Source of the DNA: an uncultured Rubritalea sp.
GTDB taxonomy: Bacteria > Verrucomicrobiota > Verrucomicrobiia > Verrucomicrobiales > Akkermansiaceae
Assembly (NCBI GenBank): GCA_937981665.1
Contig: CALJOJ010000007.1
Location: 1 to 64,000, forward strand
Direction: 5' to 3'
DNA length: 64,000 nucleotides
Shown: positions 1 through 64,000 of the stretch, one piece after another
Layout: each line of letters opens with the position of its first letter
Numbering within the stretch: the stretch's first letter is position 1
Notes under the pieces: generated by a model
Told to the model about the DNA's origin: nothing
Databases searched by the model: none
Seen by the model: the letters and a program-made list of their open reading frames with translations, nothing else
Translations under genes and position numbers: made by a program

Positions 1-112
1 ATTTTATAGCGAGAAGTCTTTCTTTTTTCCATGCTACTTTTTCAGTTTTGTAGAGAAGCATCACTTTATCAACTTCGTTACGGTTGTCTATTTTTCCACG
101 TTTTCTTGCCAT
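1..112 (-). CDS. Partial gene, N-terminus only; possible HTH-type transposase or DNA-binding protein
   Basis: An open frame starts at an ATG (112-110 on the minus strand) and runs off the left edge after about 37 codons. It begins MARKRGKID, is rich in Lys and Arg, and contains WKKERLLAIK. That resembles the first helices of the HTH domain of IS630-like transposases, but this is only an impression from a short stretch. The gene cannot be named from what is visible. Confidence 0.4.
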   Translation of the reverse strand, partial: MARKRGKIDNRNEVDKVMLLYKTEKVAWKKERLLAIK

Positions 113-228
113 GAATTGAGCTTAACACATATTATCAAAAAAGACCTTTTTATTTTAAGAAATGGTATAACTAATCAAACATCAATAAAACTAGGGCTAT
201 CGAGCGGAATGCGCTCAGCACGTCTAAG

Positions 229-260
229 CAAAAAAGGCCACAGCGGAATGCCGTGACCTT
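229..260 (-). terminator. Rho-independent terminator
   Basis: On the minus strand an AAGGTCACGG arm pairs with CCGCTGTGGCCTT, with two G-U pairs, around a short ATT-type loop, and is followed by a run of six T. It lies 26 bases past the stop of the gene at 286-1197 and would end that transcript. A second small GAGCG/CGCTC hairpin lies just beyond it. Confidence 0.75.
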
Positions 261-285
261 AATAAAACACTATAATGATAATGTA

Positions 286-1197
286 TTACTGAAGCTTCTT
301 TTTAAGCTCTTCCTCTTCAGCCGTCTGTTTAGCTAGGACTTCTTGCCACTTCTTAGCATTAGCCTGACTAGCTTCATCTAACTTATCGAGAGTGAAGGAA
401 AACTTCTTCCTGGCGTAACCAGCCTTATTCACTTCTAGATTAAGCGTTTCACCGAGAAGAGACACGAATTTAGCATCTATAGCTTTACCAGCAGAACTTG
501 TCCAAGTTTCTGATTCAGGGAAAGTGAATCCAGCTCTCAATTCTTTGAGCTGCTTACCAAATTTAATCTCCTCAAGCGCACCAATATATCGCTTAGCAAA
601 TTTTACTCCACCTGGCTGGATATCAGCAAATTTTAGAATTTTTGGTTTCTTACCAGTTTTGATGATGACTCCATCTTTAGTCAGACCATGCATTTCAGTC
701 GTCTTATAAAAACCACTTTCATTCACATACCACTTAAATATAGTTGGTTGCTTCGGGGCTTCGCCACCTTCTAAAAAGCTATCTACTGCATCAGTAATCA
801 CCTTATAATTACCAGATTTACCAGCAGCGCTCCCTGCCAGACTACCGAGTATCGTATTCCCATCAGGCGAAGTAACGATAACCTGCGGAGTGAGCATAAG
901 TCCTTTCGCACTCAACTTCATCTGCGAAGCCACCAGCGGTGAACCATTTTTATAAAAAACTTTATCAAAACCTAATTCAATGACTACGAATTTTTTTCCT
1001 GCATTTTTTAGAGCTGCCGCACGGGCAGCTACATTTGGGCCTCAACCAGATTTTCAGCCAAAGACGTAAGCAACTCCTTTAACGGCTTTTTCAGCCGCAG
1101 CAAACGCCTCTTCTTCCTCTGTGATCTTGTAGTTCTTCCCAAAACAGAAAGACGCACTAGCCACACCAGCTAAAGTGAATAATATTAAGTTTTTCAT
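286..1197 (-). CDS. Secreted thioredoxin-like / SHD1-like protein with two in-frame TGA codons (candidate selenoprotein)
   Basis: Read from the ATG at 1197, the frame stays open for 304 codons to a TAA at 286, except for TGA at codon 48 (1054-1056) and codon 52 (1042-1044). Residues 1-20 form a signal peptide (MKNLILFTLAGVASA). Residues about 30-150 look like a thioredoxin fold: a strand AYVFG, then the site *KSG*GPN, a helix, the strand FVVIE, and LTPQVIVTSPDGN, with a proline where the cis-Pro usually sits. Residues about 230-300 (ETWTSSAGK, IDAKFVSLL, FSFTLDKLDE) resemble the SHD1 domain seen in secreted proteins of this group. The first TGA sits four residues before the second, and the second aligns with the first Cys of a CGPC-type site. 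A hairpin follows at SECIS spacing. Options are selenocysteine (UxxxU), TGA read as Trp, or a pseudogene. A shorter reading from GTG at 933 would lose the signal peptide and active site and is less likely. Confidence 0.6.
1012..1030 (-). promoter_or_regulatory. SECIS-like hairpin downstream of in-frame TGA
   Basis: On the coding (minus) strand, AGCTGCC and GGCAGCT form a perfect 7-bp stem around the loop CGTGC. The stem begins 11 nt after the second TGA (1042-1044), so the loop begins 18 nt after it. Bacterial SECIS elements lie inside the reading frame just after UGA at this spacing and usually have a G in the first two loop positions, as here. The bulged U of the E. coli fdhF element is absent. 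The stretch encodes Ala-rich VAARAAAL, so the pairing could be chance. Confidence 0.4.
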
Positions 1198-1305
1198 ACT
1201 TAACAAAATACTAGTTACATAGAGGAACTATTCAATAAAAATTTTACGCCTAGCATATTGCTCTAACGGCTTACTTCTAAAGATGAGTACTTGATGGTTA
1301 AATAC

Positions 1306-2208
1306 TTAAAAAGTATCACGCTCAAATTTAAACCCCTCCTCCAGCAACTTCTCAGGGTACACCCAACGGCTCTTAACAATGAGTTCAGTCTCCGTGCGCA
1401 TAAAGAACGCACCAATTTCCAACATCCACTTATACGCTGGCAGACCAAAAGGTACACCAACTGTCTTACGGATACGCTTCATCATCTCAGTATTTGTGAT
1501 CGCTTCAGGTGCAGATAGATTATAAGGACCATTTGCTGACTCATTATCTATCATCCACTCCACAGCACGACAGACATCATTGATATCTATCCAGCTCACC
1601 ATCTGGCCCCCGTCACCCATCTTGCCACCTAGGAACTTCTTCGCTAGACCTTTTAGGATCTCATACACGGTTCCTTTTTCCTCTCCCATCACAAGAGTCG
1701 TACGCAAGGCGATCCTCCTAACAGAATCAGCCACCTCCGCAGCATCAAAGGCACCTTCCCAGCTCTTCGCTATCTCCACACTGAATCCCTCACCAATGAC
1801 TCCCTCGCTCTCAGTCTGTGCCTTCTCACGCGTATCAGCATAAATCGTGGCAGTACTCGCATTCATCCAGACACTCGGTGGGTTCTCACATCCTCCGATA
1901 GCCTCACCTATCACCTTAGTACTATTCACACGTGAATCCAAAATTTGGCGTTTATTCTCATCATTATAGCGGCAGTCCACAGTTCTCCCAGCTAGATTGA
2001 TCATCACATCAGTGCCATCTATCTCTTTAGCCCACTCTTGCTCTAGCGTCTCTCCATCCCACTTGAGAAACTCTACTCCCTCTGCCATTCCATCCGTTCT
2101 CCTAGCTAGACCAATAACCTTCCATCCCTTATCGATAAAATGCTTACTAATATATCTCCCCATGAAGCCATTCGCTCCCGCTATCACTATTGTCTTTATC
2201 TCATTCAT
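1306..2208 (-). CDS. TIGR01777-family NAD-dependent epimerase
   Basis: A 300-residue extended-SDR protein. The Rossmann motif is at the N-terminus (VIAGANGFMGRYI, residues about 8-20), followed by NLAGRTVDCRY and the STATIYADT stretch. The C-terminal part (GVPFGLPAYKWMLEIGAFFMRTETEL) matches the DUF1731 end typical of the YfcH/TIGR01777 family. The length is normal. The substrate is unknown for most members. It is the last gene of a minus-strand group with two small membrane proteins and a DCC-family protein, and members of this family are often found beside DCC and membrane genes. The family call is firm; the reaction is not known. Confidence 0.85.
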   Translation of the reverse strand: MNEIKTIVIAGANGFMGRYISKHFIDKGWKVIGLARRTDGMAEGVEFLKWDGETLEQEWAKEIDGTDVMINLAGRTVDCRYNDENKRQILDSRVNSTKVIGEAIGGCENPPSVWMNASTATIYADTREKAQTESEGVIGEGFSVEIAKSWEGAFDAAEVADSVRRIALRTTLVMGEEKGTVYEILKGLAKKFLGGKMGDGGQMVSWIDINDVCRAVEWMIDNESANGPYNLSAPEAITNTEMMKRIRKTVGVPFGLPAYKWMLEIGAFFMRTETELIVKSRWVYPEKLLEEGFKFERDTF

Positions 2209-2261
2209 ATTTTTTCTATTTAAAATTCTAATGTCAGATACTCATTCATTTTTCTAAATTT

Positions 2262-2708
2262 CTACTGTTTGACTTCTCCTATCTCAGTTGCCCATGTTCT
2301 GTTAATAGGCTCTTCTTGCTGTGGAGGATACTGGTCACCACCTAAGCTCGGCGGCAGATAACGTGGCTCCTTTTTCTTACCTAGCTTAGTAAATAAGTAG
2401 AGGTTGAAGAAATGCATACCACCCAGTACTAACATCACAAATCCTATCTTCTTACTCAGAAGCTCTAGTGCTCCACGCAGGTCTTCTACATGGATATTAC
2501 TCTGTAAGCAAAGACTCACAAATCCTAAGTTGACGAGGTAAAACCCCACTAACAGAAGCTTATTCACACTGTCCGCTAGCTCTTCATTACCTTTGAAGCA
2601 TTCTACTAAAAACACCCTGCCATTCTGGTAGAGATTCTTAGCCACATAGATAGTGAGCGGCACTGCGACGATTAAATAACTGATATATGTCCATTCGATT
2701 ACTTTCAT
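2262..2708 (-). CDS. Small integral membrane protein, unknown function
   Basis: 148 residues. Hydrophobic segments at about 8-24, 50-68 and 88-108 suggest three membrane helices; the C-terminal 40 residues are polar and Pro-rich (PRYLPPSLGGDQYPPQQEEP). I recognise no family. It lies 12 nt downstream of another membrane gene (2721-3119) on the same strand and 53 nt upstream of the epimerase, so it is probably co-transcribed with them. Confidence 0.6.
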   Translation of the reverse strand: MKVIEWTYISYLIVAVPLTIYVAKNLYQNGRVFLVECFKGNEELADSVNKLLLVGFYLVNLGFVSLCLQSNIHVEDLRGALELLSKKIGFVMLVLGGMHFFNLYLFTKLGKKKEPRYLPPSLGGDQYPPQQEEPINRTWATEIGEVKQ

Positions 2709-2720
2709 TTTTTTATATTG

Positions 2721-3119
2721 TTAGGTTAATGTTATATAGGTAAAAAATGCGCCTAAATAGCCAAAGGCTGTGAGAAAGATGATATTGAAAATCGGGTATC
2801 TCTTCTTAATCTCACGATCATAGAAGAAGATCTGAATAAGAAATCGGCTCCCCCAAAAGACAGCCATGAACAGATTAAAACCAAAGCCCATCCCCTCATT
2901 ACTCCGAAGTTCGGTATGATAGAAAACACAAGTCAGGAGCATCCCTAACATCGTCAGAACCGTGTAACCGCAATGTACCCGGAACACCTCCGCGATGAAT
3001 GGCTCCATCTTGTCTAAGTTTTGCTTATACCCTAGCTTCTTCGGGGCGATAAAGTTCGCTATAATAATCATCGCCAGTACAAGTGCAGCCCAGTAGATAC
3101 AGAAACCGATGAAGTCCAT
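2721..3119 (-). CDS. Small integral membrane protein, unknown function
   Basis: 132 residues from the ATG at 3119. That ATG shares one base with the TAA of the upstream gene (TAATG), which argues for translational coupling; the GTG three codons earlier is a weaker start. Four hydrophobic stretches (FIGFCIYWAALVLAMIIIANFI; YTVLTMLGMLLTCVFY; FNLFMAVFWGSRFLIQIFFY; IIFLTAFGYLGAFFTYITL) suggest four helices. No family is recognised. Its coupling to a DCC-type thiol oxidoreductase suggests a joint membrane-redox role, which is inference. Confidence 0.6.
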   Translation of the reverse strand: MDFIGFCIYWAALVLAMIIIANFIAPKKLGYKQNLDKMEPFIAEVFRVHCGYTVLTMLGMLLTCVFYHTELRSNEGMGFGFNLFMAVFWGSRFLIQIFFYDREIKKRYPIFNIIFLTAFGYLGAFFTYITLT

Positions 3120-3586
3120 TACTCGCACCCTCCTTCACACTCTATCTCTTTATTCTTCTTTTGCTCTGCCTCTATCTCATCTGTGATTTCCTTATTCTTC
3201 TTACGGAAAAACAACTTACTTATTTTGAAACGATGATTACTCACAAGATAACAAAATTTCTTAGCCATCGGAAGTAGTAGCTTACTATTCATCTTCTTAG
3301 CCACGTCCTGATACTTATTACACGACCACAGACAACACACCCAACCTTCGCCTCCTTGATAAACCACTTCTCCATCTACTCTCACAACCATCATTTTTTC
3401 AGGATGATAATCAACAAGCCCAGGAAATACAGTCTCAGCCTCGCCGCTCTGGTAGTCATAGCTCACCAGCTCACAAGCACGCTCTTGTTTCTCTAGCCAC
3501 TCTATAAAAGTGCAGCACATACCACAACGTGTATCATAGAACACCTCTATCGTTTTAAATGCCTTATGTAAGTTTACCGCCTTCAT
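3119..3586 (-). CDS. DCC-family (DUF393) thiol-disulfide oxidoreductase-like protein
   Basis: 155 residues from the ATG at 3586 (MKAVNLHKAF); a TTG at 3637 would add 17 residues. The early motif VFYDTRCGMCCTFIEWL fits the DCC family pattern (YDxxCxxC, a thioredoxin-like fold with a redox Cys pair). A further CCLWSC cluster lies near residue 85, and a Lys/Glu-rich tail ends in two Cys. Members are thought to act in membrane-linked thiol chemistry, but the true substrates are unknown. It is the first gene of the group ending at 1306 and overlaps the next gene by one base. Confidence 0.7.
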   Translation of the reverse strand: MKAVNLHKAFKTIEVFYDTRCGMCCTFIEWLEKQERACELVSYDYQSGEAETVFPGLVDYHPEKMMVVRVDGEVVYQGGEGWVCCLWSCNKYQDVAKKMNSKLLLPMAKKFCYLVSNHRFKISKLFFRKKNKEITDEIEAEQKKNKEIECEGGCE

Positions 3587-3766
3587 TATATTTTCAGTAA
3601 ATACTGAAAACACAATATTGTCAACACGGTATTCCAATAAACGATCAAAGAGCGCGCTTACAACAGTGAGATTAGAACAAGGAAAACCAAGGATATGAAG
3701 CTTCAGAGCATCCTCTGTAAATGCATACCAAAGCTCTGATAAGGCCGTCAGGAATAAAGAAAATTT

Positions 3767-5572
3767 CTACCTCATTCTTCTTTTAGAGTAGACGCCGTGC
3801 TTACAAAAACTATTCCAAGTATCGTCATCGATCTCTTTATCCAGTCCAGTCAAGATAAGGAGTTTGATTCCTTCGATCGCTACGACATCATCTTTAGTCT
3901 TATTAAGAACATCGAGTAGGATGACCTTGGCTTCTTCTGACCTTCCCGCATGATAAAGTGCTTCTACCAAAGCTACTCTAACAGCTGGGATAGGATCATC
4001 TTTCATAGCAAGAAGTCTATCTACTAGTTCAGCTCCACGATCTTTCTCTATAGAGCAATGCATTACACCCCAATAACGCATGACAGGATGAACAGAGCTA
4101 AGTAGCTTTAGATGTTCAGATGATGAGATCGGGGCTTTCCATGCTGTATTTAGTACTGTTTCATAAGGGAATTCCTTTGAATTAACATATTCGTAAACTG
4201 TACTTTTCTTCGAGATCTCTGCATACATCATTTCCGGGACTATTCCGGTATCTTTAGTCTCTAGCATTTTAATAAATAGTATTTTACTCAATATGTCAGC
4301 TTGTTTTGGGCGACTCCCCTCCGTGATCAGGTTATCAACTTCCCATGGGTCATTTGTTACATTGAAAAGCTCCTCTTTAGGCTGAGTAGGCTGCCAGATT
4401 AAACCCGCTTTAGCATCTAGATTACCTGATTTATATTCCGCAAGGTATGATCTCCAGCTGGCTAGTCCATAACCATAACCACTATAAGAAGTACGGTCTC
4501 GGTGTGGATGGAAATTTTTAGTATAGCGTATTTTCCCATCTGTTAGTCCACGCGCAAACTTAAAGCTCTGTTCACCATAACGCTGGCTATATAAAAAGGC
4601 AAAAGACTTTGGGCTACCTATATTCTTAGAACCAAGAAATGGCTGACCTTGCATCGTCTTCGGGATCTCTATTCCCGCTATATTTAAAACCGTGGGAGCT
4701 AGATCTACGAAACTAACGATATCACTAGTCTGGTCTCCTGGCTTATACTTACTGAGGTGCTCCCATTTTTTAGGCAGATATACCATAAGTGGGACATGGG
4801 TACCTGAATTAAAAATATAGCGTTTGGCTCTGGGTAGAATACCTCCATGATCTGAGTAATAGAAAATAATCGTGTTCTCAGCATGCTCAGATTCAGAAAT
4901 CTCTTTAATAAGCTTACCCACCTTCGCGTCCATTGCATGCATTATATCTGCATAGGTGACCCAGTCAGTTCTTATCTCTTCCGTGTCTGGTAGATAAGGT
5001 GGAAGCGATACTTTCTCTGTTGAAATACTCGGCGTCTTTGGAATAGCCCCTGAGCTTCTGCTTTTTTTTATCTTCTTTTCAAACAATGAACTCTCGTGAG
5101 AAATAGTGTTATTTATCACTAACAAAAAAGGTTTATCTTTAGGTGCATTTTTCAGGCCTGCAGATGGCTTGCAAATATCCCAATGAGAAGCGTCAGAACC
5201 TTTCATATTATAATCAGTCTTGCCGCTATTAATCGTGAAGTAACCAGCCTTTTTCATAAGCTTCGGGTAACTTTCTATAGAATTAGGCACCGGATAGGTA
5301 CTACGCATATTCTGAGTACCTATACTGCTCGCATAACGTCCTGTGATAATAGTGCTCCGTGCTATCGCACATACTGGGGCGTTTGAAAAAGCTGCGTTAT
5401 ATTGAATTCCTTTACTTGCAAATTGATCCAGATTTGGAGTTTTCACCATATCATTACCGTAGCAACCCAGCCAGTGAGCACTATTATCTTCAGAGGTGAT
5501 CCAGACAATGTTAGGTTTCTCTTCGGCTACTACCAATAAATTAAGCAGTAGATAGATGAATAAATATTTCAT
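3767..5572 (-). CDS. Secreted sulfatase (S1 family), heparan N-sulfatase-like, with C-terminal HEAT-like region
   Basis: 601 residues with a signal peptide (MKYLFIYLLLNLLVVAEE). PNIVWITSEDN carries N-terminal metal ligands. The nucleophile motif is C68-A-I-A-R followed by STIITGRYASS; the usual form is C-x-P-x-R, so Ile replaces the common Pro. IIFYYSDHGG and SGTHVPLMVYLP are the later metal and substrate motifs. The last 120 residues (HPVMRYWGVMHC, PAVRVALVEALYHAG) look like HEAT repeats, as in planctomycete and verrucomicrobial N-sulfoglucosamine-type sulfatases. It probably removes sulfate from polysaccharides outside the cytoplasm. Cys-to-formylglycine maturation would be needed; no maturase is in the window. 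Confidence 0.85.
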   Translation of the reverse strand: MKYLFIYLLLNLLVVAEEKPNIVWITSEDNSAHWLGCYGNDMVKTPNLDQFASKGIQYNAAFSNAPVCAIARSTIITGRYASSIGTQNMRSTYPVPNSIESYPKLMKKAGYFTINSGKTDYNMKGSDASHWDICKPSAGLKNAPKDKPFLLVINNTISHESSLFEKKIKKSRSSGAIPKTPSISTEKVSLPPYLPDTEEIRTDWVTYADIMHAMDAKVGKLIKEISESEHAENTIIFYYSDHGGILPRAKRYIFNSGTHVPLMVYLPKKWEHLSKYKPGDQTSDIVSFVDLAPTVLNIAGIEIPKTMQGQPFLGSKNIGSPKSFAFLYSQRYGEQSFKFARGLTDGKIRYTKNFHPHRDRTSYSGYGYGLASWRSYLAEYKSGNLDAKAGLIWQPTQPKEELFNVTNDPWEVDNLITEGSRPKQADILSKILFIKMLETKDTGIVPEMMYAEISKKSTVYEYVNSKEFPYETVLNTAWKAPISSSEHLKLLSSVHPVMRYWGVMHCSIEKDRGAELVDRLLAMKDDPIPAVRVALVEALYHAGRSEEAKVILLDVLNKTKDDVVAIEGIKLLILTGLDKEIDDDTWNSFCKHGVYSKRRMR

Positions 5573-5781
5573 TTTATTAGATTAATTTTAATGGTTGAGA
5601 AAACAAGTTAAATGCCATGAAGGCATCCAACATTCATAGGATATCACAAAGAATTTGGCATGTTAATTGACTTCAATGAACTGTATTTTACAGGCTCCCC
5701 TGACTTAGTAAACGCTATGACAAACCTTAAAATACAGTAAGTATCTACATCTACGAGCAAATAGAATCTCTACGTATAAAG

Positions 5782-7170
5782 TCATTCAGTTAAATCAGTT
5801 GTCACCTTCTTTAACACATAGCGACCATAAGTTATCGTTATCAGAGCTACGAAAACATTAATGATAACTGAACTCCACCAGAATGTGTTTATATCTACTT
5901 CCCAGACTCTGACCAAGAAGTAAAAAATAATCGCAGGAAGGCCTATTTTACGGACAACAGATTCTATTAAACCGTACATTGGGCGCTTTACTGCCTGCAG
6001 AAAGCCCAGGAAAATAAAGCCCATTACATAGGCCCACTGGACAGCTGTTGCTATCCTTACATAGTTCTCTCCTACTTTGATAACCTCAGGATCAGCGGTA
6101 AATATTCTTACGAGTGGTGTGGCAAAAATGAACATACTCACTGAAGATGTGACGATCAAGATCAAGCCGTATTTTGCACACAGACGCACACAGTCCTGTA
6201 CTCTCTGCATCTCACCCGCCCCATTATTTTGGCCCACGATAGAAATGATCGCTGAGCTAATACCTATCGCAGGTAAGAGCACGATCTGCTCGATCCGGGT
6301 TCCCACACCAAAGGCGGCTACCACTGCCTCACCGTATGAATTTAAATAGTAGGTAATGACAAAGAACCCAAGAGCGATCGACATCATGTTAAAAGCTGTC
6401 GGTAGACCTTGTTTCAAAATTTCGCCACAGGCTCGTAATTTCGGTTTTAATAAATTAACCGAGCATTCCTTAAAGTACCCTCTTCTTATCACAGTCGTGA
6501 GCAGTAACGTACAGCCTAATAACTGAATCAAAATAGTAGATATCGCAATGCCCGTAATCCCCATAGCCGGCAGACCAAAACCACCATACATAAACCAAGG
6601 ATCTAGAATGAGGTTAAGGAAAAAACCGGATACCAATACGATGCCCAAGGTCTTACTATCACCACGTGCCAGTAGAATAGCATTCAACATACTACTCAAA
6701 ATAAACGCCGAGCCCCCCCAGAAAATAGGGTGCATATAGTCTGTTGCTAACTGCAGACATGAGCCACTCGCGCCCATCATCCTGTACAAAGGCTCTACCC
6801 CAAACACACCCACAATCATCAACCCAATAGCCACAAAAGCACCAAGCGAAAATAACGACCCAGTGTAATCACTCTCTTTCTCGCAGTTCCCCTCACCTAT
6901 GGAATTTGCAATCAATGCCGTGGCACCACGCGATAGCCCTTCGCTCATCGCAATAATGATAAAGAATACCGGGAACGACAAAGCCATCGCAGCCAGAGCT
7001 TCAGTAGAAATTCTACCCGCATAAAACGAGTCCACCACGTTGAACATTGTGTTAAACAAGAAGCCGATACTCATCGGAAAAGCGATCCTGAAAATATGTC
7101 TAGGTAGCGACCCTTCAGTCAGAGTCGCCTTAGTTTTCATTTTCTTTTTATCGCAGTTAGATTGAGACAT
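5782..7170 (-). CDS. MATE-family multidrug efflux transporter
   Basis: 462 residues from the ATG at 7170 (MSQSNCDKKK); a TTG at 7176 is possible. About twelve hydrophobic helices in two similar halves, with conserved pieces such as GSLPRHIFRIAFPMSIGFLFNTMFNVVDSFYAG and a second-half match at GLPTAFNMMSIALGFF, identify the MATE/NorM fold: an ion-driven exporter of cationic compounds in the inner membrane. The start lies about 10 nt after the stop of the upstream FAD dehydrogenase, so both are probably in one operon. It ends in TGA, one of very few such stops here; an in-frame TAG follows four codons later. The substrate cannot be told. Confidence 0.85.
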   Translation of the reverse strand: MSQSNCDKKKMKTKATLTEGSLPRHIFRIAFPMSIGFLFNTMFNVVDSFYAGRISTEALAAMALSFPVFFIIIAMSEGLSRGATALIANSIGEGNCEKESDYTGSLFSLGAFVAIGLMIVGVFGVEPLYRMMGASGSCLQLATDYMHPIFWGGSAFILSSMLNAILLARGDSKTLGIVLVSGFFLNLILDPWFMYGGFGLPAMGITGIAISTILIQLLGCTLLLTTVIRRGYFKECSVNLLKPKLRACGEILKQGLPTAFNMMSIALGFFVITYYLNSYGEAVVAAFGVGTRIEQIVLLPAIGISSAIISIVGQNNGAGEMQRVQDCVRLCAKYGLILIVTSSVSMFIFATPLVRIFTADPEVIKVGENYVRIATAVQWAYVMGFIFLGFLQAVKRPMYGLIESVVRKIGLPAIIFYFLVRVWEVDINTFWWSSVIINVFVALITITYGRYVLKKVTTDLTE

Positions 7171-7179
7171 TATCAAAGT

Positions 7180-8772
7180 TTAACAAACAGCCTCAGCGCA
7201 GCGCATTCCATCGAGCGCAGCAGAAACGATACCACCAGCATAACCTGCACCTTCACCACATGGGATGAAATTTTGAATCTCTGGATGGTGTAACGTCTTC
7301 TCATCTCTAGGAATTCTAACAGGGCTACTAGTTCTTGTCTCAAAGCCTAACAGATTAGCATCTTCACCGACATAACCATTCATCTGGTTCCCGAATTTCT
7401 TCAGCCCTATCTTCATTCTATAACTGACATCATACGGCAGGATCTCATCGAGTCTTGCACTCGTGAGACCTGGGAAATAACTAGTATTTGGTAGTGTATC
7501 GGAGAGCTTACCATTGATAAAATCAATCGCTCGCTGACCTGGTGCTTTCTGCACTCCGCCCCCAGCCTTACTAGCCTTGACCTCTAAATCTTTCTGATAA
7601 GCTATGCCAGCAAGCACGCCATGTTCTTTTTTAAATTTCTCTGTGTCTTCAGGCTCCACAGTCACCACCATTCCACTATTCGCAAATGGTGAGTCACGTC
7701 TAGCCAGTGACATCCCATTCACCACTACCTCATCATTCTCAGTCGCGGCAGGAACGATGAATCCCCCAGGACACATACAGAACGAATGCACACCACGGTC
7801 GTCAATCTTAGTCGCTAGTCTATATCTCGCCGCTGGCAATATATCTGGACGTTTCACACCAGCTCTAAATGAATACTGGATTTTATCAATCAATGGCTGC
7901 GGGTGCTCGATACGCATTCCTACAGCAAAAGGTTTCTGCTCTAACAGAATATTTTTATCAGCTAGAAGCTTATATACGTCACGGGCTGAATGACCAGTCG
8001 CTAGAATAACAGACTCGCCAATATATTCTTCTCCATCAGCCGTCGCCACACCGCGCATCTCCTTACCAGATTCATCTAACAAGAAATCCACAACCTTAGC
8101 TCCAAAGTGAACTTCACCACCAGCCTCAATGATAGATCCACGCATTGCCTTCACTACATTTGGCAATAAGTTAGACCCCACGTGTGGATGGGCATCGGTT
8201 AATATCTGCTCCGGAGCACCATGTGCCACAAGCACATCATAGACATCTCTCACCGGTCCACGCTTGGTAGCTCTAGTATAAAGCTTTCCGTCTGAGTATG
8301 TACCTGCTCCACCTTCGCCGAAGCAATAGTTAGAGTCCTCTATCACCTGACCTTTTCTCATGATAGGACCTAGGTCGAAACGTCTCGCTGACGCATCTTT
8401 TCCTCGTTCTAAAATAATCGGCTTTTTACCTAGCTCAATACAACGCAGAGCGGCAAACATCCCAGCAGGACCACAGCCCACAATAATGACCTTCTCAACA
8501 CCTGCATTCAATGACTTATAGCTAGGTACTGGCGCCACGTACTCAGCGAGTGCGCAGTCGATCCCCACCTCCATACGCAGCTGGATACGGATATTCGCAC
8601 GTCTCGCATCGATAGAATGCTTCACCAGCTTCATTTCTTGAATCCTATCTGGCTTGATGCGTAGCTTCTTAGAAACTGCCTTTTTTCTGGCAGCCTCATC
8701 TTCAGAAAGTTCTAGAGCTAGACTGAAATCTACGAACTCTATTCTCGGCTCACTGTGGTGTTGCTCGCTCAT
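7180..8772 (-). CDS. FAD-dependent dehydrogenase (COG2509-type)
   Basis: 530 residues. After an N-terminal domain of about 95 residues (SKKLRIKPDRIQEMKLVKHSIDARR) comes the dinucleotide motif VIIVGCGPAGMFAALRCIELGKKPIILERG. FGEGGAGTYSDGKLYTR, ILATGHSARDVY, MCPGGFIVPAAT and the C-terminal PCGEGAGYAGGIVSAALDG are typical of this uncharacterised family of large FAD oxidoreductases. It is cytoplasmic and the substrate is unknown. It leads a probable two-gene unit with the MATE exporter. Confidence 0.85.
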   Translation of the reverse strand: MSEQHHSEPRIEFVDFSLALELSEDEAARKKAVSKKLRIKPDRIQEMKLVKHSIDARRANIRIQLRMEVGIDCALAEYVAPVPSYKSLNAGVEKVIIVGCGPAGMFAALRCIELGKKPIILERGKDASARRFDLGPIMRKGQVIEDSNYCFGEGGAGTYSDGKLYTRATKRGPVRDVYDVLVAHGAPEQILTDAHPHVGSNLLPNVVKAMRGSIIEAGGEVHFGAKVVDFLLDESGKEMRGVATADGEEYIGESVILATGHSARDVYKLLADKNILLEQKPFAVGMRIEHPQPLIDKIQYSFRAGVKRPDILPAARYRLATKIDDRGVHSFCMCPGGFIVPAATENDEVVVNGMSLARRDSPFANSGMVVTVEPEDTEKFKKEHGVLAGIAYQKDLEVKASKAGGGVQKAPGQRAIDFINGKLSDTLPNTSYFPGLTSARLDEILPYDVSYRMKIGLKKFGNQMNGYVGEDANLLGFETRTSSPVRIPRDEKTLHHPEIQNFIPCGEGAGYAGGIVSAALDGMRCAEAVC

Positions 8773-8857
8773 AAGATATTCCTTAAACTAGAGGTAGGGT
8801 AATAGATACAAAAAAATTCTGTTCATTGAGCTAAATACAGGTCATTACTCAGTCACT

Positions 8858-10186
8858 ATGTTCGAAGTAAGAGACAAGCCAGAGATGGTAGAGAGAGCAT
8901 TGCTCGTCCGCCTAGCTTTCAATAAACGCGAAGAAGATGAAGACATCAGCCTACTAGAAGAGCTACAAGAACTCGTGCGCACCCTCGGGATAGGCGTAGC
9001 AGAGCTCCAGCTCGCCTTCTCACGCTCCATGCATCGCAAATATCTCTGCGGTACAGGTAAAGCCGACGAAATAGTAGCATTTGCCAAAGCTCATGAGTGT
9101 GACTGCATCATCTTTGATAACGAACTAGCACCATCTCAGCAACGTGAATGGGAAGAACTTTCCGGCATCTGCGTCATCGACCGTGAAGAGGTTATCTTAG
9201 ACATTTTCGCCCAGCGCGCACAGACTAAGGAAGCAACGCTGCAGGTAGAACTAGCCCGCATGCAATACGCTCTCCCAAGAATGGCACGCATGTGGAACCA
9301 CCTTGACCGCGAAGGTGGTGGTGGCACTGGTGGTGGCGGCAGTGCAGCCCGTGGTATGGGTGAGCAGCAGATCGAAGTAGATAGAAGACTCGCTCGTAAG
9401 CGCATCGACCGCACTAAGCGTGAACTTGAATCCGTGAGAACCCAGCGCAAAACCAGGCGTAAAGACCGTGAGAGACTAGACATGGCTCATGGTGCCATCG
9501 TCGGCTACACAAACGCGGGTAAATCCACTCTCCTAAACCAGCTTTCTGGCTCGGACATCATGGCTAAGGACATGCTCTTCGCTACGCTAGATACGACTAC
9601 TCGCAGCATCGATCTTCCAGATGGTCAGAATATATTACTCACAGACACCGTAGGATTTGTGAGAAATCTCCCTCACCGTCTTGTAGAAGCGTTTAAGGCG
9701 ACATTAGAAGAAGCTGTTCTAGCAGACTTCCTCATCCACGTCTTAGATGTGAACTCACCTGAAGCAGAAAAGTTTTTCAATACAACAATGGAAGTGCTTG
9801 CCGAACTAGGCTCTGAAGATAAGCCGATGATCATCGTCCTAAACAAAGCAGACCTAATCACTGAGCCAAAGGTCATTGAAAAACTCACCGAGCGACTCCA
9901 AGACAAATCACCTAATATTCTCGTAGCATCAGCATACAAGAATACAGGAATGGATGACATCCTAGCCGCCTGCTCTAAAGTGCTCGCTGAGCGCGTCCAG
10001 AAAAATGTTTACCGCATCCCGCAGTCAGATGGCCAGCATCTCAACCAGCTTCACCAAGAAGCTAAAGTACTAGATACGCAATACGAAGGTAACGATGTCA
10101 TCATCACCGCCATCGTTCCTGTCATTATAGCTGGGCGTCTCGAGCCATACCTAAAAGATAAGCCAGAAAAGAAACCTGAGTGGTAG
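8858..10186 (+). CDS. hflX: Ribosome-associated GTPase HflX
   Basis: 442 residues. The N-terminal HflX domain (GTGKADEIVAFAKAHECDCIIFDNELAPSQQREWE) is followed by a Gly-rich linker (EGGGGTGGGGSAARGMGEQQIEVDRR) and a coiled segment. The G domain starts near residue 212: G1 GYTNAGKS, G3 DTVGF, and G4 NKAD. HflX splits or rescues stalled 70S ribosomes, notably under heat stress. The length is typical. It is transcribed divergently from the FAD dehydrogenase and convergently with aat. Confidence 0.95.
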   Translation: MFEVRDKPEMVERALLVRLAFNKREEDEDISLLEELQELVRTLGIGVAELQLAFSRSMHRKYLCGTGKADEIVAFAKAHECDCIIFDNELAPSQQREWEELSGICVIDREEVILDIFAQRAQTKEATLQVELARMQYALPRMARMWNHLDREGGGGTGGGGSAARGMGEQQIEVDRRLARKRIDRTKRELESVRTQRKTRRKDRERLDMAHGAIVGYTNAGKSTLLNQLSGSDIMAKDMLFATLDTTTRSIDLPDGQNILLTDTVGFVRNLPHRLVEAFKATLEEAVLADFLIHVLDVNSPEAEKFFNTTMEVLAELGSEDKPMIIVLNKADLITEPKVIEKLTERLQDKSPNILVASAYKNTGMDDILAACSKVLAERVQKNVYRIPQSDGQHLNQLHQEAKVLDTQYEGNDVIITAIVPVIIAGRLEPYLKDKPEKKPEW

Positions 10187-10227
10187 CTCACTAGACGCCA
10201 AAGAACTGAACACCAATATCGACCGTT

Positions 10228-10815
10228 CTATGAGGTCTCTCTTGAAGACTCTAACAGAGGCGCCACCGCCTCTTCCAGAAGCCTAACATATACCTCACGC
10301 GGCACCTCATAACCGCCGAACTGCTTCAAGTGATCAGTCATCCACTGAGTATCTAACAGCTCGGCACCTTCTTCACGTAGCCAATCTACCAGATACACTA
10401 ACGCTATCTTACTAGCATCAGTCTTACGGCTAAACATACTTTCGCCAAAGAAGACATTACCAAGCTTCACCCCATAGAGTCCTCCTTGCAGACCATCCTC
10501 ATCCCAGCACTCCACAGAATGGGCACAGCCTAGATCATGCAGCGCCACATAGCTATCCTTGATCACCGGGTCAATCCACGTTTCCTCACGGTCAGAACAG
10601 CCATCCATCACTTCACGGAAAACAGTATCCATCCGCAGCTCGAACGGCTTCTTCTTCAACACCTTCTTTAGTCCTCGTGGTATATGAAACCTCTCATCCA
10701 ATGGTATCAAACCACGCATCGTCGGAGAAAACCACAGTAACTCACCCTCTTCAGCCATCGGAAAGACTCCTTCACTATAGGCTCCTAACAGGACATCTGG
10801 TGGTATCATTTCCAT
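10228..10815 (-). CDS. aat: Leucyl/phenylalanyl-tRNA-protein transferase
   Basis: 195 residues from the ATG at 10815 (MEMIPPDVLL); a GTG at 10845 would add ten residues not expected in the family. YSEGVFPMA, WFSPTMRGLIPLD, HSVECWDEDGLQGGLYGVKLGNVFFGESMFS and LLDTQWMTDHLKQFGGYEV are the hallmark motifs. The enzyme transfers Leu or Phe to N-terminal Arg or Lys and so marks proteins for ClpS/ClpAP under the N-end rule. It is divergent from apt. Confidence 0.93.
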   Translation of the reverse strand: MEMIPPDVLLGAYSEGVFPMAEEGELLWFSPTMRGLIPLDERFHIPRGLKKVLKKKPFELRMDTVFREVMDGCSDREETWIDPVIKDSYVALHDLGCAHSVECWDEDGLQGGLYGVKLGNVFFGESMFSRKTDASKIALVYLVDWLREEGAELLDTQWMTDHLKQFGGYEVPREVYVRLLEEAVAPLLESSRETS

Positions 10816-10922
10816 AACGCCTCTCACTATGCATGTCGTAGCCACATGATCAACTCAGTTTTTCTTTCTGCTGTCTCATATTTTGCGTGCAATATGATCT
10901 AATTTCGCATCTTATTTTATCC

Positions 10923-11441
10923 ATGCCAGATAGACTCAAGTCAGCCGTGCGCGATATCCCAGATTTCCCGATTCCGGGTATCCTCTTCAAGGACATCAGC
11001 CCTATTCTCGCTGACCCTAAATTACTGCAACACTCGATCGACCTATTAGTGAACATTGCAGATGATCAGAAAGTGGACAAAGTTGTAGGCATTGACGCTC
11101 GCGGCTTCATCTTTGGAGCGCCTGTAGCACTAGCTCTCAAGGCCGGCTTTATCCCTGTCCGAAAGCCTGGTAAGCTTCCATACAAAACTTACGAAGAGTC
11201 ATACTCACTCGAATACGGTGAGAATACCTTACAGATCCATCAAGATGCCATCCTCCCTGGAGAGAAAGTCCTCATCATCGATGACCTGCTTGCCACAGGT
11301 GGCACCGCAGCTGCTACGGTAGATCTTATAAAAAAACTCGGCGTGGAGATCATCAACGTCGCCTTCATCATCGAACTCAATGCTCTGAATGGCAGAGAAA
11401 AAATTGACGCACCTGTCAGTTCCATTATTCAGTACACCTAA
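10923..11441 (+). CDS. apt: Adenine phosphoribosyltransferase
   Basis: 172 residues from the ATG at 10923 (MPDRLKSAVRDIPDFP). The frame is open further upstream, but the family starts here. GILFKDISPIL, GIDARGFIFGAPVALAL and RKPGKLPYKTYEESYSLEYG are signature stretches; the PRPP loop is VLIIDDLLATGGTAAA. It converts adenine and PRPP to AMP for purine salvage. It lies 39 nt upstream of pgi on the same strand. Confidence 0.95.
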   Translation: MPDRLKSAVRDIPDFPIPGILFKDISPILADPKLLQHSIDLLVNIADDQKVDKVVGIDARGFIFGAPVALALKAGFIPVRKPGKLPYKTYEESYSLEYGENTLQIHQDAILPGEKVLIIDDLLATGGTAAATVDLIKKLGVEIINVAFIIELNALNGREKIDAPVSSIIQYT

Positions 11442-11480
11442 CCATTTACTCTAACAAATCTACTTAACCAAAATATCATT

Positions 11481-13037
11481 ATGTCAAACTGGAACACCTA
11501 CACTAACCTTCTACGTTACCAAGATCTTAGATTCTCTCTCGACCTCTCTCGCACTGATATGGAGCAGTCATATATTGACTCTCTCAAACCACAGATCGAC
11601 AGAGCATACGCAGACCTCATCAAGACCGAAGCTGGCGAAATAACTAACCCTGATGAAGGCCGCATGGTAGGTCACTACTGGCTAAGAAATGCTGATCTCG
11701 CACCCACTCCAGAGATCAAGGCTCAGATCACCGAGCCACTCGCTCAGCTCAAGCAGCTAGCAGAAGACGTCCACCGTGGAAATATAGCTCCGGCATCTGG
11801 CGGCAGATTTGAGAACCTCCTCATCATCGGCATCGGTGGTTCAGCTCTCGGCCCACAGCTCGTCTATGACGCACTCGGCACAGACAGCATGCTCACTACA
11901 TTCTTCTTTGACAACACAGACCCAGAAGGCTGTGACGCTACTCTCAAAAAAATACGTAAGGCAGGTGGACTTGATAAAACTCTCTCACTCGTAGTTTCAA
12001 AATCTGGCGGTACAGCCGAGACACGTAACGCAATGTTAGAAGCTGAAAAAGCATACGAAGACGCAGGTCTGAAATTTGGAGCTCACACAGTCGCCATCAC
12101 TGGAGTTGACTCGAAGCTTGATAAGTACGCAGTGGATCATGCATTCATCGCACGCATCCCTATGGAAGACTGGGTCGGCGGAAGAACATCTGTCATGTCC
12201 ACCGTAGGTCTAGTTCCAGCAGCACTTCAAGGAATAGACATCGACGCACTCTTAAAAGGAGCGAAAGACATGGATGCGCGTACTCGCGAGCAAGACACAG
12301 CGAAAAATGCAGCGATGCAGCTCGCACTCGCATGGCACCACGCTGGAAATGGTAAAGGTGAAAAAGACATGGTAGTACTCCCGTACAAGGACTCACTCAT
12401 GCTCTTCTCTAAGTACCTCCAACAGCTCGTCATGGAGTCACTCGGTAAAGAACATGATCTCGATGGCAATGTCGTTAATCAAGGGATCGCTGTCTACGGT
12501 AACAAAGGATCCACTGACCAGCACGCATACATCCAGCAGCTCCGTGACGGAGTGAATAACTTCTTCGCCACATTCATCGAAGTCAGAAATGGTAGAGAAG
12601 GAAGCAGCATAGAAGTAGACCCTGGAAACACCAGCGCTGACTACCTCCAAGGCTTCCTCAGAGGCACACGTAAGGCACTCTATGAGTCAGGCAGAAAGTC
12701 TATCACCCTTTCTATTCACAAGGTAACACCACATTCACTAGGTATGCTCATCGCCCTCTTCGAGCGTGCAGTGAGCTTCTACGCATCACTCATCAATGTA
12801 AATGCATACCACCAGCCAGGAGTCGAAGCAGGGAAAAAAGCTGCCGGCGACTTCCTCGAAACACTCAACCAAGTCCGTGGCGCACTCACTGGATGGGAGA
12901 AAACAGCAGCAGAGATAGCGGAAGCGATTAGTCACGATGCTGAAGATGTATACCATGCACTCGTTCACCTCTCTGCTAACTCAGAAGCCATTCAGAGCGA
13001 GGGTGACAACCCAAGTGAAGACACCTTCACGCTCTAA
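11481..13037 (+). CDS. pgi: Glucose-6-phosphate isomerase
   Basis: 518 residues. IIGIGGSALGPQLVYDAL starts the sugar-phosphate isomerase domain; VSKSGGTAETRNAM and GGRTSVMSTVGLVPAAL are the phosphate-binding and PGI signatures; GNKGSTDQHAYIQQLRDG holds the catalytic region, with H and K residues near the C-terminus (NVNAYHQPGVEAGKKAAG). It interconverts glucose-6-P and fructose-6-P. The length is slightly below the E. coli form. It follows apt and is followed after 14 nt by the LptF/G-type permease. Confidence 0.95.
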   Translation: MSNWNTYTNLLRYQDLRFSLDLSRTDMEQSYIDSLKPQIDRAYADLIKTEAGEITNPDEGRMVGHYWLRNADLAPTPEIKAQITEPLAQLKQLAEDVHRGNIAPASGGRFENLLIIGIGGSALGPQLVYDALGTDSMLTTFFFDNTDPEGCDATLKKIRKAGGLDKTLSLVVSKSGGTAETRNAMLEAEKAYEDAGLKFGAHTVAITGVDSKLDKYAVDHAFIARIPMEDWVGGRTSVMSTVGLVPAALQGIDIDALLKGAKDMDARTREQDTAKNAAMQLALAWHHAGNGKGEKDMVVLPYKDSLMLFSKYLQQLVMESLGKEHDLDGNVVNQGIAVYGNKGSTDQHAYIQQLRDGVNNFFATFIEVRNGREGSSIEVDPGNTSADYLQGFLRGTRKALYESGRKSITLSIHKVTPHSLGMLIALFERAVSFYASLINVNAYHQPGVEAGKKAAGDFLETLNQVRGALTGWEKTAAEIAEAISHDAEDVYHALVHLSANSEAIQSEGDNPSEDTFTL

Positions 13038-13051
13038 CACATCTCATTTCC

Positions 13052-14158
13052 GTGCTTCGCTTTGACCGCTACATCGGCAAGAATCTACTCACTACGACAT
13101 TGTTCGCAGTGGCTATCTTGAGTGGCGTCTTCTTGCTCGGAAATATCTTTAAGGAAGCTCGCCCACTCTTCGTGGGCAAGCATCCTTCCCCCTTTCTCAT
13201 TCTGGAGTTCATCTTCAGTGTGCTCCCCTATTCACTGCTATTTACCATCCCGTTTAGTTTCTTAGCAGCAGTAATGCTCGTCTTTGGACGCCTTTCTGCA
13301 GACAATGAAATCCTCTCTATGCGGATGGCTGGTCAGAGCCTACCAAGGATCGCCCTTCCAGTATTCGTAGTAGCTGCTATACTCTCAGGTTTCTGCTTTT
13401 GGCTAAACTCAGAAGTCTCTCCTAAGGCTAAAGCAAGAGTAAAAAACCTGCTTATTAGTGCAGTCAAAAACGATCCTAACAAATTTCTCGACCCAGGCGT
13501 AGTTCAGACTCAGCTTGCCGACAAACGTATCTACGTAAGAGAACGTGAAGACGATAACCTATACGGTCTCCATATCCATGATATCTCCTCAGTGGATGAA
13601 GACTCAACCGTCGCGTCGAACTTCTACGTCTACGCTGAGTCAGCTCTCATCTACGTGGACATGGATAAAAGCCAGATCAAGCTGAAGCTAAAGAATGCCT
13701 TTGCTCTACAAAATGATAGTAATGGCACAAAAATGCCAATCACCGTCAGTGACGTAGACCCTGTTCTATTCAGTTTTGACAATAAGCGTAAACGCCGCAT
13801 CAAAGCCTCAGCGATGACGAATTCCGAAATCAGAGCCTACCTAGCTGAGAACCCAGACCTACCCAAAAAGAAAAAAGCAGACTTCGTCCACGCCATTACC
13901 TCTAGACAATCATTCTCTCTAGCCTGCCTCGCCTTCGCCATCATCGGCGTCCCCCTTGGCATAGGAGCTAGGCGCAAAGACTCGTCTACAGGATTCATCC
14001 TCAGCATCGTCATTGGCCTCGGCTACTTCCTCTTCCACATCTTTGCCGGTCAGATAGAAGATGATACTAGTAAGCTATCTACATTTCTTTTCTGGCTTCC
14101 TAATATTCTAGCACTTATCATAGGCACTTGGTTATTTAGAAGATTTAGATCGAAATAA
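13052..14158 (+). CDS. LptF/LptG-family LPS export permease
   Basis: 368 residues starting with GTG. The N-terminal block FDRYIGKNLLTTTLFAVAILSGVFLLG, four further hydrophobic helices and a central periplasmic domain (residues about 130-260) fit the YjgP/YjgQ family. With LptB, LptF and LptG form the inner-membrane ABC complex that lifts LPS onto the periplasmic bridge. Only one copy is here, so F and G cannot be told apart. Together with kdsB further on, it supports an LPS-bearing outer membrane. Confidence 0.85.
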   Translation: MLRFDRYIGKNLLTTTLFAVAILSGVFLLGNIFKEARPLFVGKHPSPFLILEFIFSVLPYSLLFTIPFSFLAAVMLVFGRLSADNEILSMRMAGQSLPRIALPVFVVAAILSGFCFWLNSEVSPKAKARVKNLLISAVKNDPNKFLDPGVVQTQLADKRIYVREREDDNLYGLHIHDISSVDEDSTVASNFYVYAESALIYVDMDKSQIKLKLKNAFALQNDSNGTKMPITVSDVDPVLFSFDNKRKRRIKASAMTNSEIRAYLAENPDLPKKKKADFVHAITSRQSFSLACLAFAIIGVPLGIGARRKDSSTGFILSIVIGLGYFLFHIFAGQIEDDTSKLSTFLFWLPNILALIIGTWLFRRFRSK

Positions 14159-14177
14159 GAGACATCTTATACTAGTA

Positions 14178-14196
14178 TTATACTCTTAGAGTATAA
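14178..14196. promoter_or_regulatory. Perfect inverted repeat upstream of the SulP gene
   Basis: TTATACTC, three bases, GAGTATAA: an 8-bp perfect palindrome between the permease stop (14158) and the SulP start (14218). It could be an operator for the SulP gene; no T-run follows, so it is a poor terminator. No regulator family is recognised. Confidence 0.35.
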
Positions 14197-14217
14197 CCTC
14201 ACCTAAGCAGTCAGCAT

Positions 14218-16086
14218 ATGCGCAAATACTTCAGTAAAATCAGAGCAGCAATTAATACATTCTTTACAGAGAACAGCATTAAACTCTTCCCAGTAAAAGA
14301 CGCGCTTAAGGAATACCAGAAAAAGGATGTTAGTTATGACATCAAGGCTGCACTCAATGTATCACTACTCACCATCCCTCAAGGCATGGCCTATGCCGCC
14401 ATTGCAGAACTCCCTATCTACTACGGGATTATTAGCTCTATAGTAGCTTCACTCATAGCACCTATTTTCACCAGTTCACGGCATACTATCCTAGGTCCTA
14501 CTAATGCGACCTCCCTCATGGTGCTGACGTTTTTCACATCATCAGCTGCAGTGACCTTGACTCAGCCATCGGTAGCATACATGCCGCTATTAGTCTTTCT
14601 CGTAGGTATCATCTCTGTACTAGGCGCATTATTTAAGCTCGCAGACTTACTCCAGTTTGTTTCACGCAGTGTACTTGTAGGCTACATCACCGGTGCCGCG
14701 CTACTCATCATGAATGGTCAGTTCAAGCACATTCTAGGTGTCGCAACTCCTCTAAAGGAAGTAATCAGCGCGCGCAAGGATAACAACGAAGCCGTCAATT
14801 TCTTTACCAGCTTCTTTGATCTCACCTCACTCTGGGAACAGTTCCAGTGGCAGCCACTAGCCCTCGGTATCTGCACCCTAGCTCTCTATCTCATACTCAC
14901 GAGAAAGCTTCCCATGCTGCCTAACTTTGCACTATGTCTAGCAATATCATCAATAGCCGCTCTCATCCTCAAGAATGGATACTCTGACTTTAACCTAGAT
15001 TGTTTCTCATCATTCCAGTTAGACAAATTCAGCATTGGACTCCCAAGTTTCAACTTCAACGATATTTCTATCCTGCTCAGTATCGCCTTCGCCATCGCAT
15101 TCCTCGCATCCCTTGAAAATACCGTCATGGCAAAGTCACTCGGAAGTAGAACCGGAGAACGTCCAGATGTGAACCAAGACATGTTCTCCGTGGGTATGGC
15201 AAATATTGCCTGCTCACTATTAGCTCCAATGCCAGCATCAGGCTCACTTACCCGCTCAGCACTAAACTCTGAGTCAGGAGCCAAATCTAGATTCTCATCC
15301 ATCTACAATGCTCTGTTCTGCCTCATCGGCTTCTACATACTATGTAAGCTACCCATCGTAGAAAACATTCCCAAAGCAACTCTCGCCGCATTAGTCGTAG
15401 GCATTGCTATCTCCCTCATTAAGTGGAAAAACATTCGTATCTGCCTTAACTCCACTCGTGATGACGCCATCGTCGTCTTCGTCACCTTTGCCGCCACACT
15501 GATAACACGCCTGGATACTGCCATCTACATAGGCGTCGCCCTATCCATCTCACTCTTCCTCAGAAAGGCATCTAGACCACACCTCGTGGAATACGAAGTC
15601 TCAGATGAAGGTAACCTCCGTGAGCGAAACATTAAAAAAGACCGCCCGAACCCAGCCATCTCCATCGTACACGTAGAAGGTGAACTCTACTTCGGAGCCG
15701 CTGACCTCTTCCGCACCCAAGTCCAGCGCACAGCATCTGACCCGAACCTCAAAGTCATCATCCTGCGGATGAAAAACGCACGTCACCTAGATGCCACATC
15801 CGTCCTCGCCCTTGATGCACTCATCAGACACACACGAGCCCAAGGTCGGCACGTCATCATCTCCGGTGCTACTAGAGAAGTCTACCTAGTTCTAAAGCAC
15901 TCAGGCGTACTAGAAACCGTGCTAGAAGGCTGCGACCGATCCCAAGGCGAAACCAACCTCTTCTTCACCTCACCAAGTAACCCAAACCTCTCCACCCGCG
16001 ATGCCCTACTAAGAGCCCAAGAACTCTTAGGAACAGATAAAGCAGACATCAAGATCTTCTACGACCCGAGCCAAGAGAAGAAGTAG
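14218..16086 (+). CDS. SulP-family sulfate/anion transporter with STAS domain
   Basis: 622 residues. After a short cytoplasmic N-terminus, SLLTIPQGMAYAAIAELPIYYGIISSIVASLIAPIF is the SLC26/SulP signature, and about 10-12 hydrophobic helices follow to residue about 445. The C-terminal STAS domain (ISIVHVEGELYFGAADLF, HLDATSVLALDALI) occupies about residues 470-600. It probably imports sulfate, but SulP proteins may also carry bicarbonate or other anions. The next gene downstream is an arylsulfatase, which fits sulfate handling. Confidence 0.9.
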   Translation: MRKYFSKIRAAINTFFTENSIKLFPVKDALKEYQKKDVSYDIKAALNVSLLTIPQGMAYAAIAELPIYYGIISSIVASLIAPIFTSSRHTILGPTNATSLMVLTFFTSSAAVTLTQPSVAYMPLLVFLVGIISVLGALFKLADLLQFVSRSVLVGYITGAALLIMNGQFKHILGVATPLKEVISARKDNNEAVNFFTSFFDLTSLWEQFQWQPLALGICTLALYLILTRKLPMLPNFALCLAISSIAALILKNGYSDFNLDCFSSFQLDKFSIGLPSFNFNDISILLSIAFAIAFLASLENTVMAKSLGSRTGERPDVNQDMFSVGMANIACSLLAPMPASGSLTRSALNSESGAKSRFSSIYNALFCLIGFYILCKLPIVENIPKATLAALVVGIAISLIKWKNIRICLNSTRDDAIVVFVTFAATLITRLDTAIYIGVALSISLFLRKASRPHLVEYEVSDEGNLRERNIKKDRPNPAISIVHVEGELYFGAADLFRTQVQRTASDPNLKVIILRMKNARHLDATSVLALDALIRHTRAQGRHVIISGATREVYLVLKHSGVLETVLEGCDRSQGETNLFFTSPSNPNLSTRDALLRAQELLGTDKADIKIFYDPSQEKK

Positions 16087-16390
16087 TAGATCAATAATTT
16101 ACAACAATCAAAAGCCTAACAGAGTTAACCTATCTCCACACACTACAGCCCACATAGTCTCTAAATGTTTCTTAGTACGATTAAAAACACAGAGATAGAA
16201 CGGCCTTCTCAGTTACTTACTTCTCAATCATACAGCACTAGCATTATTGCTATACCCCCTCACCTCTGCTGATTGATACGTTGGATATTTTCTTCCACTA
16301 GGTTAATAAACAAAGAACAATGTTCTGGCATAGGGGAAAAATAGGAAAATTTACAATTGCTTTAAGCAAGGTAAGCTATTATCTAATTTC
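16087..16390. promoter_or_regulatory. 304-base gap with two small palindromes before the arylsulfatase
   Basis: No gene is seen. Near the arylsulfatase start lie AGAAC-AAT-GTTCT (16314-16326) and TTGCTT-T-AAGCAA (16357-16369). Either could be a regulator site for the sulfatase; neither matches a motif I can name. The end of the gap is AT-rich, unlike the gene that follows. Confidence 0.3.
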
Positions 16391-17764
16391 ATGATTAAAA
16401 ATATCTTCTTGTCCCTTCTACTCACCCCGCTTTTGGCGGCTGAAAAGAAACCTAACATCGTTCTAATTATGACGGACGATGCAGGGTGGGAGTGCTTTGG
16501 TTCCTATGGAGCCGAGGATTACCAAACCCCTCACCTTGACCGTTTGGCGGCAGAGGGCGTGAAGTTTGAGCATTGCTACTCCACCCCGATCTGCACGCCC
16601 TCACGCGTCATGATCATGACGGGAAAGTATAACTTCCGGAACTATACCTATTTTGGCTACCTGAACCCTGAGGAGAAAACCTTTGGACATTTGCTCAAGC
16701 AGGCCGGCTATCAAACGGCGATAGCGGGCAAATGGCAGCTCAACGGAATTTATGATCCCAAGGTCTTTGAAGATCACTTAGATAACAAACGCCCCTACCA
16801 AGCGGGCTTTGATGAGTATGCCCTCTGGCAGCTTACCAAACAAAAATCTGGAGAGCGCTTCTGGAGCCCACCTCTAGAAATCAACGGGAAGTTTTTAACG
16901 GTGGAGCAGAATCAGGATCTCTATGGCCCCGATATCATGAGTGATTTTGTCTGCGACTTTATCGAGCGGAATCAGGATAAACCCTTCTTTGTCTACTACC
17001 CGACGGTACTGGTGCATGATCCTTTTGTGCCCACGCCGGACAGCATTGGTGATCGGCCACGAGGACAACAGACAAATATAGAGCCAAAGAGTCTAGCACA
17101 GAAAAAGATGCACTTCGTGGAAATGGTCAACTACTTGGACAAGATCGTCGGTAAAGTGGTCGCCAAATTGGAGGCGGTCGGTCAGCTAGAGAACACCTTG
17201 ATTTTGTTCACCTCAGACAACGGGACACATAAGAAAATCCAGTCACAGTGGGATGGGCGCCTTATTCGGGGGGGCAAGGGCGGCATGAAGGATCACGGCA
17301 CGCACGTCCCGCTGATTGCCTACTGGAAAGGGAAGTCAGTCAAGGGCCTCGCCTGCCAGGACCTCGTTGATTTTACGGATGTTTACGCCACCTTAGCTGC
17401 GGTGGCAGGGATTCAGCTCGACGCCACCGACCCCAAAGATGGGCAGAGCTTTTTGCCTCAACTTCTCGGTCAGCCCACTACGCCGCGCACGCATGTACTC
17501 TGTCACTATCAACCCTATTGGCATAACGATCCGGGAGCTTTTGTGCGAAACGACCAGTTCAAACTCTATGCCGATGGGCAGTTCTACGACATCGCCAAGG
17601 ATTTGGATGAGGCGGAGAACCTCGCGGGATCGCTCAAGGGAGTCCCCGCGATCACCGCATATCAAAAACTCAAAAAACTCATCGACCAAGTTCCGCCCGT
17701 TCCTTCAGGTGGGAGAAAAAGTCGAAAACGTCCGATCTACCCCGATTGGCCACTTGTGAAATAG
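16391..17764 (+). CDS. Secreted arylsulfatase (S1 family)
   Basis: 457 residues with a signal peptide (MIKNIFLSLLLTPLLAAEKK). PNIVLIMTDDAGW holds the metal-binding Asp pair. The formylglycine motif is C68-T-P-S-R, then MTGKYNFRNY; ILFTSDNGTHKK and GGKGGMKDHGTHVPLIAYW are the later active-site blocks. It likely cleaves sulfate esters from algal or host glycans in the periplasm or outside. The DNA is visibly richer in G and C than its neighbours and uses codons such as GGG, GCG and CGG that are rare nearby, which suggests recent gain. It sits beside the SulP gene. Confidence 0.9.
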   Translation: MIKNIFLSLLLTPLLAAEKKPNIVLIMTDDAGWECFGSYGAEDYQTPHLDRLAAEGVKFEHCYSTPICTPSRVMIMTGKYNFRNYTYFGYLNPEEKTFGHLLKQAGYQTAIAGKWQLNGIYDPKVFEDHLDNKRPYQAGFDEYALWQLTKQKSGERFWSPPLEINGKFLTVEQNQDLYGPDIMSDFVCDFIERNQDKPFFVYYPTVLVHDPFVPTPDSIGDRPRGQQTNIEPKSLAQKKMHFVEMVNYLDKIVGKVVAKLEAVGQLENTLILFTSDNGTHKKIQSQWDGRLIRGGKGGMKDHGTHVPLIAYWKGKSVKGLACQDLVDFTDVYATLAAVAGIQLDATDPKDGQSFLPQLLGQPTTPRTHVLCHYQPYWHNDPGAFVRNDQFKLYADGQFYDIAKDLDEAENLAGSLKGVPAITAYQKLKKLIDQVPPVPSGGRKSRKRPIYPDWPLVK

Positions 17765-17903
17765 GCATCAGAACTCGGCGGGATTTTCTTCAGAATATAA
17801 AAAAATCTTATATCACGTCTAGGTTCAGAGAGGCGGAACGACGGGGATATTTCTTTTAAAATACAAGGTATGACGAAGGCGTGACGGGGAAATCATAGAT
17901 GTG

Positions 17904-18092
17904 TTAACACTTGTGTTCACTCCATTCAATGAGTTTAGACTGTGGTAAAACATGCTCAAAGAGCATCGATAACTCTGAGATTGTAGTAGCCCCAAATTCT
18001 TTGATTTTATCTTGAAAAAGATCTTCAGAAGACCGCTTAGCACTGCCATAAAGGTAGATAGAAAAGCCTCTCAAAAATGGTTCTTTTTTTGT
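17904..18092 (-). pseudogene. Short ORF, possible remnant of a transposase N-terminus
   Basis: The 502-base gap 17765-18266 holds one open stretch of interest: about 60 codons on the minus strand without an ATG, including KIKEFGATTISELSMLFEHVLPQSKLIEW. The pattern (a Phe-Gly-x-x-T helix, then Leu-rich and LPxSKL) faintly recalls the N-terminus of IS4-type transposases. It stops at TAA (17904-17906), and nothing like the catalytic domain follows. It may be a relic linked to arrival of the neighbouring arylsulfatase. The call is weak. Confidence 0.25.
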
Positions 18093-18262
18093 TCACATAA
18101 TAAATAACCATAGACAGACTCTTAAGTTCCTCGCATTTTACAGCCAGCTATAATTTTACATAACCCAGAAGTCAGTTGATGGAAAACTCCATACTCATTC
18201 TGGAAACTACTTGCACATTATCGCCAATTACGGCATATATCGGCTAACTTACCAAAAATCAC

Positions 18263-18281
18263 ACTAATGAGAATCATTCTT
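18263..18281. promoter_or_regulatory. Fur-box-like iron regulatory site overlapping the start codon
   Basis: ACTAATGAGAATCATTCTT matches 14 of 19 positions of the classical Fur box (GATAATGATAATCATTATC), with AATGA/TCATT as inverted arms. It covers the ATG of the iron-binding protein gene and encodes its first residues (MRIIL). A repressor bound here would block transcription at or just past the start. Confidence 0.6.
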
Positions 18282-19280
18282 AATAAGATTATTGCCTTTT
18301 ATATGCTAGGCTCCACTCTTCAGGCGGCTGAGGAAGTTACTATCTACTCTTACCGTCATTATGAAGCTGATGATAAGCTCTACGCTCAGTTCACAGAGGA
18401 GACAGGTATCAAAGTCAATACCGTAAAGGCTAAAGCTGATGCACTCATCAGCCGCATCCAGACTGAGGGAGATCAGAGCCCAGCTGACCTATTCATCGCG
18501 GCTGACGTCGGTAGGCTAGAAAAAGCAAAGGAAGAAGGCATCCTACAGCCAGTCACCAGTGAGACTCTCAAGAAGCAAGTACCAGCAGAACTGCGTGACA
18601 GTTCAGATTTCTGGACCGGAATCACTGTCCGCGCTCGTGTCATCGTCTATGCTAAAAACAAAGTAAAAGCTGGAGAAATAAAGAGCTATGATGACTTAGC
18701 TAAGCCTGAATGGAAAGGCAGAGTCCTCGCCCGCTCCTCATCTAATATTTATAACCAATCTCTACTCGCTTCATTTATAGCAAATAACGGTGAAGAAAAA
18801 GCGACTCAGTGGGCGCAAGCTTTCAGAGCGAATATGGCACGTGAACCAGAAGGCAGCGACCGCGACCAAATGCGCTCAGTAGCTGCTGGTCTCGCAGACG
18901 CATGTATCGTAAACACATACTACGTGGGACTACTCGCTAACTCTACTGATAAAAAAGACCGTGATGTAGCTGCAAAGCTCACAGTGTGCTTCCCTGACCA
19001 AGATAGTAAAGGAACACACATCAACATCAGTGGCGCTGGTGTATGCAAGCACGCACCGAACAAGCAAAACGCTATAAAACTCTTGGAATTCCTTACCTCT
19101 AATAAAGCGCAAGATACCTTCACTTCCTCAAACTATGAGTACCCTCTCGTGCGTGAAAATACGAGTTCAGAACTCCTCAAGAGCTGGGGATCATTCAAAT
19201 CTGACTCAATCAAGCTAGAAAAGATCGGTAAGCATCGTAAAGCTGCAGCAAAAGCTTTTCTTCTCGCTGGCTGGAAATAA
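18267..19280 (+). CDS. Ferric-iron ABC transporter, periplasmic binding protein
   Basis: 337 residues with a signal peptide (to about TLQAAEE). It begins VTIYSYRHYEADDKLYAQFTEETGIKV, with ADLFIAADVGRLEKAKEEGIL, WKGRVLARSSSNIYNQSLLASFI and CIVNTYYVGLL: the FbpA/FutA family, whose Tyr pair near NTYY binds Fe(III). It captures ferric iron for the permease and ATPase encoded downstream. A Fur-like box overlaps its start, so iron-repressed expression is likely. Confidence 0.9.
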   Translation: MRIILNKIIAFYMLGSTLQAAEEVTIYSYRHYEADDKLYAQFTEETGIKVNTVKAKADALISRIQTEGDQSPADLFIAADVGRLEKAKEEGILQPVTSETLKKQVPAELRDSSDFWTGITVRARVIVYAKNKVKAGEIKSYDDLAKPEWKGRVLARSSSNIYNQSLLASFIANNGEEKATQWAQAFRANMAREPEGSDRDQMRSVAAGLADACIVNTYYVGLLANSTDKKDRDVAAKLTVCFPDQDSKGTHINISGAGVCKHAPNKQNAIKLLEFLTSNKAQDTFTSSNYEYPLVRENTSSELLKSWGSFKSDSIKLEKIGKHRKAAAKAFLLAGWK

Positions 19281-19299
19281 GACCTAATCTTTTCATCTT

Positions 19300-20964
19300 G
19301 TGCCAAAGTCCCTCCATAAGCTCAGATCCCTCCCTTGGGTTCTGAGCCTTTTTATTATCACATGTCTCGCGGCGAGTCCGCTGTACTTTATTATAAAAGA
19401 AGTACAGCAACCACCGCAAGAAATGTGGGAGTTCTTGGTAAAAGAAACTAGTAATCCATACGATGACTCATCAGAGATCACTCCTTCTAGACTTCATGGA
19501 TACATCAAGGGTTCACTCATTATGCTCACAGGAGTCACCGTTCTCACTCTCCTTATTGGTGTGGGTTGTGCTTGGCTAGTGAGCGCTTTTAAATTCCGCG
19601 GTAGAGGTCTACTTTCTGTCTTACTTTGCCTACCCATTACCATGCCTACTTATGTTATGGTCGTAATGTATAAGGAACTATTAGTGACCTCTAAGCTCTC
19701 ACTTTCAGGCTGGGTTCGCGAGAGCTACTCACTCGAAGCTGCTTCAGACTTCGCCATTTACTGGAAATACACTCTTGGCATACTCGTCCTATCACTCTCT
19801 TTTTACCCCTATGTCTACCTTGCCGCCAGAATAGCATTCAAGAGACAATCTAGTGTCTACATTGAGAGTTCACGTGTACTGGGGAAAAGCTTGAACTCCA
19901 CCTTCTTTAAGATCTCACTACCTCTCGCTCGACCTGCCATTATTGCAGGACTTACTCTCGCCTTATTAGAAACGATGAATGAGTTCGGAGCCATGAAAAT
20001 ACTAGGGATAGAAACTCTAACAACTGGGATATTCTATGTCTGGCAGAGCCTGGAAGAACTTAACTCAGCAGTTAGGATATCTGCTGTTTTAATGTTCATC
20101 ATATTCGCTATTATTTTGATTGAAAGACTAATCCGAGGCAGAAAAAAATTCCAGAACCACCGCTCTTCAGCAACCGAATTCCAAGGCTTTGAAACGAGTA
20201 AAAAAACTCAACTACTCATCTGGACTATCTGTATTCTCGTCGCTGGCACAGGGTTCATCATTCCCCTATCTAAGCTCATTCAGCAAGCAATGCTCGCTCT
20301 TCCTGAGCGCGACCTTCAGCCATACTTTGACCTCATCACGAGTAGTTCATGGCTAGCATTCAAAGCTTCTCTAGTCATCATCTTAGCATCTATCATACTA
20401 GCCTACACAGCACGCATTCTACCTAAGTGGTGGGTGCACTTAGGTACTAAGATCAGCTTACTAGGCTACGCTATTCCTGGAGCTATTCTTGGTGTCGTTC
20501 TACTCTCAGTGAAAGGCAGCCTTCACCAGTCGGCTAATGAAATTGCTCAATGGGTGTTCCATACCACACTTACAGGTCTCATCATAGCATACGCGATTAG
20601 ATTCCTTACTATAGGTTACAATCCAATAGAAGCAGGGTTTAAAAAAATAAACCCGCACCTCGATGAAGCATCTCAGTCACTGGGTAAAAGTAAGCTAAGT
20701 ACCCTCTTCTTCATTCACCTTCCGCTATTACGTCACTCATTTATAGCAGCGGCTATCATCCTCTTCGTAGATATCCTCAAGGAGTTGCCTCTCACCCTTA
20801 TTTTAGGACCATCTAACAATGACACTCTAGCCACGAAAACATACGGACTGTTCGCAGCTGAAGAACGTATTCCCGAAGGCTCTATACCAGCGCTCATTCT
20901 CATCATGACCTCACTGTTAGGACTCCTCATCATTTCCACCCTCCTCAATAAAAAATCAACCTAA
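19300..20964 (+). CDS. Ferric-iron ABC transporter, fused permease
   Basis: 554 residues from a GTG 19 nt after the binding-protein gene. About 12 hydrophobic helices form two halves, each with an inner-membrane EAA-type loop (ESSRVLGKSLNSTFFKISLPLARPAI; EASQSLGKSKLSTLFFIHLPLLRHSF). This fused double-domain form is typical of FbpB-type iron permeases. It forms the channel for Fe(III) with the ATPase at 20970. Confidence 0.9.
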   Translation: MPKSLHKLRSLPWVLSLFIITCLAASPLYFIIKEVQQPPQEMWEFLVKETSNPYDDSSEITPSRLHGYIKGSLIMLTGVTVLTLLIGVGCAWLVSAFKFRGRGLLSVLLCLPITMPTYVMVVMYKELLVTSKLSLSGWVRESYSLEAASDFAIYWKYTLGILVLSLSFYPYVYLAARIAFKRQSSVYIESSRVLGKSLNSTFFKISLPLARPAIIAGLTLALLETMNEFGAMKILGIETLTTGIFYVWQSLEELNSAVRISAVLMFIIFAIILIERLIRGRKKFQNHRSSATEFQGFETSKKTQLLIWTICILVAGTGFIIPLSKLIQQAMLALPERDLQPYFDLITSSSWLAFKASLVIILASIILAYTARILPKWWVHLGTKISLLGYAIPGAILGVVLLSVKGSLHQSANEIAQWVFHTTLTGLIIAYAIRFLTIGYNPIEAGFKKINPHLDEASQSLGKSKLSTLFFIHLPLLRHSFIAAAIILFVDILKELPLTLILGPSNNDTLATKTYGLFAAEERIPEGSIPALILIMTSLLGLLIISTLLNKKST

Positions 20965-20969
20965 GTACG

Positions 20970-21596
20970 ATGGACACCACACTTACAGCTTCTAATATTT
21001 GTAAAAAAATGGGCAAAAAAACTGTCCTAAATCAGTTTTCTCTTAACCTAGAAGAAAGCGAGATAGTAGCTCTCTTAGGAAATAGTGGTTGCGGAAAAAC
21101 TACCTTCTTACGTATCCTAGCAGGGCTAGAAACATCGGATTCAGGCACCATAGAAATTTCAGGTACAGACATCACAGTACTCCCTGCCGAGAAACGTAAT
21201 ATCGGGCTCGTCTTTCAAGACTTTGCCCTTTTCCCACATATGTCCGTGAAAAAAAACATTCTCTACGGGCTACATAAGCTACCAAAAAACGAACGTATGC
21301 AACGCCTCAATGAAGTGATCGAGCTCACTAGTCTAGCTGATTTCATCAATCAGTATCCGCACCAGCTCTCCGGAGGTCAACAGCAACGTGTCGCACTAGC
21401 ACGAGCGCTTGCCCCTAACCCTTCTCTTGTCCTGCTAGACGAGCCATTTTCTAGCCTAGATGCTTCACTCCGCAGCTCACTCCGCCATGGAGTACGTGAA
21501 ATACTCAAGAATGCACAGATCCCAGCCATCATCGTCACTCACGATCAGGCAGATGCAGACGAAGTCGCCGACCGCGTGATCAATATGAGTTGTTAA
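20970..21596 (+). CDS. Ferric-iron ABC transporter, ATP-binding protein
   Basis: 208 residues, five bases after the permease stop. Walker A is LLGNSGCGKTT, the signature is LSGGQQQRVALARAL, Walker B is LVLLDEPFSSLD, and the switch His is in IIVTHDQ. It powers the iron importer. It is shorter than FbpC-type ATPases of about 350 residues because it lacks the C-terminal regulatory (TOBE) domain. Convergent with the next minus-strand gene. Confidence 0.9.
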   Translation: MDTTLTASNICKKMGKKTVLNQFSLNLEESEIVALLGNSGCGKTTFLRILAGLETSDSGTIEISGTDITVLPAEKRNIGLVFQDFALFPHMSVKKNILYGLHKLPKNERMQRLNEVIELTSLADFINQYPHQLSGGQQQRVALARALAPNPSLVLLDEPFSSLDASLRSSLRHGVREILKNAQIPAIIVTHDQADADEVADRVINMSC

Positions 21597-21627
21597 AAAG
21601 CTCTCCCTTTTTCCTCTTACTCCACAT

Positions 21628-22905
21628 CTAGCCAATAAAGCACGGAACAAGAATACCGTCCTTCATTCCGTGGATTTTCTTTTTATCTGATGGCACAATA
21701 GTAGCCATAGTTCCTCCCATAGTGGTGTTACCATCGGCATCGGTGAAGTAGTATGGGCAGAGTCTCACTCGACCTTGCATGATCTTCACTTCTCCTGTTT
21801 CATTATCGAAATACGGATGCTCGACTATTCTGCCTTGCTCGAACTTCTGCATCATCCACGGTTGACTATCGAAATCTTTGACAGCGGAGTGGATCGCATC
21901 ACGCCATTCATCGCCTGGCATGTCATGACCTACAGTGACACTCTTAGAACCCCAAGCTAATTCGTTAAATCCGCTAATCTTGGCAACTAATTGACGATCT
22001 TTCTGAGAAAATTCTGCCACCTCTGACCAACTACTTACATCTAGCTTCGGTAATGCTGCGTGTGGTGGAAGCTCGGTAGGATCTATCACCCAGCCGAATG
22101 GAACAACATCTTTAACCCGCTTCAAGTGACTACCACGCATCTCTTTCTCCCACAGTGTCTTCAGTGCCGGGCACCAGAGTAAAGCTAACCAGAGCTTCTC
22201 TTCTAAGTGAGGTTTACATGGAGATGTTAGATTAGTTCTGCTCGCTAGCTCTCTCGCTTGTGGGATGTTCTCCCAGTCGAACCATTCAAAAAATCTATAG
22301 CGATCCGCATCATCTTCAGCGGTATCGCCCTCAGCCTTCACCACTTCATAGCCATCACCTAACAGTGAGGTCAGCCATTCCATTTCTGGTAAGTAGTCAG
22401 CAGACTCTTCACTTACTAAAACCTTACCACCATTCGGCATCAGGTTTTTAAAGCCATCACGTATCCCATTCTCTCCACCAAAGACCTCAAAGCCATGCTT
22501 CTCGTATACTTGGCTAAGCCATGTCGCGATGCCCATCCCACCAGGGACACTGTCTAGCTCTGTGAGAGCGTAACCAGCGGTCGTCTCTCTATCGGTAAGA
22601 ATGAGATCCGGACGAATAACGCCAGGCATTACATTCTTAAGATCACCATTACGCTGCTGCTGCACCATCCACTCTGGCTTACCTGTATCTAACAGATCAG
22701 CTATCCATGCAGGAAGCTTTCCTAAAGCCGAGCGTTGATAAATAGACTCACTAGTCCGCTGGAACTTAGCCAACGCATGTCCAAGGCTCTGTATTTCCTT
22801 AGCCTCTTTCTTAGATATCTTAAACGGCTGTGGAGAAAATAACCACTGCGCCCCATGCCTGAGCTGTGATTCAGGGAGCGCAGATCGAAGTTCTTCTAAG
22901 GTCAT
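21628..22905 (-). CDS. Conserved-looking protein of unknown function, downstream of trpEG
   Basis: 425 residues, no signal peptide, no clear membrane helices. I do not recognise it for certain. The stretches ELDSVPGGMG (about 117-126), PWMMQKFEQGR and MQGRVRLCPYYF have the look of a nucleotide-binding, ATP-grasp-like fold in permuted order, but I cannot show it. It has six Cys and many Trp. It starts 45 nt after trpG on the same strand, so it is probably expressed with tryptophan or folate genes. Confidence 0.6.
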   Translation of the reverse strand: MTLEELRSALPESQLRHGAQWLFSPQPFKISKKEAKEIQSLGHALAKFQRTSESIYQRSALGKLPAWIADLLDTGKPEWMVQQQRNGDLKNVMPGVIRPDLILTDRETTAGYALTELDSVPGGMGIATWLSQVYEKHGFEVFGGENGIRDGFKNLMPNGGKVLVSEESADYLPEMEWLTSLLGDGYEVVKAEGDTAEDDADRYRFFEWFDWENIPQARELASRTNLTSPCKPHLEEKLWLALLWCPALKTLWEKEMRGSHLKRVKDVVPFGWVIDPTELPPHAALPKLDVSSWSEVAEFSQKDRQLVAKISGFNELAWGSKSVTVGHDMPGDEWRDAIHSAVKDFDSQPWMMQKFEQGRIVEHPYFDNETGEVKIMQGRVRLCPYYFTDADGNTTMGGTMATIVPSDKKKIHGMKDGILVPCFIG

Positions 22906-22950
22906 AACCGAGGTTTCAGATAGAGAGGTATAGTTTCTAAATATGAGTAA

Positions 22951-23523
22951 TTAATTAGCTACTAAATCTAAGAAATTCTTGAGCATTTCCTTGCCATGCT
23001 CGGTAAGGATACTCTCTGGATGGAACTGTACTCCGTGGATTTCCATTTGCTTATGCTTGAGCCCCATGATGACTCCGTCTTCTGTCTCAGCAGTGACTTC
23101 TAAGCAATCTGGCAATGTATCACGCTTCACAATAAGTGAATGATAACGAGTAGCGGTGAATGACTCTGGCAGATCCTTGAAGACACTCTTACCAGTATTC
23201 TTCACAACCGATGTCTTCCCGTGCATGAGCTGCTCAGCTCGCACCACTTCTCCGCCAAATACCTGGCCGATGCTCTGATGACCTAGACAAACTCCGAAAA
23301 TTGGAATTTTGCCGCCAAATTCTCTGATCACATCACAGCTCACTCCAGCCTCATTGGGCGTGCAGGGACCCGGTGAAATACAGATAAGATCTGGTGCCAA
23401 CTCGGCAATCTCTGCGACAGTGATTTTATCATTTCTCACCACCTTCATTTCAGCACCTAGCTCGCCAAAATACTGCACAAGATTGTAGGTAAAGGAATCG
23501 TAATTATCGATGACTAATAACAT
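22951..23523 (-). CDS. trpG: Anthranilate / aminodeoxychorismate synthase glutamine amidotransferase subunit
   Basis: 190 residues. A class I glutamine amidotransferase: [15 protein letters not shown] at the start, [11 protein letters not shown] (oxyanion region), the catalytic Cys in [11 protein letters not shown] and the His-x-Glu in [10 protein letters not shown]. It supplies ammonia to the synthase encoded just upstream, six bases away. TrpG and PabA cannot be told apart from sequence, and one subunit may serve both; trpG is preferred because of the trpE neighbour. Confidence 0.9.
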
Positions 23524-23529
23524 GCTCTT

Positions 23530-25053
23530 TTATTGGTTTGTTGAGTTTTCTGCCAGGGTTTTAGCTAGGCTCACAGCACGGATCATGCCCATTGCTTTAT
23601 TACGTGTTTCCTCGTACTCATAAGTAGGGTCACTATCTGCGACCACTCCAGCGCCAGCTTGAACATATACTTTATCATTCTTAAGTAAGCATGTACGCAG
23701 TGTGATGCATGAGTCATGCCCACCATCCCAGCCAAAGTAACCTACAGCACCACTATAAGTTCCACGCTTGTTTTTCTCTAGTTCATTGATGATCTGCATC
23801 GCACGTATTTTCGGTGCACCGCTCACTGTCCCTGCTGGGAATGTAGACCGTACTGCATCGTAAGCTGAGTATTTATCATCTAACTGGCCCCTAACATTGG
23901 AAACGATATGCATCACGTGACTATAGCGCTCTACGATCATGAAATCATCCACAATAACACTCGCATGCTTGGCTATTCTGCCCACATCATTTCTCGCTAG
24001 ATCTACTAGCATGAGGTGCTCTGCGCACTCTTTCTTATCAGCTAAGAGATCTGCGGCTAAAGCATCATCTTCTTCCTCAGTCTTCCCTCTCCAGCGTGTG
24101 CCGGCTATCGGGCGGATGTCTAGATTTCCATCTATGGCGCGAACGTGCACTTCTGGCGAGCTCCCCACGAGTGAGAAGTCATCGAACTGTAAAATAAACA
24201 TGTATGGTGATGGATTCACATGACGAAGGGCTCGGTAGAGATCCACCGGCTCACCTGTGTAATCTGTCTCAAATCTCTGACTAGGCACCACCTGGAAAAC
24301 ATCACCAGAGGAGATGTACTCTTTCGCTTTAAGAACCATATTCTCGTATTCTTCCTGAGTCGTGTTACTCTTCGGTTCTATCATCTCGTATTCAGTGAGT
24401 CCATTCAGTGGAGAAATATGTAGAGGAACATCTAGCTGAGAGACCATATTCTCAATACGAATCAGTGCTTCTTCATACGCCTCATCTGGGCTTACCTCAT
24501 CATCTTCAACAAAGGCATTCGCAATGACTAGTAGACGACGTAATTTATGATCAAAAATAAGAAGTGTGTCTGCGATCATGAATACCGCATCGGGAAGATC
24601 TAAGTCATCCGCTGGAGACATCGTGATACTGGGCTCGAACTGCTTCACAGCATCATAGGACATATAGCCTACTGCTCCACCGTAGAATGGTGGAGCATCA
24701 CCGTGAGACACCGGCTTATACTGAGACATAAATGCTTCTAGTTCACTAAGGACATCATTCTCACTATCTGCTGTCCATTGACAAGTCTCACTATTTTCAG
24801 TGAGAGAAATATCTTTCCCATGTGCGATGAATACCGCACGTGGATCTGACCCCATAATAGAATACCTACCACTTGCATCTGTGCTCTCAGCGCTTTCGAA
24901 AAGAAACGCCCCGTCACTCTGCGCTATTTTCATAAACGCTGATAATGGAGTTTCAAAATCTGCCGCAAGCTGTCCATACACAGGCACAACGTTCCCTAGT
25001 TTCGCTAATTCACGAAACTCCTCTTTAGATGGTTTTACAGGTTCCCTGCTCAC
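23530..25053 (-). CDS. trpE: Anthranilate synthase component I
   Basis: 507 residues if it begins at the GTG at 25053 (MSREPVKPSKEEF); a TTG at 25083 would add ten. The N-terminal part (VPVYGQLAADFETPLSAFMKIA, SAEDG-like FLFESAES) and the chorismate-binding domain (GDVFQVVPSQRF, NPSPYMFIL, IRPIAGTRWRGKTEEED, HLMLVDLARNDVGRIA, TFPAGTVSGAPKIRAM) fit TrpE. It forms anthranilate from chorismate with TrpG. It is divergent from secA across a 150-base gap in which I see no clear attenuator. Confidence 0.92.
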   Translation of the reverse strand: MSREPVKPSKEEFRELAKLGNVVPVYGQLAADFETPLSAFMKIAQSDGAFLFESAESTDASGRYSIMGSDPRAVFIAHGKDISLTENSETCQWTADSENDVLSELEAFMSQYKPVSHGDAPPFYGGAVGYMSYDAVKQFEPSITMSPADDLDLPDAVFMIADTLLIFDHKLRRLLVIANAFVEDDEVSPDEAYEEALIRIENMVSQLDVPLHISPLNGLTEYEMIEPKSNTTQEEYENMVLKAKEYISSGDVFQVVPSQRFETDYTGEPVDLYRALRHVNPSPYMFILQFDDFSLVGSSPEVHVRAIDGNLDIRPIAGTRWRGKTEEEDDALAADLLADKKECAEHLMLVDLARNDVGRIAKHASVIVDDFMIVERYSHVMHIVSNVRGQLDDKYSAYDAVRSTFPAGTVSGAPKIRAMQIINELEKNKRGTYSGAVGYFGWDGGHDSCITLRTCLLKNDKVYVQAGAGVVADSDPTYEYEETRNKAMGMIRAVSLAKTLAENSTNQ

Positions 25054-25206
25054 ACCGACAGAATGCGACTGTATTCCAAACAATCAAGTTCAAAACCAAA
25101 AGGAATCGCAAATTTCTATAAGCTTAAATTTATCAATGCTATGCTTGCCACATTGGCCTTCCCTGTGTATTGAAAACACGCCCATTAATACATCGGGCAC
25201 AAAGAT

Positions 25207-28200
25207 ATGCTAAAGTGGACATTACAAAAAATCGTAGGCAACAAAAATGAGCGTGAGATCAAGAAGCGTATCAGGCCAACTGTTGCTAAAATAAACAAGA
25301 TCGAAGAAGACCTCCAGCAGGAATCTACTGAAGACGTCTTGGCGCGTACTGCTAAATGGCAGAAACACTTACACCGCTACCTACCATTAGACACCCCTAC
25401 CAAGAGACAGACCGAGTCATTAGAGCCTGAGCAGATCTCTACCCTCGCAGAAGTAGTAGAGCAGAGACTAGCTGACTTACGTGACGAGTACCCCTCTCTA
25501 CCTTCTGTCACAGCTACACCAGAATCTATCGAAGCTGGTAAAGAAGCATTCACAGCTATCGAGGACGACTTTCCAGAAAAGCGTGCTGACTATTTAGACA
25601 AAATTCTCCCTGAAGCATTCGCTGTAGTTAAAAATGCAGCCCGCAGAATGGTAGGAACTAAGCTCATTCTTGGTGACCAAGAAATAGAGTGGAACATGGT
25701 TCACTTCGACGTCCAGCTCATAGGTGGCGTAGCTCTTCACAAAGGCATGATTGCTGAAATGATGACTGGTGAAGGTAAGACCCTAGTGGGAACACTCCCA
25801 GTTTATCTCAATGCACTCACTGGCCTCGGTGTTCACGTTGTCACAGTGAATGACTATCTTTCAATGCGTGACTCCCAGTGGATGGGCGCACTCTATCAGT
25901 TCCTAGGACTCTCCGTAGGTTGTATTCAGAATATGCAACCACCACAAGTGAGACGTGAACAATACCTCACCGACATCACTTACGGAACTAACTCAGAATT
26001 CGGATTCGATTATCTTCGTGATAACGGTATGTCGACTTCTAAAGAAGAGCAGGTTCAGAATGGTCACTACTTCTCAGTGATTGATGAAGTTGACTCAGTA
26101 CTTATTGACGAGGCTCGTACCCCGCTCATTATCTCTGGACCTTCTACTGTTTCTAACACTCAGCAATACTCAGACTACAAGCACTTGATTGAGGACTTGG
26201 TGAAAAAGCAAAACCAACTCTGTTCAGAGCTCGCTGATGAGGCTAATAAAGCACTCGAAGCTGGTGACGAAGAGCACGCAGGTCGCTGCCTCTTTAAAGT
26301 AAAACTCGGTCAGCCAAGAAACCGTCAGCTCATGAAGCACATGCAGGAGCCTGATTCCCGCCGCCTCATCGACAAGACTGAACTTTCCTTCTACCAAGAT
26401 GCTCAGAAGAAAGAACTCTACAAAGTAAAAGAAGAGCTCTACTTCACTATCGATGAGAAGGCACACGATGCTGACCTCATGGAAATGGGTCGTAATGAGC
26501 TAGCACCTGGTAATGAAGATGCATTCACCCTTCCTGACCTCGCTACTGAGTACGCTGAGATCGATGCTAATCCTGAGCTGAGCGACGAGCAAAAAGCTGC
26601 AGCGAAAGAAGAGATTAATACAAGTTTAGATGCACAGGGTGAGAAAGTTCACTCCATCACTCAGCTCCTCAAGGCATACTGTATCTACGAGAAAGACGTG
26701 GAATACGTGGTCGAGGACAACAAGGTCAAAATAGTTGACGAACAAACCGGACGTAAGATGGAAGGTCGCCGCTGGTCAGATGGTCTTCACCAAGCAGTAG
26801 AAGCTAAGGAAAATGTTACTGTTGAGCGTGAAACTCAGACATACGCTACCATCACTATTCAGAACTATTTCCGCCTCTATGAGAAGCTCGGCGGAATGAC
26901 TGGTACTGCGGAAACTGAAGCAGCAGAATTTCATGACATCTATGGTCTCGACGTGCTCCCTATCCCATCTAACCGTGTGAACCAACGTGAAGATCTCAAC
27001 GATCAAGTCTTCAAGACTCGCCGTGAGAAGTATAACGCAGTGGTAAACAAGATCACTGAATGCCAAGAGAAAGGTCAGCCGGTACTAGTAGGCACAGCAT
27101 CTGTTGACGCATCTGAAACACTTTCAAGAATGCTCCAGCGCGCTAAGATAAAGCACTCAGTACTGAACGCTAAATTCCATGAACAAGAAGCGGACATCGT
27201 AGCCAATGCTGGTAAGCTAGGAGCAGTCACAGTTTCTACCAACATGGCTGGCCGTGGTACAGATATCAAACTCGCCGAAGGCGTAGAAGAAGCAGGTGGA
27301 CTCATGGTGATCGGTTGTGAGCGCTACCAGTCACGTCGTGTGGACCGCCAGCTCCGTGGACGATGTGCACGTCAGGGAGACAAAGGAATGAGCCAATTCT
27401 ATATTTCATTTGAGGATGACCTCATGAGAAACTTTGCGGCTGCTGAGCGCATGACTCGCATGATGGAGAGATTCGGCATGGAAGAAGGTGAAGCACTAGA
27501 ACACAAGTGGCTCAACCGCTCTATCGAGACCGCTCAGAAACGTGTCGAACAACGTGACTACACATGGCGTAAGCGCGTACTAGACTTCGATGACGTGATG
27601 AACATGCAACGTGAAGTTGTATACGGATACAGAAATGAAGTGCTCTCATCTGAGAACCCTCGCGAACTCATTGATGAACTTATCGATGAAGTCATCCCAG
27701 ACCGCGTCCATGGTTTCCTAGAGGACAGAGACCAAGGATCACCAGACTATGCAGAGCTTCTTAACTGGGTAAATACCACATTCCCACTTGGACTCACACT
27801 TGAATCTGCAGGTCTCCATGACAGAAATACTCAAGAGAATAGCGACTGGATCGTGAACGAAGTGAAAAACGCTTATCAGCTTAAGACTGAAAATGAGTCA
27901 CCTGAACTACTAGACCATCTAGAACGCCACATCATCCTCACAGGAATCGATAAACTTTGGCAGGAGCACCTTTATAATATGGATGCTCTACGCGAAGGAA
28001 TCAGCCTAAGAGCACAAGGTCAGAAAGACCCACTTGTAGAGTACAAAGTAGAAGCCTACTCACTCTTCGAGACTCTCATGGACAGCATCAAAGCAGAGTC
28101 ACTCAACAACCTCTTCCGCTCAACATCTAGCTTAGATCACTTCGAGCAGTTTCTACAGAGCATGCCAGCTGACTACTCAGACCACGAGACTGAGCAAGAA

Positions 28201-28344
28201 GCCATCACTGAGCAGAACATCGGAACTGCAGTTGCCACTAAGGGCGGCATCCCAATGAAAGGTGATAAAAAGGTAAAACTTCAAATACCGAAGCGCAAGC
28301 CAATCCAGATCAAGTCTTTACCGAAGACCAAGAAGCGAAGCTAA
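25207..28344 (+). CDS. secA: Preprotein translocase ATPase SecA (long form)
   Basis: 1045 residues, against about 900 in E. coli. Walker A MMTGEGKTLVG is near residue 185 and the DEVD box VIDEVDSVLIDEARTPLIISGP near 295; TNMAGRGTDI and GCERYQSRRVDRQLRGRCARQGD are the NBD2 motifs. About 120 extra residues lie between roughly 310 and 475 (ELADEANKALEAGDEEHAGRC to SITQLLKAYCIYEKDVEYVV), an insertion also known in Bacteroidetes and PVC SecAs. The C-terminus ends in a basic tail (KRKPIQIKSLPKTKKRS) and lacks the Cys-rich zinc motif that binds SecB. It drives Sec export at the inner membrane. Confidence 0.97.
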   Translation: MLKWTLQKIVGNKNEREIKKRIRPTVAKINKIEEDLQQESTEDVLARTAKWQKHLHRYLPLDTPTKRQTESLEPEQISTLAEVVEQRLADLRDEYPSLPSVTATPESIEAGKEAFTAIEDDFPEKRADYLDKILPEAFAVVKNAARRMVGTKLILGDQEIEWNMVHFDVQLIGGVALHKGMIAEMMTGEGKTLVGTLPVYLNALTGLGVHVVTVNDYLSMRDSQWMGALYQFLGLSVGCIQNMQPPQVRREQYLTDITYGTNSEFGFDYLRDNGMSTSKEEQVQNGHYFSVIDEVDSVLIDEARTPLIISGPSTVSNTQQYSDYKHLIEDLVKKQNQLCSELADEANKALEAGDEEHAGRCLFKVKLGQPRNRQLMKHMQEPDSRRLIDKTELSFYQDAQKKELYKVKEELYFTIDEKAHDADLMEMGRNELAPGNEDAFTLPDLATEYAEIDANPELSDEQKAAAKEEINTSLDAQGEKVHSITQLLKAYCIYEKDVEYVVEDNKVKIVDEQTGRKMEGRRWSDGLHQAVEAKENVTVERETQTYATITIQNYFRLYEKLGGMTGTAETEAAEFHDIYGLDVLPIPSNRVNQREDLNDQVFKTRREKYNAVVNKITECQEKGQPVLVGTASVDASETLSRMLQRAKIKHSVLNAKFHEQEADIVANAGKLGAVTVSTNMAGRGTDIKLAEGVEEAGGLMVIGCERYQSRRVDRQLRGRCARQGDKGMSQFYISFEDDLMRNFAAAERMTRMMERFGMEEGEALEHKWLNRSIETAQKRVEQRDYTWRKRVLDFDDVMNMQREVVYGYRNEVLSSENPRELIDELIDEVIPDRVHGFLEDRDQGSPDYAELLNWVNTTFPLGLTLESAGLHDRNTQENSDWIVNEVKNAYQLKTENESPELLDHLERHIILTGIDKLWQEHLYNMDALREGISLRAQGQKDPLVEYKVEAYSLFETLMDSIKAESLNNLFRSTSSLDHFEQFLQSMPADYSDHETEQEAITEQNIGTAVATKGGIPMKGDKKVKLQIPKRKPIQIKSLPKTKKRS

Positions 28345-28403
28345 AAATGGCGAAACTAAGTAATATCCTGATCTATTAGACTCACCTAAAAAACATTAAA
28401 AGA

Positions 28404-28435
28404 AACTGCGTGAGCCCAACTCCCGCAGTTTTTTT
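28404..28435 (+). terminator. Rho-independent terminator after secA
   Basis: AACTGCG and CGCAGTT form a 7-bp stem around a 13-base loop, followed by seven T in total, 60 bases past the secA stop. Confidence 0.85.
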
Positions 28436-28464
28436 GTACCTACATCTTACTTTGAAGGAAACTA

Positions 28465-29163
28465 CTATAGTTCCTTAAGTTTAATATGTTTAAAGCGGTA
28501 AGTCTTTCCATTCTCACCATGATGCTGAAGCCCTATTACCCCCTCGGCATCAGCAGAGTCCTTAAGATCTGTTGTCAGATGACCATTGACCCATACTTGA
28601 ATATGGTCCCCTTTACAAACGATCCGGTACCCTATCCACTCACCATATGGGGCCTGAATATATTTACCGATCTTCTTTTGCTCGTCAGTGAGCAACCCCC
28701 ATCTTCTACGACCTTCGTCATAGATTCTTCCAGATAAAGCCCTTTTCGCGGGATCACACTCAGCTTGATACCCCCAGACTTTATACTTCGGTTTAGTCTT
28801 ATCCACTTGAGCTCGGAACATCACCCCACTATTCGCAGGTCCCACAGCTGGCAACATTATCTCTAATTCTAATTCAAAATCTTTATATGCCTTCTTTGTT
28901 GTAAGAAAAAATTTCTTATTTCCAGTGAGGTGAATCTCACCATCTACAACCTTAGCATCACCGTGCTTATAAACATTACTCCAGCCTGATAAATCTTTTC
29001 CGTTGAACAACTCAACAAACCCTTCTTCTTCAGCACTAACAGCTAGCGTCTCCTTAACAGCGACATCCTGAGCATCTATAGGAGAAGCTAACAAACAAAA
29101 TGTAAAAGCATAACTACTCAAGCTACTTAGAGACAAAAAACTTATGACTTTGTGTATTAACAT
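28465..29163 (-). CDS. Secreted DUF1080 (3-keto-disaccharide hydrolase-like) protein
   Basis: 232 residues from the ATG at 29163 (MLIHKVISFLSLSSLSSYAF), with a signal peptide ending near SPIDA. GFVELFNGKDLSGWSN opens the domain; FELELEIMLPAVGPANSGVMFRAQ, GYQAECDP, IVCKGDHIQVWVNGHLTTD and GVIGLQHHGENGKTYRFKHIKLKEL are typical DUF1080 blocks (a concanavalin-like fold). The family is very abundant in Verrucomicrobiota and Planctomycetes; some members hydrolyse 3-keto-glucosides. Exported; exact substrate unknown. Confidence 0.88.
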   Translation of the reverse strand: MLIHKVISFLSLSSLSSYAFTFCLLASPIDAQDVAVKETLAVSAEEEGFVELFNGKDLSGWSNVYKHGDAKVVDGEIHLTGNKKFFLTTKKAYKDFELELEIMLPAVGPANSGVMFRAQVDKTKPKYKVWGYQAECDPAKRALSGRIYDEGRRRWGLLTDEQKKIGKYIQAPYGEWIGYRIVCKGDHIQVWVNGHLTTDLKDSADAEGVIGLQHHGENGKTYRFKHIKLKEL

Positions 29164-29299
29164 AAAACACAATTACAACCCGTTTAATGGAAAATCAACC
29201 CTAACCTTAATTCAGTGAGAGCTTAGACTAGTAAATACTAGTAACATATTTAGTTAATTTTCCTTTACAAAATAAGTCTGTATTTTACAAAATATATTC

Positions 29300-29443
29300 A
29301 TGAAAAAACCTATCTTACTACTAAGCGCAATCGTTATCTCTGTTTCATCCTCATCCTGCAACACAGTGGCAGGAATAGGCAAAGACATGAAGAACTTTGG
29401 AAATAGCATGGAGAATACTGCCATCAAGACGAGCAACCGCTAA
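29300..29443 (+). CDS. Entericidin-like small lipoprotein
   Basis: 47 residues: MKKPILLLSAIVISVSSSSC, then NTVAGIGKDMKNFGNSMENTA. The lipobox is SSSC with Cys20. The mature part, CNTVxGxGKDxxxxGxxxxxxA, is the entericidin A/B signature (small membrane lipoproteins, bacteriolytic or stress-linked in E. coli). The frame is covered on the other strand by a meaningless longer ORF. AT-rich DNA upstream could hold a promoter. Confidence 0.75.
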   Translation: MKKPILLLSAIVISVSSSSCNTVAGIGKDMKNFGNSMENTAIKTSNR

Positions 29444-29479
29444 AACAGTTATTCAATTAACTCATTCATCTATACATCT

Positions 29480-30180
29480 AAGGTCATGCTCCTGCTGCCT
29501 CATAATTAGGACACTCTACGTATTCTGTGTTTGTGGTTGATTTAGTGCCTCTAAAGGGCTGTTCGGAGCGTATTCCTGTTCTCCTCTGATAGCTTTCCAC
29601 TATCCAGCAAGCGTTGAGCAGGTGTGTAGCTTTTCTTAGAGTGTCTACGCATTTGTTTGGAGCCTACTCTTAGGCAGCTCTCTTGCTTCATTGTGACGCA
29701 AAACAGATTCTTCCAGAGACTCCATAGTGAAAGTAATTCGTTAAGTTGAGGCAGTAGTTCGTGATGCTCTAAACGATCATATCCAAGGAAAGATCTTACG
29801 TGAGTGTAGTTCTTTTGCTCAACGTAGGCTTGATCATTTTTGAAGTAAGACCGTGAGCAGTTTATTCAACTAATTGATCATTAAGTTAGTTATAAACATG
29901 GTAGTTCAAGAACTCTCCACCGTTATCACTATCCACCCCTAAAAGCTTAAATGGTTGGCTTTTAAATATAGATTCTAAGCCCTCAAACGATGCGTGCTGA
30001 CCTCGGCTCCATATAAGCTCGCACTCTGTCCAGCCACTCGCTATATCAACACTAGTGAGATTCCAGATGACGCTGCCACTCATCTCTCCTCCGCAGTGCG
30101 CTACAGTGTCGACTTCAGTCCACACTGGCGGAATGCGCGTCGGTGAAATAACCGTGGCTGAAGCACTTAAGAAAAAAAGC
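29480..30180 (-). pseudogene. Decayed IS transposase with DDE (rve-type) integrase core
   Basis: The minus strand between 30125 and 29886 reads WTEVDTVAHCGGEMSG, WNLTSVDIASGWTECE, LLGVDSDNGGEFLNYH, the catalytic core (two Asp and a Glu) of an integrase-type transposase. It hits a stop at 29886. After a frameshift, 29840-29580 continue with KNDQAYVEQKNYTHVRSFLGYDRLEHHELLPQL and NLFCVTMKQESCLRVGSK, the usual C-terminal part. No intact N-terminal HTH region precedes the core, and a TAG interrupts upstream. The element is broken in several places and cannot move. No terminal repeats were identified. Confidence 0.8.
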
Positions 30181-30318
30181 TACGCGGCAGTTTTTTTTGG
30201 CAAATGACACATTAGCTGGGTGAATGACTTTCATCAATACGGGTAAAATAATGTGGCTGAAATCACAAAAGAATCTTGCACGTGTGGGCTAAGATTTCTA
30301 ATCTAACGTAACTTACTC

Positions 30319-31080
30319 ATGGTCGCACTTTCTAATTCTAGCACGCACGTTATTGGGATGATTCCAGCTCGTTGGGCTTCTACACGTTTCCCCGGAAAAC
30401 CACTCCATCTCATCGCGGGCAAACCATTGCTACAGCATGTCTGGGAACGTTGTAAGAACTGCTCAAAACTGGATAGTATCATTGTCGCTACTGATGACGA
30501 ACGCATCGCCACTGTAGCTCGTGAATTTGGAGCTGAAGTCGTCATGACCTCTACTGAGCACACTACAGGAACTGACCGACTGGCTGAAGCCTTAGCAAAG
30601 CACCCCGAAGGGTCACATATCATTAACATCCAAGGTGACGAGCCTATGATAGAGCCTAGTTTGATCGATGAACTCGCTCAGTCCTTGATCGATAACCCAT
30701 CACTTTCTATGGCGACTGCGGCCAATGAAATTTCAAACGATAAACTAATGAATGATCCGAATGTGGTTAAGGTCGTACTAAAGAAAAATGGTGAAGCACT
30801 CTACTTCTCTCGAAGCCCACTTCCCTTCAGGCGCTCCGCTAGTTCAGCTTTAAAAATTTATCGTCACAAAGGAATCTACGCATATCGTAGAGATTTCCTT
30901 GAACATTTCGTCAATTGGGATCCTACGCCGCTAGAAGTAGCTGAAAACCTGGAACAACTCCGAGCACTCGAGAATGATGCACGCATCAAAGTCATCATTA
31001 CTGATGACGACTCTGGAGGCATCGACACCCTAGAACAAGCTAACGAACTCGAAACGCTTCTAATGGCACAAACCTACTAA
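30319..31080 (+). CDS. kdsB: 3-deoxy-manno-octulosonate cytidylyltransferase
   Basis: 253 residues. IGMIPARWASTRFPGKPLHLIAGKPLLQHVWER is the nucleotidyltransferase start; VVMTSTEHTTGTDRLAEA and INIQGDEPMIEP are the CTP and Mg-binding blocks; YFSRSPLPF and HKGIYAYRRDFL follow. It activates KDO with CTP for lipid A-core assembly. It sits 54 nt upstream of pyrG, which makes CTP, its co-substrate, a pairing seen in other genomes. Confidence 0.95.
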   Translation: MVALSNSSTHVIGMIPARWASTRFPGKPLHLIAGKPLLQHVWERCKNCSKLDSIIVATDDERIATVAREFGAEVVMTSTEHTTGTDRLAEALAKHPEGSHIINIQGDEPMIEPSLIDELAQSLIDNPSLSMATAANEISNDKLMNDPNVVKVVLKKNGEALYFSRSPLPFRRSASSALKIYRHKGIYAYRRDFLEHFVNWDPTPLEVAENLEQLRALENDARIKVIITDDDSGGIDTLEQANELETLLMAQTY

Positions 31081-31134
31081 GCAACCATCACTTTTCATTA
31101 TCTAATCTAACAATGTTTTCATCACAATAGCACC

Positions 31135-32763
31135 ATGTCACACCCAACAAAATACATTTTCGTCACTGGCGGCGTTGTCTCTTCTCTAGGAAAAGGACTC
31201 GCAGCAGCTTCACTAGGTACTCTGTTAGAGCATCGCGGACTCAAAGTCCTCATTCAAAAATTTGACCCATACTTAAATGTAGACCCAGGAACAATGTCTC
31301 CTTTCCAGCACGGTGAAGTTTACGTTCTTGCCGATGGTGCTGAGACAGACCTAGACCTGGGCCACTACGAGCGCTTCACCAATTGTGAATGCTCTAAGCT
31401 AAACAATATCACCTCTGGTCAGGTATTTGAAAATGTAATCATGAACGAGCGTGCTGGTAAGTATCTCGGTAAGACAGTTCAGTTCATCCCACACTGCACA
31501 GATATCATTAAAGACCGTATCCGCGAAGTCACTGAATCTAGTGATGCCGATGTGATCATCACTGAAATAGGTGGCACCACTGGTGACATAGAAGGCCACC
31601 TATTCCTTGAGGCCCTTAGACAATTCTCTCTCGAAGTAGGTAAGAGTAATGCCTGCTTCATCCACCTCACTCTACTTCCATTCATCGCAGCCGCTGGTGA
31701 GATCAAGACTAAACCCACTCAGCAATCTGTTGCTAAACTTCGTGAAATTGGCATCCAGCCAGATATTATTGTTTGCCGTACTGAGCATGATCTCGATGAA
31801 GATAATAAAGCCAAAATTGCGATGTTCTGTAACGTTGAAGCGAAGAACGTGGTAGCCTTTCGTGATGTAGCCCACACTATTTACGAGTGCCCACTAGATC
31901 TTCGTAGAGATAAGCTAGATCGTCTTGTTACGGATAAGCTAGGATTAGAATCAACGACTCCTGACCTCGAAGAATGGCGTCTCTTCGTGGACCGCATCAT
32001 TAACCCTACCCATGAAATAAACATTGCAGTTTGCGGTAAATACATCGAACTCAATGATGCTTACAAATCTATCTATGAGTCACTCACTCACGCTGGAGCC
32101 CATCACGACACTAAGGTCAATGTCCACAAAGTAGACGCAGAAGCAATCGCAACTGACGGCTCAGCTAACCTTCTTAAAGACATGGATGGCATTCTCGTTC
32201 CAGGCGGATTTGGTGACCGTGGCACCGAAGGCAAGATCGTCGCTGTTACATTTGCTCGTCAGAACAATATTCCATACTTTGGAATTTGCCTCGGAATGCA
32301 GATCGCTACTATCGAGTTTGCCCGTAACGTTTGTAATCTTGAGCAAGCGAACTCTACCGAATTCAATAAAGACACGCCACACCCCGTCATCTGTCTTCAA
32401 GAAGAGCAGAAGAAACTCACCACCATGGGAGGCAACATGCGCTTAGGTGCAGCTCAAGCAACGATAACTTCAGGAACTAAAGCAAGTGAACTTTACGATG
32501 GCGCTGAAACTATAACTGAGCGACACAGACACAGATTCGAGTTCAATCCAGAGTACCGAGAACAGCTCGAAAGCGCTGGTCTTAAGATATCAGGAGTTTC
32601 TTCTGAAGAAGGTCTCGTAGAAATCGTGGAAATCACAGATCACCCATTCTTCATCGGTGCTCAGTTCCACCCGGAGTTCCAATCACGCCCTAACAAGCCA
32701 CATCCAATTTTTTCTGGATTCGTCAAAGCGGCACTCGATATCCATCAAGCTAATAAAGCCTAA
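31135..32763 (+). CDS. pyrG: CTP synthase
   Basis: 542 residues, normal length. The N-terminal synthase domain begins [55 protein letters not shown] and [11 protein letters not shown] are hallmark stretches. The C-terminal glutamine amidotransferase domain has the catalytic Cys in [12 protein letters not shown] and His/Glu in FHPEFQSRP. It makes CTP from UTP, Gln and ATP. It lies between kdsB and a RidA-family gene, all on the plus strand with short gaps. Confidence 0.97.
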
Positions 32764-32780
32764 TTTTAAATCATCATATT

Positions 32781-33236
32781 ATGTCAATAGAAGCCAAAAT
32801 CAACGACCTCGGATACACGTTACCAGAAGCTCCAGCTCCAGCTGGATCATACGTGAACTATACCCGCTCAGGTAACCTCCTCTTTCTCGCTGGAGGCATC
32901 CCACCAGTAGAAGACGAATACATGGGTAAAGTACCAACCGACACTCCTGTAGAGACCGCTCAAGAAGCCGCGAGGCTCATCACTCTAAACCGCTTAGCTG
33001 TTCTCAAAGAAGCGATCGGCTGCCTTGATAAAGTAAAGCAAATCGTTACTGTAAATGGCTTTGTAAACTCAGCACCAGACTTCTATGCCCACCCTGCTGT
33101 GATCAATGGCTGTTCAGATCTCCTCGTAGATATCTTCGGCGATAAAGGTATCCACTCACGTACAGCAATGGGGGCAGCTGCGCTACCTCTCAATGTATCC
33201 GTGGAAATCAACATGGTCGTGGAAGTCGAAGACTAA
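32781..33236 (+). CDS. RidA/YjgF/YER057c-UK114 family protein (YjgF-like subgroup)
   Basis: 151 residues. It starts IEAKINDLGYTLPEAPAPAGSYVNYTRSGNLLFLAGGIPP, with ETAQEAARLITLNRLAVLKEAIG and GAAALPLNVSVEINMVVEVE at the end. This longer form (about 150 aa) belongs to a Rid subgroup other than RidA itself; it lacks the Arg of the RidA active site in the usual place. Role: likely imine/enamine handling, uncertain. It is 17 nt after pyrG and ends the operon before a terminator. Confidence 0.85.
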   Translation: MSIEAKINDLGYTLPEAPAPAGSYVNYTRSGNLLFLAGGIPPVEDEYMGKVPTDTPVETAQEAARLITLNRLAVLKEAIGCLDKVKQIVTVNGFVNSAPDFYAHPAVINGCSDLLVDIFGDKGIHSRTAMGAAALPLNVSVEINMVVEVED

Positions 33237-33263
33237 TCATATAGCCTAACCACATTTTAAAAT

Positions 33264-33295
33264 AAAAGCTCAGCCGAATATCGTCTGAGCTTTTT
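33264..33295 (+). terminator. Rho-independent terminator after the RidA-family gene
   Basis: AAAGCTCAG and CTGAGCTTT form a 9-bp stem around a loop of about 11 bases, followed by T residues. It ends the kdsB-pyrG-rid transcript. Confidence 0.85.
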
Positions 33296-33302
33296 AGTAT
33301 CT

Positions 33303-33440
33303 AAAGGGAACTTCTGAAAAATCCCGATATTGCTCTTTCTGTTATTAGATTTTAAAGTTTACGAGCAAAGCTTGTATGTTCGAAATAAGACCCTTCGAGC
33401 AAAAGAATAAACATCACTAGTTTCCAGAAGTCCCCTAAAT
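33303..33440 (+). repeat. Short copy of a dispersed MITE-like repeat
   Basis: It begins AAGGGAACTTCTGAAAA and ends GTTTCCAGAAGTCCCC, which are imperfect inverted termini. The inner parts (CTGTTATTAGATTT, AGCAAAGCTTG, ACCCTTCG) match, in inverted orientation, the longer copy at 37050-37280. It lacks roughly 90 bases from the middle-right part of that copy. It is non-coding and lies between convergent genes. Confidence 0.75.
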
Positions 33441-33457
33441 TAAGATAATCCGGAAAA

Positions 33458-33826
33458 TTACTTAGCTGCCACAAATTCAGGGAAAACCAAAATACGCTCA
33501 CCTCGCTTACTCCACTTAAGTCGTTCTCTAGCTTTGATTTCAAGATAGCGAGGGTCTTGCTGGATCGCGCGGTGCTCTCTATCAGAGCTGTCTTTTGCTT
33601 CAGCTGCAATGCGTAGTTTGTCTTGCCACTCTGTGTGATAAGTCTCCTCTAAGACCTTAGATTTCTCTAAAGCCGGAAGAGCTGTGACTGGAATAACGGC
33701 ACAAAGTGCGATTACCAAAATACAAAACGCAAGCCTGTTCACTGTACTCATCTGCGCATTTCTCTTGCGTAGACGAGTATGGCGAACATGTAGCTTGCGT
33801 AATTTGTCAGGGTCTTTTCGGCTCAT
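33458..33826 (-). CDS. FtsB/DivIC-like septum formation initiator protein
   Basis: 122 residues: a basic cytoplasmic N-terminus (MSRKDPDKLRKLHVRHTRLRKR), one membrane helix (LAFCILVIALCAVIPVTALPAL), a short polar helical region, and the C-terminal block DPRYLEIKARERLKWSKRGERILVFP, which is the family hallmark. FtsB-type proteins link early and late divisome parts. It sits 44 nt after eno on the same strand, the eno-ftsB order also found in many Proteobacteria, which supports the call. Confidence 0.75.
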   Translation of the reverse strand: MSRKDPDKLRKLHVRHTRLRKRNAQMSTVNRLAFCILVIALCAVIPVTALPALEKSKVLEETYHTEWQDKLRIAAEAKDSSDREHRAIQQDPRYLEIKARERLKWSKRGERILVFPEFVAAK

Positions 33827-33870
33827 TATCCTAAATTTAAGGAACGTTAACCGTCAAGATATCTTAATTT

Positions 33871-35172
<1,302 letters not shown>

Positions 35173-36987
35173 TTATGCGTTGTATGCGGCGATGCTTTTT
35201 ACAGTCATCTTCTGCGTGACTACTTCTACAGTATCACCTACTGATGCGCCAAGTAGAGACTGTGCCATCTCTGATAAGTATGAAATCACATTGTTATCAG
35301 GATCTGAGTCCCATGCTCCAAGAATAGTCATCTGCTTACTCTTACCATCAGCATCAAGCGTCACAACAGTGCCGATCTTGACCGTATCTGGCTCAACATC
35401 TTTGAAATCTGTTCCTTGGACTTCGCCAAGAGCCTTCTCATGATCTGCCTTACGACGCATGAGCACCTTCTGATTATCCTTAGACATATGGTATTCTGCG
35501 TTCTCACGAAGGTCACCATATGACTTTGCTATCTTGATGTCCTCACGGTTCTGAGGGATTTGGTTATCCACTAGATCTTTATACTCAGCCTTACGCTTAT
35601 CGATACTATCCCATGAAGAAACAATACCCTTATTCGACTGCTCTCCGTCACTAGTGACGAGTTCCTGAGTCTCAGGTGCCGCTTTAATCACGCGCGCCAT
35701 CAGTGACTTTCTGTCTAGCTCGGGGAAAATCTGTCCTTGATGAAGCTTACGGCCAAAGCTCTTAGCTTCGTTACCCTGTACTCCTCCGATGAGATCATTG
35801 ATAAGATCCTTCTCATCCATGAAGTAACTCTGGAGACGTGAACTCTTACGAGGGCCATCATCCATAGCATCTCTCTCTAACAGACTTAAAATAGCATTAC
35901 CAACCTCGTGGTCGAACACAGGCTCAGCTAGCTTTTTACGCTCTCGGCATATCCACAGAAGTGAATCTGCTCCGAGAGTTCTGCCTGTGATGTGCTGCCT
36001 GAGGAATGTATAGAGTGATACATCTTCACCTTTTTCGATGAGAAGCTTAGCTATCTCAGCGAGACCACGTGGACCAACTACATCAAAAATACTTAAAATC
36101 TCTTTCACCCAAGTATCACCAAATGCGACTGGATATGCTTCGAACACCTTACGCTGACGAGCTGCTGGAAGTGAGCCTAGCTCTTCACCTATCTTATCGC
36201 TCTCAGTCTGGATCAGATCACTGAGTCTCAGAGCGGAATCTTCTAACACAAGGTTATCTGAAACCTCCATGAGATCATCTCTTCCTACAAGAAGATCGAG
36301 AGCCTGACCGAGGTGGAATTTGATTCCTTTACGAACTGTAGCATCGATGTCTACAGCGATCTTAGCTTGATCTTCTGCATTATCCTTCACGTGAATGAAA
36401 TCTTTAATAATCGCTTCAAGAGCGCGTGCCTTAGCTTTAAGATCTTTAGCTTCGAAGAAATCAGAAACCATTGACTCACCAGGAGTAAGGCTTTCGTCAC
36501 GGAGCACAAGTGGCTCAGTTCTTTTAGTAGGCACTACAGCTGCACGGCTTTCTCTAAGTTGTTTCTTAGTGCTTTCCCACCACTTTTTGTAATCCTTCTC
36601 AGGAATAACAGAGCCTATGAGCTCACGCTCAAGTTTGTCTAGTTTCAATGAACCACCGAGGCTTTTTAAAATTCTAACGACAAGTTCAACCGGGTTCTCA
36701 GTAACTAGTGCTCTGAGCTCAGCCATAGACTCTAGCTTCTGTGCACGGAAATGATCCACATCTAAAACCTCAGTTTTCTGAATCGCGAGCTTGAGACCCA
36801 TTTCCTGGTTCTCATTCTGTTCAAAATCAATAACAATCTTGCCAGCAGACAAATCCCAAGACTTAACCTTACCTGCCCCCCAATTCTTATGTAGGCAATA
36901 CTGGCTAGGTGCTAATTGAGACAATCGTTCTCCTACTTCTTTCGAAATTCGGCCAGCTTCTACTAATTTAACTACATCAGGGTGCAT
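35173..36987 (-). CDS. Long GreA/GreB-type transcription elongation factor
   Basis: 604 residues, nearly four times the usual GreA. The last 160 residues are the GreA/GreB module: coiled coil with AKSYGDLRENAEYHMSKDNQ, which keeps the acidic tip residues that act in the polymerase secondary channel, then the C-terminal FKBP-like fold. About residues 25-60 (NWGAGKVKSWDLSAGKIVIDF) recall a small Tudor/CarD-like barrel. The middle part is helical and unassigned. A similarly long GreA is known in Chlamydia, so this is probably a PVC form that rescues backtracked RNA polymerase. Confidence 0.85.
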   Translation of the reverse strand: MHPDVVKLVEAGRISKEVGERLSQLAPSQYCLHKNWGAGKVKSWDLSAGKIVIDFEQNENQEMGLKLAIQKTEVLDVDHFRAQKLESMAELRALVTENPVELVVRILKSLGGSLKLDKLERELIGSVIPEKDYKKWWESTKKQLRESRAAVVPTKRTEPLVLRDESLTPGESMVSDFFEAKDLKAKARALEAIIKDFIHVKDNAEDQAKIAVDIDATVRKGIKFHLGQALDLLVGRDDLMEVSDNLVLEDSALRLSDLIQTESDKIGEELGSLPAARQRKVFEAYPVAFGDTWVKEILSIFDVVGPRGLAEIAKLLIEKGEDVSLYTFLRQHITGRTLGADSLLWICRERKKLAEPVFDHEVGNAILSLLERDAMDDGPRKSSRLQSYFMDEKDLINDLIGGVQGNEAKSFGRKLHQGQIFPELDRKSLMARVIKAAPETQELVTSDGEQSNKGIVSSWDSIDKRKAEYKDLVDNQIPQNREDIKIAKSYGDLRENAEYHMSKDNQKVLMRRKADHEKALGEVQGTDFKDVEPDTVKIGTVVTLDADGKSKQMTILGAWDSDPDNNVISYLSEMAQSLLGASVGDTVEVVTQKMTVKSIAAYNA

Positions 36988-37049
36988 TTCTGTATTATGC
37001 TAAAACCCCACAAAATAGCAAGACATTAGCATAACATGTAAGCATATTT

Positions 37050-37280
37050 CTTAAGGAAACTTCAGGAAACTAGCGATCTTGATGCAAAAGAATAAAGCAA
37101 GTAGAGCAAGGCGCATATCTGAAAGGGATAAGTACCCCCTTTCAAATATGGAACAAAGCTATACGTAGGTTTATGCTTTTACCCGAAGGGTCGTATTTTC
37201 AAGATTCAAGCTTTGCTTGCAAACTTTCAAATCTAATAACAGAATCAGCAATATAGGGAGTTTTCAGAAGTTCCCTTAAA
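37050..37280 (-). repeat. Long copy of the dispersed MITE-like repeat
   Basis: Lies in the 401-base gap between the long greA and parC. Read on the minus strand it begins AAGGGAACTTCTGAAAA, carries CTGTTATTAGATTT, AGCAAAGCTTG and ACCCTTCGGGTAAAAG, and ends CTAGTTTCCTGAAGTTTCC. It has inverted ends and an inner palindrome (GAAAGGG / CCCTTTC). No open frame is present. It is about 90 bases longer than the copy at 33303-33440. The rest of the gap shows nothing else. Confidence 0.75.
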
Positions 37281-37388
37281 TTCTATACCCCTCTGACTTA
37301 AACCTGTATGACACTCCGACCCTATAGGGAAATAAGATCTAATATAGACGTCTGTTAGATTAGATCCTCTTGTTAGATCATCAGATTA

Positions 37389-39377
37389 TTACTCTAGAGA
37401 GAAATCTGTCTCATCACCCATATCTTTAGGAGCTTTCACCACCCTATCCACGCTGTGCTTAGTCACCGTATTCCCCTTAGCCGCTCTACCCTTTATTGCA
37501 ATATCGCCAAACTGAAATGGCCGCGCAAGATTACGAAGACGTAATGCCGGCTTCAGATGCACCACGAGTAAATTATTATTACTCTCTTCTTCAGAATCAT
37601 GCACAGCGAAATACATAATACGAGTACCCTTGGTACCCTTCGTGAGTTCATATTCCTTATCACGCGTGACGCCTCCTATCTTGAAGCGCTTGGCAAACAG
37701 TGCTCCATCTTTACCATCACGGTAGATCATCGAGTACACCTTCTCTTCATCCTTGCGGAAGATAGCGAGATGCTGTGGACGCTTCCCTACAAATAACTTC
37801 TCTGCCACCTTCATAACCTTGAGCTGTCCGTCATTAGTAAAGACCACGACATCATCGAGCTGCGAACATTTCTCCACGGGATCCTCTTTCTTTAGCCCCC
37901 AGCCAGCGAATCCATTCTTACTATCGAGGTACAGCATCTCATTCGCTACAACCACCTGAGTTCTATTCACTTTACCAAATTCTGCGATCTCAGTCTTACG
38001 CTCTCTCCCCTTACCGTACTTTTTCTTTAAATTTTCAAAATACCTGATCGTGAATCGTGTTAGATTTTTGAGATTTTTCTCCACTTCTTCAATGTCAGCC
38101 TCAAGTCCACTAATTAGGTCGTCAGCCTTAAAACTATCGAACTTAGAAATCCGCTTAATTTTAATCTCTGTTAGACGCACGATGTCTTCCTCAGTCACCT
38201 CACGAATCAAGTGTTTAATATGCGGTTTCAGCCCTTTGTCAATTGCCTTGATCACAGCTTCCCATGTCTCACACTCCTCGATATCACGGTAAATTCTGTT
38301 CTCGATGAATATCTTTTCTAGTGAACTAAAATGCCACTTATCACGAAGCTCACCCAGCTTGATCTCGAGCTCCATCTGGATGAGATCCTTAGCTAAGAAT
38401 GCATTATGCTTAAGAATCTCAGACACCCCCATAAAGCTAGGCTTACCCTCTATGATCACGCAAGAGTTCGGTGAAATACTCACCTCACAATCCGTGAATC
38501 CATAAAGAGCCTCGCGCACCATCTCAGGGTCAGAGCCTGCAGGCAAATGGACTAAAATGTCTGTCAGAGCTGCCGTATTATCTTCGATTCTAGAAATCTT
38601 GATCTTACCCTTCTCATTCGCATTCACGATGTTATCCATCAGACTACCTGTCGTCACACCGAATGGCACCTCAGTGATCCTGAGTAGCTTTTTACTCTCC
38701 ACATTCACCTTAGCTCGCACTCGCACCTTCCCCCCGCGAACCCCGTCATTATAGTTACTCGCATCCATCATTCCACCAGTAGGGAAATCTGGTAACAGCT
38801 CGAAAGGCTGCTTACGTAATATAGAAATACATGCATCAATAACCTCGATGAAATTATGTGGTAAAATTTTACACGCTAACCCAACCGCAATTCCCTCTAC
38901 ACCTTGAGTCAAGAGTAACGGGAATTTCATAGGCAGAGCCACAGGCTCCTTATTCCGGCCGTCATAACTCGACGTCCAGTCAGTAGTCTTCGGGTTAAAA
39001 GATATGTCTTTAGCAAATGTAGTAAGCCGCGCCTCAATGTATCGAGGAGCTGCGGCACGGTCACCAGTGAGCACATTCCCCCAGTTACCCTGGGTATCAA
39101 TGAGTAGTTCACGCTGACCTAGCCAGACCATAGCATCGCCAATACTCGCATCACCGTGAGGGTGATACTTCATCGTATTACCAACCACGTTAGCCACCTT
39201 ATTATAGCGGCCATCATCCATTTCATCGAGCGAATGTAGAATTCTACGCTGCACAGGCTTTAAACCATCGTTCACATGCGGAACCGCACGCTCCAAAATT
39301 ACGTAACTAGCATAATCTAGGAAATAGTCTGAATACATATCCCGCAGTGTTGCCTCTGGCTTCTCTTCTTCACTCAT
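37389..39377 (-). CDS. Type IIA topoisomerase subunit A (ParC/GyrA type)
   Basis: 662 residues, shorter than GyrA (about 875). SYVILERAVPHVNDGLKPVQRRIL starts the breakage-reunion domain; KYHPHGDASIGDAMV and the active Tyr in AAPRYIEARLT follow. The C-terminal part from about 480 is a reduced beta-propeller-like region (VFTNDGQLKVMKV, KGTRIMYFAV) without a clear GyrA box, so topoisomerase IV (ParC) is more likely than gyrase. No B subunit is adjacent. The order in other PVC genomes would help decide. Confidence 0.85.
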   Translation of the reverse strand: MSEEEKPEATLRDMYSDYFLDYASYVILERAVPHVNDGLKPVQRRILHSLDEMDDGRYNKVANVVGNTMKYHPHGDASIGDAMVWLGQRELLIDTQGNWGNVLTGDRAAAPRYIEARLTTFAKDISFNPKTTDWTSSYDGRNKEPVALPMKFPLLLTQGVEGIAVGLACKILPHNFIEVIDACISILRKQPFELLPDFPTGGMMDASNYNDGVRGGKVRVRAKVNVESKKLLRITEVPFGVTTGSLMDNIVNANEKGKIKISRIEDNTAALTDILVHLPAGSDPEMVREALYGFTDCEVSISPNSCVIIEGKPSFMGVSEILKHNAFLAKDLIQMELEIKLGELRDKWHFSSLEKIFIENRIYRDIEECETWEAVIKAIDKGLKPHIKHLIREVTEEDIVRLTEIKIKRISKFDSFKADDLISGLEADIEEVEKNLKNLTRFTIRYFENLKKKYGKGRERKTEIAEFGKVNRTQVVVANEMLYLDSKNGFAGWGLKKEDPVEKCSQLDDVVVFTNDGQLKVMKVAEKLFVGKRPQHLAIFRKDEEKVYSMIYRDGKDGALFAKRFKIGGVTRDKEYELTKGTKGTRIMYFAVHDSEEESNNNLLVVHLKPALRLRNLARPFQFGDIAIKGRAAKGNTVTKHSVDRVVKAPKDMGDETDFSLE

Positions 39378-39522
39378 AAAATTTTATTTAGCTTTCATTA
39401 ACTATCTAGCCCTCTCACCTAACAGTCAAGCAAAGAGTAATGAAGAGCATAGCTATCCAAACACTAGCTAGAAACTCTATTTTGAGCATTGATAATTTAA
39501 ACTAAAAGATTAGTTTCATGGC

Positions 39523-40198
39523 ATGAAATTCACCAAGCTATATCTCCTACCCTCCGTCGTTTTATTCACTCTCTGCTCCTCTAAACTTATCGCTCAAGAT
39601 AAACCTCTGACTGCTAGTATTGCGGCTATTTCAGCCACTGCTGGATATGACAGGGACGATGAAGACACCAAAAGCCTATTCTATCACAATCCACAACCTG
39701 AGCTAAAATACACCTTCCTCGTAAAAGCCAACAACATCGTTCAGATCATGGAAAACACCCTCGTCGTAGAAGGAGACAAGACCTGGGAATGTGGCATATT
39801 TAACACAACTAGTGAAAACTCCAAAGCCACTTCATTTTCCATCCACAAGAAAGGCTCCTTCATGAATCTCAGCGAGCTCAAGTTTAAGGGAGCCATCGAT
39901 ATTCAAATCGGAGAGGAACTTATCAAAAAAAGACTTCAACTTAGATGCTTTTGATAAGCCCGTTACTGTTGATGCCTTCACGATCATCATGAAAAAAGGG
40001 TCACTCCAAGTCACGGGAGATTATGCACTCATCAAGCAAATCATAATCACACTCAACGGCAAAGAGATTAAATCGCTAAGTAGTAACTGGTCAGATATAA
40101 AGAAGACTTACAACTTCGACGGCATCGACACAGGTGCTAAGGTTTCACTCAGTTACTGGTCCGGCATTAACACTAAGAAAGTACAGTTCTCTAACTAA
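39523..40198 (+). pseudogene. Secreted protein of unknown function, split by a +1 frameshift at an A7 run
   Basis: The first part (143 codons, signal peptide MKFTKLYLLPSVVLFTLCSSKLIA) runs to a TGA at 39954. If one A is dropped from the seven-A run at 39925-39931, the frame continues LIKKDFNLDAFDKPVTVDAF into the ORF that ends at 40198 (VQFSN), giving a single protein of about 224 residues with beta-rich repeats. No family is recognised. The two parts fit together without a gap, so this is a recent mutation, a sequencing error or slippage at the A run rather than two genes. Confidence 0.7.
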
Positions 40199-40232
40199 TT
40201 AAACTCCGCGTCTTATTCTTTACTAAAGTACC

Positions 40233-41105
40233 ATGCCATCCATTGATACCACACACCTCATTGCCGAGCACATTACTAGTCTTGAACTTGCTGAAGAATA
40301 TCAAGCTGTCAAACTATCTAATAAACACGGCACTACCACCATCGCTCTGCATGGCGCCCATGTGATAGAATACACCCCAGCAGATCAAAAAACTGTCCTA
40401 TTCACTAGCGAACAGGCTATCTACAGAGAAGGCAAAGCCATTCGTGGTGGCATACCCATCTGCTGGCCGTGGTTCAATGCACACCCCATTGATGACTCCT
40501 TACCTTCTCATGGCTATGCACGCGCACAGTTCTGGAGAATGATAAATTCATCACATACTAACGATGTGACATCGGTAACTCTAGAGTTCAGCATCGAAAC
40601 ACTTAAAGCTCAAGTCATCATCACGTTAAGCCACCAGTTAGACATCGCTCTAACAAGTACTAACATTTCTAACGAATCCCAGACTGTAGGCGGTGCACTT
40701 CACACCTACTTCCAGCTCTCTCACATCTCTAACTGCACACTCTCAGGACTCGATAGTGTTTCATACATCGACACTGTAGCCGGAGCGAACTCCCAAAAGA
40801 AACAATCCGGCGACATCAACATCACCGAGGAAACTGACCGCATCTACGAGAACACGAGCGCAACAGTGCGTATCTATGATGCTGAGTGGCATCGTGATAT
40901 CGCCATTCAGAAGTCCGGAAGCCGATCCACCGTCGTCTGGAATCCGTGGATAGAAAAATCCCAAAGCATGGGAGACCTCGGTAATGAGAACTACCTCCAC
41001 TTTGTCTGTGTCGAAGCCGCCAATGCACGTTCAGATGTCTACCAGCTAGCCCCAGGTGACACACACACACTGAGCACCACCATCACATCACTCTCGAGAG
41101 CTTAA
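40233..41105 (+). CDS. D-hexose-6-phosphate mutarotase (YeaD-type aldose 1-epimerase family)
   Basis: 290 residues. GAHVIEYTPADQKTVLFTSEQAIYREGKAIRGGIPICWPWF is the family's sugar-binding start; LPSHGYARAQFW, ALHTYFQLSHI (His) and VWNPWIEKSQSMGDLGNENYLHFVCVEAAN complete it. It interconverts alpha and beta anomers of hexose 6-phosphates in the cytoplasm. It is 34 nt after the split gene and 15 nt before mutY. Confidence 0.9.
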   Translation: MPSIDTTHLIAEHITSLELAEEYQAVKLSNKHGTTTIALHGAHVIEYTPADQKTVLFTSEQAIYREGKAIRGGIPICWPWFNAHPIDDSLPSHGYARAQFWRMINSSHTNDVTSVTLEFSIETLKAQVIITLSHQLDIALTSTNISNESQTVGGALHTYFQLSHISNCTLSGLDSVSYIDTVAGANSQKKQSGDINITEETDRIYENTSATVRIYDAEWHRDIAIQKSGSRSTVVWNPWIEKSQSMGDLGNENYLHFVCVEAANARSDVYQLAPGDTHTLSTTITSLSRA

Positions 41106-41120
41106 CACTCATCACCATTT

Positions 41121-42140
41121 ATGACCCCACTGGAGTCCCCTGACATATTCCAAACCGCCCTCACCAACTGGTTCGATGCAGTAGCAAAGCCATATCCTTG
41201 GCGTAAAACTACCGATCCTTGGCATATTCTAGTCTCAGAAATCATGCTCCAGCAGACTCAGGTCGCCACCGTTCTTAATAAGAACTTCTTCACTAACTTC
41301 ATTCAGAAATTCCCCACTCCAGCAATAATGGCGAAAGCCACTGAGCAGGAAATACTCAGCGCATGGGAAGGGCTAGGCTACTATCGCAGAGTCCGCAACC
41401 TTCAGAAAGCAGCCATCGCCATCTGCGAGGATCACGGTGGTAACTTCCCTACAGACTACTTAGAAATCTTAGATCTACCAGGCATCGGTAAATACACTGC
41501 TGGAGCAGTCAGCTCATTCGCTTACAATAAACCACAACCAATCGTAGATGCGAACGTAGCGCGTATCTTCTCTCGCCTCTTCAACTACCAAGAACGTGTG
41601 GATACTAGCAAAGCTCAAAAGCAGCTCTGGGAATGGGCTGAGCAACTACTCTCACACGATAATCCGAGAGCCTATAACTCCGCCCTGATGGAACTGGGCC
41701 AACAAACCTGTTCTAACAAAGCTCCAAAATGCGAGCTCTGTGTGATTAAAACTTTCTGCACTGCTATTGAACCAGAAAGCTTACCACATAAGAAAGCTGC
41801 CAAGAAAGCAGTCCTAGTCGAAGAATTCGCCCTCTTCTGTATCGATGATGATAAACGCATCCTTCTCCAGCAAGAAGCCAGCGCTGAACGCCGTGCCGGA
41901 ATGTGGAAACTCCCACTCAGAGAATTTGCTCAGACAGAATCTCTCACACTACTCAGTAAGTCTAGTTACGCTATCACCCACCACAAAGTCACCCTTCGAG
42001 TGTTCCAGTGTCCCCCCCAAACCCTACCTCCAGTAGAGCAATCACAAGAGAACTGGCATAACCTCAGTGACCTAACAGAACTACCAATGCCTAGTCCTTT
42101 CAGAAAGGTCCTGAACCAGCTTCTAAAGGACCACTTCTAA
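41121..42140 (+). CDS. mutY: A/G-specific adenine glycosylase
   Basis: 339 residues. PYPWRKTTDPWHILVSEIMLQQTQVATV holds the catalytic Glu; LDLPGIGKYTAGAVSSFAYNKPQPIVDANVARIFSR is the helix-hairpin-helix with the key Asp. The iron-sulfur cluster loop C-x6-C-x2-C-x5-C is complete (TCSNKAPKCELCVIKTFC). The C-terminal Nudix-like domain recognises 8-oxo-G. It removes A mispaired with 8-oxoG. A MutT-like gene at 53.8 kb is broken, which leaves the GO repair set in this window with MutY only. Confidence 0.95.
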   Translation: MTPLESPDIFQTALTNWFDAVAKPYPWRKTTDPWHILVSEIMLQQTQVATVLNKNFFTNFIQKFPTPAIMAKATEQEILSAWEGLGYYRRVRNLQKAAIAICEDHGGNFPTDYLEILDLPGIGKYTAGAVSSFAYNKPQPIVDANVARIFSRLFNYQERVDTSKAQKQLWEWAEQLLSHDNPRAYNSALMELGQQTCSNKAPKCELCVIKTFCTAIEPESLPHKKAAKKAVLVEEFALFCIDDDKRILLQQEASAERRAGMWKLPLREFAQTESLTLLSKSSYAITHHKVTLRVFQCPPQTLPPVEQSQENWHNLSDLTELPMPSPFRKVLNQLLKDHF

Positions 42141-42202
42141 TACACAGAAACCTCCTACAACCAAAAAATCACACACTAGCTAAAGTGTGTGATTTAGAAA
42201 AA

Positions 42203-42279
42203 TGGTACGCCCGTAGGGAGTCGAACCCCAAACCTCCTGATCCGTAGTCAAGCGCTCTATCCAATTGAGCTACGGGCGC
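42203..42279 (-). tRNA. tRNA-Arg(ACG), copy 1
   Basis: 77 bases with all four arms: GCGCCCG acceptor, D arm GCTC...GAGC, anticodon loop CTACGGA (ACG, read as ICG), T loop TTCGACT, and an encoded CCA end. It is identical to the copy 37 bases away. Confidence 0.95.
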
Positions 42280-42315
42280 ATAGTATGATACTAAGATATA
42301 TATTAAGCTAACAAG

Positions 42316-42392
42316 TGGTACGCCCGTAGGGAGTCGAACCCCAAACCTCCTGATCCGTAGTCAAGCGCTCTATCCAATTGAGCTACGGGCGC
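42316..42392 (-). tRNA. tRNA-Arg(ACG), copy 2
   Basis: Identical over 77 bases to the copy at 42203-42279, including the encoded CCA. On the minus strand it comes first, and the two are probably processed from one transcript. The rest of the gap 42141-42502 shows nothing else. Confidence 0.95.
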
Positions 42393-42502
42393 ATCTTATC
42401 TTGCTTAATGTACTGTGTGATTTACTCACTTAGTTCGGGCGAGAAAAAACATTACTTTAATGTTTTTGTCAAGCCAACTTCGGTAGTTTTACCAAAGAAA
42501 AT

Positions 42503-42868
42503 TTACTCGGAAACTTCATTCACATCGCCGGCCGTAGGAAGCTGATCCACTTCATCAAGAAGGTTCACAATCCCCACCCCACGCTCCGTTGAAGTATCTC
42601 CTCTAAACATAAGGATTGGTGTACAGCGTAGAGTGATTCGCTTATTCACTCTAGACTGAATACTCCCTTTATTAGAGGTAAGTTTTTCTAACACCTTATC
42701 CATATGGCCACCCAGCACGCTGACAAATACCTTTGCTTCACGTAAGTCTTGAGTAACCTCAACATCACTAATAGTAACTAGCGAGTTCTTAAACTCGAAG
42801 TCCTTCTGAACGATGCTACTGATCTCACGCTTCATGAGTTCGTTGATTCTATCTAGACGCTGGGACAT
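42503..42868 (-). CDS. rbfA: Ribosome-binding factor A
   Basis: 121 residues. RLDRINELMKREISSIVQKDF at the N-terminus, VTISDVEVTQDLREAKVFVSVLG in the KH-like core, and RVNKRITLRCTPILMF fit RbfA, which matures the 5' end of 16S rRNA in the 30S subunit. The tail includes the common ERG...LLDEV stretch. It lies 26 nt after infB; nusA-infB-rbfA is a near-universal order. Confidence 0.93.
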   Translation of the reverse strand: MSQRLDRINELMKREISSIVQKDFEFKNSLVTISDVEVTQDLREAKVFVSVLGGHMDKVLEKLTSNKGSIQSRVNKRITLRCTPILMFRGDTSTERGVGIVNLLDEVDQLPTAGDVNEVSE

Positions 42869-42894
42869 GTATTGTTAGATTAAATTTACTACTA

Positions 42895-45087
42895 CTAGAG
42901 CGTCTGAGCTACCTTCTCAAGATTATAACATTCAATGATGTCATCCTCAGCGTAGCCATCGAAACTACCGAGACGGATACCACATTCGATACCAGTCTTA
43001 ACCTCTTGAACTTCATCCATGAAGCGACGAAGTGTAGACATTTTACCATCAAATACCGGAATACCATCACGAATGACACGGGCATGAGCCTTTCTGTCAA
43101 CCTTACCGTCTTGGATAATACAACCCGCAGCCTTACCTTTGTTCACCTTGAACACCTGCTTCACTAGTGCGTGACCAATAATAGACTCGCGAGTCTCAGG
43201 CTCAAGAAGACCAAGCATGCTCTCGTTCACAGTATCGATAAGTTCATAAACGATCGAGTAGAGTTTAATTTCTACACCTTCACGTTTTGCTGCTGTAACA
43301 GCTTTACCTTCTACCTTCGTATTAAATCCTAGAATAGTAGCTCCTGCAGAACTTGCGAGCATTACGTCAGATTCAGTGATAGCTCCGGCAGCCGCATGGA
43401 GGAATTTAGCCTCGACCTTCTCAGACTCGATCTCTTCGATCGCACCCTCGATAGCTCCTACTGAACCTTGAACATCTGTCTTAAGAATAAGCTGGAGACG
43501 CGCTTTCCCCCCTCCCTCTTGAGCGAAGGAAAGAATGTCTTTCATACGAGTTATCTTCTTACCGCCGAGACGCGTTTGTCTGCGTTCGGTCTGGCGTTCT
43601 TCAGAAAGTTTCTTAGCAGCTCTCTCAGATTCCATTTCTACCATTTCGTCACCGACATTAGGAAGCTCAGCAAAACCGATCACCTCTACAGGTGTAGCTG
43701 GTCCCGCTTCTGTAATACGCTTACCATTGTCATCGAGCATAGATTTAACCTTGCCCTGGAATGGTCCACAGATGAATGGCTGTCCAATTTTGAGCGTACC
43801 ATTCTGCACGATGACACTTGCTGTAGGGCCTTTACCTGACTGAATACTAGCTTCGATCACAACCGCACGTGCATTCGCAGATGGATTTGCTTTCAGTTCA
43901 AGAACTTCCGCCTGAAGAGCCATCAGCTCTAACAGATCATCCATTCCCTGACCAGTGATAGCAGATACCTGCACACATTCCGTGTCACCACCAAAGTCAA
44001 CTGGAGTAAGCCCATGTTCCATGAGCTGAGACATCGCCTTCATTGGGTCAGCTCCGTCCTTGTCACACTTATTGATAGCCACGATGATTGTCTTATCAGC
44101 TGCTTGCGCATGGCTGATCGCCTCTTTGGTCTGTGGCATGATACCATCATCCGCTGCGATAACTAGTACCACAATGTCCGTGATATCCGCTCCACGTGTT
44201 CTCATCTTAGAGAAAATAGCGTGCCCAGGAGTGTCTAAGAAAGTGATTGGTCTACCCTGATCATCAGTCACGGCATAAGCCCCGATGTGCTGAGTGATGC
44301 CACCGGCCTCACTTTTAGCTACGCGAGACTTTCTCACATAATCAAGAAGTGATGTCTTACCGTGGTCAACGTGTCCCATGAAAGTAATGATTGGCGCACG
44401 AAGCTGCAACTTATCTTCAGGCTCCTCTTCTTCTGGAGTAGGCTCTTCAAATTTCTCTTCCACCTTGTGGACACCAGCTCCCTTCTCACGCTTCTCGCGC
44501 TCACATTTGAAACCGTGAATAGCGCAAAGTTTCTCAGCGATATCTGGCTCAATAGCCTGTGTAGGTGCTACAAAAACCTCAAGCTTGATAAGGTCTGCCA
44601 TTAATTGGAACGGCTTTAGATCCATTATCTCAGCGAGTTCACTAACAATGATTGGTGGCTTAAGAAGAATGAACTTCTCACCATCTTCACCTTTAGTAGT
44701 AACCTCTACTGAAGGCTCACCAGAATTAGCTTCCTCCGCCGTATCATCCACCTTAGCTACTGCACCAGTTGCCTTTTCTTCAGATGCGCCAGAGCTACTA
44801 GGAAGTGCATCCTTTTTAGATGCTGCATTCTTAGCTTTTTTTGCTGCCGCTGCGGCTGCTTTCCCTTCATCAGAAAAGATATCAAGAGCCTCTCGCTTAT
44901 GATCATCCACAGTCTTCTTCTTAGATGCATTAGCTTCCTCTCGCTGACGCTGACGACGTGAGGGCTTAGAGTCTTCTGAGACTAGGTCTAAACTTGCCTT
45001 CTTCTTTATTTTATTATCTTTCTGATCAGCCATGGAGCCGTAAATTCTAGGTACTTGATTGATGCGGTACCCACTAAGAGTACTCAC
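42895..45087 (-). CDS. infB: Translation initiation factor IF-2
   Basis: 730 residues from a GTG at 45087; an ATG at 45033 ([12 protein letters not shown]) is an equally good start. The N-terminal 200 residues are Lys/Ala/Glu-rich and low-complexity. [22 protein letters not shown] is the IF2-N domain. The G domain has [20 protein letters not shown] and NKCDKDGAD; domains II-IV end with the initiator-tRNA-binding C2 domain ([23 protein letters not shown]). It positions fMet-tRNA on the 30S subunit. Confidence 0.97.
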
Positions 45088-45124
45088 ATTTGATTGTTTA
45101 TTCTGCAGTTGGAGCTTAACTTAA

Positions 45125-46390
45125 TTAAGCTTCTGCTTGATTTTTCTTCACTGTTTCGAGAACAGTTACTGCTTCTTCTTCTGAAATTTCGAGCGCTCCT
45201 GAGATGTATTCTGCGTCCATTTGGAGCACCATCTCAGCATTCATACCACCAGCGCGGAACAGCTTATCAGCCTTCTCTTCGTCTAGTCCAGTAAGCCCAG
45301 CAATAGAACTAGCACCATCAGAAACACGCGCCTCAAACACTTCGTGCTGAGTCTCGTCCTTACTCACCTGCACATCCCAGCCCATTAGCCTAGATGTCAG
45401 TCTAGCATTCTGTCCACGACGGCCGATCGCTTTACTAAGCTCTTCTTCCGCCACAGTGACGTGTGCTACCTTCTTGTCTTGATCTAACTTGATAGAAGTA
45501 AGAACAGCTGGCTTGAGGGCCTCATGAAGAAATTCTTCAGGGTCGTCGCTCCAGCAAATGATGTCTACCTTCTCATTATTGAGCTCGCGAACGATATTCT
45601 TTACCCGTGCACCTCTGAGACCCACGCAAGCACCCACTGGGTCCACATTATCATCTTCACTAGAAACAGCAACTTTCGTCCTGTAACCAGCTTCACGAGC
45701 CACGCCTTTGATCTCCACTGTGTGGTCAGCAATCTCGCTCACCTCAGCTTCGAATAATCTACGCACGAAATTAGGATGACTACGTGAGAGAATAATCTCT
45801 GGTCCACGTGTCTCGTTTTCAACAGCTACTACATAAGCACGGATTCTATCCCCTACGTTATACTCCTCAGTATTCACGCGCTCACGAGAGCTCATCTTCC
45901 CTTCAAATTTTCCAAGATCCACCCAGACATCAGACTTCTCAAAACGTCTCACAGTACCGCTAACGATGTCTCCTGCACGGTCCTTGAACTCGTCATAAAT
46001 CATCTCTTTCTCTGCCTGCCGGAGGCGTTGCATCATAGTCTGCTTAGCAGTCTGCACCGCAATTCTCCCGAAGTTCTTCGGCGTAATGTTCAGCTCGATA
46101 GGATCACCTACCACTGCATCAGCTTTACTCTTCTTAGCGAGAGAGAGAGGCACTTCATTCCACTTATCAACGTACTCTTCATCTTCGATCGCCTTCAATG
46201 TAGCGTAGATAGTGATATCACCTTTACGAGTATCCACAGCTGCACGCATATCCTCGATAGCATCTGATCCCGCTACCATTTTACGGTAAGCAGACAAAAA
46301 TGCATACTGAAGCGCACCCACCACCTTATCGCGGTCAATACCCTTTTCCTTCTCGTAATAATCGATTAGTGCAACAATGTCGTTAGTCAT
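45125..46390 (-). CDS. nusA: Transcription termination/antitermination factor NusA
   Basis: 421 residues. The N-terminal polymerase-binding domain (VALIDYYEKEKGIDRDKVVGALQYAFLSAYRK), the S1 domain (GDIVSGTVRRFEKSDVWVDLGKFEGKMS), and two KH domains (VDPVGACVGLRGARVKNIVRELNNEKVDII; EEELSKAIGRRGQNARLTSRLMGWDVQV) are complete. The end carries only one short helix-hairpin repeat, so it lacks the full acidic repeats of E. coli NusA. It heads the nusA-infB-rbfA operon; a hairpin structure lies in its leader. Confidence 0.96.
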   Translation of the reverse strand: MTNDIVALIDYYEKEKGIDRDKVVGALQYAFLSAYRKMVAGSDAIEDMRAAVDTRKGDITIYATLKAIEDEEYVDKWNEVPLSLAKKSKADAVVGDPIELNITPKNFGRIAVQTAKQTMMQRLRQAEKEMIYDEFKDRAGDIVSGTVRRFEKSDVWVDLGKFEGKMSSRERVNTEEYNVGDRIRAYVVAVENETRGPEIILSRSHPNFVRRLFEAEVSEIADHTVEIKGVAREAGYRTKVAVSSEDDNVDPVGACVGLRGARVKNIVRELNNEKVDIICWSDDPEEFLHEALKPAVLTSIKLDQDKKVAHVTVAEEELSKAIGRRGQNARLTSRLMGWDVQVSKDETQHEVFEARVSDGASSIAGLTGLDEEKADKLFRAGGMNAEMVLQMDAEYISGALEISEEEAVTVLETVKKNQAEA

Positions 46391-46429
46391 GATTCTATTC
46401 TATTAATCTAATATATGATAAATTGTCTG

Positions 46430-46485
46430 CTCCAGATACACAAAAGAGTGGGTTAAAAAACCCACTCCCAAGATACTATCTGGAG
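46430..46485 (-). promoter_or_regulatory. Nested hairpin in the nusA leader, terminator-like
   Basis: On the minus strand, GAGTGGGTT-TTTT-AACCCACTC is a perfect 9-bp hairpin followed by TTTTG, and it is enclosed by a second 9-bp pair, CTCCAGATA with TATCTGGAG. It ends about 40 bases before the nusA ATG. It could be an attenuator or stability element of the nusA operon, or the terminator of the lipoprotein gene that lies 180 bases upstream. Confidence 0.55.
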
Positions 46486-46664
46486 TTGTGTGTTGGTCTT
46501 ATGAGCTACTCCACATTAAATTGCAAGCAAATTAACTAGTTAATCACAACGCCTCCAAGCTTCTGAACAGAACCACGAGAAGCACAAAAAAACATAAACT
46601 CACCCCGCAACATCCATTATCTCGACTAAAAAGCCATGAGCAACAAAGTGGCAATGGTAAACAT

Positions 46665-47066
46665 TTACCTAACCTTAGTCCAATTGCCTTTCACTTCAGG
46701 CAGAACAACACCATCAAACCCTGTCTCTAAAAAGCTTTGCTTCTTAAAATCAATCGATAAACCGTAATATTTATTCTGGAAAAACCTAAACTCATTAGCC
46801 GTGTGCTTCATCCCAGTCACCCAGCCACCACCTGAGCTATTATCACTCATATCCATTGAAGGAACACCATCTTGCCAGTTTAACACCACATACTTCTGAC
46901 TCGCCGCAGAATTATCCAGCTTGATCAAAGTCGGCTCATCATATTCACCAGATCCGCCGACTCCATCTATAGCCATAACACCGAGCATAGCAACCTCTAC
47001 ACAAGATGAACTAACAGCAGAAACAGCGATAACAGATAGAGCGGCAAAAATTGGGATTTTTTTCAT
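46665..47066 (-). CDS. Small putative lipoprotein, unknown function
   Basis: 133 residues. MKKIPIFAALSVIAVSAVSSSC is a signal peptide with a lipobox Cys at 22. The mature part holds a Gly-rich region (AIDGVGGSGEYDEP), then WQDGVPSMDMSDNSSGGGWVTGMKHTANEFRFFQNKYYG. No family is recognised. It is probably anchored to a membrane facing the periplasm. Confidence 0.6.
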   Translation of the reverse strand: MKKIPIFAALSVIAVSAVSSSCVEVAMLGVMAIDGVGGSGEYDEPTLIKLDNSAASQKYVVLNWQDGVPSMDMSDNSSGGGWVTGMKHTANEFRFFQNKYYGLSIDFKKQSFLETGFDGVVLPEVKGNWTKVR

Positions 47067-47189
47067 AGTGGTTCGGAGCTTAATGAGCGATAGATCAATA
47101 GCACAAAGCCTCCATCATGCAAGAACCAGTATACAATAGACCAAAGGCCTGTTTCAACCCGCAAGTCGGTGTCTCCCTCTAACAAACAT

Positions 47190-47226
47190 AAAAAAGCTAA
47201 AACCCTCAATGAGGACTCCAGCTTTG
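47190..47226 (-). terminator. Rho-independent terminator
   Basis: On the minus strand, AAAGCT and AGCTTT enclose an inner CCTCA-TTGAGG hairpin, with six T at the end. It lies about 37 bases past the stop of the lipoprotein gene at 47263. Confidence 0.7.
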
Positions 47227-47262
47227 AAATTTTTTGAATACTCTAAGTACTAGATTTTAATC

Positions 47263-47745
47263 TTACCACTCAAGAGTGAGTGTACCTTGAGGTGCAGAAG
47301 TTGCATTAACTTCCCATCTGTTTCCGATATTGATCCTGTATATTCCTTTCTCTACTCTTTGTGTAACAGAACCTTTTTTAAGCTCTTCAAGGTCGATACT
47401 GTAGCTTCTTCCACCGTGGATATTAGTAAGTGAAAGATCGATGATTTCAAGATTATCAAGAGCTGCTTCAATTTCTACAGCACCTTCTTCTTTGCCGATC
47501 TCGAAAGTAGAACCATTACTTAGAACAAAGTTGCCAATAGCTGCATCCCATGAACCACTTGTCGCTCCTTGTCTGTGAAGGAAGTTGCCTCCTCCACTGT
47601 GTGGGGTATAGCTAGAAACGCTAGCGCTGTCGTATGCAGAGATGCCACTTTCAGCGGCTTTATTTGCGAAGAAATTATTAGGTCTGTACTGACAAGATGA
47701 CATCACTGCGCAGCCTAGTGATAGGCTAATTAAACTAGTTTTCAT
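47263..47745 (-). CDS. Putative lipoprotein, unknown function
   Basis: 160 residues from the ATG at 47745 (MKTSLISLSLGCAVMSSC); a start eight codons earlier is less likely since the lipoprotein signal begins here. Lipobox VMSSC, Cys18. The mature part is Ser/Gly-rich at first (SASVSSYTPHSGGGNF), then beta-rich with FEIGKEEGAVEIEAALDNLEIIDLSLTNIHGG. No family is recognised. Confidence 0.6.
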   Translation of the reverse strand: MKTSLISLSLGCAVMSSCQYRPNNFFANKAAESGISAYDSASVSSYTPHSGGGNFLHRQGATSGSWDAAIGNFVLSNGSTFEIGKEEGAVEIEAALDNLEIIDLSLTNIHGGRSYSIDLEELKKGSVTQRVEKGIYRINIGNRWEVNATSAPQGTLTLEW

Positions 47746-48080
47746 ATTTATTAAGATCAACGTATCAATCACCCATCCTGTTTTGATATTCCATTTGAAT
47801 TCTCTATAGCAGTATGAAATGAGTGAGCAATTACATTTAAGTATAATTACTATGAACGAAGTCCCCCCATCAAGGATTAATTTAGGGACTACCTAGATGA
47901 ATTTAAAATCACTAGTCAGCAAGCCACAACGAAACTCCCTCAAAACACTAGCAATCCTTTATTTTATAATAAAATAACAGATAAGACCAACCAGACGATA
48001 AACACCTAAATCGATGGCTAACAATTATCATTTTATGAGGAACTCAGTAATGAGTTACTGAGTTCCCCTAAAAAAATAGC
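47746..48080. other. 335-base gap with a 12-bp perfect palindrome near htpG
   Basis: No gene is seen beyond ORFs of under 30 codons. GGAACTCAGTAA, TGAG, TTACTGAGTTCC (48039-48066) is a perfect 12-bp hairpin 15 bases past the htpG stop. It has seven T on the htpG side but no T-run after it in either direction, so it is not a textbook terminator. It may protect the htpG 3' end. Confidence 0.5.
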
Positions 48081-49925
48081 TTACTTCACTATCTTACCGA
48101 GCAAGTCATTCATGCGATTCACCATTTTCTGTGGATTATCCATCATACCTGCCGCTAGCAGAGCGTTGTCAGTGAGCTGTTGAGTCACCATCGAAGCAAG
48201 CTCCTCGTCAGACTCTTTAAGAGCTGAAAGATTCTTGATCACTTCGTGTCTAGGATTCACCTCTAACACGACCTTTGGCTCTGGTGCATCTTGCCCCATA
48301 GCTTTCATCATAGCGCGCATCTGCGCATTTGGTGCTTCTTGTGGTGCTAAAGCAGCTACTGGACTATCTACGAGACGTTTACCTGCTTCTACTTTCTCAA
48401 CACGTTCGCCGAGTGCCTCAGCCATCCATTCTGTAAGGGATGCTAGAGCTACTTCATCGAGCGCTTCACCATCTGTAGCCACATCATCGAGTTCGATGTC
48501 TGCACGGTCAGCACTCACGAGCTTCTTACCTTTAAACTCAGGCATTGTGTCAAAGACGTACTGATCCACAGCATCTGTAAAGATCGCTACCTCAATACCA
48601 CGTGCCTTGAAAGCCTCAAGATAAGGACCATTTTCGATGACTTCACGAGATGCACCTACCAAGTAGTAGATCTCATTTTGATCATCTTTAGCGCGGTCTA
48701 CATAGTCAGCGAATGATGTCACCTTCCCTACCTCAGTCATCGTAGACTCAAACCTAAGGAGCTTAGCAAGAGCCTCCTGATGCTCGAAGCTAGTAGCGAT
48801 TCCCTCCTTGAGGAATCTGCTGAACTTAGAAAAGAATTCTTCATACTTCTCAGAGTCATCCTTAGCCTGCTTCTCAAGGAACTTAAGATAGCGCTTAGTG
48901 ATCAGCTTATTAAGCTTCTGGATAAGAGCACTGTCCTGCATACTCTCACGTGAAATATTTAACGGTAGATCTTCACTATCGATCACCCCCTTGAGGAAAC
49001 GAAGCCAATCCGGAAGCAAGTTCTTCGGCTTAGCTTCAATCATTACCTTACGGCAGTAGAGTGAAACACCAGCCTCCATCTGTCCCATACCGAACTGCTC
49101 TTGATTTTCCTGAGGAACGAAAAGAAGTGAATTGATAGCAAGTGGTGCATCAGCACTAAAGTGCATGGTGTAACGAGGCTCATCCCATGCTCCAGCTACA
49201 AACTTGTAAAACTCTGAATACTCTTCTTTAGAAATGTCGCTCTTCGACTTAAGCCAGAGAGCTTCTACCTTGTTTACCTTTTCACCATTTAGATTGATAG
49301 GGAAGGACACGAATGTAGAGTACTTTTCAAGGATTGCCTTGATCGTCTCAGTTTTAGCAAATTCTGCCTGATCTTCTTTCAACTTCAGAACCATTCGGCA
49401 ACCACGCTGCACCTCAGAGCTTTCTTCGATCGTGTAGCCAGTGGAGCCATCACTTGTCCATACCAGATGCTCACCTTCCTCAGAATCCCAGCTGTGAGTG
49501 TGCACTTCTACTTCATCTGCGGCCATGAAGGCCGAGTAGAAACCAACACCAAACTGTCCGATCACGTCTGCATTACTCTCGCCCTTGTCCTTAAGTTGCT
49601 GGAGAAATGCCTTCGTTCCTGAGTGAGCGATGGTACCAAGATTCTGCTGAAGCTCAGCACGAGTCATACCGATACCAGCATCGCTGATCGTGAGAGTATT
49701 ATTCTCTTCATCAGTAGTGATATTGATTTCTAAAGGTATGTCTGCATCGACAACATTCTTTTCCTTAAGCTGCTTAAGGCGGAGTTTCTCAAGTGCGTCT
49801 GCTGCATTGGAAACAAGCTCGCGCACAAAGATTTCTTTATCTGTGTACAGTGAGTGGATCACAATGTCTAAAAGCTGTTTTACTTCGGCCTGAAAGCCGT
49901 GTTTTTCAGTATCTGTTGTAGCCAT
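48081..49925 (-). CDS. htpG: Molecular chaperone HtpG (Hsp90 family)
   Basis: 614 residues from the ATG at 49925 (MATTDTEKHGFQAEVKQLLDIV); an earlier start nine codons upstream is possible but lies outside the family. The GHKL ATPase motifs are NAADALEKLR, DAGIGMTRAEL, GQFGVGFYSAFMAADEV and the later GVSLYCRKVMIEA; the middle domain has SEDLPLNISRESMQ. It folds client proteins with ATP. The ABC genes on the plus strand diverge from it. Confidence 0.96.
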   Translation of the reverse strand: MATTDTEKHGFQAEVKQLLDIVIHSLYTDKEIFVRELVSNAADALEKLRLKQLKEKNVVDADIPLEINITTDEENNTLTISDAGIGMTRAELQQNLGTIAHSGTKAFLQQLKDKGESNADVIGQFGVGFYSAFMAADEVEVHTHSWDSEEGEHLVWTSDGSTGYTIEESSEVQRGCRMVLKLKEDQAEFAKTETIKAILEKYSTFVSFPINLNGEKVNKVEALWLKSKSDISKEEYSEFYKFVAGAWDEPRYTMHFSADAPLAINSLLFVPQENQEQFGMGQMEAGVSLYCRKVMIEAKPKNLLPDWLRFLKGVIDSEDLPLNISRESMQDSALIQKLNKLITKRYLKFLEKQAKDDSEKYEEFFSKFSRFLKEGIATSFEHQEALAKLLRFESTMTEVGKVTSFADYVDRAKDDQNEIYYLVGASREVIENGPYLEAFKARGIEVAIFTDAVDQYVFDTMPEFKGKKLVSADRADIELDDVATDGEALDEVALASLTEWMAEALGERVEKVEAGKRLVDSPVAALAPQEAPNAQMRAMMKAMGQDAPEPKVVLEVNPRHEVIKNLSALKESDEELASMVTQQLTDNALLAAGMMDNPQKMVNRMNDLLGKIVK

Positions 49926-50087
49926 AATGTATATATTAAATTTGTAGTCCAAATTTCTGGCGGGAATATACGCTCCTTCCCCAGCTGATCAAGTCAATTT
50001 TACTTCTAACAGCGGGATCGATATTTTAGCTGATATTTGATTGCCTGTATTTTAATTTACGCTAGGTTAATACTATTGAATTAAATC

Positions 50088-50984
50088 ATGAACCATTCAT
50101 CTAACCACGCACTCGATGCACCCTTTGCGATCGAAATCAAAGACCTGGTAAAGACGTATCGCTCGTCATTTAAAAAGGAGACCTTCAAAGCTGTTGATAA
50201 AGTATCAATCAACATCAAAGCTGGTGAAGTATACGGACTTATTGGACCAAATGGCTCAGGCAAATCCACGACCATGAAAGCTCTACTGGGTCTCATATCC
50301 CCTACTTCCGGGCTTTGTAAGGTCTTTGGCTGTGACTCTACTAAAGTTGACGCCAGAAGCGAGATCGGCTTCTTGCCAGAAAACCCATATTTCTATAAGC
50401 ACCAGACTTCTTCAGAAACACTCAAGTTCTACGGTAACCTCTGTGGTATGAGAGGAAAATATCTCAACAATAAAGTGAATGAACTCCTAGAACTCACTTC
50501 TCTGACTCACGCCAGAAACCGCAGACTAGGAGGTTACTCTAAAGGTATGCTTCAGCGTGTAGGCTTGGCCCAAGCTCTGATCCAGAACCCTAAATTACTC
50601 ATCCTTGATGAACCTACTGCAGGCGTAGACCCTATTGGCTCACGTGAGATCCGTGACCTTATCTTCCGCCTGAAGGAGGAAGGAGTAACCATCTTCCTCT
50701 GCTCACACCTGCTTGAGCAAGTACAGGAAGTCTGCGACCGTGTAGGCATCATCTTTGAAGGTCAAATGGTCAATGAAGGTACACTCGATGAACTAACAGC
50801 TATTGAGAACCAGCATGAGGTCATTCTCGAAAATGCCGACGAAGGACTTCTCGAATCCATCAGTGAACTAGTCCGCCAACACTCCAGTAGCGGAGCTAAA
50901 ATAGTGAGCTCACAAACTCCAAGATCGTCACTCGAAAAACTCTTCATCGACACTGCTAATAACCGAAAGAACAAGAAATCATAA
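50088..50984 (+). CDS. ABC transporter ATP-binding protein
   Basis: 298 residues. Walker A GLIGPNGSGKSTTMKALLGL, signature LGGYSKGMLQRVGLAQAL, Walker B LLILDEPTAGVDPIG, switch His in LCSHLLEQVQ. It resembles the ABC-2 export class. The C-terminal 70 residues extend past the core (NQHEVILENADEGLLESI). It is encoded five bases ahead of a membrane subunit and with a third gene after that, all plus strand. Substrate unknown. Confidence 0.9.
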   Translation: MNHSSNHALDAPFAIEIKDLVKTYRSSFKKETFKAVDKVSINIKAGEVYGLIGPNGSGKSTTMKALLGLISPTSGLCKVFGCDSTKVDARSEIGFLPENPYFYKHQTSSETLKFYGNLCGMRGKYLNNKVNELLELTSLTHARNRRLGGYSKGMLQRVGLAQALIQNPKLLILDEPTAGVDPIGSREIRDLIFRLKEEGVTIFLCSHLLEQVQEVCDRVGIIFEGQMVNEGTLDELTAIENQHEVILENADEGLLESISELVRQHSSSGAKIVSSQTPRSSLEKLFIDTANNRKNKKS

Positions 50985-50988
50985 GCCC

Positions 50989-51921
50989 ATGTCTGTAAGT
51001 CCTGAATCTTTCAAAAAAACATCCTTCATCTCTCTCGCACGCATCGGCGTAATAGCGAGTCACACCTTCACTCAGCTAGTTCGCATGAAGGTTTTTTATT
51101 TTCTCATTGCATTCGTCATCTTGCTCTGGGGAGCAAAGCAAGTGATCTTCCAAAATGAAACTGGTGGTGACACCAGCCCGGAACAAGAACTCAGACTCAT
51201 TAAGAGCACAGGTTTCGCGGCCATGAATATGTTCTCCATGCTACTCGCACTGTCAGCTACAGCATTACTCATCCCGAAGGACATTGAAGACCGCACACTC
51301 TACACTATCTTATGTAAGCCAGTACCCCGCTTAGATTATTTACTCGGTAAGCTGCTAGGTGTGCTCGCCCTCATCTTTGTCTCTCTGGTAGCAATGGATC
51401 TCGTCCTCTGCTTCTTTCTCGACCAGAAATACTCTGAAATCATCGACATCCAGACATTAACCTATACTAGACAAGGCATGCCACAGGATATGATCGAAGC
51501 CAAGCTAGCTAACATCAACGCTCACGGAGTATCTATCAATATCCACCTAGCATCCTTTGCTATTTTCCTGAAAGCCATCGTGATCGCATCGATTGCCCTA
51601 TTGATATCCACCTTCTCTACATCGACTCTCTTCACTTTAATACTAACCCTGATCATCATTGTGATCGGTCTCATCCAGTCAGACGCAAGAGAATACGCAG
51701 ATACTATGGCTAAATTTGGCGTCGAGAATCAGCTCTCTAAGATCTCACTGATGGTCGCAGTTTTCTTCCCTGATCTACAATTTCTATCTATTGAAGACGG
51801 GGTCATTGATGGACACGCTGTACCGCTATCTATCATGGGTAGAATCACTATTCTCTCACTATTCTATCTCGCTATTTACGTAATCCTCTCATGGTTCACC
51901 TTTAGGAAGAAAGAATTTTAA
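50989..51921 (+). CDS. ABC-2-type transporter permease
   Basis: 310 residues with about six hydrophobic helices (VFYFLIAFVILLWGAKQVIF; AMNMFSMLLALSATALLIP; LGVLALIFVSLVAMDLVLCFFL; FLKAIVIASIALLISTF; TLILTLIIIVIGLI; ITILSLFYLAIYVILSWFTF). LIPKDIEDRTLYTILCKPVPRLDYLLGKLLG is the conserved inner block of ABC-2 permeases. It works with the ATPase just upstream. An export role is inferred from the class. Confidence 0.85.
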   Translation: MSVSPESFKKTSFISLARIGVIASHTFTQLVRMKVFYFLIAFVILLWGAKQVIFQNETGGDTSPEQELRLIKSTGFAAMNMFSMLLALSATALLIPKDIEDRTLYTILCKPVPRLDYLLGKLLGVLALIFVSLVAMDLVLCFFLDQKYSEIIDIQTLTYTRQGMPQDMIEAKLANINAHGVSINIHLASFAIFLKAIVIASIALLISTFSTSTLFTLILTLIIIVIGLIQSDAREYADTMAKFGVENQLSKISLMVAVFFPDLQFLSIEDGVIDGHAVPLSIMGRITILSLFYLAIYVILSWFTFRKKEF

Positions 51922-51926
51922 TCACC

Positions 51927-52874
51927 ATGGCTAAGCTCAAAAATGTCATCGTCATTCTTATCGTTCTCGCCATCACAGGCTGGAGCCGCATGCCTATAGA
52001 GCAGCAACTCGCTGAAGACCTGCATGAACTAAAGCTCGTACCACCTAGACTCTCATTAGAGGACAGATCTAGACTCAAGCAGAAGGCATTTATCGCTACC
52101 TATGGAAGCCTCCGCCCTACCATAGCTGCCTTCATGAGCTCAGCCACTACCCGTCCACACTCAAATCAAGAATGGGATAAAGTCGAAGACTCTTTTGAAG
52201 AAATCCTCTTACTCGACCCCTATAACTTCCACTACTGGGACATGGCATCCTGGCACATGGCGTATAATGCAGCGATCGACAAAAAATCAGATGAATCACT
52301 AACTGAAGTAGCTCGAAATCGAGTCTTTGAGAGATATATCCAAAAGGGTAAAGATATCATTGATCGTGGAATTGAAATAAATCCCGATGACTGGAGATTT
52401 CAAAATCTAAAAGCAAACCTAGAGGGCAATAGATTTCGAAATCCAGACTATCCAGCTGCCATTGAAACTCACAAACAAATGCTGACTATGCCAGATCTAC
52501 CCTATCACGCAGTCCGCCAAGCCAATATCAGAATCTTATTTAACACCCAAAACTTACCAGAAAGACATCAAGAAGCCTACGATATAGCACTAGAACTCTT
52601 CGCTCGCGGTGGTCAATACCGTACACCCATTGTCCTAAACCAGCTCTTCATTAGTAATTATCATCCGCTGACTATAGTAGAGTCTCCCATGTCACTCATT
52701 GAGATCTATGGCTCGGAACAAAATGCCTTAAAACATCTTCGAACGTTGTGGCGTAACAGAAAGCAAGGGCCAAAAATATACGGTGTCGAGAAAATGATCA
52801 AGCAACTAGAAAAAAATACCACCCTACTGGACAAGAAGAGAACAATATACCAAAACACAGAGGTAAATAATTAG
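51927..52874 (+). CDS. Hypothetical protein with TPR-like helical content, ABC-linked
   Basis: 315 residues. A single N-terminal hydrophobic helix (VIVILIVLAITGW) probably anchors it; the rest is soluble and helical. WDKVEDSFEEILLLDPYNFHYWDMASWHMAYN and GIEINPDDWRFQNLKANL have the spacing of tetratricopeptide repeats. It starts five bases after the permease stop and is likely co-translated. The role is unknown; it may be a partner of the transporter. Confidence 0.65.
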   Translation: MAKLKNVIVILIVLAITGWSRMPIEQQLAEDLHELKLVPPRLSLEDRSRLKQKAFIATYGSLRPTIAAFMSSATTRPHSNQEWDKVEDSFEEILLLDPYNFHYWDMASWHMAYNAAIDKKSDESLTEVARNRVFERYIQKGKDIIDRGIEINPDDWRFQNLKANLEGNRFRNPDYPAAIETHKQMLTMPDLPYHAVRQANIRILFNTQNLPERHQEAYDIALELFARGGQYRTPIVLNQLFISNYHPLTIVESPMSLIEIYGSEQNALKHLRTLWRNRKQGPKIYGVEKMIKQLEKNTTLLDKKRTIYQNTEVNN

Positions 52875-52992
52875 CTTCTAATATACATCATTGTGGATAC
52901 TAGAATTACATATTAAGGCTATTTTTTGCTTTCATTTTTCCACCAATCGTCCATGCATAGTCACTAAGCATCCAGCAAAAAATAACCAATTC

Positions 52993-53715
52993 ATGAAAAT
53001 CGCATTATTTGGAGATATCCACGCCAACTTAGAAGCCCTCGAAACCGTTTTAGCAGACGCTAAAGATCAAGGTTGTGAAAGCTACGTATGTCTTGGTGAC
53101 ATTGTCGGCTACAATGCCAACCCATCTGAATGCCTAGAAATTATCCGTGAAATGGGTTGCCCTGTAGTTAAAGGAAACCATGACGAAGACGCAGGCGGAG
53201 ATCACTCACTTGAGATGATGAATCCCGTTGCAGCTGAAGCGCTCCAGTGGACACGTGACCAACTCACTGATGAGCAGCGTGAATATCTAGCTAAAATGAG
53301 AATGGTAAGACAGGTAAATGACTTCACCATCGTTCACTCGACTCTCGACCAACCTAACATCTGGAATTACGTGACTAACAAGTTCGACGCAATGTCAAAC
53401 TTCTCATACCAATTCACTCAGGTATGTTTCCACGGCCACACCCACGTCCCACGCGTATTCGTACGAGGAGACAAGGTATATGACGCTCCATCTGAGACTT
53501 TCATTCTTGAAGAAGGACTTAAATATTTCATTAATGCCGGCTCTGTTGGTCAGCCTCGTGATGGAGACTGGCGCGCATGCTACAGCATCTATGATACTGA
53601 TAAGAAGGAAATCAGCTTTCGCCGCTTAGAGTACGACATCGAGACCACACAGAAGAAGATTCTTGCTGCTGGACTCCCTGATGCACTCGCTAAGCGACTC
53701 ACTGCAGGTAGATAA
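52993..53715 (+). CDS. Calcineurin-like metallophosphoesterase (YfcE/MJ0936-type)
   Basis: 240 residues from the ATG at 52993 (MKIALFGDIHANLEAL); an upstream start at 52891 would add a poorly coding stretch. The metal motifs are GDIHAN, LGDIVGYNANP, GNHDE, and FHGHTHVPR, with the His in VHSTL. It hydrolyses phosphoester bonds with two metal ions; the substrate cannot be told. The frame upstream of the chosen start contains no conserved motif. Confidence 0.88.
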   Translation: MKIALFGDIHANLEALETVLADAKDQGCESYVCLGDIVGYNANPSECLEIIREMGCPVVKGNHDEDAGGDHSLEMMNPVAAEALQWTRDQLTDEQREYLAKMRMVRQVNDFTIVHSTLDQPNIWNYVTNKFDAMSNFSYQFTQVCFHGHTHVPRVFVRGDKVYDAPSETFILEEGLKYFINAGSVGQPRDGDWRACYSIYDTDKKEISFRRLEYDIETTQKKILAAGLPDALAKRLTAGR

Positions 53716-53766
53716 ATCTCGCTTTTGAGCATATCCTACACACTCAATAGTGAACTCTTCTATTTC

Positions 53767-54168
53767 ATGAAGTCACTTTAAATAGTCTGTGCACTCAACA
53801 TTAATACAGATGGTGAACTACTAGCTTATAACCGCGGTTCAACACAATCTAACCCAGACAAATGCGAATTCCCTGGTGGAAAAATGGAAGCCCACGAGAC
53901 CAAGGAACAAGCTATCATTAGCAAAATCCCTGAAGAACTGCAGATCGACATCACTCTCATAAAACAACTCGACTCAGGCACACATCAATACCCAGATTTC
54001 CATATCACCCTCTCCCCTTATCTCTGTAAATTTCCATCAGTGGAAACACCAAATCCCACTGAACACTCAGAATTACTCTGGTTAGACCCGCTGAAAAGTT
54101 TAATACTAAATCTAGACTGGGCAGTAGCTGATATCCCCATTCTACATCAATACATCAAATCACTATGA
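53767..54168 (+). pseudogene. Degraded Nudix (MutT-like) gene
   Basis: From the ATG at 53767 the frame reads MKSL, hits TAA, then continues IVCALNINTDGELLAYNR, EFPGGKMEAHETKEQA: the MutT/Nudix start and Nudix box. The box is spoiled: the REUxEExGU part reads SKIPEELQI, so the Arg, the first Glu and the Gly are replaced. An ORF from the internal ATG at 53884 lacks the first half. The end TGA overlaps the next start as ATGA. It is probably a dead 8-oxo-dGTP-type hydrolase. Confidence 0.7.
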
Positions 54169-54812
54169 CCAATTCTAATAACAAACTCATCGTCTTTGAC
54201 TGCGATTCCACCCTCTCATCCATCGAGGGCATCGATGAACTAGCTCGTGAAAAAGGTGCTGAAATTTTCCAAGAAGTAGAAACACTTACTAACGCAGCGA
54301 TGAATGGAGAAGTCGCACTCGATGAGGTCTTCTCACGCAGACTAGAGATCATTCAACCAAACCTAGCAACCTGCCAAAAAATCGAACAACTATATATCGA
54401 TACTGTTGAGCCTACTGCTATGGCGACTCTCGCAGAGCTCAGAAAACAAGGCTTCACTATCATTATACTTTCTGGTGGATTCAAGCGTCTTATCGAGCCT
54501 CTAGCTGCTCATTTAGGCATCGAGAGAGTAGAGGCTGTTCCACTCATCCTCGATGATGCTGGCAATTTTGTGAAATTTGATAACACCTACCCAACTACCT
54601 ACAATGGCGGTAAGCCTCAGATCATTGAAAAGCTAAAAGCTGAATACTCACCCGAGCGCATCATTATGGTGGGCGATGGAGTCTCAGACTTAGAGACTAA
54701 GAGCAACGTAGACATGTTTGTAGGTTACGGTAAATACACCGATAGACAAAAAGTCCGTGAAGAGTCAGATCATTTCATCTACTCACTCGCAGACCTATTA
54801 GATCTCGTTTAA
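54165..54812 (+). CDS. HAD-family phosphatase, phosphoserine phosphatase-like
   Basis: 215 residues. The nucleophile motif is VFDCDSTLSSIEGIDELA; motif II is IILSGGFKRLI (Ser-Gly-Gly), and the last motif is VGDGVSDLETK. The layout and size fit SerB or the related phosphatases. It probably dephosphorylates phosphoserine or a similar small phosphate ester in the cytoplasm. It overlaps the stop of the Nudix remnant by four bases. Confidence 0.85.
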   Translation: MTNSNNKLIVFDCDSTLSSIEGIDELAREKGAEIFQEVETLTNAAMNGEVALDEVFSRRLEIIQPNLATCQKIEQLYIDTVEPTAMATLAELRKQGFTIIILSGGFKRLIEPLAAHLGIERVEAVPLILDDAGNFVKFDNTYPTTYNGGKPQIIEKLKAEYSPERIIMVGDGVSDLETKSNVDMFVGYGKYTDRQKVREESDHFIYSLADLLDLV

Positions 54813-54816
54813 GATC

Positions 54817-55908
54817 TTACGCTTCGAACGGTGTTCGCAAGTATTCTATCGCTTCTATGAGGTCTTCTTCAGTCACTTCGTCAGATACAAAGCTGTCTCC
54901 CAGCCCCCTCAGCAAAACAAAGCGGATAACCCCACTAGCAAACTTCTTATCAGTAACTAGCTTCTGCATTATCATCTCAGTCTGTATGCTCTCATTTAAG
55001 ACCAAAGGAAGATGAAATGCATCTAATAGCGCTAGAACACGCTTTCCTTCATCCACTGATAGCGTGCTTTTCTTCTGCGAGAGATAGACTGCAGCCCTCG
55101 TCCCCAATGAAATAGCCTCACCGTGAAGTAATTCCCCATACGGTAAACTCGCCTCGATACCATGACCGATGGTATGACCAAAATTTAACAATGCTCGTGT
55201 ATCATTCAGCTCCTGCTCATCCTCTTCCACCACGCGTGCTTTAATCGCTAAATTCCTGGCTAACAGCTCAGCTGGAGGTTCTTGATTCAGCGGATCTAAA
55301 CTCTCTAAGTCTACAAACATCGCTTCATCACGGATAGCTGCATGCTTGATCACCTCGGCATAGCCTTCTCGGTATTCACGACCTGGTAATGTAGATAAAG
55401 TAGCTGGGTCCACTAATACAAGTCTTGGCTGATGAAAGGCACCTACTAAATTTTTCCCCTCTGCGATATTTACTCCCGTCTTCCCACCTACTGAACTATC
55501 CACCTGAGAAACAATTGTAGTAGGAATCTGAACAAAAGGAATACCACGGTAAAACACTGAAGCTACAAACCCCGCCAAGTCACCCACTACTCCGCCACCT
55601 AGTGCAACAACAAATGACTTTCTACCATGTCCAGCTTGAGTCATCTCACGGCAAAGCTGCTCCACGTTAGACATATTCTTAGCTGCCTCACCAGCCTCTA
55701 CCACATGCCTAGAAAGCAAGAATCCATCAGACTCAAGCGCACGCATAACAGCACCGGCATAATGCGCCTCTACATTAGAATCTGTAATCAAGGCACAACG
55801 CGACGGCAACCCAAGTGAAGAAATTTTCTCACCTAATTTATCTAAAATCCCATATTCACACCAGACATCATAACTCCTATCTGCTAAATTCACATGTACC
55901 ATACTCAT
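54817..55908 (-). CDS. aroB: 3-dehydroquinate synthase
   Basis: 363 residues. VVALGGGVVGDLAGFVASVFYRGIPFVQIPTTIVSQVDSSVGGKTGVNIAEGKNLVGAFHQP is the NAD and substrate-binding core; EGYAEVIKHA and LNFGHTIGHGIEA carry the metal-binding Glu and His residues. It makes dehydroquinate from DAHP, the second step of the shikimate pathway that feeds trpE. Convergent with the HAD gene, four bases between stops. Confidence 0.95.
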   Translation of the reverse strand: MSMVHVNLADRSYDVWCEYGILDKLGEKISSLGLPSRCALITDSNVEAHYAGAVMRALESDGFLLSRHVVEAGEAAKNMSNVEQLCREMTQAGHGRKSFVVALGGGVVGDLAGFVASVFYRGIPFVQIPTTIVSQVDSSVGGKTGVNIAEGKNLVGAFHQPRLVLVDPATLSTLPGREYREGYAEVIKHAAIRDEAMFVDLESLDPLNQEPPAELLARNLAIKARVVEEDEQELNDTRALLNFGHTIGHGIEASLPYGELLHGEAISLGTRAAVYLSQKKSTLSVDEGKRVLALLDAFHLPLVLNESIQTEMIMQKLVTDKKFASGVIRFVLLRGLGDSFVSDEVTEEDLIEAIEYLRTPFEA

Positions 55909-56064
55909 AGATGAGGGATTAAAGCACCAAGCCCACTAAGTAAACTATGAATTCATACTGCAAAAATAATTTCTAACGAATATCGTTCTTAGTAGACAGA
56001 TACCATAAAACATATTCTGATTCGCTCATCAGAGTCTCCCTCTCAAACTAACACCTTATTACTA

Positions 56065-57675
56065 ATGGAAAAAATCCAAATCAAATGCCAGTTCTGTGGT
56101 CAAAAATTCGCTATTCCTAGTGACTTTATGGGGAAAACAGTAAAATGTGGCGGCTGTGATGAAATGTTTGAGGTTTCTGAGGCATCTCTCAGCAAGCAAA
56201 GAAAAGTCTATCCTGGTGAGCGAACTAATGAACCCGAGAAGACCTACGCTAAAGCTGGCTCAACAACCCCAACAACGAATAATAGTTCAACCGTGAATTT
56301 CCAAACGGCAAGCTATCAACACATTAGCTCGAAATACGCTCAACCGAGGAAAGCTAATCAGCCATTGATGATTTATACTGGTATTCTCATGCTTCTCACA
56401 TTCATCGCTATCTTCCTCTCAGGAGGAAAAGAAGGCGGGATAATGGATAGCTTAGATAACTCTAGGCGTCTCGTCCTAACTGGCTTTGTCGTACTCGTTG
56501 GCTCCCTGCTCATCCTAATTGGATTCAGAAGAAAGCCTAAAGCTTTACTTCCTGTACTTATATTAGGAGGCATTCTTGCCGCTATGCCGTTCATCTATCC
56601 TGGTGAAATCACAGGGTCAGAAGAAATCACCATGGAGCACACTGAGATCCACACAACATCAGAAACCGACACTAACACTGGTGAGCAGGATAACTTTGTA
56701 GAGGCACTAGAAGAGTATAAAGCTGGCATAGGCTATGATAGAATAGATTACCTCCGCGGAAAGGAATCAGACCCAAACCGAGTCAAAGCCATCATTCTCC
56801 ATGACTGCAAAATGCAATACCTTGACACTATTCTTATCTATCTAGATCGCGCCCTATCACTAAAGGATCAACCGACCACATATCCTAATGGTAGAGAGAT
56901 CAATGGTAAGCCAGTGACTCTCATCACACTAGTGAGTGACACCTCGTTAGAAGACCTCTACGAAATGACTAAGAAATTTGGCGAGCCTATTGAGATGAAT
57001 CCTACTCTTAGCTCGCTCAAAGTAATTGAAGTAACAGTAGATAAAACCTCTCTAGCTCCTCCTAAAGAAGGCGTCGTTTCGAACCCTCTCGACCCCAACT
57101 ACTTTGACGCTAATCTCCTAGAACTTCAAAGCATCGACAGATCTAGGCAAATTGAGGCAGCTAAACGACTAGAATCAGGCGATCATATTGGTAGGCAAGC
57201 AGACATTGCTGAAACTCTTGCTAATCAGATCACTATCACTGACCACGAACTGTCAGCTCAGTTCATAACCACTCTATTAAACTGGACAAAACCCGAGTTC
57301 AAAACCCACCAAAAAGTACTCGATTATGCGCAAAAAATTGCCGGTTCCACGGACATGAGCCAGTCAGTGATGAACTACCTCGTGAAAAAAGGTATCCCTG
57401 GTTCAGCATCTATACTAGCTAAGCAATGGGCAACAAAGCAAGGCCCCCTCCTCTGGCAAAACCACATCATTCAAGCTAAGTCATATGGTGAAGAAGCCAT
57501 AATCAAAGCACTCCCGCATGTACCTCAAAGTCACTACAAATCAGCCGCAGCTATCCTGACTAAAATTGGAACCAGCCGCTCCCTACCCGCTATAAATAAC
57601 GCTATTTCAAAGGCTAACAAAGAGGACAGAAAGTATTTAAAAGCTGTTATTGACGAAATTAAATCTCGGCAGTAG
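56065..57675 (+). CDS. Zinc-ribbon (MJ0042-type) membrane protein, unknown function
   Basis: 536 residues. The N-terminal ribbon has two CxxC pairs (IKCQFCGQKFAIPSDFMGKTVKCGGCDEMFEV). Three hydrophobic helices follow (about 110-185: MIYTGILMLLTFIAIFLS; LVLTGFVVLVGSLLILIGF; LLPVLILGGILAAMPFIY). The large C-terminal part (about 210-536) is soluble, with helical pairs near the end that look like HEAT repeats (GTSRSLPAINNAISKANKEDRKYLKAV). Ribbons of this type are common in Planctomycetes and Verrucomicrobiota membrane proteins. Function not known. Confidence 0.7.
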   Translation: MEKIQIKCQFCGQKFAIPSDFMGKTVKCGGCDEMFEVSEASLSKQRKVYPGERTNEPEKTYAKAGSTTPTTNNSSTVNFQTASYQHISSKYAQPRKANQPLMIYTGILMLLTFIAIFLSGGKEGGIMDSLDNSRRLVLTGFVVLVGSLLILIGFRRKPKALLPVLILGGILAAMPFIYPGEITGSEEITMEHTEIHTTSETDTNTGEQDNFVEALEEYKAGIGYDRIDYLRGKESDPNRVKAIILHDCKMQYLDTILIYLDRALSLKDQPTTYPNGREINGKPVTLITLVSDTSLEDLYEMTKKFGEPIEMNPTLSSLKVIEVTVDKTSLAPPKEGVVSNPLDPNYFDANLLELQSIDRSRQIEAAKRLESGDHIGRQADIAETLANQITITDHELSAQFITTLLNWTKPEFKTHQKVLDYAQKIAGSTDMSQSVMNYLVKKGIPGSASILAKQWATKQGPLLWQNHIIQAKSYGEEAIIKALPHVPQSHYKSAAAILTKIGTSRSLPAINNAISKANKEDRKYLKAVIDEIKSRQ

Positions 57676-57770
57676 TCTGCGCCTGCACAAGTAAGAAATT
57701 TAGCTTTCTCAAGTTACTATTTCTTACGCACTGTAAAATTTTACCTTATATAATTAAGGCTTGTAAAAAA

Positions 57771-57854
57771 GCCACCGTGGCGGAATTGGTAGACGCCCCA
57801 GACTTAAAATCTGGTGTCCTTCGGGGCGTACCGGTTCGATCCCGGTCGGTGGTA
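57771..57854 (+). tRNA. tRNA-Leu(UAA)
   Basis: 84 bases with a long variable arm. GCCACCG pairs with CGGTGGT; anticodon loop CTTAAAA gives UAA; T arm CCGGTTCGATCCCGG. No CCA is encoded, unlike the tRNA-Arg copies. A run of T follows and may end the transcript. The rest of the gap 57676-57978 shows nothing else. Confidence 0.95.
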
Positions 57855-57978
57855 TTTTTTATTTTTTTCTTCATGCCCCCCGTCTATCCACTACAACGAT
57901 AGAGATGACTCCATCCCCACCAGCTTGACTACGTGTAGCTAGATAGGTGAATTTAATCTCGCTCTAACTTCCAATCAT

Positions 57979-58857
57979 ATGAATTTACAATTTAAGCTAA
58001 ACTGCATTGCATGCACTACAGCCCTCATCATCTTAAGCTCAGCCTGCCAACAGCAAGCCATTATTCCATTACCTATTGCTCCAGTAGTAGAAACCCCAAC
58101 TATTAAAGCTAAGAACAAACTTACCGCAGCTCAACCTAAGCCAGCAGCACTAGTACTAGCTCAGGCGCCTGCTCAGAAAGTACTTCCAAATGCATTACAT
58201 AAGATCAGTCACGATGGGATTCAGTTCAACCTCGTTACCTTCGACAGTAGAAAGCAATCACTCGTCGTAGCCGATCAAGCCAAGGGACCAGGTACCAGCT
58301 ACGCTGATGCGCAAGCGGCCACAGATTCACTAAATGGAATAGCTGCCATCAATGCTGGGTTCTTTACCCCAGAAGGAAAACCGCTCGGGCTAGTCATCAC
58401 CCAAGGGACTAGGCGCGGAGCTTACAACACTTCATCACTCGGCAGCGGGATATTCTACCAGACACCTCAAGGCGCACACCTCAAGCGCAGATCTATCTGG
58501 GCTCAGCTCTCGAAAAAACCACCTGCAGAACTACTTCAGGCTGGCCCGATGCTGTTAGAGAACTCCAAGGTCATTGCAGGATTATCTAACAATAACGCCC
58601 GCGTGCGCTCATTCATCGCTACCGACGGCAATAGCCACTGGTGTATCGGCCACGCCAGTGCCTGTACCCTAAGCGACTTATCAAAAGCTCTAACAACATT
58701 GAAGATCGATAGTTTCAAAGCCACCATCGCATTAAACCTCGACGGTGGGCGCTCATCAGATCTCTGGGTCTCCTCCTCGGTCAACAACGGTCCACTCAGC
58801 ATACGCCCATTCTGGAACAAAGATGTGCGTAACTTCCTAGTACTAAAAAACAAATAG
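57979..58857 (+). CDS. Phosphodiester glycosidase (NAGPA/DUF2233) family lipoprotein
   Basis: 292 residues. The signal peptide has a lipobox near TALIILSSACQ (Cys about 23), then a Pro/Ala-rich linker. The domain from about residue 75 has NGIAAINAGFFTPEGKPLGLVI, LLQAGPMLLEN and IALNLDGGRSSDLW, which are the conserved blocks of the phosphodiester glycosidase family. It likely acts on cell-envelope or exopolysaccharide links in the periplasm; the substrate is unknown. Confidence 0.85.
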   Translation: MNLQFKLNCIACTTALIILSSACQQQAIIPLPIAPVVETPTIKAKNKLTAAQPKPAALVLAQAPAQKVLPNALHKISHDGIQFNLVTFDSRKQSLVVADQAKGPGTSYADAQAATDSLNGIAAINAGFFTPEGKPLGLVITQGTRRGAYNTSSLGSGIFYQTPQGAHLKRRSIWAQLSKKPPAELLQAGPMLLENSKVIAGLSNNNARVRSFIATDGNSHWCIGHASACTLSDLSKALTTLKIDSFKATIALNLDGGRSSDLWVSSSVNNGPLSIRPFWNKDVRNFLVLKNK

Positions 58858-58881
58858 CTACCCTCTGTAAACTAATTAAGA

Positions 58882-60621
58882 TTAACCATTCATACCTAGC
58901 CAGTCTTCCACCTCTGCGAGTGTTTTGGTATTTACTACATCTTCCTTAGTCAACCAGCCTTTTCTTGCTAATCGAACGCCGTAGGAGAGATACTGCAGTT
59001 GCTCAGTGCGGTGTGCATCCGGATTAATGCTCGTTTTCACGCCTTTCTCCTTCGCCTTCTTCCAGTAACGCCAGTCCATATCCAGACGCATTGGACTACA
59101 GTTTAGCTCGATGATTGTCCCTGTCTCAGCAGCACAGTCGATGATCTTCTCCACATTCACAGCATAAGGATTCCTCTTCAGTAATAGGCGACCTGTAAGA
59201 TGACCAAGCATCGTCACATGTTCATTCTCCATAGCGCGAATAATCCGAGCTGTCATCTCATCCTCTGGCAGTGTAAATGCATTGTGCACCGAAGCTACAC
59301 AGTAGTCTAACTGCTTCAGAACATCATCCGGAAAATCAAGACTTCCGTCTTTTAGAATATCAACCTCAGATCCAGCGATCAACTTAAATTTTCCATCCCA
59401 GTCAGGATTAGAATTAAGCTTTTTGATCTCAGCTACCTGCCGCAGCAGCCTATCTGCATAAAGTCCATTAGCCTGAAACGATGACTTACTATGGTCTGCA
59501 ATACCCAGATACTCCAAGCCGAGATCGATTGCAGCATCAGCCATTTCTTCTAATGAATTTCGCCCATCAGAAGCAGTCGTGTGGTTATGGAATGTCCCCC
59601 TGAGGTTTTCTAGCTCGATCAACTTTGGAATCTCCCCCTTTTCAGCAGCTTCAAACTCTCCACGATTTTCACGTAACTCAGGAGGGATAAACGCTAGCCC
59701 AAGTGCATTATAAATATCTGCTTCTTCGTTGACCTCAGGAAGTTCCACGCTCGTATCATCACCCTGAAAATCATACTCGTTCAGCGACCACCCCTTCTGC
59801 TTGGCACGCTTACGCATTTCTACATTGTGCTCCTTACTCCCGCTAAAGTACTGCAGTGAAAATGGATACGCGCTATTGGAAACCGCTCGCAAATCACACT
59901 GTAACCCATCATCTAGTCGTACTGATGCCTTAGTCTCACCACATACAATTACCGAATGCACCTCGGGAAGCGTACTAAAATATTCAGTCAGTTCAGCTGG
60001 CTTTTCAGTAGCTACAAGGATGTCGATATCGTGTAAAATTTCCTTAGACCTTCTGTAAGAACCCGCATGTGTGCAGCGAAGTGCAGCCGGATGCTCACGC
60101 ACTTTCTCTAACAACACCTCAGCCATCACAGCCACACTGCCCAATCTAAAATGACTCGCAAATTTCTCTTTCAGCTCTATGGCCTCCAAGATCTTCTCCA
60201 CCGTCTTCTTTCCAAAGCCGCTGAGTTCAGCCACCTTTCCACTCTCACAAGCTTCCTTGAGTGAAGGGATCGAATCCACCGCTAATTTATTATAGAGCGC
60301 CTTGATCTTCTTTGGCCCCAGACCTGAAAGCTCAAACAAATCAAACAATCCAGCGGGAAACTCGCCTCGTAAATTTTCATAATACGTCATCTTACTAGTC
60401 TGTACTAGCTCAGAGACTTTTTCCTGCAGCGCTTTACCAAAGCCTTTCACCCCACTGAGATCACCAGCCTTAGCCAGAGCTATGATATCCATTTCAGAGT
60501 TCATCACGGCTTCTGCTCCATTTCTGTAAGCTCTGGTTTTAAAGACATTCTCTCCCTTAAGCTCTAGTAAAACTGCTATCTCTTCCAGAATCTCAGCTAT
60601 CTCTTCGCGTCCTATTTCCAT
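58882..60621 (-). CDS. polX: DNA polymerase X-family protein with PHP domain
   Basis: 579 residues from the ATG at 60621 (MEIGREEIAEILEEIAVLLEL); the GTG/ATG choices upstream add nine residues. Helix-hairpin-helix repeats (ELSGLGPKKIKALYNKL, AELSGFGKKTVEKILEAI) are followed by the nucleotidyltransferase core with GSYRRSKEILHDIDILVA (catalytic Asp pair), and the C-terminal PHP domain: TFHNHTTASDGRNSLEEM, GSEVDIL, VHNAF, GHLTGRLL, NPDAHRT. Gap-filling polymerase with 3'-5' exonuclease activity in known bacterial PolX; role in base excision repair. Confidence 0.92.
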   Translation of the reverse strand: MEIGREEIAEILEEIAVLLELKGENVFKTRAYRNGAEAVMNSEMDIIALAKAGDLSGVKGFGKALQEKVSELVQTSKMTYYENLRGEFPAGLFDLFELSGLGPKKIKALYNKLAVDSIPSLKEACESGKVAELSGFGKKTVEKILEAIELKEKFASHFRLGSVAVMAEVLLEKVREHPAALRCTHAGSYRRSKEILHDIDILVATEKPAELTEYFSTLPEVHSVIVCGETKASVRLDDGLQCDLRAVSNSAYPFSLQYFSGSKEHNVEMRKRAKQKGWSLNEYDFQGDDTSVELPEVNEEADIYNALGLAFIPPELRENRGEFEAAEKGEIPKLIELENLRGTFHNHTTASDGRNSLEEMADAAIDLGLEYLGIADHSKSSFQANGLYADRLLRQVAEIKKLNSNPDWDGKFKLIAGSEVDILKDGSLDFPDDVLKQLDYCVASVHNAFTLPEDEMTARIIRAMENEHVTMLGHLTGRLLLKRNPYAVNVEKIIDCAAETGTIIELNCSPMRLDMDWRYWKKAKEKGVKTSINPDAHRTEQLQYLSYGVRLARKGWLTKEDVVNTKTLAEVEDWLGMNG

Positions 60622-60704
60622 GGTGCTATTCAAGCTCACTCTCACCATAAATCAAAACAAAAGATCTTTATTGCTATGCTATCTCTCGTTGTCTAAATTT
60701 TAGC

Positions 60705-61478
60705 ATGTTATTTCAAAGAAACATATTACTTTTATCAATCTTATCACTAAGCACATTGCCAAGTTTAGGACAGCTACTCGGAGGAGTAGAGGTTGGTGAC
60801 ACGAGAAATGAAGTAGAGAAGAAACTCAAGGCTTCTCCACTTGTTGATGCTAAAAGAGAGAGCACACTCTTTGAAACATCGGGTCTCAATGGCTCTTATA
60901 AGACTACAAACACGCTCGATGACCTTCAATACACTGTTCATTACAACTGGATAGAAGGCAAAACACTACAAAGTCTGAGTCTACACTCTGCACACATGCC
61001 AGCTACGCAGTACCCTACCAAGCTGAAAACCTCATGGAAATATCTAGTTAACTACCTCTCCAGCCGTCACGGTAAAGCCAGCAGTGCCAGTACGTACCCT
61101 CAGAAAGACCACCTTGCTATGGATAGCATCCTCTTCACTCACAAGTGGAAAACCGATACCGGCAATCTCTACATGGGACCAGGCCTCGCAAAGAATGGCT
61201 ATAAGCTAGTCATGACATTCACTAAACACGCTTTCACATCCACTGATCCCAACAAAGGAGATAACCAGAATAACAACCAAGATATCACTCAGAACACAAA
61301 TACAGAGACCTCTACAGATGAGTTCATCCAAGACTCTAGACCTGAAGCAACTTATAATGAAGGTGGTAAAAAGAGTAATGATGGCTGGAAAAAAAATAAG
61401 GACAGTGGTTGGAGTAAGAACCGTGATAGTGGTTGGGCTAAAAATAATGATCCACGCCTAAACAACGATGATAAATAG
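60705..61478 (+). CDS. Secreted protein with Trp/Asn/Lys-rich repeat tail, unknown function
   Basis: 257 residues with a signal peptide (MLFQRNILLLSILSLSTLPSLG). Residues 24-190 form a soluble domain with two Trp-rich strands (VHYNWIEGKTLQSLSLHS, LKTSWKYLVNYLSSRHGK). The last 70 residues are low-complexity: DNQNNNQDITQNTNTE, then short repeats of the form (S/D)GWxKNxD: GWKKNKD, GWSKNRD, GWAKNND. No family is recognised. Divergent from polX, and 36 nt before the helicase gene. Confidence 0.65.
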   Translation: MLFQRNILLLSILSLSTLPSLGQLLGGVEVGDTRNEVEKKLKASPLVDAKRESTLFETSGLNGSYKTTNTLDDLQYTVHYNWIEGKTLQSLSLHSAHMPATQYPTKLKTSWKYLVNYLSSRHGKASSASTYPQKDHLAMDSILFTHKWKTDTGNLYMGPGLAKNGYKLVMTFTKHAFTSTDPNKGDNQNNNQDITQNTNTETSTDEFIQDSRPEATYNEGGKKSNDGWKKNKDSGWSKNRDSGWAKNNDPRLNNDDK

Positions 61479-61514
61479 TCATCACGGCGACACTTTACTT
61501 TATCATACATAATC

Positions 61515-63458
61515 ATGCTGACGCCCCATCAGGCATTACAGACCCACTTTGGTTTGCAGGAATTTCGGCCTGCGCAGCTTGAAATCATCGATCACATCCT
61601 CGCAGGTAACAACACACTAGCCACCCTTCCTACAGGCTCTGGAAAATCACTCACCTTCCAACTTCCCTCATTTCTACTAAGAGATAAAGGCACCACCGTA
61701 GTCATTTCACCTCTCCTCTCACTCATCCGAGATCAAGTTCAGAAACTGCAGCAGCAAGAAATTTCCGCCTTCCAGATAGACTCCACACTGACCACCGAAG
61801 AGCGACATAATAATCTAAACCAGCTCAGAAATGGTAAGGTTCAGCTACTCTACACCTCTCCCGAGACGCTTGCTAATCCTGAACTGCTAGACATCCTCAA
61901 GCTGATACCTATTTCCCTCGTAGCTATCGATGAGGCACACTGTTACTCTGAGTGGGGCCACAGTTTCCGCCCATCTTACCTCTCACTACCGCACCTAACT
62001 CGGGCTATCAAACCACACGCAGTCCTCGCTTTAACAGCCACCGCTACACGCAAAGTAGCCTCAGATATACGCAAGGCATTCCGTATAAAGACCGCACAGC
62101 ATATAGCATCCTCACCGAAACGCGAGAACCTCAGCTATACAGTCATCCCTTGCACTAGCGAACAGCGACTCGACATTCTAACAAACACTCTCGCCCAGCG
62201 AGAGCACCTGCCTGCCATCGTCTATGCCATGCAGCAGAAGCAGTGCGAAGAGATAGCGCATCATATCTCCACCACCGGACTACGAGTAAAATCTTATCAC
62301 GCGGGAATGTCAGCTAGCTCACGCAAGCAGATTCAGGATGATTTCCTTGCCAACAAAACCCAAGTCATCGTCGCTACTATAGCCTTTGGCATGGGAGTGG
62401 ATAAATCTAATATCCGCTCCATCATCCACTATCATTTACCCAAATCCCCCGAAGGCTGGATGCAGGAAAGTGGCAGAGCTGGCCGAGATGACAAAACAGC
62501 ACACACGTATCTCTTAGCCTGTGGTGATGACATCATCCCGTTGACTAACTTCATCCGAGCTCGTGAGCTAGAAGAAACCGCCATTCACCGCTTGATCTGC
62601 AAGCTCGTATCACAAGGCAAGACCGCAGCCATTCAGCCATACCAAACCCGTGTCGAACTAGGTATGCTCTCCACCACGCTCGATGTCATACTTGCTAAAC
62701 TAGAGCTACTCAAGATAAGCAAATACACCCACACAACCTGGCGTTATATCCAGATGAATGTTCTCTATGGAAGAACTCTACAGCTCACCGACTACCCCAA
62801 AAAGCATCGAGTGGCTATTCAAAGTATCATCGACTCAGAAGACCGCTACGACCTCCATGACACACTAGAAGACTTTGGTATCCCTAGTGAAAAAATTTAC
62901 GAGACATTATTAGAAATCAAGATTTCTGGTGAATGTTACATGCGATTCTCAGGCTGGCAAAAACACTACAAGATGCTCAAAATTCTCGATAAAGATCAAG
63001 TCCATGATCTCGCCCGTGAACTCAATGACTACCATCAAAATCAGCTAGAGCACGACGAGAAACGACTCAATGAAGTGGTCCGCATCTCAACTACCAAAGC
63101 ATGTATTCCCGTACAGTTTGAAAAATGGTTCAGTGTCACCAAGGCCGAGCAAAACGCCTGCAACAACTGCTCTTCATGTAATGGCGATGTGCGCTCTAGA
63201 AAGCTCTCCACCTCATTTAAAAAGAAGCGTGGTTCGACCCACTCACTCACAGACCAGCAGTTAGAGAACATCAAAGAATTTCTAGATAAGAAGAAAAAGT
63301 ACCTGCATAGTCCAGCTCAGCTCACCTGTGTTCTCTGTGGCATCAGCACACCTTATGTCCGACACTACTACCTAAGTCACCACCCTATTTTTGGTAGCTT
63401 TGAGCATATCAGTTACGATGACATCCATCCCTATTCGATCGCTCTGATGCAAGGCTAG
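61515..63458 (+). CDS. RecQ-family ATP-dependent DNA helicase
   Basis: 647 residues. The motif order is TLPTGSGKSLTFQLPS (Walker A, near residue 37), VVISPLLSLIRDQV, VAIDEAHCYSEWGHSFRPSY, ALTATATRKV, and RSIIHYHLPKSPEGWMQESGRAGRD. The DEAH box identifies RecQ. The C-terminal part carries a CNNCSSC zinc site and a second Cys/His cluster (LTCVLCGISTPYVRHYYLSHHPIF); no HRDC domain is obvious. It unwinds DNA 3'-5' in recombination and fork repair. It may be a RecQ-like variant rather than RecQ proper. Confidence 0.9.
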   Translation: MLTPHQALQTHFGLQEFRPAQLEIIDHILAGNNTLATLPTGSGKSLTFQLPSFLLRDKGTTVVISPLLSLIRDQVQKLQQQEISAFQIDSTLTTEERHNNLNQLRNGKVQLLYTSPETLANPELLDILKLIPISLVAIDEAHCYSEWGHSFRPSYLSLPHLTRAIKPHAVLALTATATRKVASDIRKAFRIKTAQHIASSPKRENLSYTVIPCTSEQRLDILTNTLAQREHLPAIVYAMQQKQCEEIAHHISTTGLRVKSYHAGMSASSRKQIQDDFLANKTQVIVATIAFGMGVDKSNIRSIIHYHLPKSPEGWMQESGRAGRDDKTAHTYLLACGDDIIPLTNFIRARELEETAIHRLICKLVSQGKTAAIQPYQTRVELGMLSTTLDVILAKLELLKISKYTHTTWRYIQMNVLYGRTLQLTDYPKKHRVAIQSIIDSEDRYDLHDTLEDFGIPSEKIYETLLEIKISGECYMRFSGWQKHYKMLKILDKDQVHDLARELNDYHQNQLEHDEKRLNEVVRISTTKACIPVQFEKWFSVTKAEQNACNNCSSCNGDVRSRKLSTSFKKKRGSTHSLTDQQLENIKEFLDKKKKYLHSPAQLTCVLCGISTPYVRHYYLSHHPIFGSFEHISYDDIHPYSIALMQG

Positions 63459-63467
63459 TCTATTTCT

Positions 63468-63653
63468 CTAACATGCTATTATCGTGATTATCTCGTCTGT
63501 TTTATTTTCAAATTCAAACTCTATATTTACCACCTCAATATCCAGCTTCGTAGCCACCTCCTTCAGCGTCTTCACAAAGGTAAACTCAGCTCCCACTAAG
63601 GAAACTGCCATAACTGAATAAATCATCAAATATTCTAGTAACTTACCGAACAT
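63468..63653 (-). CDS. Small protein of unknown function (61 aa)
   Basis: MFGKLLEYLMIYSVMAVSLVGAEFTFVKTLKEVATKLDIE, then NIEFEFENKTDEIITIIAC. The first 20 residues are hydrophobic (possible signal or anchor), the rest is acidic and soluble. It is convergent with the helicase gene by nine bases and divergent from the methyltransferase. No family is recognised. It may be real or chance. Confidence 0.35.
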   Translation of the reverse strand: MFGKLLEYLMIYSVMAVSLVGAEFTFVKTLKEVATKLDIEVVNIEFEFENKTDEIITIIAC

Positions 63654-63718
63654 AATAGCAATATACCGCCATCTCGAATGGATTAGCACCCTAATCAGAG
63701 CACCACAACATTACCACC

Positions 63719-64000
63719 ATGCGCCCACAGAAGAAATTCAAACCAACTCCATTCCCACAGTTCCACGAACTAGAGCTCACCATAGAGTCTCTCTCTAACC
63801 AAGGTGACGGAGTCGCACGAGTGGATGTCCGTAATGAGAGACTCACCAACTGGGTGATCTTCGTCCCTTTCACCATCCCAGGTGAGACAGTGAGAGCACG
63901 TATCATCAGTAATAAGAAAAACTGTTCTCTCGCAGAACTCGTAGAAATCATCACTCCATCTGAGCGCAGAGTCGAGCCTAAGTGCAGCCTGTTCCAAAGC
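63719..64000 (+). CDS. Partial 23S rRNA (uracil-5-)-methyltransferase-like protein with TRAM domain
   Basis: The first 94 codons lie inside the window and run off the right edge. MRPQKKFKPTPFPQFHELELTIESLSNQGDGVARV starts a TRAM domain (LTIESLSNQGDGVAR, then VFVPFTIPGETVRARI), which binds RNA in RumA/RlmD-type methyltransferases. LAELVEIITPSERRVEPKC continues toward the iron-sulfur Cys region typical of RlmD. The catalytic domain is outside. The class is likely; the exact enzyme is not. Confidence 0.75.
   Translation, partial: MRPQKKFKPTPFPQFHELELTIESLSNQGDGVARVDVRNERLTNWVIFVPFTIPGETVRARIISNKKNCSLAELVEIITPSERRVEPKCSLFQS

Follow-up and report, generated by a model that had tools for sequence, protein, structure and literature searches.

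How should a bacterial gene be read when its frame is interrupted twice by TGA, and both interruptions fall at what looks like a redox active site? The question is raised by a locus in the first 64,000 nucleotides of a contig of an uncultured marine Rubritalea sp. (GenBank assembly GCA_937981665.1, contig CALJOJ010000007.1), and 'the window' refers throughout to this whole stretch. An earlier note, made from the letters of the window alone, had proposed a thioredoxin-like selenoprotein with selenocysteine (Sec, U) at both TGA codons in a new UxxxU arrangement, with tryptophan at both as the alternative.

Reading frame and domain architecture

Translation of the reverse-strand frame from the ATG at 1197 to the TAA at 286 gives 303 residues and a stop, and bears out the statement that it is open but for TGA at codons 48 (1056-1054) and 52 (1044-1042), which lie in the active-site stretch VFG-U-KSG-U-GPN. 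No second long frame overlapping it was found among the open reading frames at the locus. Table 1 lists the parts of the gene and its surroundings.

Table 1. Features assigned to the locus, in window coordinates
Feature	Position	Strand	Basis or remark
Gene of predicted double-Sec thioredoxin-like protein	286..1197	-	Translation; full-length relatives G034, G040, G007, G053
Probable signal peptide, codons 1-20	1138..1197	-	By eye: basic n-region, hydrophobic core
Thioredoxin-fold domain, about residues 22-145	763..1134	-	Predicted models, Foldseek
UGA codon 48, predicted Sec	1054..1056	-	End of strand preceding active-site helix
UGA codon 52, predicted Sec, first position of CxxC-type site	1042..1044	-	Column common to relatives' UGA/Cys
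Codon 55, Asn	1033..1035	-	Resolving Cys there in all single-UGA relatives
bSECIS-type hairpin	1012..1030	-	Fold energy; register and covariation with relatives
Pro104, probable cis-Pro of thioredoxin fold	886..888	-	Invariant in aligned relatives; cis state inferred
First SHD1-like region, long-form members only	553..705	-	Aligns with L010, L011, L013, L014
C-terminal SHD1-like domain, about residues 228-285	343..516	-	Sub-cut-off PF03983 in relatives; high model confidence
Intrinsic-terminator-like hairpin	234..260	-	11-pair stem and T tail; pattern match only

The signal peptide of the window protein (MKNLILFTLAGVASASFCFG), already suggested in the earlier note, was judged by eye, not by a predictor, and is put no higher than probable. 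The sole Cys of the protein, C18, lies inside it; the mature protein is Cys-free, so Sec would be its only redox pair. The thioredoxin-type fold that had also been inferred is supported with modest model confidence, the predicted model showing a beta-alpha-beta-alpha-beta-beta-alpha order with pLDDT below 50 at residues 50-52, around the active site. In the case of the Rubritalea marina homolog, the model has a thioredoxin fold with pLDDT of about 90 in that domain, U59 immediately before helix 60-73 and Pro107 immediately before strand 108-112. The criteria applied to the fold (a redox residue at the N-end of the first helix of the active site, Pro ahead of the next strand) are therefore clear in the R. 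marina homolog and modest in the window protein, where Pro104, invariant in two alignments of relatives (A1, A6), is followed by a strand. Foldseek neighbours comprised thioredoxins, a Xylella disulphide isomerase, DsbH, AGR2 and B. subtilis YphP. By motif, the relatives pass the CxxC/UxxC criterion, whereas the window protein fails it (UxxxUGPN, with no Cys at +3); it also fails the UxxU criterion of two Sec at CxxC spacing, its own spacing being UxxxU.

Searched alone against PDB, Pfam and NCBIfam, the window protein gave no meaningful match, and no NCBIfam or Pfam model reaches its cut-off for the family. The SHD1 (PF03983) assignment of the earlier note holds only in a weaker form: Pfam SHD1 has no match on the window protein and scores 13.8-17.8 bits in relatives against a gathering cut-off of 23.7, so that 'SHD1-like' is carried by the relatives, and for the first such region, which lacks a Pfam match, the name is inferred. 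PF13899 (Thioredoxin_7) gave a sub-cut-off match in a Cys homolog and in one Sec homolog. Downstream, the terminator-like hairpin sits 26 bases past the TAA, which fits a transcription unit that ends after codon 303 and serves the whole frame.

Selenocysteine machinery and genetic code of the source genome

A search of the genome for selA, selB, selC and selD, the check proposed with the original suggestion, found all four above their cut-offs: the tRNA-Sec scored 60.4 bits (cut-off 47) and has the anticodon UCA, while selB scored 271, selA 498 and selD 384 against curated cut-offs of 242, 268 and 125, respectively. The selD frame (L195, G000:C4:4148-5074) itself has an in-frame UGA, in VSCGGUASK, the known Sec site of SelD. 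The selD of the source genome is thus probably a selenoprotein too, and would be an independent case, at a known position, in which UGA seems to stand for Sec in this genome. A scan of the 64-kb window for further genes with UGA and a hairpin gave no candidate.

If UGA were instead decoded as Trp in the source organism, or generally read through, the site would become GWKSGWGPN. The genetic code was checked in 65 open reading frames, each 200 aa or longer, sampled from roughly 106 kb of the source genome (the window, L025, L035 and L036). TGA is nearly unused as a stop in this set (44 TAA, 20 TAG, 1 TGA), as such a reading would lead one to expect, but none of the other intact genes sampled has an interior TGA under the Trp reading, and TGG is used 285 times, which argues against a general recoding of UGA to Trp. 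It also speaks against this explanation that the aligned site is occupied by Cys and not by Trp in relatives, that the UGAs coincide with redox positions and hairpins, and that the UCA anticodon belongs to tRNA-Sec. Trp recoding was rejected on the sampled intact genes, and the explanation as a whole, readthrough included, retains hardly any credence.

A family of relatives with predicted selenocysteine at the first redox position

A tblastn search in 58 relatives returned four full-length relatives, and in each of them the only TGA corresponds to the U of UGPC or UGSC; relatives align with the window protein over its full length at 25-31% identity. A profile of the N-terminal domain matched 130 of 260 genomes of the taxonomic family, and further searches in samples at order, class and phylum level found the thioredoxin-like family spread across the order and rare in the class. 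From 71 genomes, 85 UGA-bearing members were analysed, including ones from the named strains Rubritalea marina DSM 17716 and Roseibacillus ishigakijimensis KCTC 12986. In 80 of these the single UGA occupies the first redox position, as UxxC without exception; the remaining 5, from three lineages, have two UGAs. Homologs with Cys occur as well (CPLC, CPKC, CGLC and others).

Codon 52 of the window aligns exactly with the UGA of the 80 relatives and with the Cys of the Cys homologs, in agreement with the earlier alignment of the second TGA with the first Cys of CGPC. The homologs thus have TGA or Cys at this site, and four members other than the window protein have an extra TGA upstream. Scattered further stops in homologs, which would have refuted the original proposal, were not encountered. 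That proposal had missed the large UxxC family, the covarying in-frame bSECIS and the pairing of the second UGA with loss of the resolving Cys. Cys at +3 is present in 80/80 single-UGA members and 0/5 double-UGA members (Fisher p 3e-8, rows taken as independent).

The same comparison bears on whether one or both TGAs could be assembly or sequencing errors. The source assembly (2.7 Mb) is in 107 contigs, the double-UGA gene lies near a contig end and the raw reads are unchecked, all of which leaves room for a mistake. However, the TGA at codon 52 is common to 80 relatives, named strains included, and a mistake at codon 48 would leave the missing Cys at +3 unexplained, so that we regard error as very improbable.

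A conserved bSECIS-type hairpin

The hairpin just 3' of codon 52 in the window has a 7 bp stem (AGCUGCC/GGCAGCU), a CGUGC loop and a folding energy of -11.8 kcal/mol. Its loop begins 18 nt past UGA52 and 30 nt past UGA48. Published limits for bSECIS elements are a loop of 3-9 nt, a stem of 4-16 bp, G in the first two loop positions, a distance of 16-37 nt from the UGA and an energy of -7.5 or lower (PMC13188914), and the window hairpin satisfies them for UGA52 and UGA48 alike. Taken by itself, folding energy was not accepted as evidence for the hairpin, that of the window being only modestly better than shuffled sequences (z -1.4).

The conservation of the hairpin was observed across relatives. 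In 22 sequences, 84.4% of cells were paired, versus 71.7% (sd 1.8) when shuffled and at most 48% when slid, and 6 of the 7 stem pairs had changes on both sides (compensatory). In one class of members the loop GU forms the 20th and 21st bases after the UGA in 33/34 cases; in the other class it comes three bases later. A strict rule (6 of 7 pairs and GU at +19) was met at 31 of 86 active-site UGAs, all five double-UGA genes included, versus 13 of 22801 other codons of the same genes, and in the second register it was met at 29 further active-site UGAs. The hairpin is not formed in Cys homologs (43% paired).

UGA48 and UGA52 are separated by only 9 bases, too short a gap for a second hairpin between them, which would leave both UGAs dependent on a single hairpin; such sharing is inferred. 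A different possibility is that only UGA52 is decoded efficiently and UGA48 acts mainly as a selenium-sensitive stop, with full-length protein made only at high selenium. At 30 nt from the loop, UGA48 is within the published 16-37 nt (PMC13188914) and farther away than UGA52 at 18 nt, as this possibility would have it, yet the full-length product would still require Sec at position 48, which makes the distinction from decoding at both codons a matter of degree, without efficiency data. We consider it quite unlikely.

Double-UGA members and the origin of the second UGA

The double-UGA site of the window, UKSGUGPN (UxxxUGPN), has counterparts with other spacings: ULSGSUGST (G267), ULGVSUGST (G270) and ULSIGUGST (G269), all UxxxxUGST, and UGNUGPA (UxxUGPA) in another family (L185, G053), where the UxxU sits upstream of the GPA position. 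The extra UGA of G267, G269 and G270 (L072-L074) falls in the same alignment column as window codon 48, and that of L185 falls in the neighbouring column, in the same loop. The site of codon 48 has UGA in four relatives and is otherwise not Cys. A scan of all loci for neighbouring TGA pairs returned mostly noise but confirmed L185. With codon 52 in the UGA column of 80 relatives and codon 48 in the loop that holds the extra TGA of four others, the earlier argument that the two TGAs did not arise by chance gains support.

In trees, the five double-UGA members take three positions, corresponding to three changes; a single origin is neither shown nor rejected (AU p 0.19). The window protein belongs to the long form and has two SHD1-like regions, whereas the other double-UGA members are short forms, which favours separate gains of the second UGA. 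The pair from G267 and G269 (L072/L074) has kept both UGAs at 61% identity, with dN/dS of about 0.20 before the site and 0.22 after it. For the window copy, selection is not measurable: its branch is very long (2.3-3.0 changes per column), the searched genomes yielded no close relative, and the exact UxxxU spacing is not shared by any relative with more than 31% identity.

That long branch and unique spacing, and the lack of a detectable copy in several genomes of the same genus, are what a decaying pseudogene might show. In such a copy, Sec would be ancestral at codon 52, and a nonsense mutation would have arisen by chance at codon 48, leaving residue 47 as the last one translated. Against this, the 303 codons contain no further stop or frameshift, the hairpin is intact with its own paired stem, the extra UGA lies in the same loop as in the four other double-UGA members and comes with the same Cys loss, and a terminator-like hairpin follows the TAA. 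A pseudogene is therefore unlikely, though of the alternatives considered it is the one we would least readily dismiss.

Proposed function and mechanism

Taken together, the Sec machinery, the recurrence of the UGAs and the hairpin support the reading of the earlier note, and we think it quite probable that the gene encodes an exported thioredoxin-like selenoprotein in which UGA48 and UGA52 are both Sec, a Sec-Sec pair replacing Sec-Cys. Sec insertion is predicted here without protein, selenium or ribosome data. In the proposed mechanism, SelB with Sec-tRNA would be recruited by the single bSECIS hairpin just 3' of UGA52 and would decode both UGA48 and UGA52 as Sec. Sec52, at the N-end of the active-site helix, would be the attacking residue, and Sec48, four residues upstream, would stand in for the resolving Cys lost at +3 (Asn55). 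The pair would probably cycle between diselenol and diselenide, the formation of the latter being inferred, as are the substrate and the cellular location. A likely function, again by inference, is that of an exported disulfide reductase or isomerase acting through the Sec-Sec pair, with a putative periplasmic role in disulfide reduction or isomerisation, or in the reduction of oxidised substrates.

For the family as a whole, we lean towards an order-wide secreted selenoprotein family in which Sec-Cys has been replaced by Sec-Sec, perhaps three times independently, a gap of two, three or four residues separating the second, upstream Sec from the first, and a single bSECIS serving both UGAs.

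Comparison with known selenoproteins

Among Sec-Sec redox pairs in a thioredoxin-like fold, SelL reportedly provides a precedent; it differs in being eukaryotic, in its UxxU spacing and in its eukaryotic SECIS, located in the 3' UTR. The Thioredoxin_7/DsbH/AGR2-like thioredoxin-fold proteins, the best structural neighbours, differ in being Cys-based and in having no SHD1-like domain. Thioredoxin and thiol:disulfide oxidoreductase selenoproteins with UxxC have already been listed (PMC13188914, PMC9312934); the 80 relatives share their state, with a thioredoxin fold, Sec at the first redox position and a bSECIS just downstream. Unlike these, the window family has no Pfam or NCBIfam match at cut-off and carries SHD1-like C-terminal domains, and the mature window protein lacks Cys but has a further predicted Sec, placed four residues upstream.

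Two closely spaced Sec in a redox motif are also known from UxxU selenoproteins, namely a Prx-like thiol:disulfide oxidoreductase, the metal-binding NF041115 and an FmdB-type protein (PMC13188914), as well as GOS Prx-like 2 (PMC2398784). In those, Sec occupies both CxxC positions and the CxxC spacing is kept, whereas here the extra Sec precedes the UxxC position and is separated from it by three residues in the window and by four or two in relatives. The novelty claimed in the earlier note therefore extends to the UxxxU (and UxxxxU) spacing and not to double Sec as such. A text search of a 2026 review of prokaryotic selenoproteins found UxxU listed, with no SHD1 or Verrucomicrobia entry (PMC13188914), and no literature on UxxxU, UGPC, a Rubritalea selenoprotein or a Verrucomicrobiota SECIS was found, in a search of partial coverage that is not proof of absence. 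Within that coverage, both the thioredoxin-like selenoprotein family, which we did not find described, and the unreported spacing of its Sec pair appear new.

If the double-Sec reading is true, the redox motif of the family is an unusual one, and its members form a natural series in the size of the diselenide loop. Each UGA carries a cost in translation efficiency, which is why active sites with more than one Sec are rare. The presence of single- and double-Sec members in one family lets the gain from a diselenide be compared directly with that from a selenenylsulfide, and lets one ask whether a single bacterial SECIS suffices to decode two neighbouring UGAs placed at set distances. The family, found in Verrucomicrobiota including cultured Rubritalea and Roseibacillus, is unnamed in current libraries, and automatic annotation would probably split such genes in two or label them pseudogenes.

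Genomic context of the family

Upstream of the window gene, a DCC1-like thiol-disulfide oxidoreductase gene (3122-3637, reverse strand) lies in a run that also holds an epimerase gene and two small open reading frames without a Pfam match; as a clue to the substrate, the DCC1-like gene is a weak hint at best. No matches to the family were obtained by tblastn in plasmids and phages. One UGPC member (L187, G053:C33) carries TAG as its codon 19, inside the signal peptide region, and is possibly a decayed copy or has a later start. Two UGA-bearing members, L082 and L058, are adjacent in tandem in one relative (G006:C51), and G220:C2 also has two. The long-form members L011 and L014 (in G040 and G053) adjoin a rho-like gene.
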